Shown here: piece by piece, positions 1-50,192 of the stretch | Layout: every line of letters starts with the position of its first letter | How positions within the stretch are numbered: the first letter of the stretch is position 1 | Assembly (NCBI GenBank): GCA_947038515.1 | Contig: CAMQWJ010000012.1 | Span: forward strand, 1 to 50,192 | Source of the DNA: an uncultured Fusobacteriaceae bacterium | Lineage (GTDB): Bacteria > Fusobacteriota > Fusobacteriia > Fusobacteriales > Fusobacteriaceae | Length of the DNA: 50,192 nt | Direction: 5' to 3' | The notes under the pieces: generated by a model | What the model saw: only the letters and a program-made list of their open reading frames with translations | Told to the model about the DNA's origin: nothing | The model's database searches: none | Position numbers and translations under genes: made by a program

Positions 1-616
1 GAGTTAAAGTGGGAATTAAATTATAAAAATGGAAAAGTAGAAGGAATAGCTAAATATTATTATACCACTGGTAAATTAGAGCAGGAAGCAAATTATAAAA
101 ATGGAAAAGTAGAAGGAGTAGCTAAATATTATTATGCTACTGGTGAGTTAAAGTGGGAATTAAATTATAAAAATGGAAAACGAGAAGGAATAACTAAATC
201 TTATTATGAAACTGGTAAGCTAAGGACTGAAGAAAATTATAAAAATGGTAAATTAGAAGGAGTAGCTAACTCTTATCATTACAATGGTCAATTAAAGGTT
301 GAAGAAAGTTATAAAAAAGGGGAAAAAGAAGGAGTATTTAAATGGTATTATGACAATGGTCAGTTAGGGGAATATTTAAACTATAAAAATGGAAAAGAAG
401 AAGGAGTAACTAGATATTATTATACCACTGGCAAGTTAAGGATGGAAGAAAATTATAAAAAAGGAAAACAAGAAGGAGTGTCTAAGTATTATTCTGAAAC
501 TGGTAAATTAGAGAGTGAAGAAAATTATAAGAATGGCGAACAAGAAGGAGTATCTAAGTTTTATTATGACAATGGAAAGTTAGAGGAGGAAGGAAATTAT
601 AAAAATGGTAAATTAT
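1..616 (+). repeat. 72-bp tandem repeats coding MORN2 units
   Basis: The codons for the Asn-Tyr-Lys core begin at 19, 91, 163, 235, 307, 379, 451, 523 and 595, an exact 72-bp period. Bases 1-36 recur without change at 145-180 (two units later), and 19-63 recurs at 91-135 with one mismatch, so part of the array was copied recently at the DNA level. The later units have diverged. Confidence 0.9.
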
Positions 617-633
617 TAAAAAAAGTTAATTAG
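1..633 (+). CDS. MORN2-repeat (YwqK-like) protein, 5'-truncated by window edge
   Basis: The frame is open from base 1 to the TAA at 631-633, giving 210 residues of a protein whose start lies outside the window; the first internal ATG (442) is not the real start. The visible part consists of about eight and a half copies of a 24-residue repeat with core Leu-x-x-Glu-x-NYKNGK-x-EGV-x-K-x-YY-x-TGK, which is the MORN2 / YwqK-type beta-hairpin repeat. Such proteins are secreted or surface associated in many fusobacteria and expansions have been reported in invasive species; some YwqK relatives are annotated as antitoxins, but nothing here shows a toxin partner. The end is a natural one (final residues KLLKKVN). 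No signal peptide can be judged because the N-terminus is missing. Family assignment is firm, function unknown. Confidence 0.85.
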   Translation, partial: ELKWELNYKNGKVEGIAKYYYTTGKLEQEANYKNGKVEGVAKYYYATGELKWELNYKNGKREGITKSYYETGKLRTEENYKNGKLEGVANSYHYNGQLKVEESYKKGEKEGVFKWYYDNGQLGEYLNYKNGKEEGVTRYYYTTGKLRMEENYKKGKQEGVSKYYSETGKLESEENYKNGEQEGVSKFYYDNGKLEEEGNYKNGKLLKKVN

Positions 634-685
634 AAATATTAATTAAAAGGAGTGGGTTCCTAGAATAAATCCCTCAGGGTTTTTG

Positions 686-877
686 TCAAGAAGAACTTTT
701 TAAAAATGGGGAAATATTTACTGTTTTTTTACTCTGTAAGTCGCTTAAAATCAGCCTTTCCACCTTGGCTGTCAAGGTTTCTTTGCTTGTTTCGCTAAAG
801 TGAATATTGCCCACATAATTTGTGTTGCCGATTTTTTGTGTGAATGTTGGGGTAGTTGCTAGTTTTTTGTTTTCCAA
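686..877 (-). CDS. tnpW: TnpW-like transposon-encoded small protein
   Basis: A 63-residue protein with the stretch NIHFSETSKETLTAKVERL, which matches the hallmark of the TnpW family (HFSETS-x-ET-x-x-x-K-x-x-R-L-I) found on Tn4451-like mobilizable transposons and related clostridial elements. The role of TnpW is not established. Translation starts at TTG (877) with AAGGAG seven bases upstream. It is the last gene of the minus-strand remnant, after the racemase, which is the expected distal position. It appears intact although the recombinase and relaxase of the same element are broken. Assignment rests on the motif and the neighbours. Confidence 0.75.
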   Translation of the reverse strand: MENKKLATTPTFTQKIGNTNYVGNIHFSETSKETLTAKVERLILSDLQSKKTVNISPFLKSSS

Positions 878-896
878 TATTTAACTCCTTTCAAGG

Positions 897-950
897 ACAC
901 ACAACGTAAGCACTTACCGATTTTAGTCGATAAGTGCTTACGTTGTGCGT
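897..950. repeat. 24-bp inverted repeat with 6-base loop
   Basis: Arms 897-920 and 927-950 are reverse complements over 24 bp with two mismatches; the loop is TTTTAG (921-926). The core of the arm is CAACGTAAGCACTTA. It lies between the racemase and tnpW-like genes. Neither side has a clear T-tract, so it is not a typical intrinsic terminator; an oriT-like or element-specific recombination or attenuation structure is possible but not shown. Confidence 0.8.
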
Positions 951-1018
951 ATTTAGTTTTATTTTACTTGGTTGCTAGGGAATATGGGGACTTGCGTGCA
1001 ATGGTTGTTTTGCATATT

Positions 1019-1711
1019 TTATTGACTTATTGCTAATAAGGCAACCTGTCTTGCATGAATTTCTGTAGTATCAAATACAGGCAAATCTGTATCATCTTGA
1101 GAAATCAATAAACCGATTTCCGTACAACCTAAAATAATGCCCTGCGCACCTTCAGATTTTAAATATTCGATAATTTCTATTAATTTATCTTTTGATTTAC
1201 TATTGATTTTACCCAAGCATAATTCATAATAAATAATATCATTTACAATTTCAATATCTTCATCTTTTGGTATAAATACCTCTATTCCACTATCAATCAA
1301 TTTTTGCTTGTAAAAATCTTGTGTCATAGTGTATTTTGTTCCAAGCAATACTATCTTTTTAAGACCAAGTTCATTGATTGCATTAGCAGTAACCTGTGCA
1401 ATATGAATAATGGGAATATTAATTTCCTTTTCAATTTGTGGTGCGACTTTATGCATAGTGTTAGTGCATATAACAATATTGTCTGCACCTGCTACTTCTA
1501 AACACTTTGCAATATCTGATAATATTTTGGCGCTTTTATCCCAGTTTCCATTTGCTTGACATTCTTCTATTTCTGCAAAATCTACACTGTATAGTAAAAT
1601 TTTAGCAGAATGAAGTCCACCTAATTGTTCTTTTATTGTTTCGTTGATTATTCTATAGTAAGAAGTTGTACTTTCCCAGCTCATACCACCTATTAATCCT
1701 ATTGTTTTCAT
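1019..1711 (-). CDS. Aspartate/glutamate racemase family protein
   Basis: A 230-residue cofactor-independent amino-acid racemase of the Asp/Glu racemase superfamily. The N-terminal IGLIGGMSWEST motif and the two catalytic cysteines in CTNTMHK (about residue 82) and GCTEIGLL (about residue 196) are all present, so it is probably active; the substrate (Asp, Glu or a broader range) cannot be told. The start at 1711 is chosen because GGAGGAG lies five bases upstream; the ATG four codons earlier overlaps this Shine-Dalgarno. A TATAAT-like -10 lies at about 1730-1735 on the minus strand. It sits inside the mobilizable-element remnant between relaxase and tnpW, so it is probably cargo. Confidence 0.85.
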   Translation of the reverse strand: MKTIGLIGGMSWESTTSYYRIINETIKEQLGGLHSAKILLYSVDFAEIEECQANGNWDKSAKILSDIAKCLEVAGADNIVICTNTMHKVAPQIEKEINIPIIHIAQVTANAINELGLKKIVLLGTKYTMTQDFYKQKLIDSGIEVFIPKDEDIEIVNDIIYYELCLGKINSKSKDKLIEIIEYLKSEGAQGIILGCTEIGLLISQDDTDLPVFDTTEIHARQVALLAISQ

Positions 1712-1841
1712 ATACTCCTCCATATATTATATAATCTTTATGGCATTGCACCATATTCTTTGTTTTTCGTAATTACTAAAATAATCCTACCTATTACTAT
1801 ACAACAATCAATTCCATAATTCAAGCTAAAATATGTGAATT

Positions 1842-2872
1842 TTATATTTCGGCTTGCTTATTTTTTGTTTTAGCATTCTGCTCTGCTGTCATCAACTCAA
1901 CTCGCTTGCGGATATTCTCGGCACTGGAAATTTCCCCACGCAAAGTTGATAGCTTTAGATTTTCTTTAGCGATGTAATTTTCAATCGTTGATTTGTTCTC
2001 TTGCCATAACTTAGGAGTGAATTTCAAGCCATTTTCTTTCCAACCTCTGAGAGTTTTCTCGGCTTTTAGTATATCAGTAATAGCGAATACATTATTATCA
2101 TAGAATTGGTCTTGTTTCTTGCCTGTAAGTGAGCGATATTTTTTTAATATGCCCTTGTTTTTTGTGTAATCGGCATACACTACAATGTGATTGTTTAAAA
2201 GGCTTAATTGATTATTGGCATTTTTGATATTGATTTGTATATCGTAAAATTCTTTGTTCATACTAGACAATTTGTCATATAGAACCTCGATACTATCAAT
2301 GTTATTAGCCAGCAGGAAATTGACAACCTTAGCTTGTGTTTTTAGATTTTTAATCTTGCCACTTTGGGTAGTTGGGATAGGAGCATATTGCATTGCTAAC
2401 TTTTGTAAAACACTTTCTTTTTCATCAGATTTAAGAAGTGAACCAGTGTTATTTTTTCGTCTTTTATCCACTTCATAAGCCTTGAAATTCTCGCCCTTGT
2501 TGCGTTGAGCAGTTTGTTATCTTCGGCTATTTGTCGGTTAATATTCCCACGCTCGGTAGGTATTCCTTTTTGCTCCATTTGAGAACAGGCAACACCTAGA
2601 TGGATAGATGGGATTTTTTCAATTCCTTGTCTTTCATAACTTCGGTGGTCGATACGTTCAGTGATACCATTTTCATCTAAAAGACGATTATATATATTTG
2701 TCCAATCATTTCTCCAAACCTCGGTATTTTCTTTGTTGTTCCAATCTGTGCTATCAACTTTGAATGATTTAAAAGCACCACTTGCAAGTTTGATTTTTTC
2801 GCCTTTATCGTCAAGCACATATTCTTTTTTGCACTTCGCCCCAAACTCACCTTTTTCGTTAAGTGGTCGCAT
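1842..2872 (-). pseudogene. MobA/MobL-family relaxase, N-terminally deleted and frameshifted
   Basis: Two overlapping minus-strand frames (2872-2396 and 2471-1842) together form the C-terminal two thirds of a MobA/MobL (MobQ-type) relaxase. The first carries the family segments RPLNEKGEFG, TDWN, ERIDHRSYERQGIE and PSIHLGVA; the second continues as MDKRRKNNTGSL to the natural C-terminus. The reading frame must change between about 2396 and 2480. The N-terminal nuclease part with the catalytic Tyr and the metal-binding His motif, normally about 130-150 residues before RPLNEKG, is absent. It was therefore a plasmid/transposon mobilization nicking enzyme and is now dead unless the missing domain is supplied elsewhere. 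Confidence 0.85.
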
Positions 2873-2975
2873 AATCTTCTAAAAACGCCTTTTGGTTTTC
2901 GATTGATATGCTTTCATTTTCTCGCTCGTCCTCTCTACTCAATCTTTCATAGAGGATAGTCAGCTTAGTATTCAT
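2859..2975 (-). pseudogene. N-terminal fragment of large serine recombinase (TnpX-like)
   Basis: ATG at 2975 with AAGGAGG eight bases upstream opens a 38-codon frame ending at TAA 2859-2861. It reads MNTKLTILYERLSREDE, then SISIENQKAFLEDYA: the typical start of TnpX-type serine recombinases, including the catalytic Ser in the RLS motif (residue 13) and the conserved S-I-x-N-Q. After residue 36 the sequence runs directly into the relaxase remnant, whose frame overlaps by 14 bases. Some 450-500 codons of recombinase are missing. The promoter side and ribosome-binding site look intact, so a 38-residue peptide may still be made. Confidence 0.8.
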
Positions 2976-3232
2976 AATACCTCCTTCCGACAATCATAAT
3001 TGTTGTGTTGCATAATAAATAGGTGGAGTTTAAGCTGTTTTGTGCCTGTTTATAAGGATTTTCTTCCTAAACTCGCCTAAATTTGATACAATGAATATGA
3101 CCATTTTCGATTGGTTATTTCCTATCGTTCTTTTATCATACAGCCCTTTAGTTATTAAATAAAAAATGAGGAAAGGTAATCTAAACTTTATTTTGTTCTT
3201 TTTTATTTTTAAGATAGATTTATTAAAGTGTA

Positions 3233-3270
3233 AATTCTATGATTAAGGATAGCGAACTAATCATAGAATT
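3233..3270. repeat. 13-bp perfect inverted repeat next to cob promoter
   Basis: AATTCTATGATTA (3233-3245) is exactly reverse-complemented at 3258-3270, with a 12-base loop. The right arm ends three bases before the -35 box of the cobalamin operon promoter. No T-tract follows on either strand, so an operator or upstream regulator site is more likely than a terminator. The bases from 2976 to 3232 between the recombinase fragment and this repeat hold no gene I can recognise. Confidence 0.75.
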
Positions 3271-3273
3271 CAA

Positions 3274-3302
3274 TTGACTTTTAACATAAAATAAGATATT
3301 AT
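3274..3302 (+). promoter_or_regulatory. Promoter of the cobalamin operon
   Basis: TTGACT (3274-3279), 17-bp spacer, TATTAT (3297-3302). It places the transcript start just before the cobalamin riboswitch. Confidence 0.8.
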
Positions 3303-3317
3303 TTAAATAGAATATGG

Positions 3318-3490
3318 GTTTTTATAAAGAAATTTATAGAATTAAAAGGGAAGTTAGGTGAGAATCCTACACAGTCCCGCTACTGTAAATATGGAGTAAA
3401 TTTTTAATGACCACTGATAGAGGAACTATTGGGAAGGGAAAAATTTATGTAGAGATATAAGTCAGGAGACCTGCCTATAAGAAAAAACAA
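3318..3490 (+). promoter_or_regulatory. Adenosylcobalamin riboswitch (cobalamin aptamer)
   Basis: The hallmark blocks of the cobalamin riboswitch occur in order: GGGAAGTTAGGTGAGAATCC and ACACAGTCCCGCTACTGT (3348-3386), the central CACTGATAGAGGAACTATTGGGAAGG block (about 3412-3437, given only for orientation), and the B12 box AAGTCAGGAGACCTGCC (3459-3475). A closing P1 helix can be drawn between about 3318-3327 and 3476-3489. It precedes cbiM and so links cobalt uptake and the whole corrin pathway to the cell's adenosylcobalamin level: binding of the end product should turn expression off. Confidence 0.95.
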
Positions 3491-3559
3491 AACTGCGTGG
3501 AGACAGATGTTTGTTGTATTTATGATGCTTAAGTATAATAAAGCAATTGTCATGGATCT

Positions 3560-3605
3560 CCTATTATAGTTTAGACTATAATTTAGGGGATTTTTATATT
3601 TTTGA
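3560..3605 (+). terminator. Candidate riboswitch expression-platform terminator
   Basis: CCTATTATAGT (3560-3570), loop TTAG, ACTATAATTTAGG (3575-3587) form an AU-rich hairpin with a two-base bulge, followed by GGATTTTTATATTTTT. It lies between aptamer and cbiM and may be the ligand-controlled terminator. Alternatively the ATCTCC at 3556-3561 can mask the cbiM Shine-Dalgarno (GGGAGG, 3613-3618), so control of initiation cannot be excluded. Confidence 0.5.
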
Positions 3606-3624
3606 CTATATTGGGAGGAAATTA

Positions 3625-4341
3625 ATGATTAGTAAACTGTTTATTATGGCATTTTTAATTTTAGGAATATCTAAGCAAAGTTTTGCTATGCATATTATGG
3701 AAGGATTTTTAGCACCAAGTTGGGCATTGTTCTGGTTTGTAGTAGCAGCACCATTTTTAATCTTAGGGTTTCTACAAATCAAAAAGAAAATAGAGATAGA
3801 ACCTAAAGCATTGGTTTTACTAGCATTGTGTGGAGCTTTTGCATTTGTACTTTCATCTTTAAAAATACCATCAGTTACAGGAAGTTGTTCACATCCAACT
3901 GGTGTAGGATTGGGAGCAATAATATTTGGACCTTTAATAATGTCAATAGTTAGTGCAATTATATTGTTATTTCAAGCAGTCTTACTAGCACATGGTGGAA
4001 TAACAACATTGGGTGCAAATGTATTTTCCATGGGAATTGTTGGTCCTATAGTATCATACACAATATATATGATATGGAAAAAAAATGATTGGAATATATC
4101 AGTAGGAGTATTTTTAGCAGCTTCAATAGGGAATATGGCCACATATATTGTAACATCTGGACAGTTAGCCATGGCTTATCCAACAGATGGGAGTATAACC
4201 GTTTCACTTTTAAAATTTTTATCGATTTTTGCATTGACACAAATACCACTGGCAATATCAGAAGGATTGCTAACAGTGGTAGTATTTAATGTTTTAAGAA
4301 AATATAGTGGGATTGAACTTAAAAAATTATCAGTAATTTAA
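3625..4341 (+). CDS. cbiM: Cobalt ECF transporter, substrate-binding subunit CbiM
   Basis: CbiM, 239 residues, the cobalt-binding S-component of the CbiMNQO energy-coupling-factor importer in the inner membrane. Residues 1-21 are a signal-like segment ending in SFA; the mature protein then begins MHIMEGFL, the conserved N-terminal Met-His that ligates the metal. Further family marks are KIPSVTGSCSHPTGVGLGA and HGGITTLGANVFSMGI, and at least six membrane segments are visible. The start at 3625 is set by GGGAGGAA six bases upstream; an upstream in-frame TTG at 3547 lies in the riboswitch leader. First gene of the riboswitch-controlled operon, directly followed by cbiN, cbiQ and cbiO, which favours cobalt over nickel. 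Confidence 0.95.
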   Translation: MISKLFIMAFLILGISKQSFAMHIMEGFLAPSWALFWFVVAAPFLILGFLQIKKKIEIEPKALVLLALCGAFAFVLSSLKIPSVTGSCSHPTGVGLGAIIFGPLIMSIVSAIILLFQAVLLAHGGITTLGANVFSMGIVGPIVSYTIYMIWKKNDWNISVGVFLAASIGNMATYIVTSGQLAMAYPTDGSITVSLLKFLSIFALTQIPLAISEGLLTVVVFNVLRKYSGIELKKLSVI

Positions 4342-4362
4342 ATTGAAACGATAAAATAAAAG

Positions 4363-4406
4363 AGGAGGAAATGGTATAAAACAATTATGTTTATATCATA
4401 AAAAAA
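4363..4406 (+). promoter_or_regulatory. Bridged ribosome-binding site of cbiN (SD - hairpin - A7 - AUG)
   Basis: AGGAGG (4363-4368) is 38 bases from the cbiN ATG (4407). The gap contains ATGGTATAAA (4371-4380) and its complement TTTATATCAT (4390-4399), a 10-bp stem with one G-U pair and a 9-base loop, then seven A residues. Removing the hairpin leaves a 9-base spacing, close to optimal. The bases after the SD also read ATG-GTA-TAA, a two-codon frame, so an alternative is reinitiation from a mini-ORF. Confidence 0.6.
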
Positions 4407-4703
4407 ATGAAAATACTAAAAACTAATATAATTTTGATAATCTTGGTTATAATAATAGGAGTATTGCCTTTGATTTTTTTAAGTGGAGCAGAGTTTTCTG
4501 GAGCAGATGGAATTGCTATGGATGCAATAGGAGAAATTGCACCAAATTATAAGCCGTGGTTTAATTCAGTAATTGAGTTACCAAGTGGAGAAGTAGAATC
4601 TTTATTGTTTGCTCTACAAGCAGCAATAGGAGCAGGAATAGTTGGTTTTATTTTAGGACAAATGATAGAGCGACATAAAAAAACAGAAAATAAAAATGTT
4701 TAA
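4407..4703 (+). CDS. cbiN: Cobalt ECF transporter auxiliary subunit CbiN
   Basis: CbiN, 98 residues, the small membrane partner that lets CbiM load cobalt. Two membrane segments (about residues 6-26 and 66-88) flank a periplasmic loop with FSGADG and the conserved PWF and E-LPSGE-x-ES-x-LFALQA segments, the full CbiN pattern. The ATG at 4407 is the only plausible start: an in-frame stop lies at 4377-4379. The ribosome-binding site is unusual (see the separate entry). The end overlaps the start of cbiQ by 8 bases. Confidence 0.95.
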   Translation: MKILKTNIILIILVIIIGVLPLIFLSGAEFSGADGIAMDAIGEIAPNYKPWFNSVIELPSGEVESLLFALQAAIGAGIVGFILGQMIERHKKTENKNV

Positions 4704-5475
4704 GATGAATCAATTTTCTTATTCATCAAAATTATTTAATACAGAACCTAAAGAAAAGATAATATTTGGAATGTCAGTGTTATGTATATGCTTAATCCTT
4801 AATTCAATGTGGGTAAGCAGTATAGTTATAGTTATAATGGGAATTATAACTATAACTAATTCTAAAATTTCTATCTGTGATTATATAAAAAAACTATCTA
4901 TTCCAATAGTTTTTTTGCTTTTAGGAACAATAATGATTGTGATAGTAAGAGAAGAATTGAATGGATCTAAAATGTTTTTTGGGATAGATATATTTGGGAG
5001 TAAATATGGAATAACAAAAAAATCCTTAATTCAGGGTGGAGGTATAATTTTAAAATCTCTAGGAAGCATAAGTTGTATGTATTTTATAATACTAAATACA
5101 ACAATGTGTGATTTATTAAAGGGATTACGAGATTTAAAAATACCAAAACTAATAATATCTTTGATGGAACTAATGTATAGATATATTTTTGTTATTATAG
5201 AAGAGGCCAATAGAATGAATATTGCTAGAAGAGCTAGGTTAGGAGATACAAGCTTTTATAGAAATATTAAATCTTTAGGTGAATTATGTGGAACATTATT
5301 TTTAAAAACTTTTCTTAAAGGAAATAGAATTTATTCAGCTTTAGAGTCTAGGGGATATGATGGAGAATTGAAAAGCTTAGATAAAAAGTATGAAACTAAA
5401 AAACTATATGTTGCTAGTTTTTTTCTAAGTTGTGGACTCTTAATAGTAAAAATATTAGAGGGAAAAATAAAGTGA
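4696..5475 (+). CDS. cbiQ: Cobalt ECF transporter transmembrane subunit CbiQ
   Basis: CbiQ, 259 residues, the T-component that couples the ATPase CbiO to the substrate unit CbiMN. It is strongly hydrophobic with four or five membrane segments and carries the two cytoplasmic coupling motifs of ECF T-proteins: EEANRMNIARRARLG (about residues 172-186) and ALESRGYDG (about 215-223), which contain the A-R-A/G signatures. The start overlaps cbiN and no good Shine-Dalgarno is visible, so translation is probably coupled; ATG at 4705 (MNQFSYSS) is an equally possible start. Confidence 0.92.
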   Translation: MFKMNQFSYSSKLFNTEPKEKIIFGMSVLCICLILNSMWVSSIVIVIMGIITITNSKISICDYIKKLSIPIVFLLLGTIMIVIVREELNGSKMFFGIDIFGSKYGITKKSLIQGGGIILKSLGSISCMYFIILNTTMCDLLKGLRDLKIPKLIISLMELMYRYIFVIIEEANRMNIARRARLGDTSFYRNIKSLGELCGTLFLKTFLKGNRIYSALESRGYDGELKSLDKKYETKKLYVASFFLSCGLLIVKILEGKIK

Positions 5476-5497
5476 AGAACATGAAAAGGAGTAGATT

Positions 5498-6340
5498 ATG
5501 AATATATTAGAAACAAAAGACTTGTGCTACTCCTATGAAGATAATACAAGTGCTTTGAAAAATATAAATATGAAAATAAAAAAAGGTTTAGTTACTGCGA
5601 TATTAGGTGGTAATGGAGCTGGAAAATCTACTCTTTTTCTAAATTTAAATGGAGTTTTAACTCCAAAAACTGGAGAAGTGTATTATGATGGTAAAATTGT
5701 AAAATATGATAAAAATGGAATGAAAGAACTTAGAAAAAAAGTGGGGATAATATTTCAAGACCCTAACGATCAGCTTTTTTCTGAAAATGTAAGAAATGAT
5801 ATAGCATTTGGTGCTTTAAATATGAACTATTCAAATGATGAAGTTTCTGAAATGGTGAAGAGAATAGCAAATGAAACAGGGGTATTAGAGTTGTTAGATA
5901 GACCAACTCACTCTTTAAGTTTTGGACAGAAAAAAAGGGTTGCTATAGCTGGAGTTTTAATAATGAATCCAGAAGTAATCATATTAGATGAACCAACTGC
6001 TGGACTAGATCCACAAGGTGTGACTGAAATACTGAAATTATTATTAAAAATAAAAGAAGAGAGAGGAACAAGTATAGTGATTTCAACTCACGATATAGAT
6101 ATTGTACCATTATATTGTGATTATGCTTATATTTTCAATAAAGGGGAAAAGGTTGAGGAAGGAACTCCAAGAGAACTATTTTTAAAACCTGAAAAATTAA
6201 GAAGAAATGGATTAAGAATTTCAAGAATAGCTCATTTAATGGAAATGTTAAATTGTAAAGATGGAATTCCAGTTGATAAGGGAGCAGGAACAGTTAGAAC
6301 TGCAAGACAAACACTTAAAGAGGTTATGAAGTGGAAATAA
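5498..6340 (+). CDS. cbiO: Cobalt ECF transporter ATP-binding protein CbiO
   Basis: CbiO, 280 residues, the ATPase of the cobalt importer. Walker A GGNGAGKST (37-45), Q-loop FQDPNDQLF (Q87), ABC signature LSFGQKK (140-146), Walker B IILDEP (161-166) and switch His in STHD (H198) are all present, so the protein should be active. AAGGAG stands eight bases before the ATG. The last codons overlap the start of cbiD by 10 bases (cbiD GTG at 6331). Confidence 0.96.
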   Translation: MNILETKDLCYSYEDNTSALKNINMKIKKGLVTAILGGNGAGKSTLFLNLNGVLTPKTGEVYYDGKIVKYDKNGMKELRKKVGIIFQDPNDQLFSENVRNDIAFGALNMNYSNDEVSEMVKRIANETGVLELLDRPTHSLSFGQKKRVAIAGVLIMNPEVIILDEPTAGLDPQGVTEILKLLLKIKEERGTSIVISTHDIDIVPLYCDYAYIFNKGEKVEEGTPRELFLKPEKLRRNGLRISRIAHLMEMLNCKDGIPVDKGAGTVRTARQTLKEVMKWK

Positions 6341-7494
6341 ATAAAGATAAAAATAAATTAGAAAGTAAAAATAAAGAAACAGTTGTAAAAAATGGAAAGG
6401 TTCTAAGGTTTGGTTATACAACTGGAAGTTGTGCAACAGCTGTGCTTTCTGCAGCAACTCAAATGCTTCTCACCCAAGAAGAGATTAAAAATGTTACAAT
6501 TAATCTACCAAATGGAGAAGAAGTTGTATTTTTTATTGATGATATAAAAATAGAAAAGAATACTGTAACTTGTTCAACCATAAAAGATGCAGGAGATGAC
6601 CCTGATGTAACAGATGGAATAAAAATAATCGGGGAAAGTAAGTTTTATGAAACCGGAATAAAGTTAACAACAGGTATTGGAATAGGAATAGTAACCACAA
6701 AAGGATTGAAGAGTGAAATAGGTGAACCAGCGATTAATCCAGTTCCTAAAAAAATGATAATAACAAATCTTGAAAGAATATGTAGAGAGAATAACTATAC
6801 TGAAGGGATAGAGGTAAAACTATCAGTACCTGAAGGAGAAAAAATATCAGAAAAAACATTTAATCCAAGATTGGGTATAATTGGTGGAATTTCAATTTTA
6901 GGAACTACAGGAATAGTGGAGCCAATGAGTGAAAAAGCTTTGGTGGATACAGTGAAAATTTTGATAGATAAGTATAAAGAAAATGAAAACAATGAAAATA
7001 TATTAATAACACCTGGAAATTATGGAAGAGACTATTGTCTTAATAGACTAGGGATTGATATTGAAAAAGGGATAAAATGTTCAAATTATATGGGTGAAAC
7101 ATTGGACTATATTGTCTATAAAAAATATAAAAAAATATTAATTGTTGGGCATCTTGGTAAATTAGTTAAACTTGCAGGTGGAATAATGAATACGCATTCT
7201 CTTGTAGCAGATTGTAGAATGGAATTATTAGCACTTCACACAGGTCTTTGCGGAGGTTCTGTAGAGTCTATGAAAGAAATAATGGAGTGTGTAACAACAG
7301 AGGCAGCAGTGGAAATAATAGAAAAAACGGGATTAAAAGAACAAATATTTAAAAATATTGTTGAAAAGATAAAATATCATTTAAATTACAGGGTAAAAGG
7401 AGAAGTAGAGATAGAAGTAATCCTATTTTTACTGAATGATAAGACCGAAGAAAAAAGTAAAAATGCTCTACAATTTGTGGAGTTATTTAAATAA
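6331..7494 (+). CDS. cbiD: Cobalt-precorrin-5B (C1)-methyltransferase CbiD
   Basis: CbiD, 387 residues, transfers the C1 methyl group from S-adenosylmethionine to cobalt-precorrin-5B in the anaerobic corrin pathway. The N-terminal YTTGSCATA motif (about 29-37), DAGDDPDVTDG, TGIGIGIVTTKGL, INPVPKKMI and GGIMNTHS are characteristic. A GTG at 6331 is the likely start, within the last codons of cbiO, with GAGG just upstream. Residues 1-20 are lysine-rich and poorly conserved, so a slightly later start is possible. Confidence 0.95.
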   Translation: MEINKDKNKLESKNKETVVKNGKVLRFGYTTGSCATAVLSAATQMLLTQEEIKNVTINLPNGEEVVFFIDDIKIEKNTVTCSTIKDAGDDPDVTDGIKIIGESKFYETGIKLTTGIGIGIVTTKGLKSEIGEPAINPVPKKMIITNLERICRENNYTEGIEVKLSVPEGEKISEKTFNPRLGIIGGISILGTTGIVEPMSEKALVDTVKILIDKYKENENNENILITPGNYGRDYCLNRLGIDIEKGIKCSNYMGETLDYIVYKKYKKILIVGHLGKLVKLAGGIMNTHSLVADCRMELLALHTGLCGGSVESMKEIMECVTTEAAVEIIEKTGLKEQIFKNIVEKIKYHLNYRVKGEVEIEVILFLLNDKTEEKSKNALQFVELFK

Positions 7495-7502
7495 AATTAA
7501 AA

Positions 7503-7546
7503 GGGAGGGGAGGTAAGTTTTAAGAAAATGAAATTTACCAAAAAAA
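7503..7546 (+). promoter_or_regulatory. Bridged ribosome-binding site of cbiL (SD - hairpin - A7 - AUG)
   Basis: GGGAGGGGAGG (7503-7513) is 33 bases from the cbiL ATG (7547). GGTAAGTTT (7512-7520) pairs with AAATTTACC (7531-7539) in a 9-bp stem with one G-U pair and 10-base loop, followed by exactly seven A residues and the ATG. The layout is the same as before cbiN. An ATG inside the loop (7528) opens an out-of-frame 19-codon ORF, the other possible reading. Confidence 0.6.
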
Positions 7547-8272
7547 ATGATGAAAAAAGAGGGAATAGAGAATTTGAATTCTAAATATGGAACTTTTTAT
7601 AGTGTTGGAGTAGGACCTGGAGATCCATCACTTATGACTATTAAATCTGTTGAAACTATAAAAAAAAGTGATATAATAGTGCTACCAAAGAGTGGAGCAA
7701 CAGAAAATATTGCTTTTAAAATAGCAAAAGAGTATTTGGGAGATAAAAAAATAATTGAGTGTGATATGCCCATGACAAGAGATAAAGAATTACTATATCA
7801 AAGTCATGAAAATGCAACAGAAACAATTGAAGAACTCTTAAAAAGTGGAAAAACAGTATCTTTTTTAACACTTGGAGATCCATCAATTTATAGCAGTACA
7901 ATGTATGTTCATAAAAGACTGACTGAAAGAGGATACAAAACAGTTCTTATACCGGGAATTCCTTCGTTTTGTGCTGTTGCAGCAAGTTTAAATACTTCTC
8001 TTTGTGAAGGTGGAGAAGTTTTACATATTATCCCTGCATCTTATGATGATATTGATGAATCACTTGCACTAAAAGGAAATAAAATATTAATGAAATCAGG
8101 AAAAAGTATTTATAGTGTAAAAGATAAAATATTGAGTTCAGGAAACAAAGAAGCAATGATGGTTGAATGTGCTTCTATGGAAAATGAAAAAGTATATAAA
8201 AAAATAGAATTGATAGAGGAAAATGCTAGTTATTTTTCAATTTTATTAGTGAAAGATGGGGAAAAAAAATAA
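7547..8272 (+). CDS. cbiL: Cobalt-factor II C20-methyltransferase CbiL
   Basis: CbiL, 241 residues, methylates C20 of cobalt-factor II, the first ring-methylation after cobalt insertion. It has the class III (tetrapyrrole) methyltransferase marks: N-terminal FYSVGVGPGDPSLMTIKSV, the long glycine-turn TLGDPSIYSSTMY (about 107-119) and PGIPSFCAVAASLN. MMKKEG at 7547 is the first in-frame start after the strong but distant Shine-Dalgarno; the second ATG (7550) is equivalent. Its place between cbiD and cbiF supports the CbiL rather than CbiF assignment. Confidence 0.93.
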   Translation: MMKKEGIENLNSKYGTFYSVGVGPGDPSLMTIKSVETIKKSDIIVLPKSGATENIAFKIAKEYLGDKKIIECDMPMTRDKELLYQSHENATETIEELLKSGKTVSFLTLGDPSIYSSTMYVHKRLTERGYKTVLIPGIPSFCAVAASLNTSLCEGGEVLHIIPASYDDIDESLALKGNKILMKSGKSIYSVKDKILSSGNKEAMMVECASMENEKVYKKIELIEENASYFSILLVKDGEKK

Positions 8273-8316
8273 ATATATAAGATTATAAAAAATAAAAATT
8301 AGAAAGGAAGTGTAAA

Positions 8317-9075
8317 ATGATTAACTTTGTTGGAGCAGGACCAGGAGCAGTAGATTTAATAACAGTAAGAGGACAAAAACAATTGAGTGAGGCAGATATA
8401 ATAATTTATGCAGGTTCACTGGTTAATCCAGGACTTTTAGAGTATAGAAAAGAGAGTTGCGAAATATATAATAGTGCTAGTATGACTCTTGAAGAAGTGA
8501 TAGAAGTCATGGTTAAAGGAGAAAAAGAAGGTAAAAAAATAGTTAGACTTCATACAGGAGATCCATCTATATATGGTGCAATAAGAGAACAAATGGATAT
8601 ATTAGACACACATGAAATGTCTTATAAAGTTACACCAGGAGTAAGTTCTTTTATAGGAGCTGCTTCATCTCTTAAAGCAGAGTTTACTCTTCCAGGAGTA
8701 ACACAAACAGTTATTTTAACTAGAATGGAAGGAAGAACACCAGTTCCAGAGAAAGAATCAATTTCAAAATTAGCAAGTCATGGTGCAACAATGGCAATAT
8801 TTTTGACTTCTACTATGATAGAGGAGCTTTCAAAAAGACTTATAGAGGGTGGGTATTCAGCAGATTCAAAAGCTGCTATAGTCTACAAAGCAACTTGGGA
8901 TGATGAAAAAATAATTAGAACAACAGTTAAAAATTTAGGAGAAGCAGCAAGAGAAAATGGAATAAATAAAATGGCATTAATTTTTGTAGGTGGCTTCTTA
9001 GGGGATAAATATGATCGTTCAAAATTATATGACCCAGAGTTTACCCACGAATTTAGAGAAGGTATTCAGAGATGA
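8317..9075 (+). CDS. cbiF: Cobalt-precorrin-4 C11-methyltransferase CbiF
   Basis: CbiF, 252 residues, adds the methyl group at C11 of cobalt-precorrin-4. Diagnostic segments are FVGAGPGAVDLITVRG at the N-terminus, YAGSLVNPGLLEY (about 33-45), LHTGDPSIYGAIREQMD (about 81-97), TPGVSSFIGAAS and LPGVTQTVILTR, all typical for CbiF/CobM. AAGGAAGTG precedes the ATG by a normal distance. The TGA overlaps the ATG of cbiG by four bases. Confidence 0.96.
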   Translation: MINFVGAGPGAVDLITVRGQKQLSEADIIIYAGSLVNPGLLEYRKESCEIYNSASMTLEEVIEVMVKGEKEGKKIVRLHTGDPSIYGAIREQMDILDTHEMSYKVTPGVSSFIGAASSLKAEFTLPGVTQTVILTRMEGRTPVPEKESISKLASHGATMAIFLTSTMIEELSKRLIEGGYSADSKAAIVYKATWDDEKIIRTTVKNLGEAARENGINKMALIFVGGFLGDKYDRSKLYDPEFTHEFREGIQR

Positions 9076-10076
9076 AAGTAGCAATACTCTCCTTTACCCC
9101 AAAAGGGGCATTGCTACAAAATAGGATTATTACAAAGTTTAATTATGAGTTTATAGTTTTTGACTTAGAGAAGAATCAAATAAAAAAATGGTTGGAAAAA
9201 GTATTTTATCAGTGTGATGCAATAATTTTCATAGGTGCTGCAGGAATAGCAACAAGATTAATAAGTACTCTTTTGAAAGGAAAAGATGTTGATCCGGGAG
9301 TTTTGGTAATGGATGAATTAGGGAAATATGTAATTCCAATTTTATCAGGACATATAGGTGGAAGCAATGAACTTTCAATAGAAATATCTGAAAAAATTAA
9401 TGCTACTCCAATAATCACAACTGCTACAGACCTTAATGAAAAATTTGCAGTAGATCTTTGGAGTAAAAAGAATAATTGTAAAATAGAGGATATATCAAAA
9501 ATAAAATATATTTCAAGTGCTGTTTTAAGAGATGAATTAATAGGTTTTTATAGTGATTTTGAAATTATAGGAAAGCTACCAAATGAAATAATAAAAATAG
9601 ATAGTCCAGAAAGTAGAATTGAAAATGGAATATGTGTATCTTTAAATCCAAATTTATTTCCTTTTAAAAATACGATTAATATAATTCCACAAGTTATAAC
9701 TTTAGGAATTGGTTGTAAACGGGGAACAAAGGCAGTAGAGTTAGAAAAATTTATTTTAGAAGAATTGGATAAAAAGAAGATATCATTAAAATCTATAGTA
9801 GGAATTGCAACTATTGATTTGAAAAAAGATGAAGAAGGATTGCTTGAGTTTGCTAAAAAATATAATCTTGAAATAGTTTTTTATACAAAAGATGAACTTA
9901 ATGAAGTAGAGGGAGATTTTACAGGTTCAGAATTTGTAAAATCCATAACAGGTGTTGATAATGTTTGTGAAAGAAGTTGTATATTAAAAAGTAGTGGAGA
10001 GTTAATAGCTAAAAAAAATTCTAAAAATGGAATGACACTTGCTATTGCCAGAAATTACTGGGGGTGTAAATTTTGA
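9072..10076 (+). CDS. cbiG: Cobalt-precorrin-5A hydrolase CbiG
   Basis: CbiG, 334 residues, opens the delta-lactone of cobalt-precorrin-5A and releases the two-carbon unit as acetaldehyde. The N-terminal domain shows CDAIIFIGAAGIATR, DPGVLVMDELG and PILSGHIGGSNELS; the central linker and C-terminal domain show TLGIGCKRGT, GIATIDLKKDE and TGVDNVCERSC. The usual three-part architecture is complete. ATGA overlap with cbiF; the end overlaps the TTG start of hemA. Confidence 0.95.
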   Translation: MKVAILSFTPKGALLQNRIITKFNYEFIVFDLEKNQIKKWLEKVFYQCDAIIFIGAAGIATRLISTLLKGKDVDPGVLVMDELGKYVIPILSGHIGGSNELSIEISEKINATPIITTATDLNEKFAVDLWSKKNNCKIEDISKIKYISSAVLRDELIGFYSDFEIIGKLPNEIIKIDSPESRIENGICVSLNPNLFPFKNTINIIPQVITLGIGCKRGTKAVELEKFILEELDKKKISLKSIVGIATIDLKKDEEGLLEFAKKYNLEIVFYTKDELNEVEGDFTGSEFVKSITGVDNVCERSCILKSSGELIAKKNSKNGMTLAIARNYWGCKF

Positions 10077-11068
10077 AGATTTTAATGGCAGGATTAGATT
10101 ATACTCTAGCCAATATTGAAGAGAGAGAAAAATTTTCCTTTACTAAATCAATGATAGAATTGGCATATAGTGAAATTATAGAGAATGAAAATATATTGGG
10201 GACTGTAATTATATCCACTTGTAATAGAACCGAAATATATTTATCTTGTAAAGCTACGTACAAATGTAATCCTTTTGAGATATTATGTGGGTTATTAAAA
10301 ATAAAAGTAGAGGGAAAGCAAATTCCTTATTATACAAAAGAAAATGAAGAAGTTTTACGACATCTATCACATTTGGCTTGTGGGGTTAAATCACAAATTT
10401 GGGGTGAAGATCAAATAATTACCCAAGTAAAAAATGCTATAGTAATGGCACGTGAATTTGGGACTACAGATAGTTATCTAGAAGTTTTATTTAGAAATGC
10501 AGTAACAGCAGGAAAAAAAATAAAATCAACTTTAAGATTAAGCACAAGAGAAGCCTCAGTTGTATATAAGGCATTAAATATTTTAGAGGAAAAGGACTCT
10601 ATCCAAAAAGTATTAGTTATAGGAAATGGAGAAATTGGAAAACTTATGGCAGAAGTGCTTCAAAAAAATGGCTATGAAACTCTAAATACATTAAGACAGT
10701 ATACTTCAGGTTCTTTAACTGCAAGTTATGGAATAATTGCTGTTGATTATGCAAAAAGATATGAGGCAATAGAAAAGGTTGATGCTGTTATAAGTGCAAC
10801 TTTGAGTCCTCATTATACTTGTGAAAAAGATGAAATATTGAATTTAAAAAATTATCCAAAATTATGGATAGACTTAGCATTGCCAAGAGACATTGAAACA
10901 AGTATAAAAGAGTTGGACGGGGTAGAACTTTATGACATTGATAATATTTCAGCGGAGGAAATAAAAGAAAGTCATAGAGAACAACTTAAGGAGATAGATA
11001 TAATAATAGATAAGTATATTTTAGAATATAGAAAATGGTGTGATTATAAAAAAAATAATGATGAATAA
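10073..11068 (+). CDS. hemA: Glutamyl-tRNA reductase HemA (short C-terminus)
   Basis: HemA, 331 residues, reduces glutamyl-tRNA(Glu) to glutamate-1-semialdehyde, the first committed step of C5 tetrapyrrole synthesis. The catalytic Cys is in STCNRTEIY (C50); the substrate-binding loop WGEDQI and the nucleotide-binding VLVIGNGEIGKLM are present. It is shorter than common family members (about 400-430 residues): most of the C-terminal dimerization region is lacking, although the frame ends naturally. The start is TTG at 10073, inside the cbiG stop, with GGGGGTG upstream. Its position in the corrin operon implies that the riboswitch also sets precursor supply. Confidence 0.9.
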   Translation: MKILMAGLDYTLANIEEREKFSFTKSMIELAYSEIIENENILGTVIISTCNRTEIYLSCKATYKCNPFEILCGLLKIKVEGKQIPYYTKENEEVLRHLSHLACGVKSQIWGEDQIITQVKNAIVMAREFGTTDSYLEVLFRNAVTAGKKIKSTLRLSTREASVVYKALNILEEKDSIQKVLVIGNGEIGKLMAEVLQKNGYETLNTLRQYTSGSLTASYGIIAVDYAKRYEAIEKVDAVISATLSPHYTCEKDEILNLKNYPKLWIDLALPRDIETSIKELDGVELYDIDNISAEEIKESHREQLKEIDIIIDKYILEYRKWCDYKKNNDE

Positions 11069-11083
11069 AAAAATGGAGGAAAT

Positions 11084-11815
11084 ATGAAATTATATGTAGT
11101 TGGATTGGGACCAGGAAACGATAGATATATGACACCACAAGGGAAAGAGGCAATACAAGAGAGTAATGTTATTGTTGGTTATGATGTTTATGTGGAGTTA
11201 ATAAGACACTTAATAACTGATGAAAAAGAGGTTATCTCAACAGGAATGACTAAAGAAGCAGATAGATGTAAGCAAGCTATTGATTGTGCATTATCTGGAA
11301 AAACAGTTTCTATGGTCTGTAGTGGAGATGCGGGAGTTTATGGAATGGCTGGAATAATTTATGAAATGGCAAAAGATTATCCAAAATTAGAAATAGTAGT
11401 TGTTTCTGGAATAACAGCAGCTTGTAGTGGAGCAGCAGTATTGGGTGCTCCATTAATACATGATTTTTCTGTTATTTCTTTGAGTGATTTATTAACTCCT
11501 TGGGAAAAAATAGAAAAAAGACTACTTTTATCAGCAGAAGCAGATTTTGTAGTGTGTTTGTATAATCCAAAAAGTAAAAAAAGACATGATTACTTAGAAA
11601 AAGCATGTAATATAATGATGAAGCATAAATCTGAAGATACTCCTTGTGGATACGTACGGAATATAGGTAGAGATGGAGAAATTAGTAAAATATGTAAATT
11701 GAAGGAATTAAAAGATCAAGAAATTGATATGTTTACAACTGTTTTTGTTGGAAATAGTGAAACTAAAGTTATAAATGGAAAACTAGTAACACCTAGAGGA
11801 TATAAAGGAATATAA
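11084..11815 (+). CDS. cbiH: Cobalt-precorrin-3 C17-methyltransferase CbiH
   Basis: CbiH, 243 residues, methylates C17 and drives ring contraction to cobalt-precorrin-4. N-terminal YVVGLGPGNDRYMTPQ, YDVYVELI, CSGDAGVYGMAG (about 80-91), GITAACSGAAVLGAPLIHDF and VVCLYNPKSKKR are characteristic of CbiH/CobJ. TGGAGGAAAT immediately precedes the ATG. The TAA is followed without gap by the ATG of cbiJ. Confidence 0.96.
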   Translation: MKLYVVGLGPGNDRYMTPQGKEAIQESNVIVGYDVYVELIRHLITDEKEVISTGMTKEADRCKQAIDCALSGKTVSMVCSGDAGVYGMAGIIYEMAKDYPKLEIVVVSGITAACSGAAVLGAPLIHDFSVISLSDLLTPWEKIEKRLLLSAEADFVVCLYNPKSKKRHDYLEKACNIMMKHKSEDTPCGYVRNIGRDGEISKICKLKELKDQEIDMFTTVFVGNSETKVINGKLVTPRGYKGI

Positions 11816-12601
11816 ATGAAAAATAAGAAAGTTTTACTTTTTTCAGGTACTTTTGAAGGTAGAAAAATAGCTGAATTTATGGATAAAAATAATATCTCAG
11901 GATCGGTCTGTGTTGCAACTGAGTATGGACGTGAAGTGATGCCAGTATTGAATTCAGTGAAAATAAAAAGTGGTAGATTATCTGAAAAAGAAATAATAAA
12001 ATTAATAATTGAGGAAAAAATTACTCTTGTCATAGATGGAACACACCCCTATGCTGAAGAAGTGACTAAAAATATAAAATTAGCCTCAGAAGAAACAAAG
12101 ACTCAATATTATAGAGTATTAAGAGATGAGAACTTAGATGAATTAAATAATTTAACAGATAAAAACAATAATAAAATAATAAAAAGAGTAAAAAATACCG
12201 AGGAAGCAGTGGTATGGTTATCAGGTACAAAAGGAAAAATATTAAATACAACTGGAAGTAAAGAATTACCTTTATATTGTAAAATTCCTGATTATAAAGA
12301 TAGGTTAGTTGTAAGAGTCTTACCAGACAGTAAAATAATGGAGCAATGTAAAGAATTAGGAATAAAAAGTAGTAATATAATTGGAATGCAGGGACCATTT
12401 TCTAAAGAATTAAATATTGGATTTTTAAACCAATATAAATGTGAATACCTAGTAAGTAAAAATACAGGATTAGCAGGTGGTTTTAAAGAAAAAATTGAAG
12501 CTAGTGTCCAGTGTGGAGTGAAAGTAGTGGTTATAGATCGACCTGAAGATGGAATAGGGTATTCATGTGATGAAATTATAGAAACTATATTAATTAGTTA
12601 A
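11816..12601 (+). CDS. cbiJ: Cobalt-precorrin-6A reductase CbiJ
   Basis: CbiJ, 261 residues, NADH-dependent reductase of cobalt-precorrin-6A. The N-terminal LLFSGTFEGRKIAEF nucleotide-binding turn, VIDGTHPYAEEVT, LNTTGSKEL and GMQGPFSKELN are family marks. It begins directly after the cbiH stop (TAA-ATG), with AAGGA in the last codons of cbiH as a ribosome-binding site. Confidence 0.94.
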   Translation: MKNKKVLLFSGTFEGRKIAEFMDKNNISGSVCVATEYGREVMPVLNSVKIKSGRLSEKEIIKLIIEEKITLVIDGTHPYAEEVTKNIKLASEETKTQYYRVLRDENLDELNNLTDKNNNKIIKRVKNTEEAVVWLSGTKGKILNTTGSKELPLYCKIPDYKDRLVVRVLPDSKIMEQCKELGIKSSNIIGMQGPFSKELNIGFLNQYKCEYLVSKNTGLAGGFKEKIEASVQCGVKVVVIDRPEDGIGYSCDEIIETILIS

Positions 12602-12639
12602 TTTTTAGATAGAAAATGCTTTTTTGTAGGAGGTAAAAA

Positions 12640-13860
12640 ATGAAAATAGCTATTATTGGTGCAGGATTAGGTTCTGAAAAATATTTAACAGATATAAGTA
12701 AAGAAAAAATAGATAAAGCTGATTTAATTCTTACAACAAAGAGAATATTTGAAAAATTAGGTCATTTAAACAAAAATATGATTTGTCAGGAAATAGGAGA
12801 GATTTCAAAATTTATTATTGAGAATAAAGATAAATATAAAAATAGTAATGTTGTAATCCTAGCAACTGGTGATATAGGTTTTTTTAGTATATCAAAACTT
12901 TTAAAGAGAGATTTAGAAGAGTTTGAGTTGGAATTTATTAATGGTATAAGTAGCCTACAATATCTGACTTCTGCTTTAAAAACAACTTATTCTGATATTA
13001 AAGTGATAAGCATTCATGGGCGAGAAAATAAAGTGATTCCATTTGTATCATATAATCCTAGAGTTTTTGTTTTAACAGGTGGAGAATATAAAGCTGGGGA
13101 TGTTATAAAAGACCTTTATAGAGTTGGATTAAAAAATATTACTATTACTGTTGGAGAAAATCTTTCTGATGAAAATGAAAGAATAGTAACGGACACAATA
13201 GAAAATATGCTTGAAATGGAATTTGGAAATTTATCTGTAATGTTAATAGAAAACAGGGATTATATAGATTGTCATAAAAAAATATTTGATGCAGATTTTA
13301 TTAGAGGTAAAGTTCCTATGACAAAATCTTCAATTAGGACTCTGGCAATTTCCATGATGGAAGTAAAACCAACAGATAAAATTCTTGATGTTGGAGCAGG
13401 TACCGGAGCTGTTACCATTGAATTAGCTAGAAGAGCATATGAGGGAATGGTTTATGGAATAGAACAAAATGATGTTGCTTTAGAATTAATAAAAGAAAAT
13501 CGTGAAAAACTAAAAGCTTATAATATAGAGATAATAAAGGGGCTGGCTCCAGATGGATTTGAAAAATTACCTAAAATAGATAAAGCTTTTATTGGGGGTA
13601 GTAAAGGAAATCTAAATAAAATAATAGAGAAGTTAGTAGAAAATAATAAAAAGATTAAAATAGTGATAACATCAATTGCACTTGAAACGTTAAATGAAGC
13701 TATGATATGTTTGGAAAAGTTAGGATTTATGACAAGTATATCTTGTATAAATGTATCTAATGTTGAAAAAATAGCAGGGTATAGTATGATGAAAAGTGAA
13801 AATCCTATCTATATTATTACAGGAGAATTAAACTCTGGAGAAACCAATGAAAACAATTAA
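12640..13860 (+). CDS. cbiET: CbiE-CbiT fusion: cobalt-precorrin-7 C5-/-6B C15-methyltransferase (decarboxylating)
   Basis: A 406-residue bifunctional enzyme (CobL type). Residues 1 to about 205 are CbiE, a class III tetrapyrrole methyltransferase (IIGAGLGSEKYLT, ATGDIGFFSISKLL, NGISSLQYL). Residues about 215-406 are CbiT, a Rossmann methyltransferase with FIRGKVPMTKSSIR and the SAM motif LDVGAGTGAVTIELARR (D250 to G256). CbiT methylates C15 with decarboxylation of the C12 acetate, CbiE methylates C5. TAGGAGGT is six bases before the ATG. The end overlaps cbiA by 14 bases. Confidence 0.95.
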   Translation: MKIAIIGAGLGSEKYLTDISKEKIDKADLILTTKRIFEKLGHLNKNMICQEIGEISKFIIENKDKYKNSNVVILATGDIGFFSISKLLKRDLEEFELEFINGISSLQYLTSALKTTYSDIKVISIHGRENKVIPFVSYNPRVFVLTGGEYKAGDVIKDLYRVGLKNITITVGENLSDENERIVTDTIENMLEMEFGNLSVMLIENRDYIDCHKKIFDADFIRGKVPMTKSSIRTLAISMMEVKPTDKILDVGAGTGAVTIELARRAYEGMVYGIEQNDVALELIKENREKLKAYNIEIIKGLAPDGFEKLPKIDKAFIGGSKGNLNKIIEKLVENNKKIKIVITSIALETLNEAMICLEKLGFMTSISCINVSNVEKIAGYSMMKSENPIYIITGELNSGETNENN

Positions 13861-15229
13861 AAATATACCAAGAGTAATGATTGTAGGGACAGGAAGTAAT
13901 TCTGGAAAAACAACAATAACATGTGGGATATTAAAAGCACTTAAAAATAAAGGCTTAACCTTATCAAGTTTTAAGTGTGGTCCAGATTATATAGATCCAA
14001 TGTTTCATAGTAAGGTAATCGGAACCCACTCTAGAAATTTGGATTTATTTATGTGTGGAGAAAATTCAGTAAAGTATCTTTTAAATAAAAATAGTGAAAA
14101 GTCAGATTTCTCAATAATTGAAGGAGTTATGGGAATGTATGATGGTCTTGGAATGAGTGATGAATATTCTTCGAATCATTTAGCATTGGTAACAGAGACT
14201 CCAGAAATATTAATCGTTAATGGACGAGGGAAAAGTATTTCTATATTAGCAGAGATATCAGGATATTTAAATTTTAAAAAAAATAATATTAAAGGTGTAA
14301 TTTTAAATAATATAAGTGAGGGAATGTATTCTATATTTAAAAAAGCTATAGAAGAAGAACTTAAAATTGAAGTTTTTGGATTTTTACCTCCCCTTAAAGA
14401 TGTAGAGTTTAAAAGTAGACATTTAGGATTAATAACAGCAAATGAAATTGAAGATATTCAGGTTAAAATGGATATATTAGCAGAAGCTTGTGAAAAAAAT
14501 ATTGATTTGAAAAAAATTATAGAGTTGGGACATAAAACTGTTCCAGTAGATTTTCAAGAGATAAAAATTGAAGAGATTATAGAAAAAAATAGTGTAAGAA
14601 TAGGAATTGCATCAGACAATGCTTTTTCTTTCTACTATGAAGATAATATTGAACTCTTGAAAGAGTTAGGGGCTGAACTTGTATATTTTTCACCTTTAAA
14701 AGATGAAAAAATACCAGAAAATTTAAGTGGAATAATATTTGGTGGTGGCTATCCTGAAGAGTATGGGGAATTGTTGAAAAAAAATGTAACAATGATAGAA
14801 AGTATAAGAGAATCTAGTAAGAAAGGAACAATTATATATGGTGAATGTGGAGGATATATGTACCTTTGTAACTCACTAGAAGTAAAAAATAATGAAGAAC
14901 AATTGAAAAAAGAGCTTCCCATGGTAGGACTTATAAATTCAAAAGTATCAATGGGAGAAAAGTTAGTTAGATTTGGATATATTGAACTAATAGCTCAAAA
15001 AGATAATATATTTTGTAAAAAAGATGAAACTATAAAAGCACATGAATTTCATTATAGTGATAGTACAGATAATGGAAATATCTTTTTAGCCCAAAAGACA
15101 AGTGGTAAAAAATGGGAATGTATACATATGAAAGATAATATTATAGGTGGATATCCACATATTCATTTTTGGGGAAATATACAGTTTGCAAAGAATTTTA
15201 TCTATAAATGCAAGGAGATAAAAAAATGA
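13847..15229 (+). CDS. cbiA: Cobyrinate a,c-diamide synthase CbiA
   Basis: CbiA, 460 residues, ATP- and glutamine-dependent amidation of the a and c side chains of cobyrinate. The N-terminal P-loop domain has GTGSNSGKTT (14-23), FKCGPDYIDPMFH and EGVMGMYDG; the C-terminal class I glutaminase-like domain has FGGGYPEEY, YGECGGYMYL (nucleophile Cys, about residue 332) and HEFHYSD. The start overlaps cbiET and the final TGA overlaps the cobT ATG. Confidence 0.95.
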   Translation: MKTIKNIPRVMIVGTGSNSGKTTITCGILKALKNKGLTLSSFKCGPDYIDPMFHSKVIGTHSRNLDLFMCGENSVKYLLNKNSEKSDFSIIEGVMGMYDGLGMSDEYSSNHLALVTETPEILIVNGRGKSISILAEISGYLNFKKNNIKGVILNNISEGMYSIFKKAIEEELKIEVFGFLPPLKDVEFKSRHLGLITANEIEDIQVKMDILAEACEKNIDLKKIIELGHKTVPVDFQEIKIEEIIEKNSVRIGIASDNAFSFYYEDNIELLKELGAELVYFSPLKDEKIPENLSGIIFGGGYPEEYGELLKKNVTMIESIRESSKKGTIIYGECGGYMYLCNSLEVKNNEEQLKKELPMVGLINSKVSMGEKLVRFGYIELIAQKDNIFCKKDETIKAHEFHYSDSTDNGNIFLAQKTSGKKWECIHMKDNIIGGYPHIHFWGNIQFAKNFIYKCKEIKK

Positions 15230-16284
15230 AATTAGAAGAAGCGATTGTGGGAATACTGCCTTTATGTGAAAAATCTATGTTAGAATCAAAAGAACAGTGG
15301 GATGCAATAGTAAAACCTTTGAATAGTTTGGGTGAGTTTGAAAAAATAATTACTAGAATAGCTGGGATGCAAAAGAATAGAAATGTATCCTTAAAAAAAA
15401 GATGTTTGGTTGTTATGTGTGGAGATAACGGTGTTGTTGAGGAGGGTGTTAGTCAAGTTGACAGCAGTGTAACCAGTATAGTGGCTAAAAATTTAACTAA
15501 TGGAACGACGACAGTTTGTACAATGGCAAAATATATTAATGTTGATGTGATACCTGTAGATATAGGGATTAAAGAAGAATTAAATATTACAGGATTGTTA
15601 AATAAAAAAATAATGAATGGAACAAAAAATATGAGTAAAGAGCCTAGTATGACTAGAAAAGAAACGATACTAGCAATAGAAGTTGGAATAAACTTAGCAT
15701 TAGATTTAAAAAAACAAGGATATGAAATTATTGCAACGGGAGAAATGGGAATAGGAAATACAACCTCAAGTTCTGCCCTAGCATCAGTGTTACTAAATAA
15801 AAAAGTAGAGGAAGTAACAGGGATAGGAGCCGGATTAAATGGAGCCGGATTAAATAGAAAAATAAATGCAATAAAAAAAGCAATAGAGATAAATAAACCT
15901 GATTCAAAAGATGTAATAGATGTTTTGAGTAAAGTTGGAGGACTGGATATAGCAGGACTTGTAGGAATATTTTTGGGTGGGGCAAAAGCAGGACTCCCTA
16001 TATTATTAGATGGTTTTATATCTGGGGTAGCCGCTCTTATTGCATATAGAATTTCACCAATGACAAAAGAATATATGATTGCTTCTCATAAATCAAATGA
16101 ACCTGCAGGGAAATATGTACTAGATGAGTTGGGACTGAAGCCAACGGTTGTGGCAGGAATGTGTTTAGGAGAGGGAACAGGAGCTATGGTAGCTCTTGGT
16201 GGTATAGATATGAATCTGGAGGTATATAAAAAATCTATTGGATTTTTAGAGTCTGGAATAGAAGAGTATGCTAAACTTAGTTAA
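15226..16284 (+). CDS. cobT: Nicotinate-nucleotide-dimethylbenzimidazole phosphoribosyltransferase CobT
   Basis: CobT, 352 residues, activates the lower-ligand base to alpha-ribazole phosphate. Family marks: LNSLGEFE, VMCGDNGVVEEGVSQ, GEMGIGNTTSSSA, GLDIAGLVG, SHKSNEPAG and LGEGTGA with the catalytic Glu. Start at 15226 is set by AAGGAG eight bases upstream and by the ATGA overlap with cbiA; the ATG at 15208 lies before the Shine-Dalgarno. The true lower-ligand base (benzimidazole or another) cannot be read from the sequence. Confidence 0.95.
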   Translation: MKLEEAIVGILPLCEKSMLESKEQWDAIVKPLNSLGEFEKIITRIAGMQKNRNVSLKKRCLVVMCGDNGVVEEGVSQVDSSVTSIVAKNLTNGTTTVCTMAKYINVDVIPVDIGIKEELNITGLLNKKIMNGTKNMSKEPSMTRKETILAIEVGINLALDLKKQGYEIIATGEMGIGNTTSSSALASVLLNKKVEEVTGIGAGLNGAGLNRKINAIKKAIEINKPDSKDVIDVLSKVGGLDIAGLVGIFLGGAKAGLPILLDGFISGVAALIAYRISPMTKEYMIASHKSNEPAGKYVLDELGLKPTVVAGMCLGEGTGAMVALGGIDMNLEVYKKSIGFLESGIEEYAKLS

Positions 16285-16320
16285 ATAGTGATAAAACAAT
16301 AAAAATAATGGAGAAAGACA

Positions 16321-16854
16321 ATGTTAATATTAATTTTAGGAGGTTCTGGAAGCGGAAAATCTGAATTTGGAGAAAATTTAGCTTTAAAGTTGGGAAAAGA
16401 AAAATTATATATTGCAACTATGAAACCTTTTGGACAAGAAAGTCTTGATAGAATAAAAAAACATAGAGAAATGCGAAAGAAAAAAGAATTTGAAACATAT
16501 GAAATTTATAAAGATTTTACCAATATAAATATAGAAAAAAGTAGAGAATGTGATGTAATACTTGTAGAATGTATTTCTAATATTTTGGCTAATGAAATGT
16601 TTTCAGAGAATACAGTTTCAGAAAATGTGGTTGATGATATTTTAAATGGAATAAAAAAAATATTGTTAAAGTCAAAAAATACTATAATTATTTCAAATGA
16701 TATTAATTTTGATGGAAATACATATTCAAAAGAGGTTATTGAATATCAGAAAAAAATAGGTGAAATAAATAGAAAAATTGCTGTAGAAGCTGAACTTGTA
16801 ATAGAGGTGGTAGCAGGAATTCCTATTTACCACAAAGGAGAAGATCTGTGTTAA
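16321..16854 (+). CDS. cobU: Adenosylcobinamide kinase / phosphate guanylyltransferase CobU
   Basis: CobU, 177 residues, phosphorylates adenosylcobinamide and then transfers GMP to it. P-loop GGSGSGKS (7-14), and RIKKHREMR with the guanylylated His (H48) are present, and the length is normal. The usual NE-V-G motif is replaced by NDINFDG, a small deviation. TGGAGAAAGACA precedes the ATG. The last codons overlap cobS. A second, shorter CobU-like gene follows cobS. Confidence 0.93.
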   Translation: MLILILGGSGSGKSEFGENLALKLGKEKLYIATMKPFGQESLDRIKKHREMRKKKEFETYEIYKDFTNINIEKSRECDVILVECISNILANEMFSENTVSENVVDDILNGIKKILLKSKNTIIISNDINFDGNTYSKEVIEYQKKIGEINRKIAVEAELVIEVVAGIPIYHKGEDLC

Positions 16855-17663
16855 GTTCAATAAAAAAAATGTTAGAATGTTTGATAAAGAGCTGTATAAT
16901 GGCATTTTCAATGTATTCTATTATTCCAATGGTTGAAGTAGAATGGGATAAAAATAGTATGAAATATGCACTGATATTTTTCCCAATGGTGGGAGCTATT
17001 ATAGGGGCTGGAGTCTATTTATGGATATTAATAGCAATCCAATATAATATTAGTGAGTTTCTTTTTGCCGCTGTTATGGTTGTGATTCCTATTTTAATAA
17101 GTGGTGGGATTCATATGGATGGATTTATAGATACAATAGATGGTTTAAGTTCAAGACAGCCCATGGAGAGAAAGTTAGAAATATTAAAAGACCCTAATGT
17201 AGGTGCTTTTGGAGTATTACTCTGTGTAATCTATTTATTGTTAGCATTTGGTATAGCAGGACAATTTTATAGAACTCCTAATAGTATACCAGTAATTATT
17301 ATAGGGTATATGATTTCAAGGGCATTGTCAGCATATTCAATAACAACTTTTAAAACTGCAAAAAACTCAGGTTTAGCCTATATATTTCAAGATAATGCAG
17401 ATAAAAGCAGTGTAAAAAAGCTACTTTTTATTATAATAAGTTTTCTTTTTTTATCAATTTTGTATTATAACTTGGGAATAGGTATAGTTGTATTGGTTAT
17501 GAGTTTATTATGGTTTTATTGGTATAAAAGAATATGTTATAAAGAATTTGGTGGAATAACAGGAGATTTAGCAGGATATTTTCTTCAAATTTATGAAATA
17601 ATGATTATGCTTATAGTTGTAATTTGTGGAGTTGTGGAAAGAAATATGGGTGTTATTCTATGA
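16848..17663 (+). CDS. cobS: Adenosylcobinamide-GDP ribazoletransferase CobS
   Basis: CobS, 271 residues, a polytopic inner-membrane enzyme that joins adenosylcobinamide-GDP with alpha-ribazole (phosphate). The metal-binding segment GGIHMDGFIDTIDGL (86-100, with Asp 91, 95 and 98) and KLEILKDPNVGAFG are conserved; six or seven membrane segments can be seen. Start GTG at 16848 has AAGGAG eight bases upstream and overlaps cobU by seven bases. The TGA overlaps the next ATG. Confidence 0.94.
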   Translation: MLSSIKKMLECLIKSCIMAFSMYSIIPMVEVEWDKNSMKYALIFFPMVGAIIGAGVYLWILIAIQYNISEFLFAAVMVVIPILISGGIHMDGFIDTIDGLSSRQPMERKLEILKDPNVGAFGVLLCVIYLLLAFGIAGQFYRTPNSIPVIIIGYMISRALSAYSITTFKTAKNSGLAYIFQDNADKSSVKKLLFIIISFLFLSILYYNLGIGIVVLVMSLLWFYWYKRICYKEFGGITGDLAGYFLQIYEIMIMLIVVICGVVERNMGVIL

Positions 17664-18028
17664 GTAAACTAATAAAAAAATTAATAATAGGCGGAAAAAA
17701 TTCAGGGAAATATGAATATTTGTTATCACTCGGGTATAAAAGTGAGGAGATAAGCGATACTTTTGATACTAAAATCATATATAAATTAAATAATTGGATA
17801 AAAAAAATTTTGTTAGATAAAAAAAATCCAATGGAAGAAATAAAAAAAATTTTAGAAACTAAAACTGAATATATAATAGTATGTGATGAAGTTAATTGTG
17901 GTATTGTCCCTATGGAATTACAAGAAAGAAGATATGTTGAAGCTGTGGGAAGAGTTTGTTGCGAAATAGCTAAAGAATCATATACAGTTGAGAGAGTTTA
18001 TTGTGGTATAGTAACAATAATAAAATAA
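17660..18028 (+). CDS. Short CobU-like protein, second copy in operon
   Basis: A 122-residue protein whose two ends match CobU: a P-loop variant IIGGKNSGKYEY near residue 9 and a C-terminal block CDEVNCGIVPMELQERRYVEAVGRVCCEIAKE (given in part: key residues are DE, GIVP, RR, GR). The middle part of CobU, including the guanylylated His region, is missing. Similar short CobU homologs sit beside cobS and cobC in clostridial cobalamin operons; their reaction is not known to me. Start at 17660 by ATGA overlap with cobS. It could be a regulatory or partner subunit, or a kinase with different specificity. Confidence 0.75.
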   Translation: MSKLIKKLIIGGKNSGKYEYLLSLGYKSEEISDTFDTKIIYKLNNWIKKILLDKKNPMEEIKKILETKTEYIIVCDEVNCGIVPMELQERRYVEAVGRVCCEIAKESYTVERVYCGIVTIIK

Positions 18029-18047
18029 ATTAATTAAGGATCTGATA

Positions 18048-18632
18048 ATGATTGAAGTTGTAATAATTAGACATGGGAAAACTGAAGGGAATACAAGGAA
18101 AGCATATATAGGTTCAACTGATGAAAGTTTGAAGCCAGAATTTATAGAAAAAATTGATATAAAAAAATATCCACTTGTAGAGAAAGTTTTTTCAAGTCCA
18201 TTAAAAAGATGTTTAGAAACAGCTAAAATAATATATCCCTTAGAAACCAAGTTAAAAATAAAAGAAGATTTAAAGGAATGTGATTTTGGAGATTTTGAAG
18301 GAAAAAACTATGAGGAATTAAAAAATGACTCTAATTATATAAAATGGTTAGAAAACAATGGAGAAGAAAAGATCCCCAATGGAGAATCAAGAGTAGAATT
18401 TGAAAAAAGATGTCAACTTTGCTTTAAAGATATAATAAGAGAGTGCCTGGAAAATAACATAAAAAAAATAGCAATAATATGTCATGGTGGCACTATTATG
18501 AGTATTTTACATAAATTTGTTGATAAAAGTGAAAGCTTTTATAGATGGCAAGTTGAAAATTTAGAAGGGTATGACTTTAAATACTATAGTAAAGAAAGAA
18601 AAATAATGGATATTAAAGAGATAAAAAATTGA
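18048..18632 (+). CDS. cobC: Alpha-ribazole phosphatase CobC (histidine phosphatase family)
   Basis: CobC, 194 residues, removes the phosphate of alpha-ribazole-5'-phosphate or of adenosylcobalamin-5'-phosphate. The RHG motif (IIRHGKTEGN, catalytic H9), KVFSSPLKRCLETAKII, CDFGDFEGKNYEEL and the second His in IICHGGT show the phosphoglycerate-mutase-like superfamily. Motifs alone do not distinguish CobC from other phosphatases; the position between cobS and cbiB does. AAGGATCTGATA precedes the ATG. Confidence 0.88.
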   Translation: MIEVVIIRHGKTEGNTRKAYIGSTDESLKPEFIEKIDIKKYPLVEKVFSSPLKRCLETAKIIYPLETKLKIKEDLKECDFGDFEGKNYEELKNDSNYIKWLENNGEEKIPNGESRVEFEKRCQLCFKDIIRECLENNIKKIAIICHGGTIMSILHKFVDKSESFYRWQVENLEGYDFKYYSKERKIMDIKEIKN

Positions 18633-18680
18633 AAATTAAATAAAAAAATGAGTTGAAAAATAATAAAGAATGAAAAGAAT

Positions 18681-19664
18681 ATGATGGAGATGAGAATATT
18701 GGATTATGCAATAAGTGTTGGGTTAGGATATATATTAGATTTAATATTTGGAGATCCAAGAAGGTGGCCACATCCTATAACATTGATAGGGATTACAATA
18801 TCTAAGTTTGAAAAAATAATAAGAAAAATATTCCCAAGGACAAGAGTAGGAGAGTTAATGGGAGGATTTGTTCTTTGTATAAGTGTAGTGTCACTATCTT
18901 TTATTATTCCTTTTTTTATTTTATATCAATTAGGGGAGATAAATTATTATTTAAAAATGGTTGTCCAAACTTTTTTCTGTTATCAAATTTTAGCAAGTCG
19001 TTCCCTTTGTGACGAGAGTATGAAGGTATATTACCCCCTTATAAAAAAGGATATAAAGGAAGCACGAAAATATCTTTCTTGGATTGTTGGGAGAGATACA
19101 ACTGAATTAACAGAGGTTCAAATTACAAAAGCCACAGTGGAGACAGTGGCAGAAAATACTTGTGATGGTGTAGTGGCTCCCTTGATCTTTATGATAATTG
19201 GAGGAGCACCTTTAGGCTTCTTATACAAGGCAGTGAATACTTTGGATTCAATGGTTGGTTATAAAAATGAGAAATATTTTAATTTTGGAAAAGTTTCAGC
19301 AAGAGTAGATGATATTTTAAATTATATTCCAGCAATATTTTCAGCATATAGTATGTTAATTTCAGCTTTTTTTCTAAAACTTGATTATAAAAATGGTTAC
19401 AAAATATATTGTCGAGATAAAAATAACCACTCTAGCCCAAATAGTGGAAAAACAGAATCAGTATGTGCTGGAATTTTAGGTGTCCAATTAGGGGGAGACA
19501 GTACATATTTTGGACAAGTTGTTAAGAAAAAGACAATAGGGGATAAAAAAAGGGAGATATTACCTGACGATATCATCATTATAAATAAAATAATGTATAT
19601 GGCAGGAAAAATAACGCTTATAATTTTATTAGGAGCGAGAATAGGTATGGTGATATTAAAATGA
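18681..19664 (+). CDS. cbiB: Adenosylcobinamide-phosphate synthase CbiB
   Basis: CbiB, 327 residues, a membrane enzyme that attaches the aminopropanol (phosphate) arm to adenosylcobyric acid. Diagnostic segments: GYILDLIFGDPRRWPHPI near the N-terminus, YLSWIVGRDTTEL, ETVAENTCDGVVAPLI, AVNTLDSMVGYKNEKY and HSSPNSGKTES. Several membrane segments. The start is not certain: ATG at 18681, 18684 or 18690 are all possible and none has a strong Shine-Dalgarno. Overlaps cobD by four bases. Confidence 0.94.
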   Translation: MMEMRILDYAISVGLGYILDLIFGDPRRWPHPITLIGITISKFEKIIRKIFPRTRVGELMGGFVLCISVVSLSFIIPFFILYQLGEINYYLKMVVQTFFCYQILASRSLCDESMKVYYPLIKKDIKEARKYLSWIVGRDTTELTEVQITKATVETVAENTCDGVVAPLIFMIIGGAPLGFLYKAVNTLDSMVGYKNEKYFNFGKVSARVDDILNYIPAIFSAYSMLISAFFLKLDYKNGYKIYCRDKNNHSSPNSGKTESVCAGILGVQLGGDSTYFGQVVKKKTIGDKKREILPDDIIIINKIMYMAGKITLIILLGARIGMVILK

Positions 19665-20719
19665 AAGAATATGGACATGGTGGAGATATTTATAAATATG
19701 ATAATAAAGAAATGATAGATTTTTCTTCAAATGTAAATCCAAAAGGGTTACCTTTGTCAGTTAAAAATGCTATTATTGACAATATAGACGAGTATTCAAA
19801 ATACCCAGATCCAAATTGTAGAGAATTAAAAATTGCTTTAGAAGAGTACCATAATATACCAAAAAGTTACGTTGTTTGTGGAAATGGTGCAGCCGATATA
19901 ATTTTTAGAGTAGTCTTGGCTAAAAAACCTAAAAAGGCATTAATAGTCGTTCCAACATTTTCAGAATATGAAATCGCTTTAAATGTAGTAGAGTGTGAAA
20001 TAAAATATCATGTTTTATTGGAAAAAGATAATTACATGTTGACTTCAACAATTTTAGAGAAATTAGAAGAAGATATCCATATGATTTTTATATGTAATCC
20101 AAACAATCCAACAGGACATGTTATTGAAAAAAATTTAATGATTAAAATAGCAGAAGAGGCTAAAAAGAAAAACATATTATTAGTTGTAGATGAATGCTTT
20201 AATGATTTTCTAGTAGAGGGAGAAAAATATACCTTGATTCCCTATTTAAAAGAAAATTTACAGGTTGTAATACTTAAGGCATTTACTAAAAATTATGCAA
20301 TGGCAGGTTTAAGAGTGGGATATTGCTTATCAAGTAATTTAGAATTTAATAAAATTATCGAAAATACTCTGCAACCTTGGAGTGTTTCAACTGTTGGAAT
20401 GAAAGCAGGAGTTGCTGCATTAAAAGAAAAAGAGTATTTAGAGGAGAGTAAAAAACAAAATGATGAAAGTCGAAAATACCTAGTTTCTAATTTGAAAGAT
20501 ATGGGATTTAAACTTTTTGACTCAAAGGCTAATTATATATTTTTTTATAGCAACATTGAAAATTTAGATGAAAAGACAAAAGAATATTCAATATTAATTA
20601 GAGATTGTTCTAACTATATAGGGCTAGAAAAAGGATACTATCGTATAGCTGTTAAAAGTCAAGAAGATAATGTGACGTTGATAAAAGTGTTGAGAGAAAT
20701 AACTCAAAGAATAAGATGA
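19661..20719 (+). CDS. cobD: Threonine-phosphate decarboxylase CobD
   Basis: CobD, 352 residues, a PLP enzyme of the class I/II aminotransferase fold making (R)-1-aminopropan-2-O-yl phosphate for CbiB. N-terminal HGGDIYKYDNK and FSSNVNPKGLP, the NPNNPTG loop (146-152), DECFNDF (Asp 177) and the PLP Lys in LKAFTKNYAMAGLR (K210) are present. HisC is the main alternative, but the HGG start and the context next to cbiB favour CobD. ATGA overlap with cbiB. Confidence 0.92.
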   Translation: MKEYGHGGDIYKYDNKEMIDFSSNVNPKGLPLSVKNAIIDNIDEYSKYPDPNCRELKIALEEYHNIPKSYVVCGNGAADIIFRVVLAKKPKKALIVVPTFSEYEIALNVVECEIKYHVLLEKDNYMLTSTILEKLEEDIHMIFICNPNNPTGHVIEKNLMIKIAEEAKKKNILLVVDECFNDFLVEGEKYTLIPYLKENLQVVILKAFTKNYAMAGLRVGYCLSSNLEFNKIIENTLQPWSVSTVGMKAGVAALKEKEYLEESKKQNDESRKYLVSNLKDMGFKLFDSKANYIFFYSNIENLDEKTKEYSILIRDCSNYIGLEKGYYRIAVKSQEDNVTLIKVLREITQRIR

Positions 20720-20737
20720 AGTTGGGAGGAGGATCAA

Positions 20738-22192
20738 ATGGCTAAAGCAATTATGATACAAGGTACAACATCTAATGCAGGAAAAAGTTTATTAACAGCA
20801 GGATTATGTAGAATATTTAAAGAAGATGGATATAAGGTAGCTCCTTTTAAATCACAGAATATGGCACTAAATTCATTTATAACAGATGATGGATTGGAAA
20901 TGGGTAGAGCTCAAGCAGTTCAAGCAGAAGCTTGTGGAATTCGACCAGATGTAAGAATGAATCCTATTTTATTGAAGCCAACAAGTGATAAGGGTTCTCA
21001 AGTAATTTTACATGGAGAAGTAAAGGGAACTATGTTAGCAAAGGATTATTTTGCAACAAAGCATGAATTAATTCCAGAGATAAAAAAAGCTTATGAGAGT
21101 TTAGCAGAAGAGTTTGATATAATAGTTATAGAAGGGGCAGGAAGTCCTTGTGAAATAAACTTAAAAGAAAATGATATAGTTAATATGGGAATGGCTAAAA
21201 TAGCGAAAGCTCCAGTATTAATAGCTGGTGACATAGAGAGAGGTGGAGTTTTTGCAGCTCTAGCTGGAACAATGTTACTTCTTGATGAAGATGAAAAATT
21301 AATGGTGAAAGGGACACTGATAAATAAGTTTAGAGGAGATGTTTCTCTTTTAGAACCAGGTTTAAGAATGTTAGAAAATATTATAAATGTTCCAACAATT
21401 GGAGTTATTCCACATTTAGATGTAGAAATAGATGACGAGGATAGCTTATCTGGAAGCTTAACAGATGAAAAGAGAGATAAAATAATAGATATAGGTGTTA
21501 TTGGATTGCCACGAATATCTAATTTTACAGATTTTAATCCATTTAGTTATATTGAAGGTGTAGGAGTAAGATATATAAAATCAGTAGGAGAATTTGGAAA
21601 TCCTGATATGATTATAATACCAGGAACTAAAAATACCATGGCAGACCTATTATGGATAAGAGAAAAAGGGTTAGAAGCTAAAATTCTAAAATATGCAAAT
21701 AGTGGAAATCCTATTTTTGGTATTTGTGGAGGTTATCAAATGTTAGGAAAAACATTGTCAGATCCAGATAATGTAGAACATGGTGGAGAAATGTCAGGAT
21801 TGGGTCTTATTGATTACTCTACTATATTTGAAGCTAAAAAAATTAGAACTCAAGTAGAAGGAAACTTATCAAATGTTGATGGGATATTTAAAAGACTTTC
21901 TAATGAAAAATATTCAGCTTATGAAATACATATGGGTATAACAGATACGAATGAAAATATAGTAAATAAAGGAAATATTTATGGTACATATTTTCATGGG
22001 ATTTTTGATAAAGAAAATATAAGTAAAATTATAATAGAAGAATTATTAAAGAAGAAAGGTCTAGATATTTCAGATTTAAAAACATTTAATAATGATGAAT
22101 TTAAAGAGAGTCAGTATGTTATTTTAGCAAGGGAGCTTAGAAAATCACTTGATATGAAAGCAATTTATGAGATTCTAGAAAAAGGTATTTAA
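20738..22192 (+). CDS. cbiP: Cobyric acid synthase CbiP
   Basis: CbiP, 484 residues, amidates the b, d, e and g side chains of adenosylcobyrinate a,c-diamide. P-loop [10 protein letters not shown] (about 8-17), [44 protein letters not shown] and the glutaminase motif [10 protein letters not shown] are all typical. GGGAGGAGG precedes the ATG. The normal length and all motifs indicate a functional enzyme. It is followed by a short AT-rich spacer with a 23-bp tandem repeat. Confidence 0.97.
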
Positions 22193-22246
22193 AAATAAAC
22201 TATAATAATTAAAGAAAATAAGCTATAATAATTGAAGAAAATAAAA
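22193..22246 (+). repeat. 23-bp tandem repeat between cbiP and cbiC
   Basis: 22193-22215 and 22216-22238 match over 23 bases with two A/G differences (core CTATAATAATT); the first eight bases repeat a third time from 22239. It fills the gap after cbiP. One reading frame through the second copy could extend cbiC upstream from a TTG at 22232, but the stronger start is further down. Confidence 0.75.
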
Positions 22247-22306
22247 TTGTTAGAGTTTTGGAAAAGAATAAAAAAAATTATTTTATTTGACGATAAGGAG
22301 AATATT

Positions 22307-22939
22307 TTGAAACTAAATATTATTAAACCACAGGAAATTGAAAAGAAGAGTTTTGAGATGATAACAGAAATTTTAGGAGATAAAAAAATATTACAAGAAC
22401 ATGAAAATGTAATAAAAAGATGTATTCATACTTCAGCAGACTTTGAATATGCTGATAATCTGTATTTTAGTGAGAATGCTGTTGAGATAATGAAAAGTGC
22501 CATGAAAAACGGAATAGATATTGTTACAGATACTCAGATGGGAAAGGCTGGAATAAATAAAATGGCATTAAAGCAATTAGGAATAGAAGTACACTGCTTT
22601 ATTGGAGATGAAGATGTTGCGAAAGAGGCGAAAGAACGTGGTGTTACAAGGTCAATAGTGGCAGTAGAAAAAGCTATAAAAATGAACAAACCATTAATAT
22701 TTGTAGTGGGAAATGCACCAACAGCTCTTTTAAGACTGAATGAAGCAATAAAAGAGAAGTCATATATTCCAGCACTTATTGTTGCTGTTCCAGTAGGATT
22801 TGTTAATGTTGTTGAATCAAAAGAAATTATAATTGAATCAGGAGTATCATGTATTGTAGCAAAAGGACGAAAAGGTGGAAGTAATATAGGAGCAGCTATT
22901 TGTAATGCAGTTATGTATGAAATAACTTCAAGAGCATAA
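22307..22939 (+). CDS. cbiC: Cobalt-precorrin-8 methylmutase CbiC
   Basis: CbiC, 210 residues, moves the methyl group from C11 to C12 to give cobyrinate. Marks: PQEIEKKSFEMI, RCIHTSADFEYADNLYF with the essential His, ITDTQMGKAGIN-like segment (here VTDTQMGKAGIN) and VVGNAPTALLRL. TTG at 22307 is chosen because AAGGAG stands six bases upstream and the resulting length and N-terminus agree with the family; the open frame continues to TTG 22232. It is the last biosynthetic gene of the operon, out of pathway order. Confidence 0.93.
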   Translation: MKLNIIKPQEIEKKSFEMITEILGDKKILQEHENVIKRCIHTSADFEYADNLYFSENAVEIMKSAMKNGIDIVTDTQMGKAGINKMALKQLGIEVHCFIGDEDVAKEAKERGVTRSIVAVEKAIKMNKPLIFVVGNAPTALLRLNEAIKEKSYIPALIVAVPVGFVNVVESKEIIIESGVSCIVAKGRKGGSNIGAAICNAVMYEITSRA

Positions 22940-22985
22940 TATTGTATAATCAAAAGTACAAGAGTAGAGGAGTGATTAAGAAAGA

Positions 22986-23870
22986 ATGATTGATATGTTA
23001 GAAAGGAATTTGGTGACACTATTATTAATAGGGCTGGTTTTAGGTGGAACTATATTTTTAATAGTATTTTTGAAAGATTATATTCTTTCTATCAAAAATG
23101 AAAAAATTGAAAAAGAGGGATCAATACTTAGTTTTTCCTTAATAGGATCTTTTGTATGTTTTATCGATACACTGGGGATTGGTGGATTTGCACCAATGAC
23201 AGCACTATTTAAAGAATTTAAATTAGTAAAAGATAGAATTATACCTGGAACTTTGAATACTGCCATGTGTATTCCTATAATAGTCGAAGCTCTAATCTTT
23301 ATAAAAGAAGTAAAAGTAGATTCTTTAACACTGGTGTCAATGCTTGTTGCAGCAACTTTAGGAGCAGTAATTGGAGCAGGTGTCGTATCCAAATGGAATG
23401 AAAAGAAAATTCAGGCTGGGATGGCTTTAGCTCTGACAGGAGTGGTAGTTATTATGTTAGCTGGAAAAATAGGTGTTTTATCTGAGGGTGGAAAAGAGAT
23501 AGGACTCACAGGAATAAAATTAGGTATTGCAATAGTAGGAAACTTTATTTTAGGAGCTTTAATGACATTGGGAATAGGGCTATACGCACCCTGTATGGCC
23601 CTAGTATATGCTTTAGGATTAAGTCCATTAGCAGCATTTCCCATTATGATGGGGTCTTGTGCATTTCTAATGCCCTTTGCCAGCATTAAATTTATGAAAG
23701 AAAATGCCTATAATAAAAAAGCAACTTTAATTATTACTATAACAGGAGTTATTGGGGTAGTTATTGCAGCTTATGTAGTAAAAGCACTACCTTTAAATAT
23801 ATTATCTTGGTTAATAATAATAGTAATTGCTTATACTGCAATAAAATTATTTATGGATAGTAAAAAATAA
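22986..23870 (+). CDS. TauE/SafE-family permease at the end of the cobalamin operon
   Basis: A 294-residue integral membrane protein with about eight or nine membrane segments in two repeated halves. The glycine-rich segments GSFVCFIDTLGIGGFAPMTAL and GALMTLGIGLYAPCMALVYALG (shortened here) correspond to the TauE/SafE signature of putative sulfite or organosulfonate exporters. It begins 46 bases after cbiC with GAGGAG upstream and no terminator between, so it is probably on the riboswitch-controlled transcript. Substrate unknown; a metal, sulfite or corrinoid-related role is only a guess from the location. Confidence 0.85.
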   Translation: MIDMLERNLVTLLLIGLVLGGTIFLIVFLKDYILSIKNEKIEKEGSILSFSLIGSFVCFIDTLGIGGFAPMTALFKEFKLVKDRIIPGTLNTAMCIPIIVEALIFIKEVKVDSLTLVSMLVAATLGAVIGAGVVSKWNEKKIQAGMALALTGVVVIMLAGKIGVLSEGGKEIGLTGIKLGIAIVGNFILGALMTLGIGLYAPCMALVYALGLSPLAAFPIMMGSCAFLMPFASIKFMKENAYNKKATLIITITGVIGVVIAAYVVKALPLNILSWLIIIVIAYTAIKLFMDSKK

Positions 23871-23917
23871 AAATGGAGAATAAAAATAAAATTTAATCGT
23901 TAAAAATAGGAGTCCTT

Positions 23918-24700
23918 ATGAGAGATAAGATATCTATCAGAGAAGTAACAAAAAGTATGGGATTGACAACTAGGACGTTAAGATACTATGAAGAAATAGG
24001 AATTATAGAGTCGATTCAAACAGGGCGTGGAAATAGAAGTTATGATAAAAAAGCTATAGAAAAATTAGTTTATTTAGATGAATTAAAGAATAAAGGGTGT
24101 AGTTTAAAAGAAATAGAAGACTTTATGGGCGATAGATGTTGTAATCAAAAAAAAGAGTTGTTTGAAATAAGAATAAAAGAAAATCAAAGAGAAATAGAGT
24201 ATTTAATATGGCAAAATAAAAAAATATTGGAAGAAATGGAAATAATAAAAAAACTGAATATTAATAATATTTCAATGGAGATTCAAGAGTTAGAAGCAGA
24301 GTATTTTTTTAAAACTAATGAAAAGTTAGAAATTAAAAGAGATAATAAGGTTGAAAAAATTTGGAATAATGAAGATTATGATATAAAGGAAGAAAAAATT
24401 TATTGTTTAAATGAAAAAAATTTATTTGATAAAAATTATAGTCAATATGATTTTTATTTATCAAATAAAAATAAAGATTATAATTATGAAATTCCAAAAG
24501 GTGAATATCTTGTAGTTTATTCAAGAGAAGGAATTGAAAAACAGGATGAACTCTTTAAAAAAATACTTGAATATATAGATGAAAATAAATTAGTAACAGA
24601 AGGAAATCTATATATTTGGAATAAATTTAGAATATTTTGTAAGAAAGAAAAAAAAATTGTATTGATAACTAAGAATATCATTAAATTAAAAAAAAATTAA
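23918..24700 (+). CDS. MerR-family transcriptional regulator
   Basis: A 260-residue regulator. Residues 6-75 are the MerR winged helix: SIREVTKSMGLTTRTLRYYEEIGI, followed by the wing with GRGNRSYD and LVYLDELKNKGCSLKEIEDFM. A coiled segment (about 90-125) leads to a C-terminal ligand or effector domain of about 130 residues, rich in Lys and Glu, which may be GyrI-like but is not clearly recognisable. A Cys pair (CC, about residue 70) follows the wing. TAGGAG precedes the ATG. No terminator separates it from the upstream permease. The dyad at 24762-24790 over the next promoter is a likely target. Confidence 0.88.
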   Translation: MRDKISIREVTKSMGLTTRTLRYYEEIGIIESIQTGRGNRSYDKKAIEKLVYLDELKNKGCSLKEIEDFMGDRCCNQKKELFEIRIKENQREIEYLIWQNKKILEEMEIIKKLNINNISMEIQELEAEYFFKTNEKLEIKRDNKVEKIWNNEDYDIKEEKIYCLNEKNLFDKNYSQYDFYLSNKNKDYNYEIPKGEYLVVYSREGIEKQDELFKKILEYIDENKLVTEGNLYIWNKFRIFCKKEKKIVLITKNIIKLKKN

Positions 24701-24721
24701 TGGAAAGATTAATAAAAAGTC

Positions 24722-24750
24722 AAAAAAGAGCATTTTTTATGCTTTTTTTT
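24722..24750 (+). terminator. Intrinsic terminator after merR-type gene
   Basis: GCAT (24730-24733), T5 loop, ATGC (24739-24742), extended by an A-tract/T-tract stem including one G-U pair, ending in T8. It is the first terminator-like structure seen downstream of the cobalamin operon. Confidence 0.75.
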
Positions 24751-24761
24751 ATATGTTTCGC

Positions 24762-24790
24762 ATTAATATTGACTTTACGTAAATATTAAT
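24762..24790. promoter_or_regulatory. Dyad operator candidate over the DMT-transporter promoter
   Basis: ATTAATATT (24762-24770), 11 bases, AATATTAAT (24782-24790): a perfect 9-bp inverted repeat that covers the -35 box and most of the spacer of the promoter at 24769-24798. Its placement between the promoter boxes is the usual one for MerR-family regulators. Confidence 0.65.
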
Positions 24791-24798
24791 GTTATATT
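24769..24798 (+). promoter_or_regulatory. Promoter of DMT transporter / oxidoreductase genes
   Basis: TTGACT (24769-24774) and TTATAT or TATATT (24792-24798), spacer 17 or 18 bp. It follows the terminator of the regulator gene. Confidence 0.7.
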
Positions 24799-24824
24799 AA
24801 AAGAAATAAAAAAAAGGAGTTTAT

Positions 24825-25820
24825 ATGGAATCAAAGTTAAAAAAAGGATTATTATTTGGAGGACTTGTAGGTTTTGCATGGGGATTAGATACTGTTTTAA
24901 TGGGACTTGTAGGGCAAACTGAAATATTAAGAAACTCACCATCTGGAGTTCTAGTTTCAGCATTTTTACATGATAGTTTTTGTTTTTTTTGGCTAGTGTT
25001 GGCTATGTTTTTTAAGAAAGAACTAATAGGAGCTTTTCAGTTATTAAAAACAAAAAAAGGAAAAGCTATTTGTCTTGCTGCACTAGTTGGGGCTCCAATA
25101 GGAATGAGTGGATATGTTATGGGGATAAAATATGCAGCTCCTGCATATGCCTCTAGTATTTCTGTTATTTATCCTGGGGTAGGGGCAATTTTATCTTACT
25201 TTATTTTAAAAGAAAAAATATCAAAGCGAGCGATGTTTGGAATAGGTATAAGTTTATTAGGATCTGTAGCTTTAGGATACTCAAAAGTTAATATTGCTGA
25301 ATATCCTCATTTCTATAAAGGGATAGCTTTTACTTGCTTGGCTGTTCTAGGTTGGGCATTGGAAGGAGTTATAGTTGGATATGCTATGAAAAAAATAAAA
25401 AATGAAGACAATATCAAGTCGACTCCTCAACAATTTTTGACACTCCGATACTTAACATCTTTTGTGTGTTATGCACTAATTGTAATACCTTTTGTTAGTG
25501 GTTATGGAACAGTTGGAAAACTAATTAAGTCATATGAAATTTTTTATTTTGCAGGGATAGCTATTTTAGGAGCGATTACTTATTTGTCTTGGTATAAGGC
25601 AGTAGATCATATTGGTGCTGCAATGGGAACAGCTCTTAATAGTACGGCAGCATTCTGGGCAATAATTTTCAGTTTTTTAATTTTAGGAACACCAATTACA
25701 ACATATTTAATGGTTTGTGGACTGGTAATTATTTTAGGAGTATTTATTTTTGCTGTGGATATTGGAGAAATTATTGATAAAATTAAAATGAAAAAAATAA
25801 AAAAGGCAAGTGAGAAATAA
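24825..25820 (+). CDS. DMT-superfamily transporter (two EamA domains)
   Basis: A 331-residue membrane protein with about ten transmembrane segments in two EamA halves. The first half ends in YAAPAYASSISVIYPGVGAILSYF, the second in DHIGAAMGTALNSTAAFWAIIFS, both with the usual family layout; a charged Lys-rich tail is cytoplasmic. Members export or import amino acids, nucleosides or other metabolites; the substrate is unknown here. AAAAGGAG precedes the ATG. The stop codon nearly touches the following oxidoreductase gene, so the two are probably cotranscribed. Confidence 0.88.
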   Translation: MESKLKKGLLFGGLVGFAWGLDTVLMGLVGQTEILRNSPSGVLVSAFLHDSFCFFWLVLAMFFKKELIGAFQLLKTKKGKAICLAALVGAPIGMSGYVMGIKYAAPAYASSISVIYPGVGAILSYFILKEKISKRAMFGIGISLLGSVALGYSKVNIAEYPHFYKGIAFTCLAVLGWALEGVIVGYAMKKIKNEDNIKSTPQQFLTLRYLTSFVCYALIVIPFVSGYGTVGKLIKSYEIFYFAGIAILGAITYLSWYKAVDHIGAAMGTALNSTAAFWAIIFSFLILGTPITTYLMVCGLVIILGVFIFAVDIGEIIDKIKMKKIKKASEK

Positions 25821-25821
25821 A

Positions 25822-28407
25822 ATGTTAAATAATAAAACAATTGATAATATGAAAGAGATAGTAGAAAAATGTATGGGAGAAGCAACCGAGGCTTGCCAAA
25901 CAAGTTGTCCTATGAATACAGATGTAAAAAAATATATAAGACTAATTAGAGAAGGAAAAGAAGAAGAGTCTTTAGAAGTTATCCGTGAAAAATTATTTAT
26001 ACCAAGAATTCTTGGTAGAGTATGTGCTCACCCTTGTGAAAATGCTTGTAGACGAGGAGATGAGGATAAATCTCTTTCTATTGCTAATTTAAAAAGGTAT
26101 GTTGCAGATAATTTTGATTCCCCTGAGAAATGGGATCTATCAAAATTAGAATTAAATGGAAAAAAAGTTGGAATTGTTGGAGCAGGACCAGCAGGAGTTC
26201 AAGCAGCAATTGACTTAACTAGGAAAGGCTATTTGGTTACTATTTTCGAAAAAGAAAAAGAAATTGGTGGAATGTTAAGAGTTGGAATTCCAGAATATAG
26301 ACTTCCAAATGAAATAGTTGATTCAGAGTTTTCTATAATAGAAAAATTAGGTGTAATAATTAAATTAGGAGTCCAAATAGGAAAAGATATTTCTATTGAA
26401 GAATTACAATCAAGCTTTGATGCTGTTATTATAGCTATTGGGAAGCAAATAGGATATATAGATAATGCATTGGAAAATGTAGGCTCAAAGGGAATATTCT
26501 CAGCTGTAGATTTTCTGAAAGAGGTTTCACAAACTAGAGATTTTAAAGAGATGGGAGAAAATGCTATAACTATAGGTGGCGGAGATGTAGCAATGGATTG
26601 TGCCAGAACAGCTATAAGGTTAAAAAAAGTTAAAAAATCTTATTTGTTAGCCTTGGAAAAAGATATTGCTTCCTTAACTGCAAGTAACTCTGAAATTGAA
26701 AATGCCTTAGAGGAAGGGGTTGAATTTATTTTATCCTCAGGAATAAAAAGAATAGAAAAAGATTTAATAGGAAGAATAAAATCTATCACAATTAAAAAAT
26801 GTATAAAACTATTTGATGAGAATGGTTGTTTTAATCCGCAATTTGATGAAACGATAGAAAAAAAAGTGGATATTGACACTTTAATATTTGCTATTGGTCA
26901 AAAGATAGATTTTTCAATAGATAAAAATAACTTATTGAGGAAAGGCGAGGAAAAAGGATTTAATTTTGATGAATTAACTCTTCAGTCCAACTATGAAAAA
27001 AATGTTTTCTTTGCAGGAGATTGTTCAAATTCATGTATAGTGATTCAGGCTATGGCAACAGGTCAACGGGCAGCAAAAACAGTAGATAGATTTTTAAAAA
27101 AAATAGATTTGAAAAAAGGAAGAAAATTAGAAGAGGAGGGAGGCATAGCAAGTACAAACCTCTATATTCCTAAAAAATATCTTCCTTTTGAGTGGGATTT
27201 ACCTGAAAAAATTAATAGGAATAAAAGTTTTACAATTCTAATAGAAGAAAGAAAAAATAATTTTAAAGAAGTTGAACTTACATTTTCAAAAGAACAAGCT
27301 TTGAAAGAATCAAATAGATGTTTAGAGTGTGAATGTAAGCTCTGTATGAAAGAATGTTTAATGTTACCAGAATTTACAACTTCACCTAAAAAATTATTTG
27401 AGAAATATTTGGGGGAAGGATATGAAAATATAGAAAAAAATATAGCATATTCTTGCAATGAATGTACACAATGTACAATAAAATGCCCTCATGATTTAAG
27501 GCTGGAAGATAATTTTAAAGAGATGAGAAAAGAATATGTTAAGTCTAATGATGGTTTATCTCCTTTTGAAGAACATATGGGGTTAGATGATGGACAAGAG
27601 TTAGAGTGCAGTAAAAAATATTCTATAACAGTTCCAGAAAAGATTAAAAAAACTAAGTATGTGCTAATACCAGGCTGTACTGTTTCAGCTTCTATGCCAA
27701 AAGCAATAGGTGATACATTACAACATATGAAAAAAGTTTTAGGAGATGAAAATGTAGCAGCTATTTTACAATGCTGTGCAAGACCTACTGAAATAATAGG
27801 AGAAACAGCTTTGTTTGAAGAAAGATATTCTCGAGTACAAGAAGAAATCGAAAAATTGGATGCTGATATTATAGTTACTTTATGTCCCTCTTGTTTTAAT
27901 ACATATGAAAAATATTTAGGAAAAAAAGTAATTTCATATTGGGACCTAATGAAAGAAAAGATAGGAGTCCCGGAAAATCAAAAGGAGATTGGAAAAAATT
28001 CTGATGTTATTTTTAATATTCATGACTCATGTCCAACTAGAAATGTATCTTCTCATCACGATAGTGTGAGATGGATATTAAAAGAGCTTGGTTATGAAGT
28101 AGAAGAAATGAAAAATATAAGAGAAAATACAAGGTGTTGTGGTGTTGGGGGAATGTTAAGTTGTATTAATCCAGATTTATATAAAAAAATTGTGGATAGA
28201 AGAATAACTGATGCTACTCAAGAACACATAATTTCATATTGTGGGTCATGTAGAGGAAGTATGGAGTTAGGTGGACTTGATTCACTTCATATTTTACAAT
28301 TGATACATGAAAAATGTTATATGAAAAAAGATCAAATAAAAAGAAGTGAAAATTATGGCTTTAAAAATAGGTTAGAAACAAAGAAAATATTGAAAAAATT
28401 TTTATAA
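25822..28407 (+). CDS. Fused FAD/NAD(P) oxidoreductase with Fe-S and CCG domains
   Basis: An 861-residue cytoplasmic electron-transfer protein. The N-terminus is like the glutamate synthase small chain: Cys-rich segment CMGEATEACQTSCP and RVCAHPCENACRRG, FAD site GIVGAGPAGVQAA (about 112), second nucleotide site TIGGGDVAMDCARTA (about 246). A ferredoxin-like part with CLECECKLCMKEC and CNECTQCTIKCP (near 495-555) follows, then two CCG domains as in heterodisulfide reductase (CCARP, CPSCF, DSCPTRN, RCCGVGG, CGSCRGS). This matches the family called pyridine nucleotide-disulfide oxidoreductase/dicluster-binding protein; its electron partner is unknown. ATG 25822 is preferred; GTG at 25810, overlapping the previous stop, is possible. 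Confidence 0.88.
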   Translation: MLNNKTIDNMKEIVEKCMGEATEACQTSCPMNTDVKKYIRLIREGKEEESLEVIREKLFIPRILGRVCAHPCENACRRGDEDKSLSIANLKRYVADNFDSPEKWDLSKLELNGKKVGIVGAGPAGVQAAIDLTRKGYLVTIFEKEKEIGGMLRVGIPEYRLPNEIVDSEFSIIEKLGVIIKLGVQIGKDISIEELQSSFDAVIIAIGKQIGYIDNALENVGSKGIFSAVDFLKEVSQTRDFKEMGENAITIGGGDVAMDCARTAIRLKKVKKSYLLALEKDIASLTASNSEIENALEEGVEFILSSGIKRIEKDLIGRIKSITIKKCIKLFDENGCFNPQFDETIEKKVDIDTLIFAIGQKIDFSIDKNNLLRKGEEKGFNFDELTLQSNYEKNVFFAGDCSNSCIVIQAMATGQRAAKTVDRFLKKIDLKKGRKLEEEGGIASTNLYIPKKYLPFEWDLPEKINRNKSFTILIEERKNNFKEVELTFSKEQALKESNRCLECECKLCMKECLMLPEFTTSPKKLFEKYLGEGYENIEKNIAYSCNECTQCTIKCPHDLRLEDNFKEMRKEYVKSNDGLSPFEEHMGLDDGQELECSKKYSITVPEKIKKTKYVLIPGCTVSASMPKAIGDTLQHMKKVLGDENVAAILQCCARPTEIIGETALFEERYSRVQEEIEKLDADIIVTLCPSCFNTYEKYLGKKVISYWDLMKEKIGVPENQKEIGKNSDVIFNIHDSCPTRNVSSHHDSVRWILKELGYEVEEMKNIRENTRCCGVGGMLSCINPDLYKKIVDRRITDATQEHIISYCGSCRGSMELGGLDSLHILQLIHEKCYMKKDQIKRSENYGFKNRLETKKILKKFL

Positions 28408-28461
28408 GTTTAAGTGATTTTTAGAAAATATTTTAAATTTAATAGTATAAAGTATAGTAAG

Positions 28462-28511
28462 ATATGTTATTTTAATCTTTTTTAGATTTAAAGTAACATA
28501 TTTTTTTTTTG
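28462..28511 (+). terminator. Intrinsic terminator after the oxidoreductase gene
   Basis: ATATGTTATTTTAATCT and AGATTTAAAGTAACATAT form a long, slightly bulged stem around a T-rich loop, followed by ten T residues. Confidence 0.8.
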
Positions 28512-28601
28512 AAAAAATAAAAGCAATTTATATGATAAAAAAAGGAAGAATATTTGAAAAAAGAGCTATTTAGTATTTCACTATAAATAAATATTGTTTT
28601 A

Positions 28602-28610
28602 TGTTATAAT
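28602..28610 (+). promoter_or_regulatory. Extended -10 promoter of dapF
   Basis: TGTTATAAT (TGn plus TATAAT at 28605-28610). No good -35 at 17 bp, as is usual for extended -10 promoters. Confidence 0.5.
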
Positions 28611-28639
28611 AATTTAAATGTTTTTAGAGGAGGGTGTGG

Positions 28640-29455
28640 ATGAAATTTCAAAAATATCATGGTTTAGGAAATGACTTTATTATTCTTAATGCAAAAGAGG
28701 TGGAAACGACTAATTATAGCGAGTTAGCAATAAAAGTTTGTGATAGAAAAACTGGAATTGGTGCAGATGGACTTATTGTGATTTCCTTTGATGGTGAAAT
28801 TCCTAGAATGAATTTTTTTAATTGTGATGGAACTACTGATACCATGTGTGGAAATGGAATTAGATGTATGGCTTATTATTTAAAAAGAAATAAATTGATT
28901 TTAGAAGATAATTTTGAAATCAATACTTCAGCTGGAACTTTAATAATGGAAACTACAATGATAGATGGAAAGTTTTGGGTAAAAGTAAATATGGGGAAAC
29001 CTAATTTTTCACCTGATTCTATCCCTGCAATATCAGAAAATGAAATAGTTAATAGAACTCTTGAAATAGAAGGAAAATCTTATCTTTTCACTTCATTATT
29101 TATGGGGACAGCTCATACTGTTGTTTTTGTGGATAAAGTTTCTGATGAGTTAGCAGAAAAACTTGGACCTATATTCAATGATACTGCTCTTTTTCCAGAA
29201 GAAACAAATGTTAATTTTGTAGAAATAATTTCTAAAAACCATATAAAAATTAAAACTTTTGAAAGAGGAGTAGGTTTAACTTTGGCTTGTGGAACAGGAT
29301 CTTGTGCCTCTGTCATAGTGGGGAATCGCTTTGAATTACTAGAAAAAGAAGTTACTGTTTCACACTTTTTAGGAGATTTAAAGATAGGAATAAAAGATGA
29401 TATTTTTATGACAGGACCAAGTGTTTTTATAGCTCTAGGAGAATATGATGTTTAG
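28640..29455 (+). CDS. dapF: Diaminopimelate epimerase DapF
   Basis: DapF, 271 residues, converts LL- to meso-diaminopimelate for lysine and peptidoglycan synthesis. FQKYHGLGNDFI at the N-terminus, the first catalytic Cys in MCGNGIRC (C70) and the second in LACGTGSCAS (about residue 215) are present with normal spacing. ATG 28640 is chosen because GAGGAGGGT lies upstream; an in-frame GTG at 28634 is too close to it. The last codons overlap the next small ORF. Confidence 0.96.
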   Translation: MKFQKYHGLGNDFIILNAKEVETTNYSELAIKVCDRKTGIGADGLIVISFDGEIPRMNFFNCDGTTDTMCGNGIRCMAYYLKRNKLILEDNFEINTSAGTLIMETTMIDGKFWVKVNMGKPNFSPDSIPAISENEIVNRTLEIEGKSYLFTSLFMGTAHTVVFVDKVSDELAEKLGPIFNDTALFPEETNVNFVEIISKNHIKIKTFERGVGLTLACGTGSCASVIVGNRFELLEKEVTVSHFLGDLKIGIKDDIFMTGPSVFIALGEYDV

Positions 29456-29711
29456 ATTTATAAAAAATATTTTTTTGATTTTACTACCTTTCTATTTAAA
29501 TTGTGTTTTTTTTAATTATTTTTTTAAGATTCCACAAATTTTTCTTGTGGATCCACTATTAATAATTTCACATTTATCATCATTGATATACTCTAATTTT
29601 AATATTGAAAATCATTTGTATATATATATATTAACTATGGCAATATTGCTATTTCCATCTTATTTTTCTCTTTTCTTATCTTTAAGAATGAGAAAAAATA
29701 AGCAGAAATAG
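29445..29711 (+). CDS. Small hydrophobic membrane protein, unknown
   Basis: An 88-residue protein overlapping the dapF end by 11 bases (ATGATG start at 29445/29448). It contains two or three probable membrane segments (about 4-30, 35-50 and 60-82) and a Lys/Arg-rich tail, so the C-terminus is probably cytoplasmic. No family was recognised. The overlap with dapF, the hydrophobic pattern and its end just before the rpsT promoter support a real gene; composition is very AT-rich and chance cannot be excluded. Confidence 0.5.
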   Translation: MMFRFIKNIFLILLPFYLNCVFFNYFFKIPQIFLVDPLLIISHLSSLIYSNFNIENHLYIYILTMAILLFPSYFSLFLSLRMRKNKQK

Positions 29712-29760
29712 GATTTGTGGGTATTAGAATAAGAAATTTTATATTATAATTTAAGTTAGA

Positions 29761-29789
29761 TTGACATATTGTATTTTATATGTTATCAT
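29761..29789 (+). promoter_or_regulatory. Promoter of rpsT
   Basis: TTGACA (29761-29766), 17-bp spacer, TATCAT (29784-29789), 35 bases before the rpsT start. Confidence 0.8.
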
Positions 29790-29824
29790 AAAGAATAATT
29801 AATATGTTTTAGGAGGAATTTATA

Positions 29825-30085
29825 ATGGCACATACAGCATCATCAAAGAAAAGAATAATAGTTGCAGAAAGAAACAGAGAAAGAAATGTAGCAGTTAAAT
29901 CAAGAATTAAAACTATGGTAAAAAAGGTTTTAGTTGCTATTGAAGATACAAATGTTGAATTATCAACTTCTGCATTGTCAGTAGTTTATAAAGAGTTAGA
30001 CAAGGCTGTTTCTAAAGGTGTACTAAAAGCTAATACAGCTTCAAGAAAGAAAGCAAGACTAGCTGCAAGAGTTAACGCACTATAA
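29825..30085 (+). CDS. rpsT: 30S ribosomal protein S20
   Basis: S20, 86 residues, binds 16S rRNA in the body of the small subunit. MAHTASSKKRI, RNRERNVAVKSRIKTMVKKV and the C-terminal LDKAVSKGVLKANTASRKKARLAARVN (shortened) follow the family throughout. AGGAGGAA is eight bases from the ATG. It has its own promoter and terminator, so it is monocistronic. Confidence 0.97.
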   Translation: MAHTASSKKRIIVAERNRERNVAVKSRIKTMVKKVLVAIEDTNVELSTSALSVVYKELDKAVSKGVLKANTASRKKARLAARVNAL

Positions 30086-30100
30086 TTTTTGGATAATTTA

Positions 30101-30128
30101 AGGTAGACATAAGTCTGCCTTTTTATTA
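30101..30128 (+). terminator. rpsT terminator
   Basis: AGGTAGAC (30101-30108), loop ATAA, GTCTGCCT (30113-30120) followed by TTTTTATTATTTT. One G-U pair in the stem. Confidence 0.85.
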
Positions 30129-30142
30129 TTTTAAGGAGAACT

Positions 30143-30526
30143 ATGAAAAAAATATTTATTGTTTTAATTTTTATGTTGAGTATATCTATATTTCCTCAAG
30201 GATTAGATAGTGGATTAGACAGCAAAGAACAGGATAATATTCTTAATGGGAGAAAATTACATTTTTATAAAAATGGAAATTTGAAGTCAATAGAAAATTG
30301 GAAAAATGGAAGATTATCAGGGAAATTTACTATATATTTAGAGGATGGCACTAAAATAATTGAAAATAATTATTTGGATGGAAAAGATCATGGAACTTAT
30401 CTTATTTTTCATGAAAATGGTAACCCCTATATAAAAGGCTATTTTTCATATGGTACTCCTAAAAAAGTCTGGTCTTACTATGATAAAACAGGAAAGTTGA
30501 AAAGTCGACATACTCCCAATAGTTAG
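30143..30526 (+). CDS. Small secreted MORN2-repeat protein
   Basis: A 127-residue protein with a clear signal peptide (MKKIFIVLIFMLSISIFPQG, cleavage near residue 19) followed by three or four MORN2/YwqK-type units (HFYKNGNLKS, LEDGTKIIENNY, FHENGNPYIKGYF, YDKTGKLKS). It therefore acts outside the cytoplasm, probably in the periplasm or at the surface. No Cys follows the signal, so it is not a lipoprotein. It is a distant relative of the large repeat protein at the start of the window, but its units are irregular. AAGGAG precedes the ATG; it lies between the terminators of rpsT and its own, and is possibly expressed by readthrough. Confidence 0.8.
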   Translation: MKKIFIVLIFMLSISIFPQGLDSGLDSKEQDNILNGRKLHFYKNGNLKSIENWKNGRLSGKFTIYLEDGTKIIENNYLDGKDHGTYLIFHENGNPYIKGYFSYGTPKKVWSYYDKTGKLKSRHTPNS

Positions 30527-30543
30527 TCAAAGAATATAAAAAT

Positions 30544-30581
30544 AAAAGTGTTAGTACGAAAAGTACTAGCACTTTTATTTT
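30544..30581 (+). terminator. Terminator after small MORN2 gene
   Basis: AAAAGTGTTAGTAC (30544-30557), GAAA tetraloop, GTACTAGCACTTTT (30562-30575), then ATTTTTAT. One G-T/T mismatch-wobble position; the A-tract makes it work in both directions. Confidence 0.85.
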
Positions 30582-30601
30582 TATAAAATTGCACTATCTT
30601 T

Positions 30602-30630
30602 TTGACTTTTAAGTACTTTTGAAGTATAAT
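30602..30630 (+). promoter_or_regulatory. Promoter of adk
   Basis: TTGACT (30602-30607), 17-bp spacer, TATAAT (30625-30630). The start of transcription would lie near 30637, close to the Shine-Dalgarno. Confidence 0.8.
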
Positions 30631-30652
30631 TTATTAATAAAAAATAATAAAA

Positions 30653-30697
30653 AAGGAGGGTATGGAAAATAAGAATTATTAACCATACAAAACAAAA
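30653..30697 (+). promoter_or_regulatory. Bridged ribosome-binding site of adk (SD - hairpin - AUG)
   Basis: AAGGAGG (30653-30659) is 38 bases from the adk ATG (30698). GTATGG (30660-30665) pairs with CCATAC (30683-30688), and inside it AATAA (30668-30672) pairs with TTATT (30676-30680), with symmetric AA/AA internal loop and GAA triloop. The 9-base linker is AAAACAAAA. A six-codon ORF (ATG 30662 to TAA 30682) also starts right after the Shine-Dalgarno, as alternative. Confidence 0.6.
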
Positions 30698-31339
30698 ATG
30701 AATATAATGTTGTTTGGAGCACCAGGATCAGGAAAAGGAACACAAGCAAAACCAATAATGGAAAAGTATAATATACCTCAAATTTCAACTGGAGATATAT
30801 TGAGAAGTGCAATAGCAGAAAAAAGCCCTTTAGGATTAGAAGCTAAGAAAGTTATGGATTTAGGACAATTAGTTTCTGATGATATAATTATTGGGATAAT
30901 AAAAGAGAGATTAAAGCAAGATGATTGTAAAAAAGGTTTTATTTTAGATGGATTTCCAAGAACGATACCACAAGCTGAAGCTTTAGAAGTTATAATGAAA
31001 GAATTAGGAATTAAACTAGATAAAGTTATTTCTTTGAATGTTCCAGATAGTGCAATACTAGAAAGAATTACAGGAAGAAGAGTTTGTCCAAATGATGGAA
31101 CTTCTTATCATATAACTTTTAATCAACCTAAAGTAGAAGGGAAGTGTGATATATGTGGAACTGAATTAATATTAAGAAAAGATGATAATGCAGAAACAGT
31201 AGTAAGTAGACTAGAAGCATATCATAAGCAAACAGCACCATTATTTGATTTCTATAAAGAAAAAAATATACTTGTAGAAATAGATGGAATGGCAGGATTA
31301 GAAGAAGTTAAAAATCAAATCGTTAGAGTATTAGAGTAG
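30698..31339 (+). CDS. adk: Adenylate kinase
   Basis: Adk, 213 residues, interconverts ATP + AMP and 2 ADP in the cytoplasm. P-loop GAPGSGKGTQA (7-17), AMP-binding ISTGDILR, GFPRTIPQAEAL and the LID domain with zinc ligands CPNDG and CDICG (four Cys type, about 129-152) are present: the long, zinc-containing form. MNIMLFGAPG is the standard N-terminus, so the ATG at 30698 is firm despite lacking a nearby Shine-Dalgarno. Followed after 8 bases by map. Confidence 0.97.
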   Translation: MNIMLFGAPGSGKGTQAKPIMEKYNIPQISTGDILRSAIAEKSPLGLEAKKVMDLGQLVSDDIIIGIIKERLKQDDCKKGFILDGFPRTIPQAEALEVIMKELGIKLDKVISLNVPDSAILERITGRRVCPNDGTSYHITFNQPKVEGKCDICGTELILRKDDNAETVVSRLEAYHKQTAPLFDFYKEKNILVEIDGMAGLEEVKNQIVRVLE

Positions 31340-31347
31340 TTGATATA

Positions 31348-32118
31348 ATGATAATTCTAAAAAGTAAAGAGGAAATTGTAAAAATAAAAGAGGCTAATCA
31401 AATAATTGCAAGATTATATACAGAGATATTACCTCAATATATAAAACCGGGTATTTCAACGTTGGACCTAAATGATATAATTGAAAAATATGTAATAAGT
31501 CAGGGAGCAATCCCAGCTACTATTGGAGTAGGGGGGCCAAATAATCCTTATCCAGCAGGTTCTTGTATATCAATAAATGAGATGGTTGTTCATGGGATTC
31601 CTACAGAAAAAATCATATTAAATGAAGGTGATATAGTAAGTGTTGACGTAGTTACAAATCTTAATGGATATTTTGGAGATGCTGCTAAGACTTTTCCAGT
31701 TGGAAAAATAGATGAGGAAAGTGAAAGAATAATTAAAGTTGTGGAAGAAGCATTGAAAGTAGGAATCGCTACTGCAACACTGGGAACGAGAATAGGGGAT
31801 ATAGGTCATGCTATTCAGACTTATGTTGAAAGTCAAGGCTTTTCTGTAGTTCGAGACTATTCAGGACATGGGGTTGGAAAAGCAATGCATGAAGATCCTT
31901 GTGTACCAAATTTTGGTAGAAAAGGACGAGGAATAAAGCTAGAAGAAGGAATGGTAATAGCAATAGAACCCATGATAAATGTAGGGACTCATAATGTAGT
32001 TTTAGATAGAAACGACGGTTGGACAGTAAGAACAAAAGATGGGAAACGTTCAGCTCATTGTGAACATTCTATAGCAATTGTTGATGGTAAAACTATAGTT
32101 TTGAGTCAAATAGATTAA
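31348..32118 (+). CDS. map: Type I methionine aminopeptidase
   Basis: Map, 256 residues, removes the initiator Met from nascent proteins. The five metal ligands of the pita-bread fold are in VVTNLNGYFGDAAKTF with the preceding Asp (VSVDV and GDAA), DYSGHGVGKAMHEDP (His), AIEPMIN (Glu) and CEHSIA (Glu); VHGIPT carries the substrate His. Short spacing to adk and a weak Shine-Dalgarno suggest coupling. Confidence 0.97.
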   Translation: MIILKSKEEIVKIKEANQIIARLYTEILPQYIKPGISTLDLNDIIEKYVISQGAIPATIGVGGPNNPYPAGSCISINEMVVHGIPTEKIILNEGDIVSVDVVTNLNGYFGDAAKTFPVGKIDEESERIIKVVEEALKVGIATATLGTRIGDIGHAIQTYVESQGFSVVRDYSGHGVGKAMHEDPCVPNFGRKGRGIKLEEGMVIAIEPMINVGTHNVVLDRNDGWTVRTKDGKRSAHCEHSIAIVDGKTIVLSQID

Positions 32119-32200
32119 GAGATTAAGAGTCTATAAATAAGACAATTAAATTATTTAATTTGTGAATGAAAAAAGACTATATGAGCTTTATAAAAAATAA

Positions 32201-32229
32201 TAGACAAACTTTATTTTTTATGGTAAAAT
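32201..32229 (+). promoter_or_regulatory. Promoter before infA
   Basis: TAGACA (32201-32206), 17-bp spacer, TAAAAT (32224-32229). It may add transcripts for the downstream ribosomal genes. Confidence 0.6.
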
Positions 32230-32260
32230 AACCTGTAATTCTTGTTGATAGGAGGTAATA

Positions 32261-32482
32261 ATGTCAAAGAAGGATGTAGTTGAACTAGAGGGTATAATAG
32301 TTGAATCTTTACCAAACGCTATGTTTATGGTAGAGTTAGAAAACGGCCATACCATTTTAGGGCACATTTCAGGTAAAATGAGAATGAATTATATCAAAAT
32401 TTTACCAGGAGATGGAGTAACTGTACAAATTTCTCCTTATGATTTAAGTAGAGGGAGAATAGTCTACAGGAAGAAGAATTAA
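32261..32482 (+). CDS. infA: Translation initiation factor IF-1
   Basis: IF-1, 73 residues, a single OB-fold protein that occupies the A site during initiation. [39 protein letters not shown] (shortened) and [13 protein letters not shown] are fully typical. TAGGAGGT is six bases from the ATG. It stands in the conserved infA-rpmJ-rpsM order. Confidence 0.97.
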
Positions 32483-32507
32483 CTTTGTTACACGGAGGAG
32501 GCAGTAA

Positions 32508-32621
32508 ATGAAAGTAAGAACGTCTATCAAACCGATCTGTGACAAGTGCAAGGTTATCAAAAGACATGGGAAAATCAGAGTAATCTGTGACAACCCTAAG
32601 CACAAGCAAGTACAAGGATAA
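32508..32621 (+). CDS. rpmJ: 50S ribosomal protein L36
   Basis: L36, 37 residues, too short for common ORF cut-offs. It reads [20 protein letters not shown] and ends NPKHKQVQG; the zinc ribbon ligands are C11, C14, C27 and H32, so this is the zinc-binding (C+) form. GGAGGAGG lies seven to eight bases before the ATG. The expected position between infA and rpsM confirms it. Confidence 0.97.
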
Positions 32622-32812
32622 TTTTGTAGCACAGAGCACCAAGCAAAGATAGTGAAAACTATCGAGTGTTTTTTCTTGGAAATAAACACTGTAAAGATAT
32701 GTTAGTGCCGTAGGGCCTATTCTGTTTGTCAGGCATATCGAGGAAAGTATTTTGTTGATAAATTAATCAACATTATAAATCAAAAATTTTTGGAAAAGAG
32801 GAGGAAGTAATT

Positions 32813-33169
32813 TTGGCTAGAATAGCAGGAGTAGATGTCCCAAGAAATAAGAGAGTAGAGATATCTTTAACTTATATTTATGGGATTGGAAGACCAACTT
32901 CTATTAAAATTTTAACAGAAGCTGGTGTTAACTTTGATACAAGAGTAAAGGATTTGACTGAGGAAGAACTTAATAAAATCAGAACTCTTATTGAAGGTGT
33001 TAAGGTAGAGGGAGATCTTAGAAAAGATGTAAGACTAAGTATCAAGAGATTATTAGATATTAAGTGTTATAGAGGACTAAGACATAAAATGAATTTACCA
33101 GTAAGAGGACAAAAGTCTAAGACTAATGCAAGAACAAGAAAAGGACCTAAAAAAGCTATCAAAAGATAG
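32813..33169 (+). CDS. rpsM: 30S ribosomal protein S13
   Basis: S13, 118 residues, in the head of the small subunit contacting the P-site t[25 protein letters not shown] at the start (shortened), [21 protein letters not shown] and the basic tail [11 protein letters not shown] are conserved. The start codon is TTG at 32813 (TTG-GCT-AGA), with GAGGAGGAAG upstream; no ATG gives the conserved N-terminus. About 190 bases separate it from rpmJ with no gene in between. Confidence 0.96.
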
Positions 33170-33216
33170 TTGAAAAGGTAAGTAATAAGAAATAATAGGT
33201 AAGGAGGTAATTTAAG

Positions 33217-33606
33217 TTGGCTAAGAAAAAAGTAGCTAAAGTCAAGAAAAAATTAAAAAATATTCCAGCAGGAATAGCTCATATACACTCAACTTTTAAT
33301 AATACAATAGTTGCAATAACTGACATGGAAGGTAAGTTAGTTATATGGAAATCAGGAGGAACTTCTGGTTTTAAAGGAACTAAAAAAGGTACTCCGTTTG
33401 CAGCTCAAATAGCCGCTGAACAAGCAGCTAATATAGCTATGGAAAATGGAATGAAAAAAGTTGAAGTTAAGGTGAAAGGACCAGGTTCAGGAAGAGAAGC
33501 TTGTATAAGATCATTACAAGCAGCAGGATTAGAAGTTACAAAAATTTCTGATATAACTCCAGTTCCACATAATGGTTGTAGACCACCTAAGAGAAGAAGA
33601 GTATAA
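33217..33606 (+). CDS. rpsK: 30S ribosomal protein S11
   Basis: S11, 129 residues, in the platform of the small subunit. [37 protein letters not shown] and [18 protein letters not shown] are diagnostic. Start is again TTG (33217), with AAGGAGGT upstream. It lies in the alpha operon order rpsM-rpsK-rpsD-rpoA-rplQ. Confidence 0.97.
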
Positions 33607-33670
33607 TCGTACTCTTGGAGAATTTTTATTTTGGTAGTTGAAATCAAAAGCAAGGAGGAATAATCGAAAG

Positions 33671-34258
33671 ATGGCAAGAAATAGACAGCCTGTATTAAAG
33701 AAATGTAGAGCACTTGGACTTGACCCACTAGTTTTAGGAGTTAATAAAACTTCAAAAAGAGGGCCTAGACCTAATGCAAACAAGAAACCTACAGAGTACG
33801 CAATACAATTAAGAGAAAAACAAAAAGCAAAATTTATATATAATGTAATGGAAAAGCAATTTAGAAAACTTTATGAAGAAGCAAGTAGAAAGGATGGGGT
33901 AACAGGTCTTAACCTGATACAATATCTTGAGAGAAGACTAGAAAATGTAGTTTATAGACTAGGGTTTGCAAAAACTAGAAGACAAGCTAGACAAGTAGTT
34001 TCTCACGGACATGTTTCAGTAAATGGAAGAAAAGTAAATATCGCTTCTTACAGAGTAAAAGCTGGAGATGTAATATCAGTTTTAGAGAATTCTAAAAATA
34101 TAGATATTATTAAAACTGCAGTTGAAGAATCAAATGTACCAACTTGGGTAGAGCTTGATAAAGCTGCATTCAGTGGTAAAGTTGTTCAGAATCCAACAAA
34201 AGACGATTTAGATTTCGATTTAAATGAAGCTCTAATAGTTGAATTCTATTCTAGATAG
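33671..34258 (+). CDS. rpsD: 30S ribosomal protein S4
   Basis: S4, 195 residues, a primary 16S rRNA binder and, in many bacteria, the translational repressor of the alpha operon. MARNRQPVLKKCRALGLDP, YLERRLENVVYRLGFAKTRRQARQ (shortened) and SHGHVSVNGRKVNIASYRVK give the S4 RNA-binding fold. ATG 33671 is used as it yields the conserved N-terminus; AAGGAGG is about 12 bases upstream, somewhat far. The N-terminal zinc finger of some S4 proteins is reduced to a single Cys. Confidence 0.96.
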   Translation: MARNRQPVLKKCRALGLDPLVLGVNKTSKRGPRPNANKKPTEYAIQLREKQKAKFIYNVMEKQFRKLYEEASRKDGVTGLNLIQYLERRLENVVYRLGFAKTRRQARQVVSHGHVSVNGRKVNIASYRVKAGDVISVLENSKNIDIIKTAVEESNVPTWVELDKAAFSGKVVQNPTKDDLDFDLNEALIVEFYSR

Positions 34259-34285
34259 TAAGCCCTGTTAGTAGGAGTTGGTTAG

Positions 34286-35263
34286 ATGTTAAAAATAGAA
34301 AAACATGCAAGAAATTTTAATATATCAGCAGTGGAATCCACTGAGTTCTCTACTAAGTATGTTATAGAACCTCTTTATAGAGGTTATGGACATACTGTAG
34401 GAAATGCACTTAGAAGAGTACTATTATCATCTATACCTGGTGCAGCAATAAAAGGTATTAGTATTGATGGAGTATTGAGTGAATTTTCAGTAATGGAAGG
34501 TGTAAAAGAAGCTGTAACAGAGATAATTTTAAATGCAAAAGAAGTTATTGTAAAAACTGAAGAGCATGGAGTAAGAAAAATGTCTCTTTCTGTAAAAGGA
34601 CCTAAAGTAATCACTGCAGCTGATATTATTCCAGATGCAGGATTAGAAATTATAAATCCAGAACAGTTGATTTGTACAGTAACTACAGATAGGGAAGTAA
34701 ATATTGAGTTTTTAGTTGATACAGGGGAAGGATTTGTTGTTTCAGAAGAGATAGATAAGAAAGGTTGGTCTGTGGAATATATCGCAATTGATGCTATATA
34801 TTCTCCAATAAAAAAAGTAGCTTATTCAGTTCAAGATACTATGGTTGGAAGAATGACTGATTTTGATAAATTGACTTTGGACATAGAAACGAACGGAAGT
34901 GTCGCTACAAATGATGCCTTATCATATGCTGTTGAGCTACTAACACTTCATATAGAACCATTATTGGAAATAGGAAATAGGTTAGTAGAATTGAGACCAG
35001 AAGATGATGAAACAGACTTAAGTCTGGAATTAGGAGCTGGAGCTCAGGTAAATGATGATGATGTTAAAATAGAAGAATTAGATTTAACAGTAAGATCATA
35101 TAACTGCTTGAAAAAAGTAGGATTAGAGACTTTAGGTCATTTGTCTAAAATGTCTGCTAATGATCTGATGAAAATCAAAAATCTTGGAAAAAAATCATAC
35201 AATGAAATTCTTGAAAAAATGTTAGAGTGTGGTCATGACCTTACTTTAAATCCTAATGCTTAA
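34286..35263 (+). CDS. rpoA: RNA polymerase alpha subunit
   Basis: RpoA, 325 residues. The N-terminal domain (1 to about 230) for assembly shows [20 protein letters not shown]-like sequence (here [20 protein letters not shown]) and [12 protein letters not shown]; a short acidic linker (about 235-255) leads to the C-terminal domain for UP-element and activator contact with [16 protein letters not shown] and [19 protein letters not shown] precedes the ATG. Complete and typical. Confidence 0.97.
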
Positions 35264-35304
35264 GAAAATCATTAATCCATAGAAAAAGGAGGATAACTAA
35301 ACTA

Positions 35305-35655
35305 ATGAATCACAATAAATCATATAGAAAATTAGGTAGAAGAACTGAGCATAGATTAGCAATGCTAATGAATATGACAATTTCTCTTCTTAATGCTGAA
35401 AGAATAGAAACTACATTACCTAGAGCAAAAGAGTTAAGAAAGTTTGCTGAGAGAATGGTTACTTTAGGTAAAAAAAATACTTTAGCTTCTAGAAGACAAG
35501 CTTTTGCATTCTTAAGAAGTGAAGAGACTCTAGCTAAATTATTTGGAGATATAGCTCCAAGATATACTGAGAGAAACGGTGGATATACTAGAATAATTAA
35601 AACTAGTGTAAGAAAAGGTGACTCTGCAGAGATGGCAATAATTGAATTAGTGTAA
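35305..35655 (+). CDS. rplQ: 50S ribosomal protein L17
   Basis: L17, 116 residues, near the exit of the large-subunit tunnel. [44 protein letters not shown] (shortened) and [25 protein letters not shown] at the end cover the family. AAGGAGG is about 12 bases from the ATG. It ends the ribosomal cluster and is followed by a terminator. Confidence 0.97.
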
Positions 35656-35663
35656 ACTATTTT

Positions 35664-35702
35664 AAAAATGGAGATCCTATTTAGAGATCTCCATTTTTAT
35701 TA
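35664..35702 (+). terminator. Terminator of the alpha operon
   Basis: AAAAATGGAGATC and GATCTCCATTTTT pair around a nine-base loop, followed by ATTATTT. The A-tract on the left makes it potentially bidirectional. Confidence 0.9.
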
Positions 35703-35736
35703 TTTAAAATAAAATAATAAATACTTAGGAGGAAAA

Positions 35737-36051
35737 ATGGAAAAAATATCATTAAATAAAGATGAAGCATTAGCGCTAATTGTTGATGATGCAACTACTG
35801 TTATAGATGTTAGGACGGCAGCAGAAGTTTTAGAGGTTCCAGCCATAACTGAAGAGGCTATTTTACTACCTTTTGATGAAAGTTTTTTATCAATAATTAA
35901 AGAGGAAGAAGTGGAAAAAGAGCAAACACTTTTAATATATTCAACTACTGGAACAACTTCATTGAAAGCTACAGAACTATTGAGAACTAATGGATATAAA
36001 GCTTTTAACTTAGAAGGTGGACTAGAAGCAATATTTGGAGACGATTGCTGA
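35737..36051 (+). CDS. Rhodanese-like domain protein without catalytic Cys
   Basis: A 104-residue single rhodanese fold: VDDATTVIDVRTAAEVLE (the strand with DVR), LLPFDE, and the active-site region LLIYSTTGTTSLKATELL followed by GYKAFNLEGGLEAIFG. In active rhodaneses the loop is C-x-x-G-x-R-S; here the Cys position is Ser (STTGTTS) and the Arg is Thr, so sulfur transfer by the usual route is not expected. The very last residue is Cys. It could be a binding or regulatory module. AGGAGG precedes the ATG; the gene stands alone between terminators. Confidence 0.85.
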   Translation: MEKISLNKDEALALIVDDATTVIDVRTAAEVLEVPAITEEAILLPFDESFLSIIKEEEVEKEQTLLIYSTTGTTSLKATELLRTNGYKAFNLEGGLEAIFGDDC

Positions 36052-36178
36052 GGGATTTAATATACTCAAAGGTTTTGGGTTAAAAATATAAAGTTTGTAG
36101 AAAGAAAAAATTGGAACTGGAAATATAAAGTATTGTATTTCTTTTCAAGTAGATATTAAAAATGAAAATTTAAAAAGG

Positions 36179-36221
36179 TCTTAGTCCTGTATTTCACAGG
36201 ACTAAGATTTTTTAATTTTTT
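36179..36221 (+). terminator. Terminator after rhodanese-like gene
   Basis: TCTTAGTCCTGT (36179-36190), loop ATTTC, ACAGGACTAAGA (36196-36207), then TTTTTTAATTTTTT. A perfect 12-bp stem, 128 bases after the stop codon. Confidence 0.9.
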
Positions 36222-36316
36222 AATTATTCTATTATTGTAGTAATTTATAGAATAATTTATTATAGATTGTTCTCTTGTTTAAATATATTGACTAAAATTT
36301 AAAATGATAAAAATGT

Positions 36317-36355
36317 AAAGAAGAGGTACATTCTACAATTATTTACCTCTTCTTT
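36317..36355. terminator. Second hairpin in the 36052-36622 intergenic region
   Basis: AAAGAAGAGGTA (36317-36328) and TACCTCTTCTTT (36344-36355) form a 12-bp stem with a 15-base loop; only a weak T-rich tail follows. Purpose unclear; it could be an additional terminator or a small RNA end. The rest of this 570-base gap contains the ALDH control region (36466-36565) and no gene that I can support. Confidence 0.55.
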
Positions 36356-36465
36356 ATATAGAAACTTAAATTTTATTTTTTAAATACTTTTATTTAGAAG
36401 ATTATCAGCTATTTATATTGGATTCTATTAAATTTTTTTTATTGTCAAAAAAGAACAAAAGTTAT

Positions 36466-36565
36466 GATATATGGCAACTTCATATCTAATATGACAACCT
36501 TGATAGCGAGAAAAACCTTTGTTTTATTGGGCTATCTTGACAAAGGTGTTTTTTTAAGGTATACT
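36466..36565 (+). promoter_or_regulatory. Promoter and operator region of aldehyde dehydrogenase gene
   Basis: Consensus promoter TTGACA (36537-36542), 17 bp, TATACT (36560-36565). The -35 box lies within the inverted repeat ACCTTTGT (36515-36522) / ACAAAGGT (36540-36547). Interleaved with it is a second repeat GATAGC (36502-36507) / GCTATC (36531-36536). Further upstream two direct repeats with core ATATGRCAAC occur about 22 bases apart (36473 and 36490). The arrangement suggests a repressor over the -35 and an activator site upstream. Confidence 0.7.
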
Positions 36566-36622
36566 CTAGATATAAGAAAGAAATAACTTTTTTAAATAAA
36601 TTTTTATATAATGGAGGAAAAA

Positions 36623-38107
36623 ATGAGAAAAGAAGATTTTATTCAAAGTAAATATGACTTATATATTAATGGGGAATGGAGAGAAGCCTCAGATAAAAAA
36701 ACTCTTGTAACAACTTCACCAGCAGATGGAAGTATTTTAGCTACAATAGCAGAAGCTACTGATGAAGATGTTAATTTAGCTATTAATTCAGCTTGGGCAG
36801 CATTTAAAACATGGAAAAATGTTGATGTGAAAGAACGGGCAAGAATATTACTTAAAATAGCAGATATTATAGAAGAAAATACAGAACATTTAGCAATGGT
36901 TGAATCTCTTGATAATGGAAAACCAATTAGAGAAACAATGGCAGTTGATATTCCATTTGCAGTGGAACACTTTAGATATTTTGCAGGAGTTATCCTTTCA
37001 GAAGAAGGTAGTTCTAAAATGTTAGACAATGATACTTTAAGCTTAATATTACGTGAGCCAATAGGGGTAGTTGGTCAAATTGTACCATGGAATTTTCCAT
37101 TTTTAATGGCAGCATGGAAAATAGCTCCAGTGATTGCAGCAGGAGATTGTAGTGTGTTTAAACCCTCTAGTACTACTTCACTAAGTATTTTAGAATTAAT
37201 GAGATTAATTGATGGAGTGCTACCAGCAGGAGTACTAAATATAATAACAGGAAAAGGTTCAAAATCAGGAGCAGCTCTACAAAATCATGAAAATTTAAGT
37301 AAATTAGCTTTTACAGGATCGACAGATGTGGGATATTCTATTGCTCATTCAGCAGCTAAGAAGTTAATTCCAGCAACTCTTGAACTAGGAGGAAAATCAG
37401 CTAATATATTTTTCCCAGATTGTAATTGGGAATTAGCTATGGAAGGACTACAATTGGGAATATTATTTAATCAAGGACAAGTTTGTTGTGCTGGTTCTAG
37501 AGTATTTGTTCATGAAGATATTTATGACAAATTTGTAAAGGAAGCTGTAGAAAGATTTGAAAGAGTAAAAGTAGGAATGTCTTGGAATGAAGATACTCAA
37601 ATGGGACCTCAAGTTTCAGAAAGTCAATTGAAACAAATTCTTGAAAAAGTAGAAAAAGGCGTAGCTGAAGGTGGAGTAATTGCAACTGGTGGTTATAGAC
37701 TTACTGAAAATGGTTTAGATAAAGGTGCATTTATGGCACCAACATTAATCACAAATGTTACAAATGATATGAATATTGCTCAAGATGAAATATTTGGACC
37801 AGTAGCTGTTATTATTAAATTTAAAACAGAAGAAGAAGTAATAGAAATGGCAAATGATAATGAGTATGGACTGGGCGGAGGAGTTTGGACTCAAGATATA
37901 AATAGGGCTTTAAGAGTTGCAAGAGCTATTGAAACTGGAAGAATGTGGGTAAATACATATGATCATATTCCGGCAGGAGCACCTTTTGGAGGATATAAAA
38001 AATCAGGAATTGGAAGAGAAACTCATAAAATGATACTTGATCACTATACTCAAGTTAAAAATATAATGATTAATCTTTCTGAAAAACCAAAAGGATTTTA
38101 TAAATAA
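36623..38107 (+). CDS. Aldehyde dehydrogenase (NAD(P)+-dependent, ALDH superfamily)
   Basis: A 494-residue cytoplasmic enzyme oxidising an aldehyde to the acid. NAD-binding and catalytic marks are complete: VPWNFPFLMAAWKIAP, TGSTDVGYSI, LELGGKSANIFF with the general base Glu, FNQGQVCCAGSRVFV with the catalytic Cys, and EIFGPVAVI near the C-terminus. The pattern is that of the betaine-aldehyde/retinal-type (class 1/2) group; the substrate is uncertain. ATG 36623 is taken because GGAGGA is just upstream and overlaps the earlier ATG 36611. Monocistronic. Confidence 0.92.
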   Translation: MRKEDFIQSKYDLYINGEWREASDKKTLVTTSPADGSILATIAEATDEDVNLAINSAWAAFKTWKNVDVKERARILLKIADIIEENTEHLAMVESLDNGKPIRETMAVDIPFAVEHFRYFAGVILSEEGSSKMLDNDTLSLILREPIGVVGQIVPWNFPFLMAAWKIAPVIAAGDCSVFKPSSTTSLSILELMRLIDGVLPAGVLNIITGKGSKSGAALQNHENLSKLAFTGSTDVGYSIAHSAAKKLIPATLELGGKSANIFFPDCNWELAMEGLQLGILFNQGQVCCAGSRVFVHEDIYDKFVKEAVERFERVKVGMSWNEDTQMGPQVSESQLKQILEKVEKGVAEGGVIATGGYRLTENGLDKGAFMAPTLITNVTNDMNIAQDEIFGPVAVIIKFKTEEEVIEMANDNEYGLGGGVWTQDINRALRVARAIETGRMWVNTYDHIPAGAPFGGYKKSGIGRETHKMILDHYTQVKNIMINLSEKPKGFYK

Positions 38108-38118
38108 GATAAAAAAAT

Positions 38119-38154
38119 AAAAAGACTAGTGTTTCTCTTGACACTAGTCTTTTT
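38119..38154. terminator. Bidirectional terminator between ALDH and M16 peptidase genes
   Basis: AAAAAGACTAGTGT (38119-38132) and ACACTAGTCTTTTT (38141-38154) around an eight-base loop. A- and T-tracts on both sides serve the two convergent genes. Confidence 0.9.
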
Positions 38155-38163
38155 GTTAAGTTA

Positions 38164-40938
38164 TTATTTTTTAAATTTTTCAGGTAATAATCGCATTTCT
38201 AAGAAATTCTCTAAATTAATATACTTTTTAGGAGTAGAAACTAAATTAGAGGTTGTTAATAGTTCTTTATAATATTCTGGTGTGATAATTTTAAAATCAT
38301 TAATTGGGAAAAAAGAACTATGAAGATAAGAGTACCAAAAATTATTTTTTTTAATAGAATTTTCATATGATAATTTATAATTATTTAGAATATTGTTTAT
38401 TTTATCTTTAGAATATTCTCCATTAAAAGCTATTTCGAGAGTCTCTTTTACTTTTTGTGAAATTTTTTCAACATTTTCTGGATTTGTTGAAAATCTAATA
38501 GTTAAATAATTTTCACCATGATTGTTGTAACTAAAGTTATTTGAAGAACTAATAGAATAGACACCACCTAATTTTTCTCGTATAACTTCTAAAAGAAGAA
38601 TGTCTAGAATGTTTGAAAAACCATCAAGAATTTTCTTGTCATTAAAGTTATAGGGAGAGAAGTAAGGATAAATAATAGTAACAGTAGCTTTTTCATCATC
38701 ACCTTTAGAGATAGTTTTTATAGTTTTTCCTTTTGGTGCCACAACATTTAAAGACTTGATGATATTAGTTTTTTTATCCTTAGTGACAGGTAAAGCAGAA
38801 ATTTTATTAACGAGAAGAGCTTCAACTTCTTTTTCATTTATTGAACCAGTTATGATAAGATTAAAATTATCATAATTTGAAAATTTCTTTTTATATAAGG
38901 CTTTAATAGATGATTCATTGACTTTCTTTAGACTGTCTAGAGAGAATGGCATTCTTCTAGGATGAGAATTAGTCAAGAGTGTTAAAAGCTCCTTTTTGTA
39001 GATAAAATTGGGAGTATCTTTACGATTAATTATTTGTTGTTGATTAATATCTAAGGTATTTTTAAATTGTTCTCCATCAAAATTAGGGTGTAATAAAACT
39101 GTAAAAAAAGAATCAATCCCTATATTAAGAGACTCTTTATCAGAACTAAGAGATGCTCCATACTGGTAGTCACTTATATAAGGTGAAAAAGCAAAGTTTT
39201 TTCCTTTCATAAAAGAAATAGTTTCAGAAGATGAAAGATTTCCAATTCCAGAGTTAGTCATTAGTGAAGACATAAAAAGAGTATTTAAATATTCTGTATA
39301 GCTATCATTTGAACTTCCCTCTTCTTTAAAAAGGTTGATATATATCTTATCTTTTTCAAAGGCCGTCTCTTTATATTTTACTTTAATGCCATTGGAAAGA
39401 AGATAAGATATATGATCTTTTTTAATCTCTTTTGATAATATTTTTCCAGGTTTTAAAATAATGGGATTAAGTTTAAATGTAGAATTTTCTTTTAAGTTAG
39501 AAAAATCAGATTTTTTTATTTTATTTTCTATAATTTTTATATCCATATCTGAAAAGACTGGTAAAGAAGCCTTTTCAGGATAAGATAAAAATTTAGAACT
39601 ATTACTATTATAGAAATCTGTTGCAAGTTTCTTTATGTTATCTTTATTAATATCAGTTACAAGTTTTTTTATTAAAATTTCTTTTTCTGTAGCATTTAAA
39701 AAAACATCGCCATGGAGATAAAGGTCTTTTAATTCATCCATAAAAGACTCATGAGTAATAGAAGACTGATTGTTTGATTGAATTTTTAAAGAAGATAAAA
39801 TTTCTTTAATCTCCTGATTTATTTCAAAATCAGAGGGTCCATATTTAGCAAAGATTTTAATTGATTTAAAAATTTCTGAAATACCATCTAAGATATGGGT
39901 TTCTTTAAGACTGCTTGAAAGTCCAATGATTTTTTCAGAGTCTGTTATCTGATAAGAGTACATTTGAGCAGAAAAAAGAGGATAATTACTAGCTAATGAA
40001 GCAGATTCAAAACGTGAATTCATAATATTTTCAAAAAGAATAGTTTCTAACTCTTTTTGTGATTTTTTTGTAGTATTAATAGGAGTTTGTTGTCCTAATG
40101 TTGTAATTTCAAAAGTAGAGTTTGTAAGTTCTTTGTCTCTAAAAATTGTATAGGAATCTTGTATCTCTCCAATTTTATATTTTTGTGGTGGAGTAAAATT
40201 TTTAGAGTTTTTTAAAGAGGAAAAATATTTTTTTATATATTTTTCTATTTCTAAGTTATCAAAATCACCAACAGCCACAATCCCTGTTATTTTTGGTTGG
40301 TACCAAGTGTTGTAGAAATCATTTATAATTTTTGCATTTGTATTTTCTATAATTTTAACTTTTCCAATAGGTAATCTTTCAAAATATCTGGAAGAACCAA
40401 AAATAGCTTTTCTTTTTTTTAAGCCTATTCTTTCACTTAAACCTTGAGAAGTACGCCATTCCTCTAAAATTATATTTTTTTCATCTTCAACATCTTGAAA
40501 ATTATTTGTTATTTTATGAGACCATTCATTAAAAATTTTAAACCCTTGTTCAATATCTTCTTTTGAATTAGTGGGGATTTTTAATTTATAAACAGTTTCA
40601 TTAAAAGAAGTATGGGCATTTAAATCACCGCCAAAAGAGAGACCAATAGATTGTAAATATTTAATAAGATCATTTTTGGGATAATTTTTAGTACCGTTAA
40701 ATGCCATATGCTCTAAAAAATGTGCTATTCCTTGTTGATTATCATTTTCAGATGTTGAACCAACACCGTAAACAAGATGTAGAGAAGCTCTTTTTTCAGG
40801 TTTTTTATTTTCTAAAATATAGTATTTCAAACCATTTTCAAGTTCTCCAGTTAATAATTCTGGTGAATTTTTTATTGGTTGGCTAAATAATAAGAGAGTT
40901 GTGACAAAAAAAGTTAGAATTAAAGTTTTGAATTTCAT
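38164..40938 (-). CDS. M16-family zinc metallopeptidase (insulinase/PqqL type), exported
   Basis: A 924-residue protease with an N-terminal signal peptide (residues 1-19, ending LLLFSQ) and hence probably periplasmic or outer-membrane attached. The inverted zinc motif HFLEH (73-77) and the downstream Glu in IILEEWR, with the region FGGDLNAHTSFNETVY, show an active first M16 domain; the second, inactive half (M16_C repeats, about residues 500-924) gives the closed-chamber architecture. Length fits PqqL-like proteins. GGAGGAA is seven bases before the ATG. Convergent with the ALDH gene, divergent from yccF. Confidence 0.92.
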   Translation of the reverse strand: MKFKTLILTFFVTTLLLFSQPIKNSPELLTGELENGLKYYILENKKPEKRASLHLVYGVGSTSENDNQQGIAHFLEHMAFNGTKNYPKNDLIKYLQSIGLSFGGDLNAHTSFNETVYKLKIPTNSKEDIEQGFKIFNEWSHKITNNFQDVEDEKNIILEEWRTSQGLSERIGLKKRKAIFGSSRYFERLPIGKVKIIENTNAKIINDFYNTWYQPKITGIVAVGDFDNLEIEKYIKKYFSSLKNSKNFTPPQKYKIGEIQDSYTIFRDKELTNSTFEITTLGQQTPINTTKKSQKELETILFENIMNSRFESASLASNYPLFSAQMYSYQITDSEKIIGLSSSLKETHILDGISEIFKSIKIFAKYGPSDFEINQEIKEILSSLKIQSNNQSSITHESFMDELKDLYLHGDVFLNATEKEILIKKLVTDINKDNIKKLATDFYNSNSSKFLSYPEKASLPVFSDMDIKIIENKIKKSDFSNLKENSTFKLNPIILKPGKILSKEIKKDHISYLLSNGIKVKYKETAFEKDKIYINLFKEEGSSNDSYTEYLNTLFMSSLMTNSGIGNLSSSETISFMKGKNFAFSPYISDYQYGASLSSDKESLNIGIDSFFTVLLHPNFDGEQFKNTLDINQQQIINRKDTPNFIYKKELLTLLTNSHPRRMPFSLDSLKKVNESSIKALYKKKFSNYDNFNLIITGSINEKEVEALLVNKISALPVTKDKKTNIIKSLNVVAPKGKTIKTISKGDDEKATVTIIYPYFSPYNFNDKKILDGFSNILDILLLEVIREKLGGVYSISSSNNFSYNNHGENYLTIRFSTNPENVEKISQKVKETLEIAFNGEYSKDKINNILNNYKLSYENSIKKNNFWYSYLHSSFFPINDFKIITPEYYKELLTTSNLVSTPKKYINLENFLEMRLLPEKFKK

Positions 40939-41069
40939 AGTTATTCCTCCGTAATAAAATAGTATATAAAATTAATAATGAATTATATAAAATAGTATAA
41001 CATACAAAAAAAGAAAAGGGAAATAGTGTACTAATAGAATTATTGGAAGTGGAGTTAGGATTTTAGGTG

Positions 41070-41098
41070 TTGACAAAAACTAATAAAATCTGTAGTAT
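41070..41098 (+). promoter_or_regulatory. Promoter of yccF-like gene
   Basis: TTGACA (41070-41075), 17-bp spacer, TAGTAT (41093-41098), about 30 bases before the start codon. Confidence 0.75.
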
Positions 41099-41129
41099 AT
41101 ATTTTAAATAAGGATATATTGGAGGAAAA

Positions 41130-41579
41130 ATGAGAAGTTTAGGAAATATTTTATGGCATTTTCCATTTTTGGGATTTGTTACAGCTTTTTTTGTATTTAT
41201 AACAGGAATTTTACTAACTCTTACTGTTGTTGCTAGTCCCATTGGTTTGGGATTAATTGAATTTTCAAAATTTTTATTAGCTCCATATTCAAATGAAATG
41301 ATTTCATCTTCAGAGCTAAGTAATAAAAAAAATCCCCTTTGGGAAACTTATGGTTTAATAGTTGGGTTAATATACTTACCTATAGGAATTATAATGGTAT
41401 TATGTACTGTTTTTCAAATTGTATTATTAGCAAGTTCTTTAATTGGAATACCTATGGCAATAGTGTTAGCAAAATCTCTGCCAACGTATTTAAATCCAGT
41501 AGGAAAAAAATGTGTTAATAGTTATGTAGCTGAAGAAATTAGAATAAGAAATGGAAAGGAAAAAGCTAAAAATCTTTAA
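41130..41579 (+). CDS. YccF-domain inner membrane protein
   Basis: A 149-residue membrane protein with two copies of the YccF domain: LGNILWHFPFLGFVTAFF with LTLTVVASPIGLGLIEFSKF, and YGLIVGLIYLPIGIIMVL with ASSLIGIPMAIVLAKSLP. Each half ends with the motif (I/V)-x-x-P-x-G or G-I-P preceding the next helix; four membrane segments. Function unknown. TGGAGGAA precedes the ATG. It has its own promoter and terminator. Confidence 0.85.
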   Translation: MRSLGNILWHFPFLGFVTAFFVFITGILLTLTVVASPIGLGLIEFSKFLLAPYSNEMISSSELSNKKNPLWETYGLIVGLIYLPIGIIMVLCTVFQIVLLASSLIGIPMAIVLAKSLPTYLNPVGKKCVNSYVAEEIRIRNGKEKAKNL

Positions 41580-41603
41580 AAAAATACTTAGAAAAATCAG
41601 AGG

Positions 41604-41647
41604 AAAAAGTTAAAACAGCGTAATATGTGTTTTAACTTTTTTTTATT
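41604..41647. terminator. Bidirectional terminator between yccF-like and comM genes
   Basis: AAAAAGTTAAAACA (41604-41617) pairs with TGTTTTAACTTTTT (41628-41641) across a ten-base loop and is followed by further T residues. It separates convergent genes. Confidence 0.85.
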
Positions 41648-41681
41648 TAGAAAATGATTAAAAACATAAGAAATTAAATGA

Positions 41682-43199
41682 TTAAAATAAAATTTTTTTT
41701 CGATATGAAATAGCTTCTAAAAGATGTATTTTTTCAATGGTCTTTGAACCCTCTAAGTCAGCTATAGTTCGAGATAATTTTAGTATTTTGTCAAAACTAC
41801 GTCCAGATAAAGAAAACGACTTTATAGATAATTTCATAAAATCTTTATTTTCTAGAGATAAAGGACAGTATTTTTTTAATTCTTTACCACTCATATCACT
41901 ATTTAAATGTTTATTAGAAAAACGAATATTTTGAAACTTTCTTGCCTTTTCTACTCGTAATTTTATTTCGGCAGAAGGCTCAGAAACTTTTTCTTCTAAA
42001 AGCTCATAGTCTTTTAATTTTTTGATTTCAATATATAAATCTATTCTATCTAGTATAGGTCCAGAAATTTTTTTTTGATATCTATTAAGATCACTTTGAG
42101 AGCAAGTACATTCACCAGATGGTTCAAATAAATTACCACAAAAGCAAGGGTTACTAGCGGCAACTAACATGAAATTACAAGGAAATGTAACTCTAAAACC
42201 TGTTCGAGCAATAGAAACACAATTATCTTCCATAGGTTGTCTTAAACTTTCAAGAATTTCATGTGAAAACTCACTCATTTCATCAAGAAAAAGCACTCCA
42301 TTGTGTGCCATAGTAATCTCACCTGGTTTAACAGTTCGTCCCCCTCCTATGATGGAAGTGATGGTCCCTGTATGGTGTGGAGAGCGAAAAGGTCTGGCTG
42401 TTATTAATGGAGTATCAGGCGATAGGGTTCCCATAACACTATAAATTTTGGTAGACTCGATAGTTTCTTCTATTGTCATGAAAGGTAAAATAGTAGGAAC
42501 TCTTTTAGCAAGCATGGATTTACCAGAACCAGGACTGCCAATAAGTAGAATGTTATGTCCACCAGCTGCAGCTATTTCAAGTGCCCTTTTTGCAAACTCT
42601 TGTCCTTTAACATCTGCAAAATCAGTTTCAAACTTTTGCATGATAAATTTAGGAGGTGGATTAATTGCAATATCTTCATCACTATAGTCACTTAATAGTG
42701 AAATGACATCTTTAAAATTTTTAAGAGGAATAACTTTTATATTGGGAATTGCACTGGCTTCTAAAAGATTATCATGTGGAACGATAATTCCTTTTAAATT
42801 TAGTTCTTTAGCCAAGATACCAGCACCGATAATTCCTTTTACAGATTTAATATCTCCGTTTAAAGATAGTTCCCCCATAATGAGAAAGTTTTTTAAAATA
42901 TTAAAGGGATCAGAAAGAAAACCCATTCCAACAAGTAGACCTATTCCAATTGCTAAATCTAAGTGTGAACCCTCTTTTTTTATTGAAGCAGGGGATAAAT
43001 TAATAACTATTTTTTTAGGTTTTAATGGAAACCCAATATTTTTTAGAGCTGTTTTAACTCTTTCTCTGCTCTCATAAATTGAAGTATCACCAAGTCCTAT
43101 TATTGTAAAGTGTGGCATACCGTTGCTGATATCAATTTCAACTTCAACTAAATAAGTTTCTATTCCAGTATAACTAGTACTTAAAATTTTTAAATTCAT
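41682..43199 (-). CDS. comM: YifB/ComM-family Mg-chelatase-like AAA+ ATPase
   Basis: A 505-residue AAA+ protein. N-terminal domain SNGMPHFTIIGLGDTSIYESRERV, then Walker A IGSPGSGKSMLA (about 212-223), RPFRSPHHTGT, Walker B GVLFLDEMSEF, the Cys cluster NPCFCGNLFEPSGECTCS and RYQKKISGPILDRIDLYIE. ComM is known as a branch-migration helicase in natural transformation; YifB members occur also in non-competent bacteria. Start at 43199 gives the standard N-terminus MNLKILSTSYTGIE; the open frame upstream encodes only a hydrophobic stretch and has no Shine-Dalgarno. AGGAG is 14 bases upstream, a little far. Confidence 0.93.
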   Translation of the reverse strand: MNLKILSTSYTGIETYLVEVEIDISNGMPHFTIIGLGDTSIYESRERVKTALKNIGFPLKPKKIVINLSPASIKKEGSHLDLAIGIGLLVGMGFLSDPFNILKNFLIMGELSLNGDIKSVKGIIGAGILAKELNLKGIIVPHDNLLEASAIPNIKVIPLKNFKDVISLLSDYSDEDIAINPPPKFIMQKFETDFADVKGQEFAKRALEIAAAGGHNILLIGSPGSGKSMLAKRVPTILPFMTIEETIESTKIYSVMGTLSPDTPLITARPFRSPHHTGTITSIIGGGRTVKPGEITMAHNGVLFLDEMSEFSHEILESLRQPMEDNCVSIARTGFRVTFPCNFMLVAASNPCFCGNLFEPSGECTCSQSDLNRYQKKISGPILDRIDLYIEIKKLKDYELLEEKVSEPSAEIKLRVEKARKFQNIRFSNKHLNSDMSGKELKKYCPLSLENKDFMKLSIKSFSLSGRSFDKILKLSRTIADLEGSKTIEKIHLLEAISYRKKILF

Positions 43200-43297
43200 A
43201 TGAAAGTCATCAACTCCTATTAGATAAACTAGAACTATTAAAAAATTATAGACAAAAAAAATTAAAATGACTAAAAAACAAAAATTAAAAAAAACTA

Positions 43298-43326
43298 TTG
43301 ACAAATTTCAAAAAAAAATGTATAAT
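43298..43326 (+). promoter_or_regulatory. Perfect consensus promoter of rubrerythrin gene
   Basis: TTGACA (43298-43303), 17-bp spacer, TATAAT (43321-43326): both boxes equal the consensus, so expression should be high. The boxes lie just beyond the comM start region on the other strand. Confidence 0.9.
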
Positions 43327-43340
43327 TTTTTCATAAGTGT

Positions 43341-43365
43341 AACGATTACAAATTATGAAATCGTT
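43341..43365. promoter_or_regulatory. Inverted repeat downstream of rubrerythrin promoter
   Basis: AACGATT (43341-43347), 11 bases, AATCGTT (43359-43365), starting about 8 bases after the expected transcription start. A possible operator or 5'-UTR hairpin. It does not look like a PerR box. Confidence 0.5.
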
Positions 43366-43397
43366 TTATATTTAATAGAAGAACTAGGAGGAAAATA

Positions 43398-43949
43398 ATG
43401 ACTAAATGTGTATGCGGAGTATGTGGAGAAGTAATATTAGAAGGTGTTACAGTTTGTCCAGTATGTAAAGCAGGTGTAGATAAATTTAAGAGTGTAGAAG
43501 ATAATGGTTCAAAAGTTTGGGCAACAGAACATAAAGTTGGAGAAGGAAAAGCTTGTGGAGATGAAGAGATAATTTGTGGATTAAAAGCTAACTTTGAAGG
43601 AGAATGTACAGAAGTTGGAATGTATCTTGCAATGTCAAGAGTAGCTGATAGAGAAGGATATCCTGAAATAGGAGAAGCTTATAAAAGAATAGCTTTTGAA
43701 GAAGCAGAGCATGCAGCTAAATTTGCTGAATTATTAGGAGAATGTGTTTCTGATTCTACAGAGCAAAATCTTTCTATGAGAGTTGAAGCTGAATATGGAG
43801 CAACTGCAGGGAAATTTGAACTTGCAAAAAGAGCAAAAATGTTAGGATTCGATGCTATACACGATACAGTTCATGAAATGGCTAAAGATGAAGCTAGACA
43901 TGGAAGAGCTTTCTTAGGATTACTTGAAAGATACTTCATGAAAAAATAA
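43398..43949 (+). CDS. Reverse rubrerythrin (N-terminal rubredoxin + ferritin-like di-iron domain)
   Basis: A 183-residue peroxide-scavenging protein. The rubredoxin-type iron site is at the N-terminus (CGVCG at 6-10 and CPVCK at 20-24), and the ferritin-like di-iron domain follows ([49 protein letters not shown]). This order is opposite to classical rubrerythrin and matches the reverse rubrerythrins of clostridia, which take electrons from NADH via partner proteins to reduce H2O2 and O2. AGGAGGAAAATA precedes the ATG; consensus promoter and strong terminator make a monocistronic, probably abundant transcript. Confidence 0.93.
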
Positions 43950-43986
43950 TAGAAATCAAGTTTAAATTTAATTGATAACTCTAAAT

Positions 43987-44024
43987 AAAACAAGGTTGTT
44001 AGAATATTCTAACAACCTTGTTTT
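43987..44024. terminator. 38-bp perfect palindrome, bidirectional terminator
   Basis: AAAACAAGGTTGTTAGAAT (43987-44005) is followed directly by its exact reverse complement (44006-44024). It lies between the convergent rubrerythrin and DUF1456 genes and has T- and A-tracts on both sides. Confidence 0.9.
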
Positions 44025-44077
44025 GTATAAAAATTATTTAATATTTAACTGGTTACTATTGATTAGAATAGAAAAAA

Positions 44078-44554
44078 TTAATTTCTATAAAGGACAGTTA
44101 AACCTTTTAAAAAAGTACGGATATATTTATCCCCACATTCACGATAATTTTTATGAGTTGGTTTTCTGAAAAGAGCAGAAAGCTCAGAATCTGAAATTTC
44201 AACTTCTCCTAATTTAAAAACTTTTATCATATCTTCACTACGAAAATTTAGAGCTATTCTAAGTTTTTTTAAAATAATGTTATTATTATTACTATTTTTT
44301 TTAGGATGGAAAACTTCTTCTTCAGAACTTTTTTTATCTAATGGTCCTCTCTTAAAAATTATGAAACCATCAAGGAATTTTTTTAGAGATTCATTAGAAA
44401 CAGAAAAATATTCCTCTTCATGCTCTTTCTTTAAAATATCTTTAATTTTTTCAACAGCAATAACCTCATTTCCAAGTTCAAAAATTTGACACATTTTTAT
44501 GTCGCTAATGTCAAGAGCGTACCGTAATCTTCTTAAAATATCATTGTTATTCAT
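44078..44554 (-). CDS. DUF1456 (YehS-like) protein
   Basis: A 158-residue protein made of two DUF1456 repeats: NNDILRRLRYALDISDIKMCQIFELG with FLDGFIIFKRGP (residues 1-75) and NNIILKKLRIALNFRSEDMIKVFKLG with YIRTFLKGLTVLYR (about 88-158), separated by an Asn/Lys-rich linker. E. coli YehS is the best-known relative; its function is unknown. The ATG at 44554 gives the conserved start and is the first in-frame candidate after a stop. The ribosome-binding site is unusual: see the separate entry. Confidence 0.85.
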   Translation of the reverse strand: MNNNDILRRLRYALDISDIKMCQIFELGNEVIAVEKIKDILKKEHEEEYFSVSNESLKKFLDGFIIFKRGPLDKKSSEEEVFHPKKNSNNNNIILKKLRIALNFRSEDMIKVFKLGEVEISDSELSALFRKPTHKNYRECGDKYIRTFLKGLTVLYRN

Positions 44555-44610
44555 AATTTTGTTAGCAACAGTATTATAGTTATATGGATACTGTTACTTA
44601 AATTCCTCCT
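44555..44610 (-). promoter_or_regulatory. Bridged ribosome-binding site of DUF1456 gene (SD - hairpin - AUG)
   Basis: On the minus strand AGGAGG (complement of 44605-44610) is 50 bases from the ATG. AGTAACAGTAT (44598-44588) pairs with ATACTGTTGCT (44574-44564) in an 11-bp stem with one U-G pair and a 13-base loop. AATTT next to the SD can further pair with AAATT next to the ATG. An in-frame TAA lies within the gap, so the protein cannot start nearer to the SD. Confidence 0.6.
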
Positions 44611-44734
44611 ATAAAATTTATTCTGGTTTAGAGAATTTAATATAATTTTATTATATCATAAAATCATATTGTTGAGTAAAAAAAAATAAAAAACAAATTG
44701 GGAACAAAAAAGTTTGAAAAAAGTTTAAAAAAAA

Positions 44735-44763
44735 TTGACAAATTATAAAAAAAATAGTATAAC
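44735..44763 (+). promoter_or_regulatory. Promoter of fomA-like gene
   Basis: TTGACA (44735-44740), 17-bp spacer, TATAAC (44758-44763), preceded by an A/T-tract-rich region that could act as UP element. It leaves an 80-base 5' untranslated region. Confidence 0.85.
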
Positions 44764-44847
44764 ATACTTAGATATAAATTTATTAAGATTTATAATCAAC
44801 TAATTTTAGATTAGATTAAACTTAAATTAAATTATGGGGAGGAACAA

Positions 44848-45951
44848 ATGAAAAAATTAGCAATAGTTTTAGGATCATTAGTAGCACTTTCAACGATAGT
44901 TGCTGCAAAAGAAGTTATAGTTGAGCCAGTAGAAGTAATTGAGCCAGTAATAGTAGAAAGAATAGTTTATAGAGATGCAATACCTGCTTGGAGACCAACA
45001 GGAACTCTAGATTTATCTTACAAGTATTACGGTAGTGATGAGCATGATTCAAATGAGTATGGAAGATTACAATTTCAAGGTGACATCCAAATGACACCAA
45101 ATCAAAAATTAGAGTACAGAGTTAGAAATTACAATTCATTAACTAATGCAGAAACAACAGGGAATGGAGTAGGAGATTTTGGAAATTCAGCAGATTTAAG
45201 ATTTAGATATTTCTACAACCACGGAAGTCTTGGAGGGTCAAAAGTTAACTTAACAAGTAGACTTGAGTATAGAAACCAAGATAGTGCAAATGAGATATTG
45301 TCAAATGGAAATAGACCTAACGGAATTATGGGAAGATCACAAGGTCTTGAGTATCAAGCAAGATTTAACTTTGTTGAATATATGTCTTGGACTCCAGAAT
45401 GGTTTAAGAACACTAATATGACTTTAGCACCTAAATATAAGTATGCTTGGGGAAATAACAATTCTGATTATGTAAATACTTTCGGAATAAATCTTTATAC
45501 TAATTTTAATTTAGGATATGGTTTTACAACAGAGTTTAATTTATACTCAGGTTGGCAAGATAAAGGTACAGTTGCTGGAGACTATGACCAATTTGTTTTG
45601 GATATAGAAGCATACCTATACTATACAAAGAACTTATGGAAATCTGGAGCTTTAGCTCTTAACTTTAATTTTGAAGGTGGATTAGATCCTTATACTACAG
45701 GAGAGAGATCAGCTAAGAGAATAGGAATAACTACAGTAGTAGAATCAGCAGATTGGTTCGCTTCTCATTCAGATGAGTATACATTATATGCAATGCCTTC
45801 ATTTGAGTTAACTTATCAAGCGACTGAACACGTAAAAACTTATGTGTCAGTAGGTGCAGAATATAAAAACTGGAGAGAAACAGAAGCTTCTTCAGCTCAA
45901 GACTGGACTTGGATGCCTCAAGCAACAGTTGGATTTAACGTAATATTTTAA
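44848..45951 (+). CDS. fomA: FomA-type major outer membrane porin
   Basis: A 367-residue outer-membrane beta-barrel. Signal peptide MKKLAIVLGSLVALSTIVAA (1-20), then a Glu/Val-Pro rich periplasmic segment (EPVEVIEPVIVERIVYRD), then PAWRPTGTLDLSYKYYG and many alternating amphipathic strands; the final residue is Phe (VGFNVIF), as in barrel proteins recognised by BamA. The AWRP-G segment and general layout match the fusobacterial porin FomA. GGGGAGGAA is six bases before the ATG. Strong promoter, palindromic terminator. A recognisable marker of Fusobacteriaceae; paralogs are common, so strict orthology with F. nucleatum FomA is not certain. Confidence 0.88.
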   Translation: MKKLAIVLGSLVALSTIVAAKEVIVEPVEVIEPVIVERIVYRDAIPAWRPTGTLDLSYKYYGSDEHDSNEYGRLQFQGDIQMTPNQKLEYRVRNYNSLTNAETTGNGVGDFGNSADLRFRYFYNHGSLGGSKVNLTSRLEYRNQDSANEILSNGNRPNGIMGRSQGLEYQARFNFVEYMSWTPEWFKNTNMTLAPKYKYAWGNNNSDYVNTFGINLYTNFNLGYGFTTEFNLYSGWQDKGTVAGDYDQFVLDIEAYLYYTKNLWKSGALALNFNFEGGLDPYTTGERSAKRIGITTVVESADWFASHSDEYTLYAMPSFELTYQATEHVKTYVSVGAEYKNWRETEASSAQDWTWMPQATVGFNVIF

Positions 45952-45961
45952 TTAAAAAGAT

Positions 45962-45994
45962 AAAGTGACTATAATTATAGTCACTTTTTTTATT
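45962..45994 (+). terminator. Terminator of porin gene
   Basis: AAAGTGACTATAA directly followed by TTATAGTCACTTT (45962-45987), a 26-bp perfect palindrome, then TTTTTATT. Confidence 0.9.
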
Positions 45995-46058
45995 ATTTAA
46001 AATTGTTTGATTTTATTTATAACTATAAGCTAATAATAAAAAAATGTTCAAATAAAAT

Positions 46059-46097
46059 AAAAAACACCCCTCTTCTCAAGAAAAGGAGTGCTTTTTT
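46059..46097 (-). terminator. Hairpin oriented as minus-strand terminator, no gene assigned
   Basis: Stem 46065-46076 with 46079-46090. As plus-strand RNA it has two C-A mismatches (68x87 and 72x83); as minus-strand RNA both become U-G pairs, giving 12 continuous pairs, followed by a TTTTTTATTTTATTT tail. Both sides have A/T tracts. The gap 45952-46316 contains otherwise an unattached Shine-Dalgarno (46114-46122) and the coaX promoter. Confidence 0.55.
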
Positions 46098-46232
46098 CAT
46101 ATCTATTTATACTGGGGGAGGAAATGATATGAAAGAAAAATCATAATAAAATTATTGCTTTGTAAGTTATTATGTTATTTTGACGAAAGAAGGTCTTAAA
46201 AAGTTTAAAAAAAATAAAAAAAAGAATAAAAC

Positions 46233-46261
46233 TTGAGAAGTTTCCAAAATTTGTGTATTAT
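46233..46261 (+). promoter_or_regulatory. Promoter of coaX
   Basis: TTGAGA (46233-46238), 17-bp spacer, TATTAT (46256-46261). Confidence 0.75.
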
Positions 46262-46316
46262 ATAGGTAATTAAAAAAATTAGATTACTGAAAAAAGAGAG
46301 AAAGAATGGAGGGGAA

Positions 46317-47090
46317 ATGATATTAGCTATTGATGTAGGAAATACCCATGTTGTGACTGGACTTTTAAATGAAGCAGGAGAACTACTTTTAAATTTTAGA
46401 GTAGCCTCTAATGAGAAGATGACAGAAGATGAGTATTTTTCCTATTTAAGAAATATAAGTAAATTTAATAATCTTGAAATAAAAGAAGTTACAGGTATAA
46501 TAATTTCTTCAGTAGTACCGGGGATGATAGGGACATTTCTATTTTTAGGAAGAAAATATTTTAATATGGAACCTATGGTAGTTGGTCTAGAGTTAAAGCT
46601 AGGGTTTGAATTTTTGCCCGGAATAAATTATTCTGAATTTGGTGCTGATAGAATAATTGATATAGTCCAATCAGTAAAAGAATATCCCGGAAAAAATTTA
46701 ATAATATTTGATTTTGGGACTGCTACTACTTATGAGGTTGTAGTAGAAAATAAATATCTTGGTGGTGGAATTTTACCAGGGATAGATATGTCTATAAATG
46801 CACTTTTTGGTAGCACTGCAAAATTACCTAAAGTTAAGTTTAGTACACCGAATTCAGTTCTAGGGAAAAGTACCAATGAAGGGATTCAAGCTGGAATATT
46901 TTATGGATATGCTGGACAAATTAAGCATATTATAAAAAAAATAAAAGAATGTGTAAAAGATCCCTACATTATTGCAACAGGTGGGTTAGGAAAAATTTTA
47001 AGTGCTGAGATAGAAGAGATTGATATATATGACTCTGAATTAAGTATAAAGGGTTTATATACTATGTACATAAATAATAAAATGAACTAA
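46317..47090 (+). CDS. coaX: Type III pantothenate kinase
   Basis: CoaX, 257 residues, ATP-dependent phosphorylation of pantothenate, first step of coenzyme A synthesis. ASKHA-fold marks: LAIDVGNTHVVTGL (N-terminal phosphate loop with Asp), SVVPGM, GADRIIDIV, FDFGTATTYEVV and GGGILPGIDMSINALFG. GGAGGGGAA precedes the ATG. Followed by tmcAL at ten bases; the genes to 50055 probably form one operon. Confidence 0.95.
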   Translation: MILAIDVGNTHVVTGLLNEAGELLLNFRVASNEKMTEDEYFSYLRNISKFNNLEIKEVTGIIISSVVPGMIGTFLFLGRKYFNMEPMVVGLELKLGFEFLPGINYSEFGADRIIDIVQSVKEYPGKNLIIFDFGTATTYEVVVENKYLGGGILPGIDMSINALFGSTAKLPKVKFSTPNSVLGKSTNEGIQAGIFYGYAGQIKHIIKKIKECVKDPYIIATGGLGKILSAEIEEIDIYDSELSIKGLYTMYINNKMN

Positions 47091-47100
47091 AGGAAAAAAA

Positions 47101-48282
47101 ATGAAAATAGTAGGAGTAATAATAGAGTACAATCCATTTCATAATGGTCATAAATACCACCTAGAGAAATTAAAAGAAGATACAAAGGCAGATGTTGTTG
47201 TTGGTGTCATGAGTGGAGACTATGTCCAAAGAGGAGAACCTAGTATCGTTAATAGATTTTTAAAGAGTGAATTTTCACTAAGGGGAGGCATAGACTTAAT
47301 AGTTGAATTGCCAAGTTTTTACTCCACTCAAAGTGGAGAGGTTTTTGCTTTAGGTGGGGTTGGTATTTTAAAAGAACTAGGAGTGGATACTGTTATTTTT
47401 GGATCAGAAAGCAATAATATAGTGGAATTAGAGAGGATAGCCCTCTTGGGTGAAACAGAGGAATTTAAACTATTGTTGAAAGAAGAGTTGAAAAAAGGTT
47501 ACTCTTATCCCACAAGTTATAGTAATGCACTTAATTTGCTGAAAATAGATAAAAAAATAGCTTCCAATGATATTTTAGGTCTGGAATATATAAAGGCTAG
47601 AAATATTTTGGCTCCTGAAATAGAAATTAAAACAATCCAACGAATAAATGCAGGTTATTATGATAGTACTGTTAATGAAAATATTTCCTCAGCTACAGGA
47701 GTAAGAAAAAAAATCTTTAAAGATGAACAGGTGGGAGATGCTGTTCCAAACTTTGTGAATGATTCGCTTTTAAAGGAACAGAAAGTAAGATTAGCTGACT
47801 ATTACCCCTACATAAGATATGAAATTTTAAATCAAAAAAATAAATTGATAGAAATTCAAGATGTTGAAATAGGTTTTGATAATAAATTATTTGTTAGTGC
47901 AGAAAAGAATAGTGAGTTTGAATTTTTTTTTGAAAGCTTAGTATCTAAAAGATATACCATAGGAAGAATTCAAAGAACTTTAATTCATATATTGTTAAAC
48001 ATAACAAAAGAAATGACTCAAAATATAAAATATAAAATTCCTTATATAAGAGTATTGGGATTTAATAGTAAGGGGCAAAAACATTTAAAATTTCTTAAAG
48101 AGGGAAGAAAAGAAAGAGATGAAGCAATACCTATTATTGTAGGTACTAAAAATATAAAGAAAAATTTAACTAAGGAAGAAAAAGAATATTTTGATTTTAA
48201 TGAAAAAAATAGTGAAATCTATAAATTGATTAGTAAATATGAGGATAGGAAAAATCCTATTATAATAAAGGAGGAGGAATAA
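47101..48282 (+). CDS. tmcAL: tRNA(Met) cytidine acetate ligase TmcAL (YlbM)
   Basis: TmcAL, 393 residues, forms N4-acetylcytidine at the wobble position of elongator tRNA(Met) from acetate and ATP. The nucleotidyltransferase N-terminus has GVIIEYNPFHNGHKYHL with the HxGH motif (residues 17-20), VMSGDYVQRGEPSIV, DLIVELPSFYSTQSGEVFA and VIFGSES; the C-terminal part is less conserved. AAAGGAA precedes the ATG. Usual length. Confidence 0.93.
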   Translation: MKIVGVIIEYNPFHNGHKYHLEKLKEDTKADVVVGVMSGDYVQRGEPSIVNRFLKSEFSLRGGIDLIVELPSFYSTQSGEVFALGGVGILKELGVDTVIFGSESNNIVELERIALLGETEEFKLLLKEELKKGYSYPTSYSNALNLLKIDKKIASNDILGLEYIKARNILAPEIEIKTIQRINAGYYDSTVNENISSATGVRKKIFKDEQVGDAVPNFVNDSLLKEQKVRLADYYPYIRYEILNQKNKLIEIQDVEIGFDNKLFVSAEKNSEFEFFFESLVSKRYTIGRIQRTLIHILLNITKEMTQNIKYKIPYIRVLGFNSKGQKHLKFLKEGRKERDEAIPIIVGTKNIKKNLTKEEKEYFDFNEKNSEIYKLISKYEDRKNPIIIKEEE

Positions 48283-48284
48283 AA

Positions 48285-49589
48285 ATGAAATTATCAAATA
48301 AAGTAAAATTTTTTTATGGTATTGGAGTAAGTTATGCAATTGTAGATCAAATATTTGCTCAATGGATAATTTATTTTTATTTGCCCCCAGAAAGTTCAGG
48401 ATTATCTCCAGTACTAACACCAACTTTATTGGCTATTGCACTATCTATTTCTAGAATGGTTGATGTGGTGACAGATCCTTTGGTAGGGTATTTTTCTGAT
48501 AGGGCAAAAACAAGATTTGGACGGCGTATTCCTTTTATAGCTGTAGGGATAATTCCTCTTGTATTGGCTACAGTAGCATTTTTTTATCCGCCACAAAGCA
48601 ACGAAATGATAACTTTCTTATATTTAACAGTTGTAGGGGGTACATTTTTTACTTTTTATACAGTTGTAGGGGGACCTTATAATTCTTTGATACCTGAAAT
48701 TGGGAATACTTCTGAAGAACGATTGTCACTTTCCACATGGCAATCAGTTTTTAGGCTTATATATAGTGCTATTGCCATGATTTTACCTGGAATATTGATA
48801 AAGTATTATGGGGATGGAGATACGGTTAAAGGAATCCGAATGATGGTTGTGGTATTGTGTTTGATAACAGTCTTAGGAGCGATTTTTACAATATTTGGAG
48901 TTGATGAAAAAAAATATTCACAAGGAAAAAATTCAAAGCTGAATTTTAAATCAACTATAAAAATTGTGATGAAAGATAAATCATTTATTTATTATTTACT
49001 AGGAGAACTTTTCTTTTTTATAGGTTTTAATACATTGAGAACAGTTACTAATTATTATGTTGAAGACATTATGGGCTATGGGAAGGGTGGAATAACTATA
49101 GCGACTGGACTCTTGTTTGGAATGTCAGCTCTATTTTTCTATCCTACTGTAAAAGTATCCAAAAAATATGGGTATAGAAAAATAATGCTTTTGAATATAA
49201 GTTTTTTAATATTCATGACAGTAGCTTTATTTTTTGTAGGGAAAATAATACCGGCTAAAGGTGGATTTGTAATATTTGGACTGATTGGTGCAGCAATTGC
49301 TGGTGGAGCTTTTATATTTCCCCCAGCGATGTTAAGTGATATTGGTACTAGAATAAGTAAAGATAGTAAAGAAGATATACAGGGGATATGTTTTGGAATA
49401 CAAGGTTTTTTTCTGAAAACAGCATTTTTAATATCCGTATCAGTGGTTCCCTTTTTACTGACGTATTCAAATAATGATTTAGTTGGAAAAAAAGGAATAT
49501 ATTTGACTACAATTTTTTCAGCAGTTTCATTTGTAATATCATTTTTATTTTATTATAATTATAAGGAGGTAAAACTAAATGAAAAATAA
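48285..49589 (+). CDS. MFS / glycoside-pentoside-hexuronide (MelB-like) transporter
   Basis: A 434-residue transporter with twelve membrane segments. The N-terminal half shows the MFS_2 (GPH) pattern: SRMVDVVTDPLVGYFSDRAKTRFGRRIPFI, of which the Asp pair and the loop D-R-x-x-T-R-x-G-R-R-x-P are diagnostic, and GGPYNSLIPEI. GPH members move sugars or glycosides with Na+ or H+; some relatives carry lipids, so the substrate is uncertain. AAGGAGGAGG precedes the ATG. Overlaps the next gene by 11 bases. Confidence 0.87.
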   Translation: MKLSNKVKFFYGIGVSYAIVDQIFAQWIIYFYLPPESSGLSPVLTPTLLAIALSISRMVDVVTDPLVGYFSDRAKTRFGRRIPFIAVGIIPLVLATVAFFYPPQSNEMITFLYLTVVGGTFFTFYTVVGGPYNSLIPEIGNTSEERLSLSTWQSVFRLIYSAIAMILPGILIKYYGDGDTVKGIRMMVVVLCLITVLGAIFTIFGVDEKKYSQGKNSKLNFKSTIKIVMKDKSFIYYLLGELFFFIGFNTLRTVTNYYVEDIMGYGKGGITIATGLLFGMSALFFYPTVKVSKKYGYRKIMLLNISFLIFMTVALFFVGKIIPAKGGFVIFGLIGAAIAGGAFIFPPAMLSDIGTRISKDSKEDIQGICFGIQGFFLKTAFLISVSVVPFLLTYSNNDLVGKKGIYLTTIFSAVSFVISFLFYYNYKEVKLNEK

Positions 49590-50055
49590 AAACTATATAT
49601 CTTGGGATGAGTATTTCATGGGGATAGCTATGATTTCAGGAATGAGGAGTAAAGATCCTAGTACTCAAGTTGGAGCTTGCATTGTGGATGGAGATAAAAA
49701 AATTATTGGAGTAGGTTATAATGGTTTTCCAATAGGGTGCCCAGATGATATGTTTCCGTGGGGGAAAGAAGGGGCTTTTTTGGAAACAAAATATCCTTAT
49801 GTTTGTCATGCAGAATTAAATGCTATTTTAAATTCTGTAACATCTACAAAAAATTGTATTATTTATGTTGGACTGTTTCCTTGTCATGAATGTAGTAAAA
49901 GTATAATTCAAGCTGGAATAAAAGAAATAGTATATCTTTCTGATAAATATAGTGGGACAGAAAGTGATGTCGCAGCAAAAAAAATGCTAGATGTAAGTGG
50001 GGTAAAATATAGAAAGATAGAAAAAATTAATAAAAAAATAGTCTTAGAATTTTAA
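49579..50055 (+). CDS. Deoxycytidylate (dCMP) deaminase family protein
   Basis: A 158-residue zinc-dependent deaminase converting dCMP to dUMP for thymidylate synthesis. ISWDEYFMGIAMI at the start, SKDPSTQVGACIV, VGYNGFPIG, the zinc/catalytic motif CHAELNAI (His-Ala-Glu, about residue 77) and PCHECSK (two Cys, about residues 101-104) are complete. ComEB of competence loci is a close relative. AAGGAGGT in the end of the transporter gene serves as ribosome-binding site. Confidence 0.93.
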   Translation: MKNKNYISWDEYFMGIAMISGMRSKDPSTQVGACIVDGDKKIIGVGYNGFPIGCPDDMFPWGKEGAFLETKYPYVCHAELNAILNSVTSTKNCIIYVGLFPCHECSKSIIQAGIKEIVYLSDKYSGTESDVAAKKMLDVSGVKYRKIEKINKKIVLEF

Positions 50056-50093
50056 ATTTTTTAAATTTTTTATAAAATAAAGAAAAAAAGAGG

Positions 50094-50122
50094 TTGACGT
50101 TTTTTAAAAATTATGGTATTAT
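50094..50122 (+). promoter_or_regulatory. Promoter for a gene beyond the window
   Basis: TTGACG (50094-50099), 17-bp spacer, TATTAT (50117-50122). No coding start is recognisable in the remaining 70 bases. Confidence 0.65.
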
Positions 50123-50192
50123 TTTATTTGTCCACAAGAAATATTGAAAAAGAAATTTTGGAGATAAAAAAGTGGAAACAGGACATTAACAA

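Follow-up and report, generated by a model that had tools for sequence, protein, structure and literature searches.

The window, by which we mean the whole 50,192-nt stretch of contig CAMQWJ010000012.1 analysed here, derives from an uncultured Fusobacteriaceae bacterium and contains four genes, cbiN, cbiL, adk and a DUF1456 gene, whose Shine-Dalgarno sequences are separated from their start codons by a spacer that can pair with itself as a hairpin (Table 1). On re-reading of the sequence, the cbiN leader is as the initial annotation described it, with a 10-bp stem containing one G-U pair that shortens an apparent gap of 38 nt to an effective gap of 9 nt; the leaders of cbiL, adk and the DUF1456 gene likewise match its description. 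The cbiN gap contains an in-frame TAA at 4377–4379. The start of adk is secure, since the N-terminus of its product (MNIMLFGAPG) agrees with those of its relatives. The loosest of the four leaders is that of the DUF1456 gene, where the effective gap is 6 + 9 = 15 nt, and the weakest stem is that of adk, with a score of 15. Predicted folding of the cbiN leader as a whole is modest (z of -1.5), while the spacer alone gives a z of -4.7. What these leaders have in common is the stem and where it is placed; the loop is not shared.

Table 1. Coordinates of the Shine-Dalgarno sequences, bridging hairpins and genes at the four leaders, numbered from the first base of the window.
Feature	Position	Strand	Details
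cbiN Shine-Dalgarno AGGAGG	4363..4368	+	from sequence; then AA before the stem
cbiN bridging hairpin	4371..4399	+	5' arm ATGGTATAAA (4371-4380), 9-nt loop (4381-4389), 3' arm TTTATATCAT (4390-4399); one G-U pair
cbiN A7 linker, hairpin to start	4400..4406	+	from sequence
cbiN gene	4407..4703	+	ATG at 4407; PF02553, E 7e-29
cbiL Shine-Dalgarno GGGAGG	7503..7508	+	first half of the purine run 7503-7513
cbiL bridging hairpin	7512..7539	+	GGTAAGTTTTA (7512-7522) paired with TGAAATTTACC (7529-7539)
cbiL gene	7547..8272	+	TP_methylase, PF00590; start at 7547 or 7550 (ATGATG)
adk Shine-Dalgarno AGGAGG	30654..30659	+	from sequence
adk bridging hairpin	30660..30688	+	GTATGG (30660-30665) with CCATAC (30683-30688); inner AATAA/TTATT
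adk gene	30698..31339	+	PF00406
DUF1456 gene Shine-Dalgarno GGAGG	44605..44609	-	from sequence
DUF1456 gene bridging hairpin	44564..44598	-	arms 44588-44598 and 44564-44574; 11 bp, one G-U pair
DUF1456 gene	44078..44554	-	PF07308, E 1.2e-51

A search of the four leaders against Rfam returned no match above the gathering score. Elsewhere in the window, Rfam identifies a Cobalamin riboswitch (RF00174, 3313–3479, 102 bits), expected upstream of the cobalamin operon that begins cbiM-cbiN, and an S4-Fusobacteriales ribosomal protein leader (RF03133, 32689–32745) upstream of ribosomal protein genes. Positions 899–948 hold a near-perfect inverted repeat of ~18 bp (ACACAACGTAAGCACTTA ... TAAGTGCTTACGTTGTGCGT) with a loop of ~14 nt and no obvious gene, and positions 1–633 hold a reading frame of tandem ~23-residue units (YKNGKxEGxxxxYYxTGKL-like), similar to a MORN variant and cut by the contig end.

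The source genome (G000, 1.78 Mb) belongs to a genus of which three species were sampled, within a family that comprises 14 genera, Cetobacterium among them. A search of named genome contigs with CbiD gave no match. We scanned 850 kb of it (~48%, window included), together with 480 kb of a sister species (G001) and 200 kb of the third species (G002). The scan was blind to stem sequence: it required GGAGG, the 5' foot of a stem 0–6 nt after it, and the 3' foot 5–11 nt upstream of a start codon that opens a frame of 60 codons or more, and the expectation by chance was taken from dinucleotide-shuffled spacers. The 850 kb of G000 yielded 19 cases with a score of at least 16 against 2.36 expected, 16 against 0.82 at a score of at least 18, and 11 against 0.26 at a score of at least 20. 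For the 480 kb of the sister species, 4 cases reached a score of at least 20 against 0.06 expected; the result for the 200 kb of G002 was marginal, with no clear excess over the shuffles. A control independent of shuffling gave stems with a score of at least 18 in 15 of 105 GGAGG-ATG pairs that open a gene, compared to 2 of 452 pairs in which the opened frame is shorter than 40 codons. Stems are also rarer after other 5-mers than after GGAGG (P 8e-7), several of these 5-mers overlapping variants of the Shine-Dalgarno sequence. Conversely, an ATG stands at the right distance in 12 of the 17 strong G000 hairpins that have GGAGG at their foot. Extrapolation gives a total of about 35 such genes in G000, or ~2% of its genes. 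The proposal that folded spacers form a repeated class of ribosome-binding site is thus supported by two of the checks that the initial annotation had itself proposed, the excess over shuffled leaders and the occurrence of similar leaders in relatives (see below).

The geometry of these leaders is regular. Linear gaps in G000 span 27–50 nt, and with the stem folded the effective gaps are 9.6 ± 2.1 nt, mostly 7–11 nt, compared to a spacing of 6.3 ± 2.0 nt at ordinary GGAGG sites of the same genome. The listed cases have no second, nearer Shine-Dalgarno sequence. Start sites throughout are predictions; in 14 of 18 G000 cases the gap contains an in-frame stop, so that in those cases it is not coding and does not extend the N-terminus. 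In context, the predicted pairing probability of the stem is 0.75–1.00 in 19 of 20 leaders, and the predicted accessibility of the Shine-Dalgarno sequence is moderate or low in several (0.23–0.68). Three other identities for the palindromes were considered and rejected: a DNA operator, given half-site spacings from 3 to 19 nt and the location of cbiN and cbiL within an operon; an internal promoter with the foot as its -10 box, since inspection by eye showed the first T to be missing from several feet and no -35 box at the places examined; and an intrinsic terminator, as no T-run follows the hairpin.

The foot of the stem has a preferred sequence. AUG or GUG stands exactly 2 nt past GGAGG in 11 of the 22 sequence-blind hairpins, compared to 3 of 129 non-hairpin pairs (P 1e-8) and 2.75% of shuffles. 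The usual foot is AUGAUA or AUGGUA, and that of cbiN reads AUG GUA UAA. Both the frequency of this codon and the cbiN foot would fit a scheme that the initial annotation had offered as an alternative, in which ribosomes translate a tiny ORF opened by the AUG or GUG of the 5' arm and, on terminating, pass to the real start. However, the frames of the tiny ORFs relative to the main AUG are evenly distributed (14, 12 and 14 of 40), and such a random relationship to the gene makes reinitiation unlikely. Moreover, 23 of the 40 reach the gene start without meeting a stop, the stops that exist are not conserved between close orthologues, and a distance of 2 nt is shorter than any ordinary-start spacing counted (minimum 3, mode 4, over a counted range of 3–16 nt only). 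We therefore give reinitiation hardly any credence.

Wider searches included one with a covariance model, R1, built from 16 trimmed leaders of this genus; its E-values are rough and, owing to that training, its matches are biased to the AUGRUA foot, and the case for an excess rests on the sequence-blind scans, not on R1. Across 61 genomes of the family, R1 has matches in many genera, which we read as the same device at unrelated genes, among them a ferredoxin-like gene in three species and, in another genus, coaBC and an ornithine-cyclodeaminase-like gene (this name, like the rdgB-like and holA-like below, is read from the N-terminus). Matches below ~27 bits frequently lie away from gene starts. 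The exact consensus SD-[TATGRTA..TAYCATA]-ATG occurs 12 times in the 61 genomes and 0 times in the backward control. Eight relatives of other genera, of which 66–100 kb each were scanned, provided few cases. Among 84,980 named genomes, 13 matches were obtained, 10 of which were judged to be a Shine-Dalgarno sequence, hairpin and ATG at a long ORF, nine of those in Clostridia or Tenericutes. The class looks rare in the Clostridia-class sample, where only 2 of 291 genomes have a strong match (E at most 0.003) under filters stricter than those of the family search. Cases are scattered through the Fusobacteriaceae and some Clostridia.

Comparison of orthologues suggests that the hairpins are gained and lost. 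Most orthologues have ordinary leaders, as seen for adk where readable, acyl-CoA dehydrogenase, aroC, thiD and a yedF-like gene; orthologues of cbiN, cbiL and adk are mostly without a hairpin, which leaves the covariation comparison proposed in the initial annotation without the stems that it needs, and stems differ from gene to gene instead. The coaBC leader provides a clean case of presence and absence between species whose proteins are ~90% identical: two genomes (G055 and G056) carry AAAAAGGAGG[GTATGATAAA..TTTATCATAC]AAATATATCTATG, and three (G053, G054 and G058) carry AAAAAAGGAGATATATCAATG or a very similar sequence, with the same flanks. Between orthologue pairs of coaBC and of the ornithine-cyclodeaminase-like gene, the loop changes but the stem persists, in one case with G-U in place of A-U, in a series too short for real covariation. 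Base-pair counts over selected leaders are circular, because these were chosen for pairing.

Clean presence and absence at coaBC is also what would be expected if a dispersed mobile palindrome with a GGAG foot had inserted at Shine-Dalgarno sites, and the rdgB-like and holA-like leaders of one Clostridia genome (G064) share ~33 nearly identical bases. REP/RAYT elements are short palindromes with a GGAG/GTAG-like foot, and the hairpins described here resemble them in both respects. Unlike REP/RAYT elements, however, the palindrome is not expanded in the genome: the G000 count without the ribosome-binding-site context is 8, compared to 7 in the backward control. Stem sequences within G000 are diverse, and GGAGG-adjacent stems are confined mainly to gene starts. 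We regard a mobile palindrome as very improbable. The hairpin and linker shared by the two G064 leaders (L256 and L276) suggest that one start site recently received a copy from the other. Separately, a sampled G000 stretch (L113, about 3420–3460) holds a long A/T palindrome, AAATGGTATGATATATT..AATATATCATACCATTT, that does not adjoin GGAGG.

The initial annotation had suggested that the folded spacers may be RNA switches, that is, that binding of a protein, or melting by temperature or ions, sets the distance from Shine-Dalgarno sequence to AUG for a set of genes. The non-random foot AGGAGG-NN-(A/G)UGRUA, found at unrelated genes in the Fusobacteriaceae and some Clostridia and needless for mere bridging, could be taken as a sign of such a regulator. 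The suggestion is otherwise unsupported. The genes concerned (metG, rsmH, aroC, thiD, fabH-like, adk and cbiN) have unrelated housekeeping functions and point to no common ligand or protein; loops differ greatly, as do stem lengths; and the hairpins are mostly absent from orthologues. Predicted pairing of the stems persists from 25 to 55 °C, at 0.78–0.99 at the upper end, and this predicted stability argues against a simple thermosensor. RNA thermometers and riboswitch expression platforms hide the ribosome-binding site in RNA structure near the start codon, unlike the arrangement here, in which the Shine-Dalgarno sequence and the AUG are left outside the stem. A regulatory switch is, in our judgement, improbable.

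We favor, with a probability of about 0.78, the interpretation that these leaders are constitutive split (“accommodated”) ribosome-binding sites that have been repeatedly gained and lost. Their anatomy and geometry, the excess over chance, the restriction to gene starts and the presence or absence between relatives are seen in the sequences and support it. AGGAGG would pair with the 30S subunit, leaving a linear spacer of 25–50 nt that is too long; the spacer would fold into a short A/U-rich hairpin, mostly beginning 0–3 nt past the Shine-Dalgarno sequence and ending 7–10 nt before the AUG. The remaining single-stranded path of ~7–11 nt would allow the AUG to reach the P site. Folding of the hairpin in vivo, initiation by ribosomes across the folded stem and constitutive activity of the site are our inferences; some hairpins may tune expression. 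Gains and losses would each affect a single gene, mostly within this genus, and could follow if an inserted spacer is tolerated when it folds and not when it remains unfolded.

The split ribosome-binding site of phage T4 gene 25, described by Malys and Nivinskas, has a structure for which both probing and a supporting role in expression have been reported (PMC3014915), and in T4 gene 38 an RNA structure cuts a gap of 22 nt to 5 nt (PMC3014915). The comparison with phage T4 drawn in the initial annotation is apt, as gene 25, used as a positive control, is recovered by our scan with matching geometry: GAGG-c-CTCAAAG-agtt-CTTTGAG-ttactata-ATG, 27 nt in total and 9 nt effective, both values within the range found here. 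The hairpin lies directly past the Shine-Dalgarno sequence, with ~8 nt between hairpin and AUG. Gene 25 is one phage gene, and its structure has been tested; the leaders described here differ in that they belong to many cellular genes and have A/U-rich stems and a preferred AUGRUA foot. Gene 38 likewise has a structure-shortened gap, as described in the same source, but is a phage gene, unlike the cellular genes here. In the open-licence literature searched, hairpin-bridged initiation is demonstrated mainly for these two T4 genes, and no genome-wide report of such a class was found there, although one may exist elsewhere.

The AUGRUA foot is surplus to mere bridging and is likelier to be new than any other part of these findings. 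It is conceivable, but rather unlikely, that the ribosome, or a conserved trans-acting factor shared by the Fusobacteriaceae and Clostridia, recognizes AGGAGG-NN-(A/G)UGRUA paired with UAYCAU as a sequence-specific element. If so, this element would define a novel type of structured ribosome-binding site for cellular genomes, inserted and lost as a whole. Programs for start-site prediction that assume a spacer of 4–12 nt may miss or mis-score genes with bridged leaders. The natural pairs with and without a hairpin are suited to tests of how the 30S subunit accommodates structure between the Shine-Dalgarno sequence and the start codon. With perhaps 35 such genes in one bacterial genome, hairpin bridging would be a general option of cellular translation.
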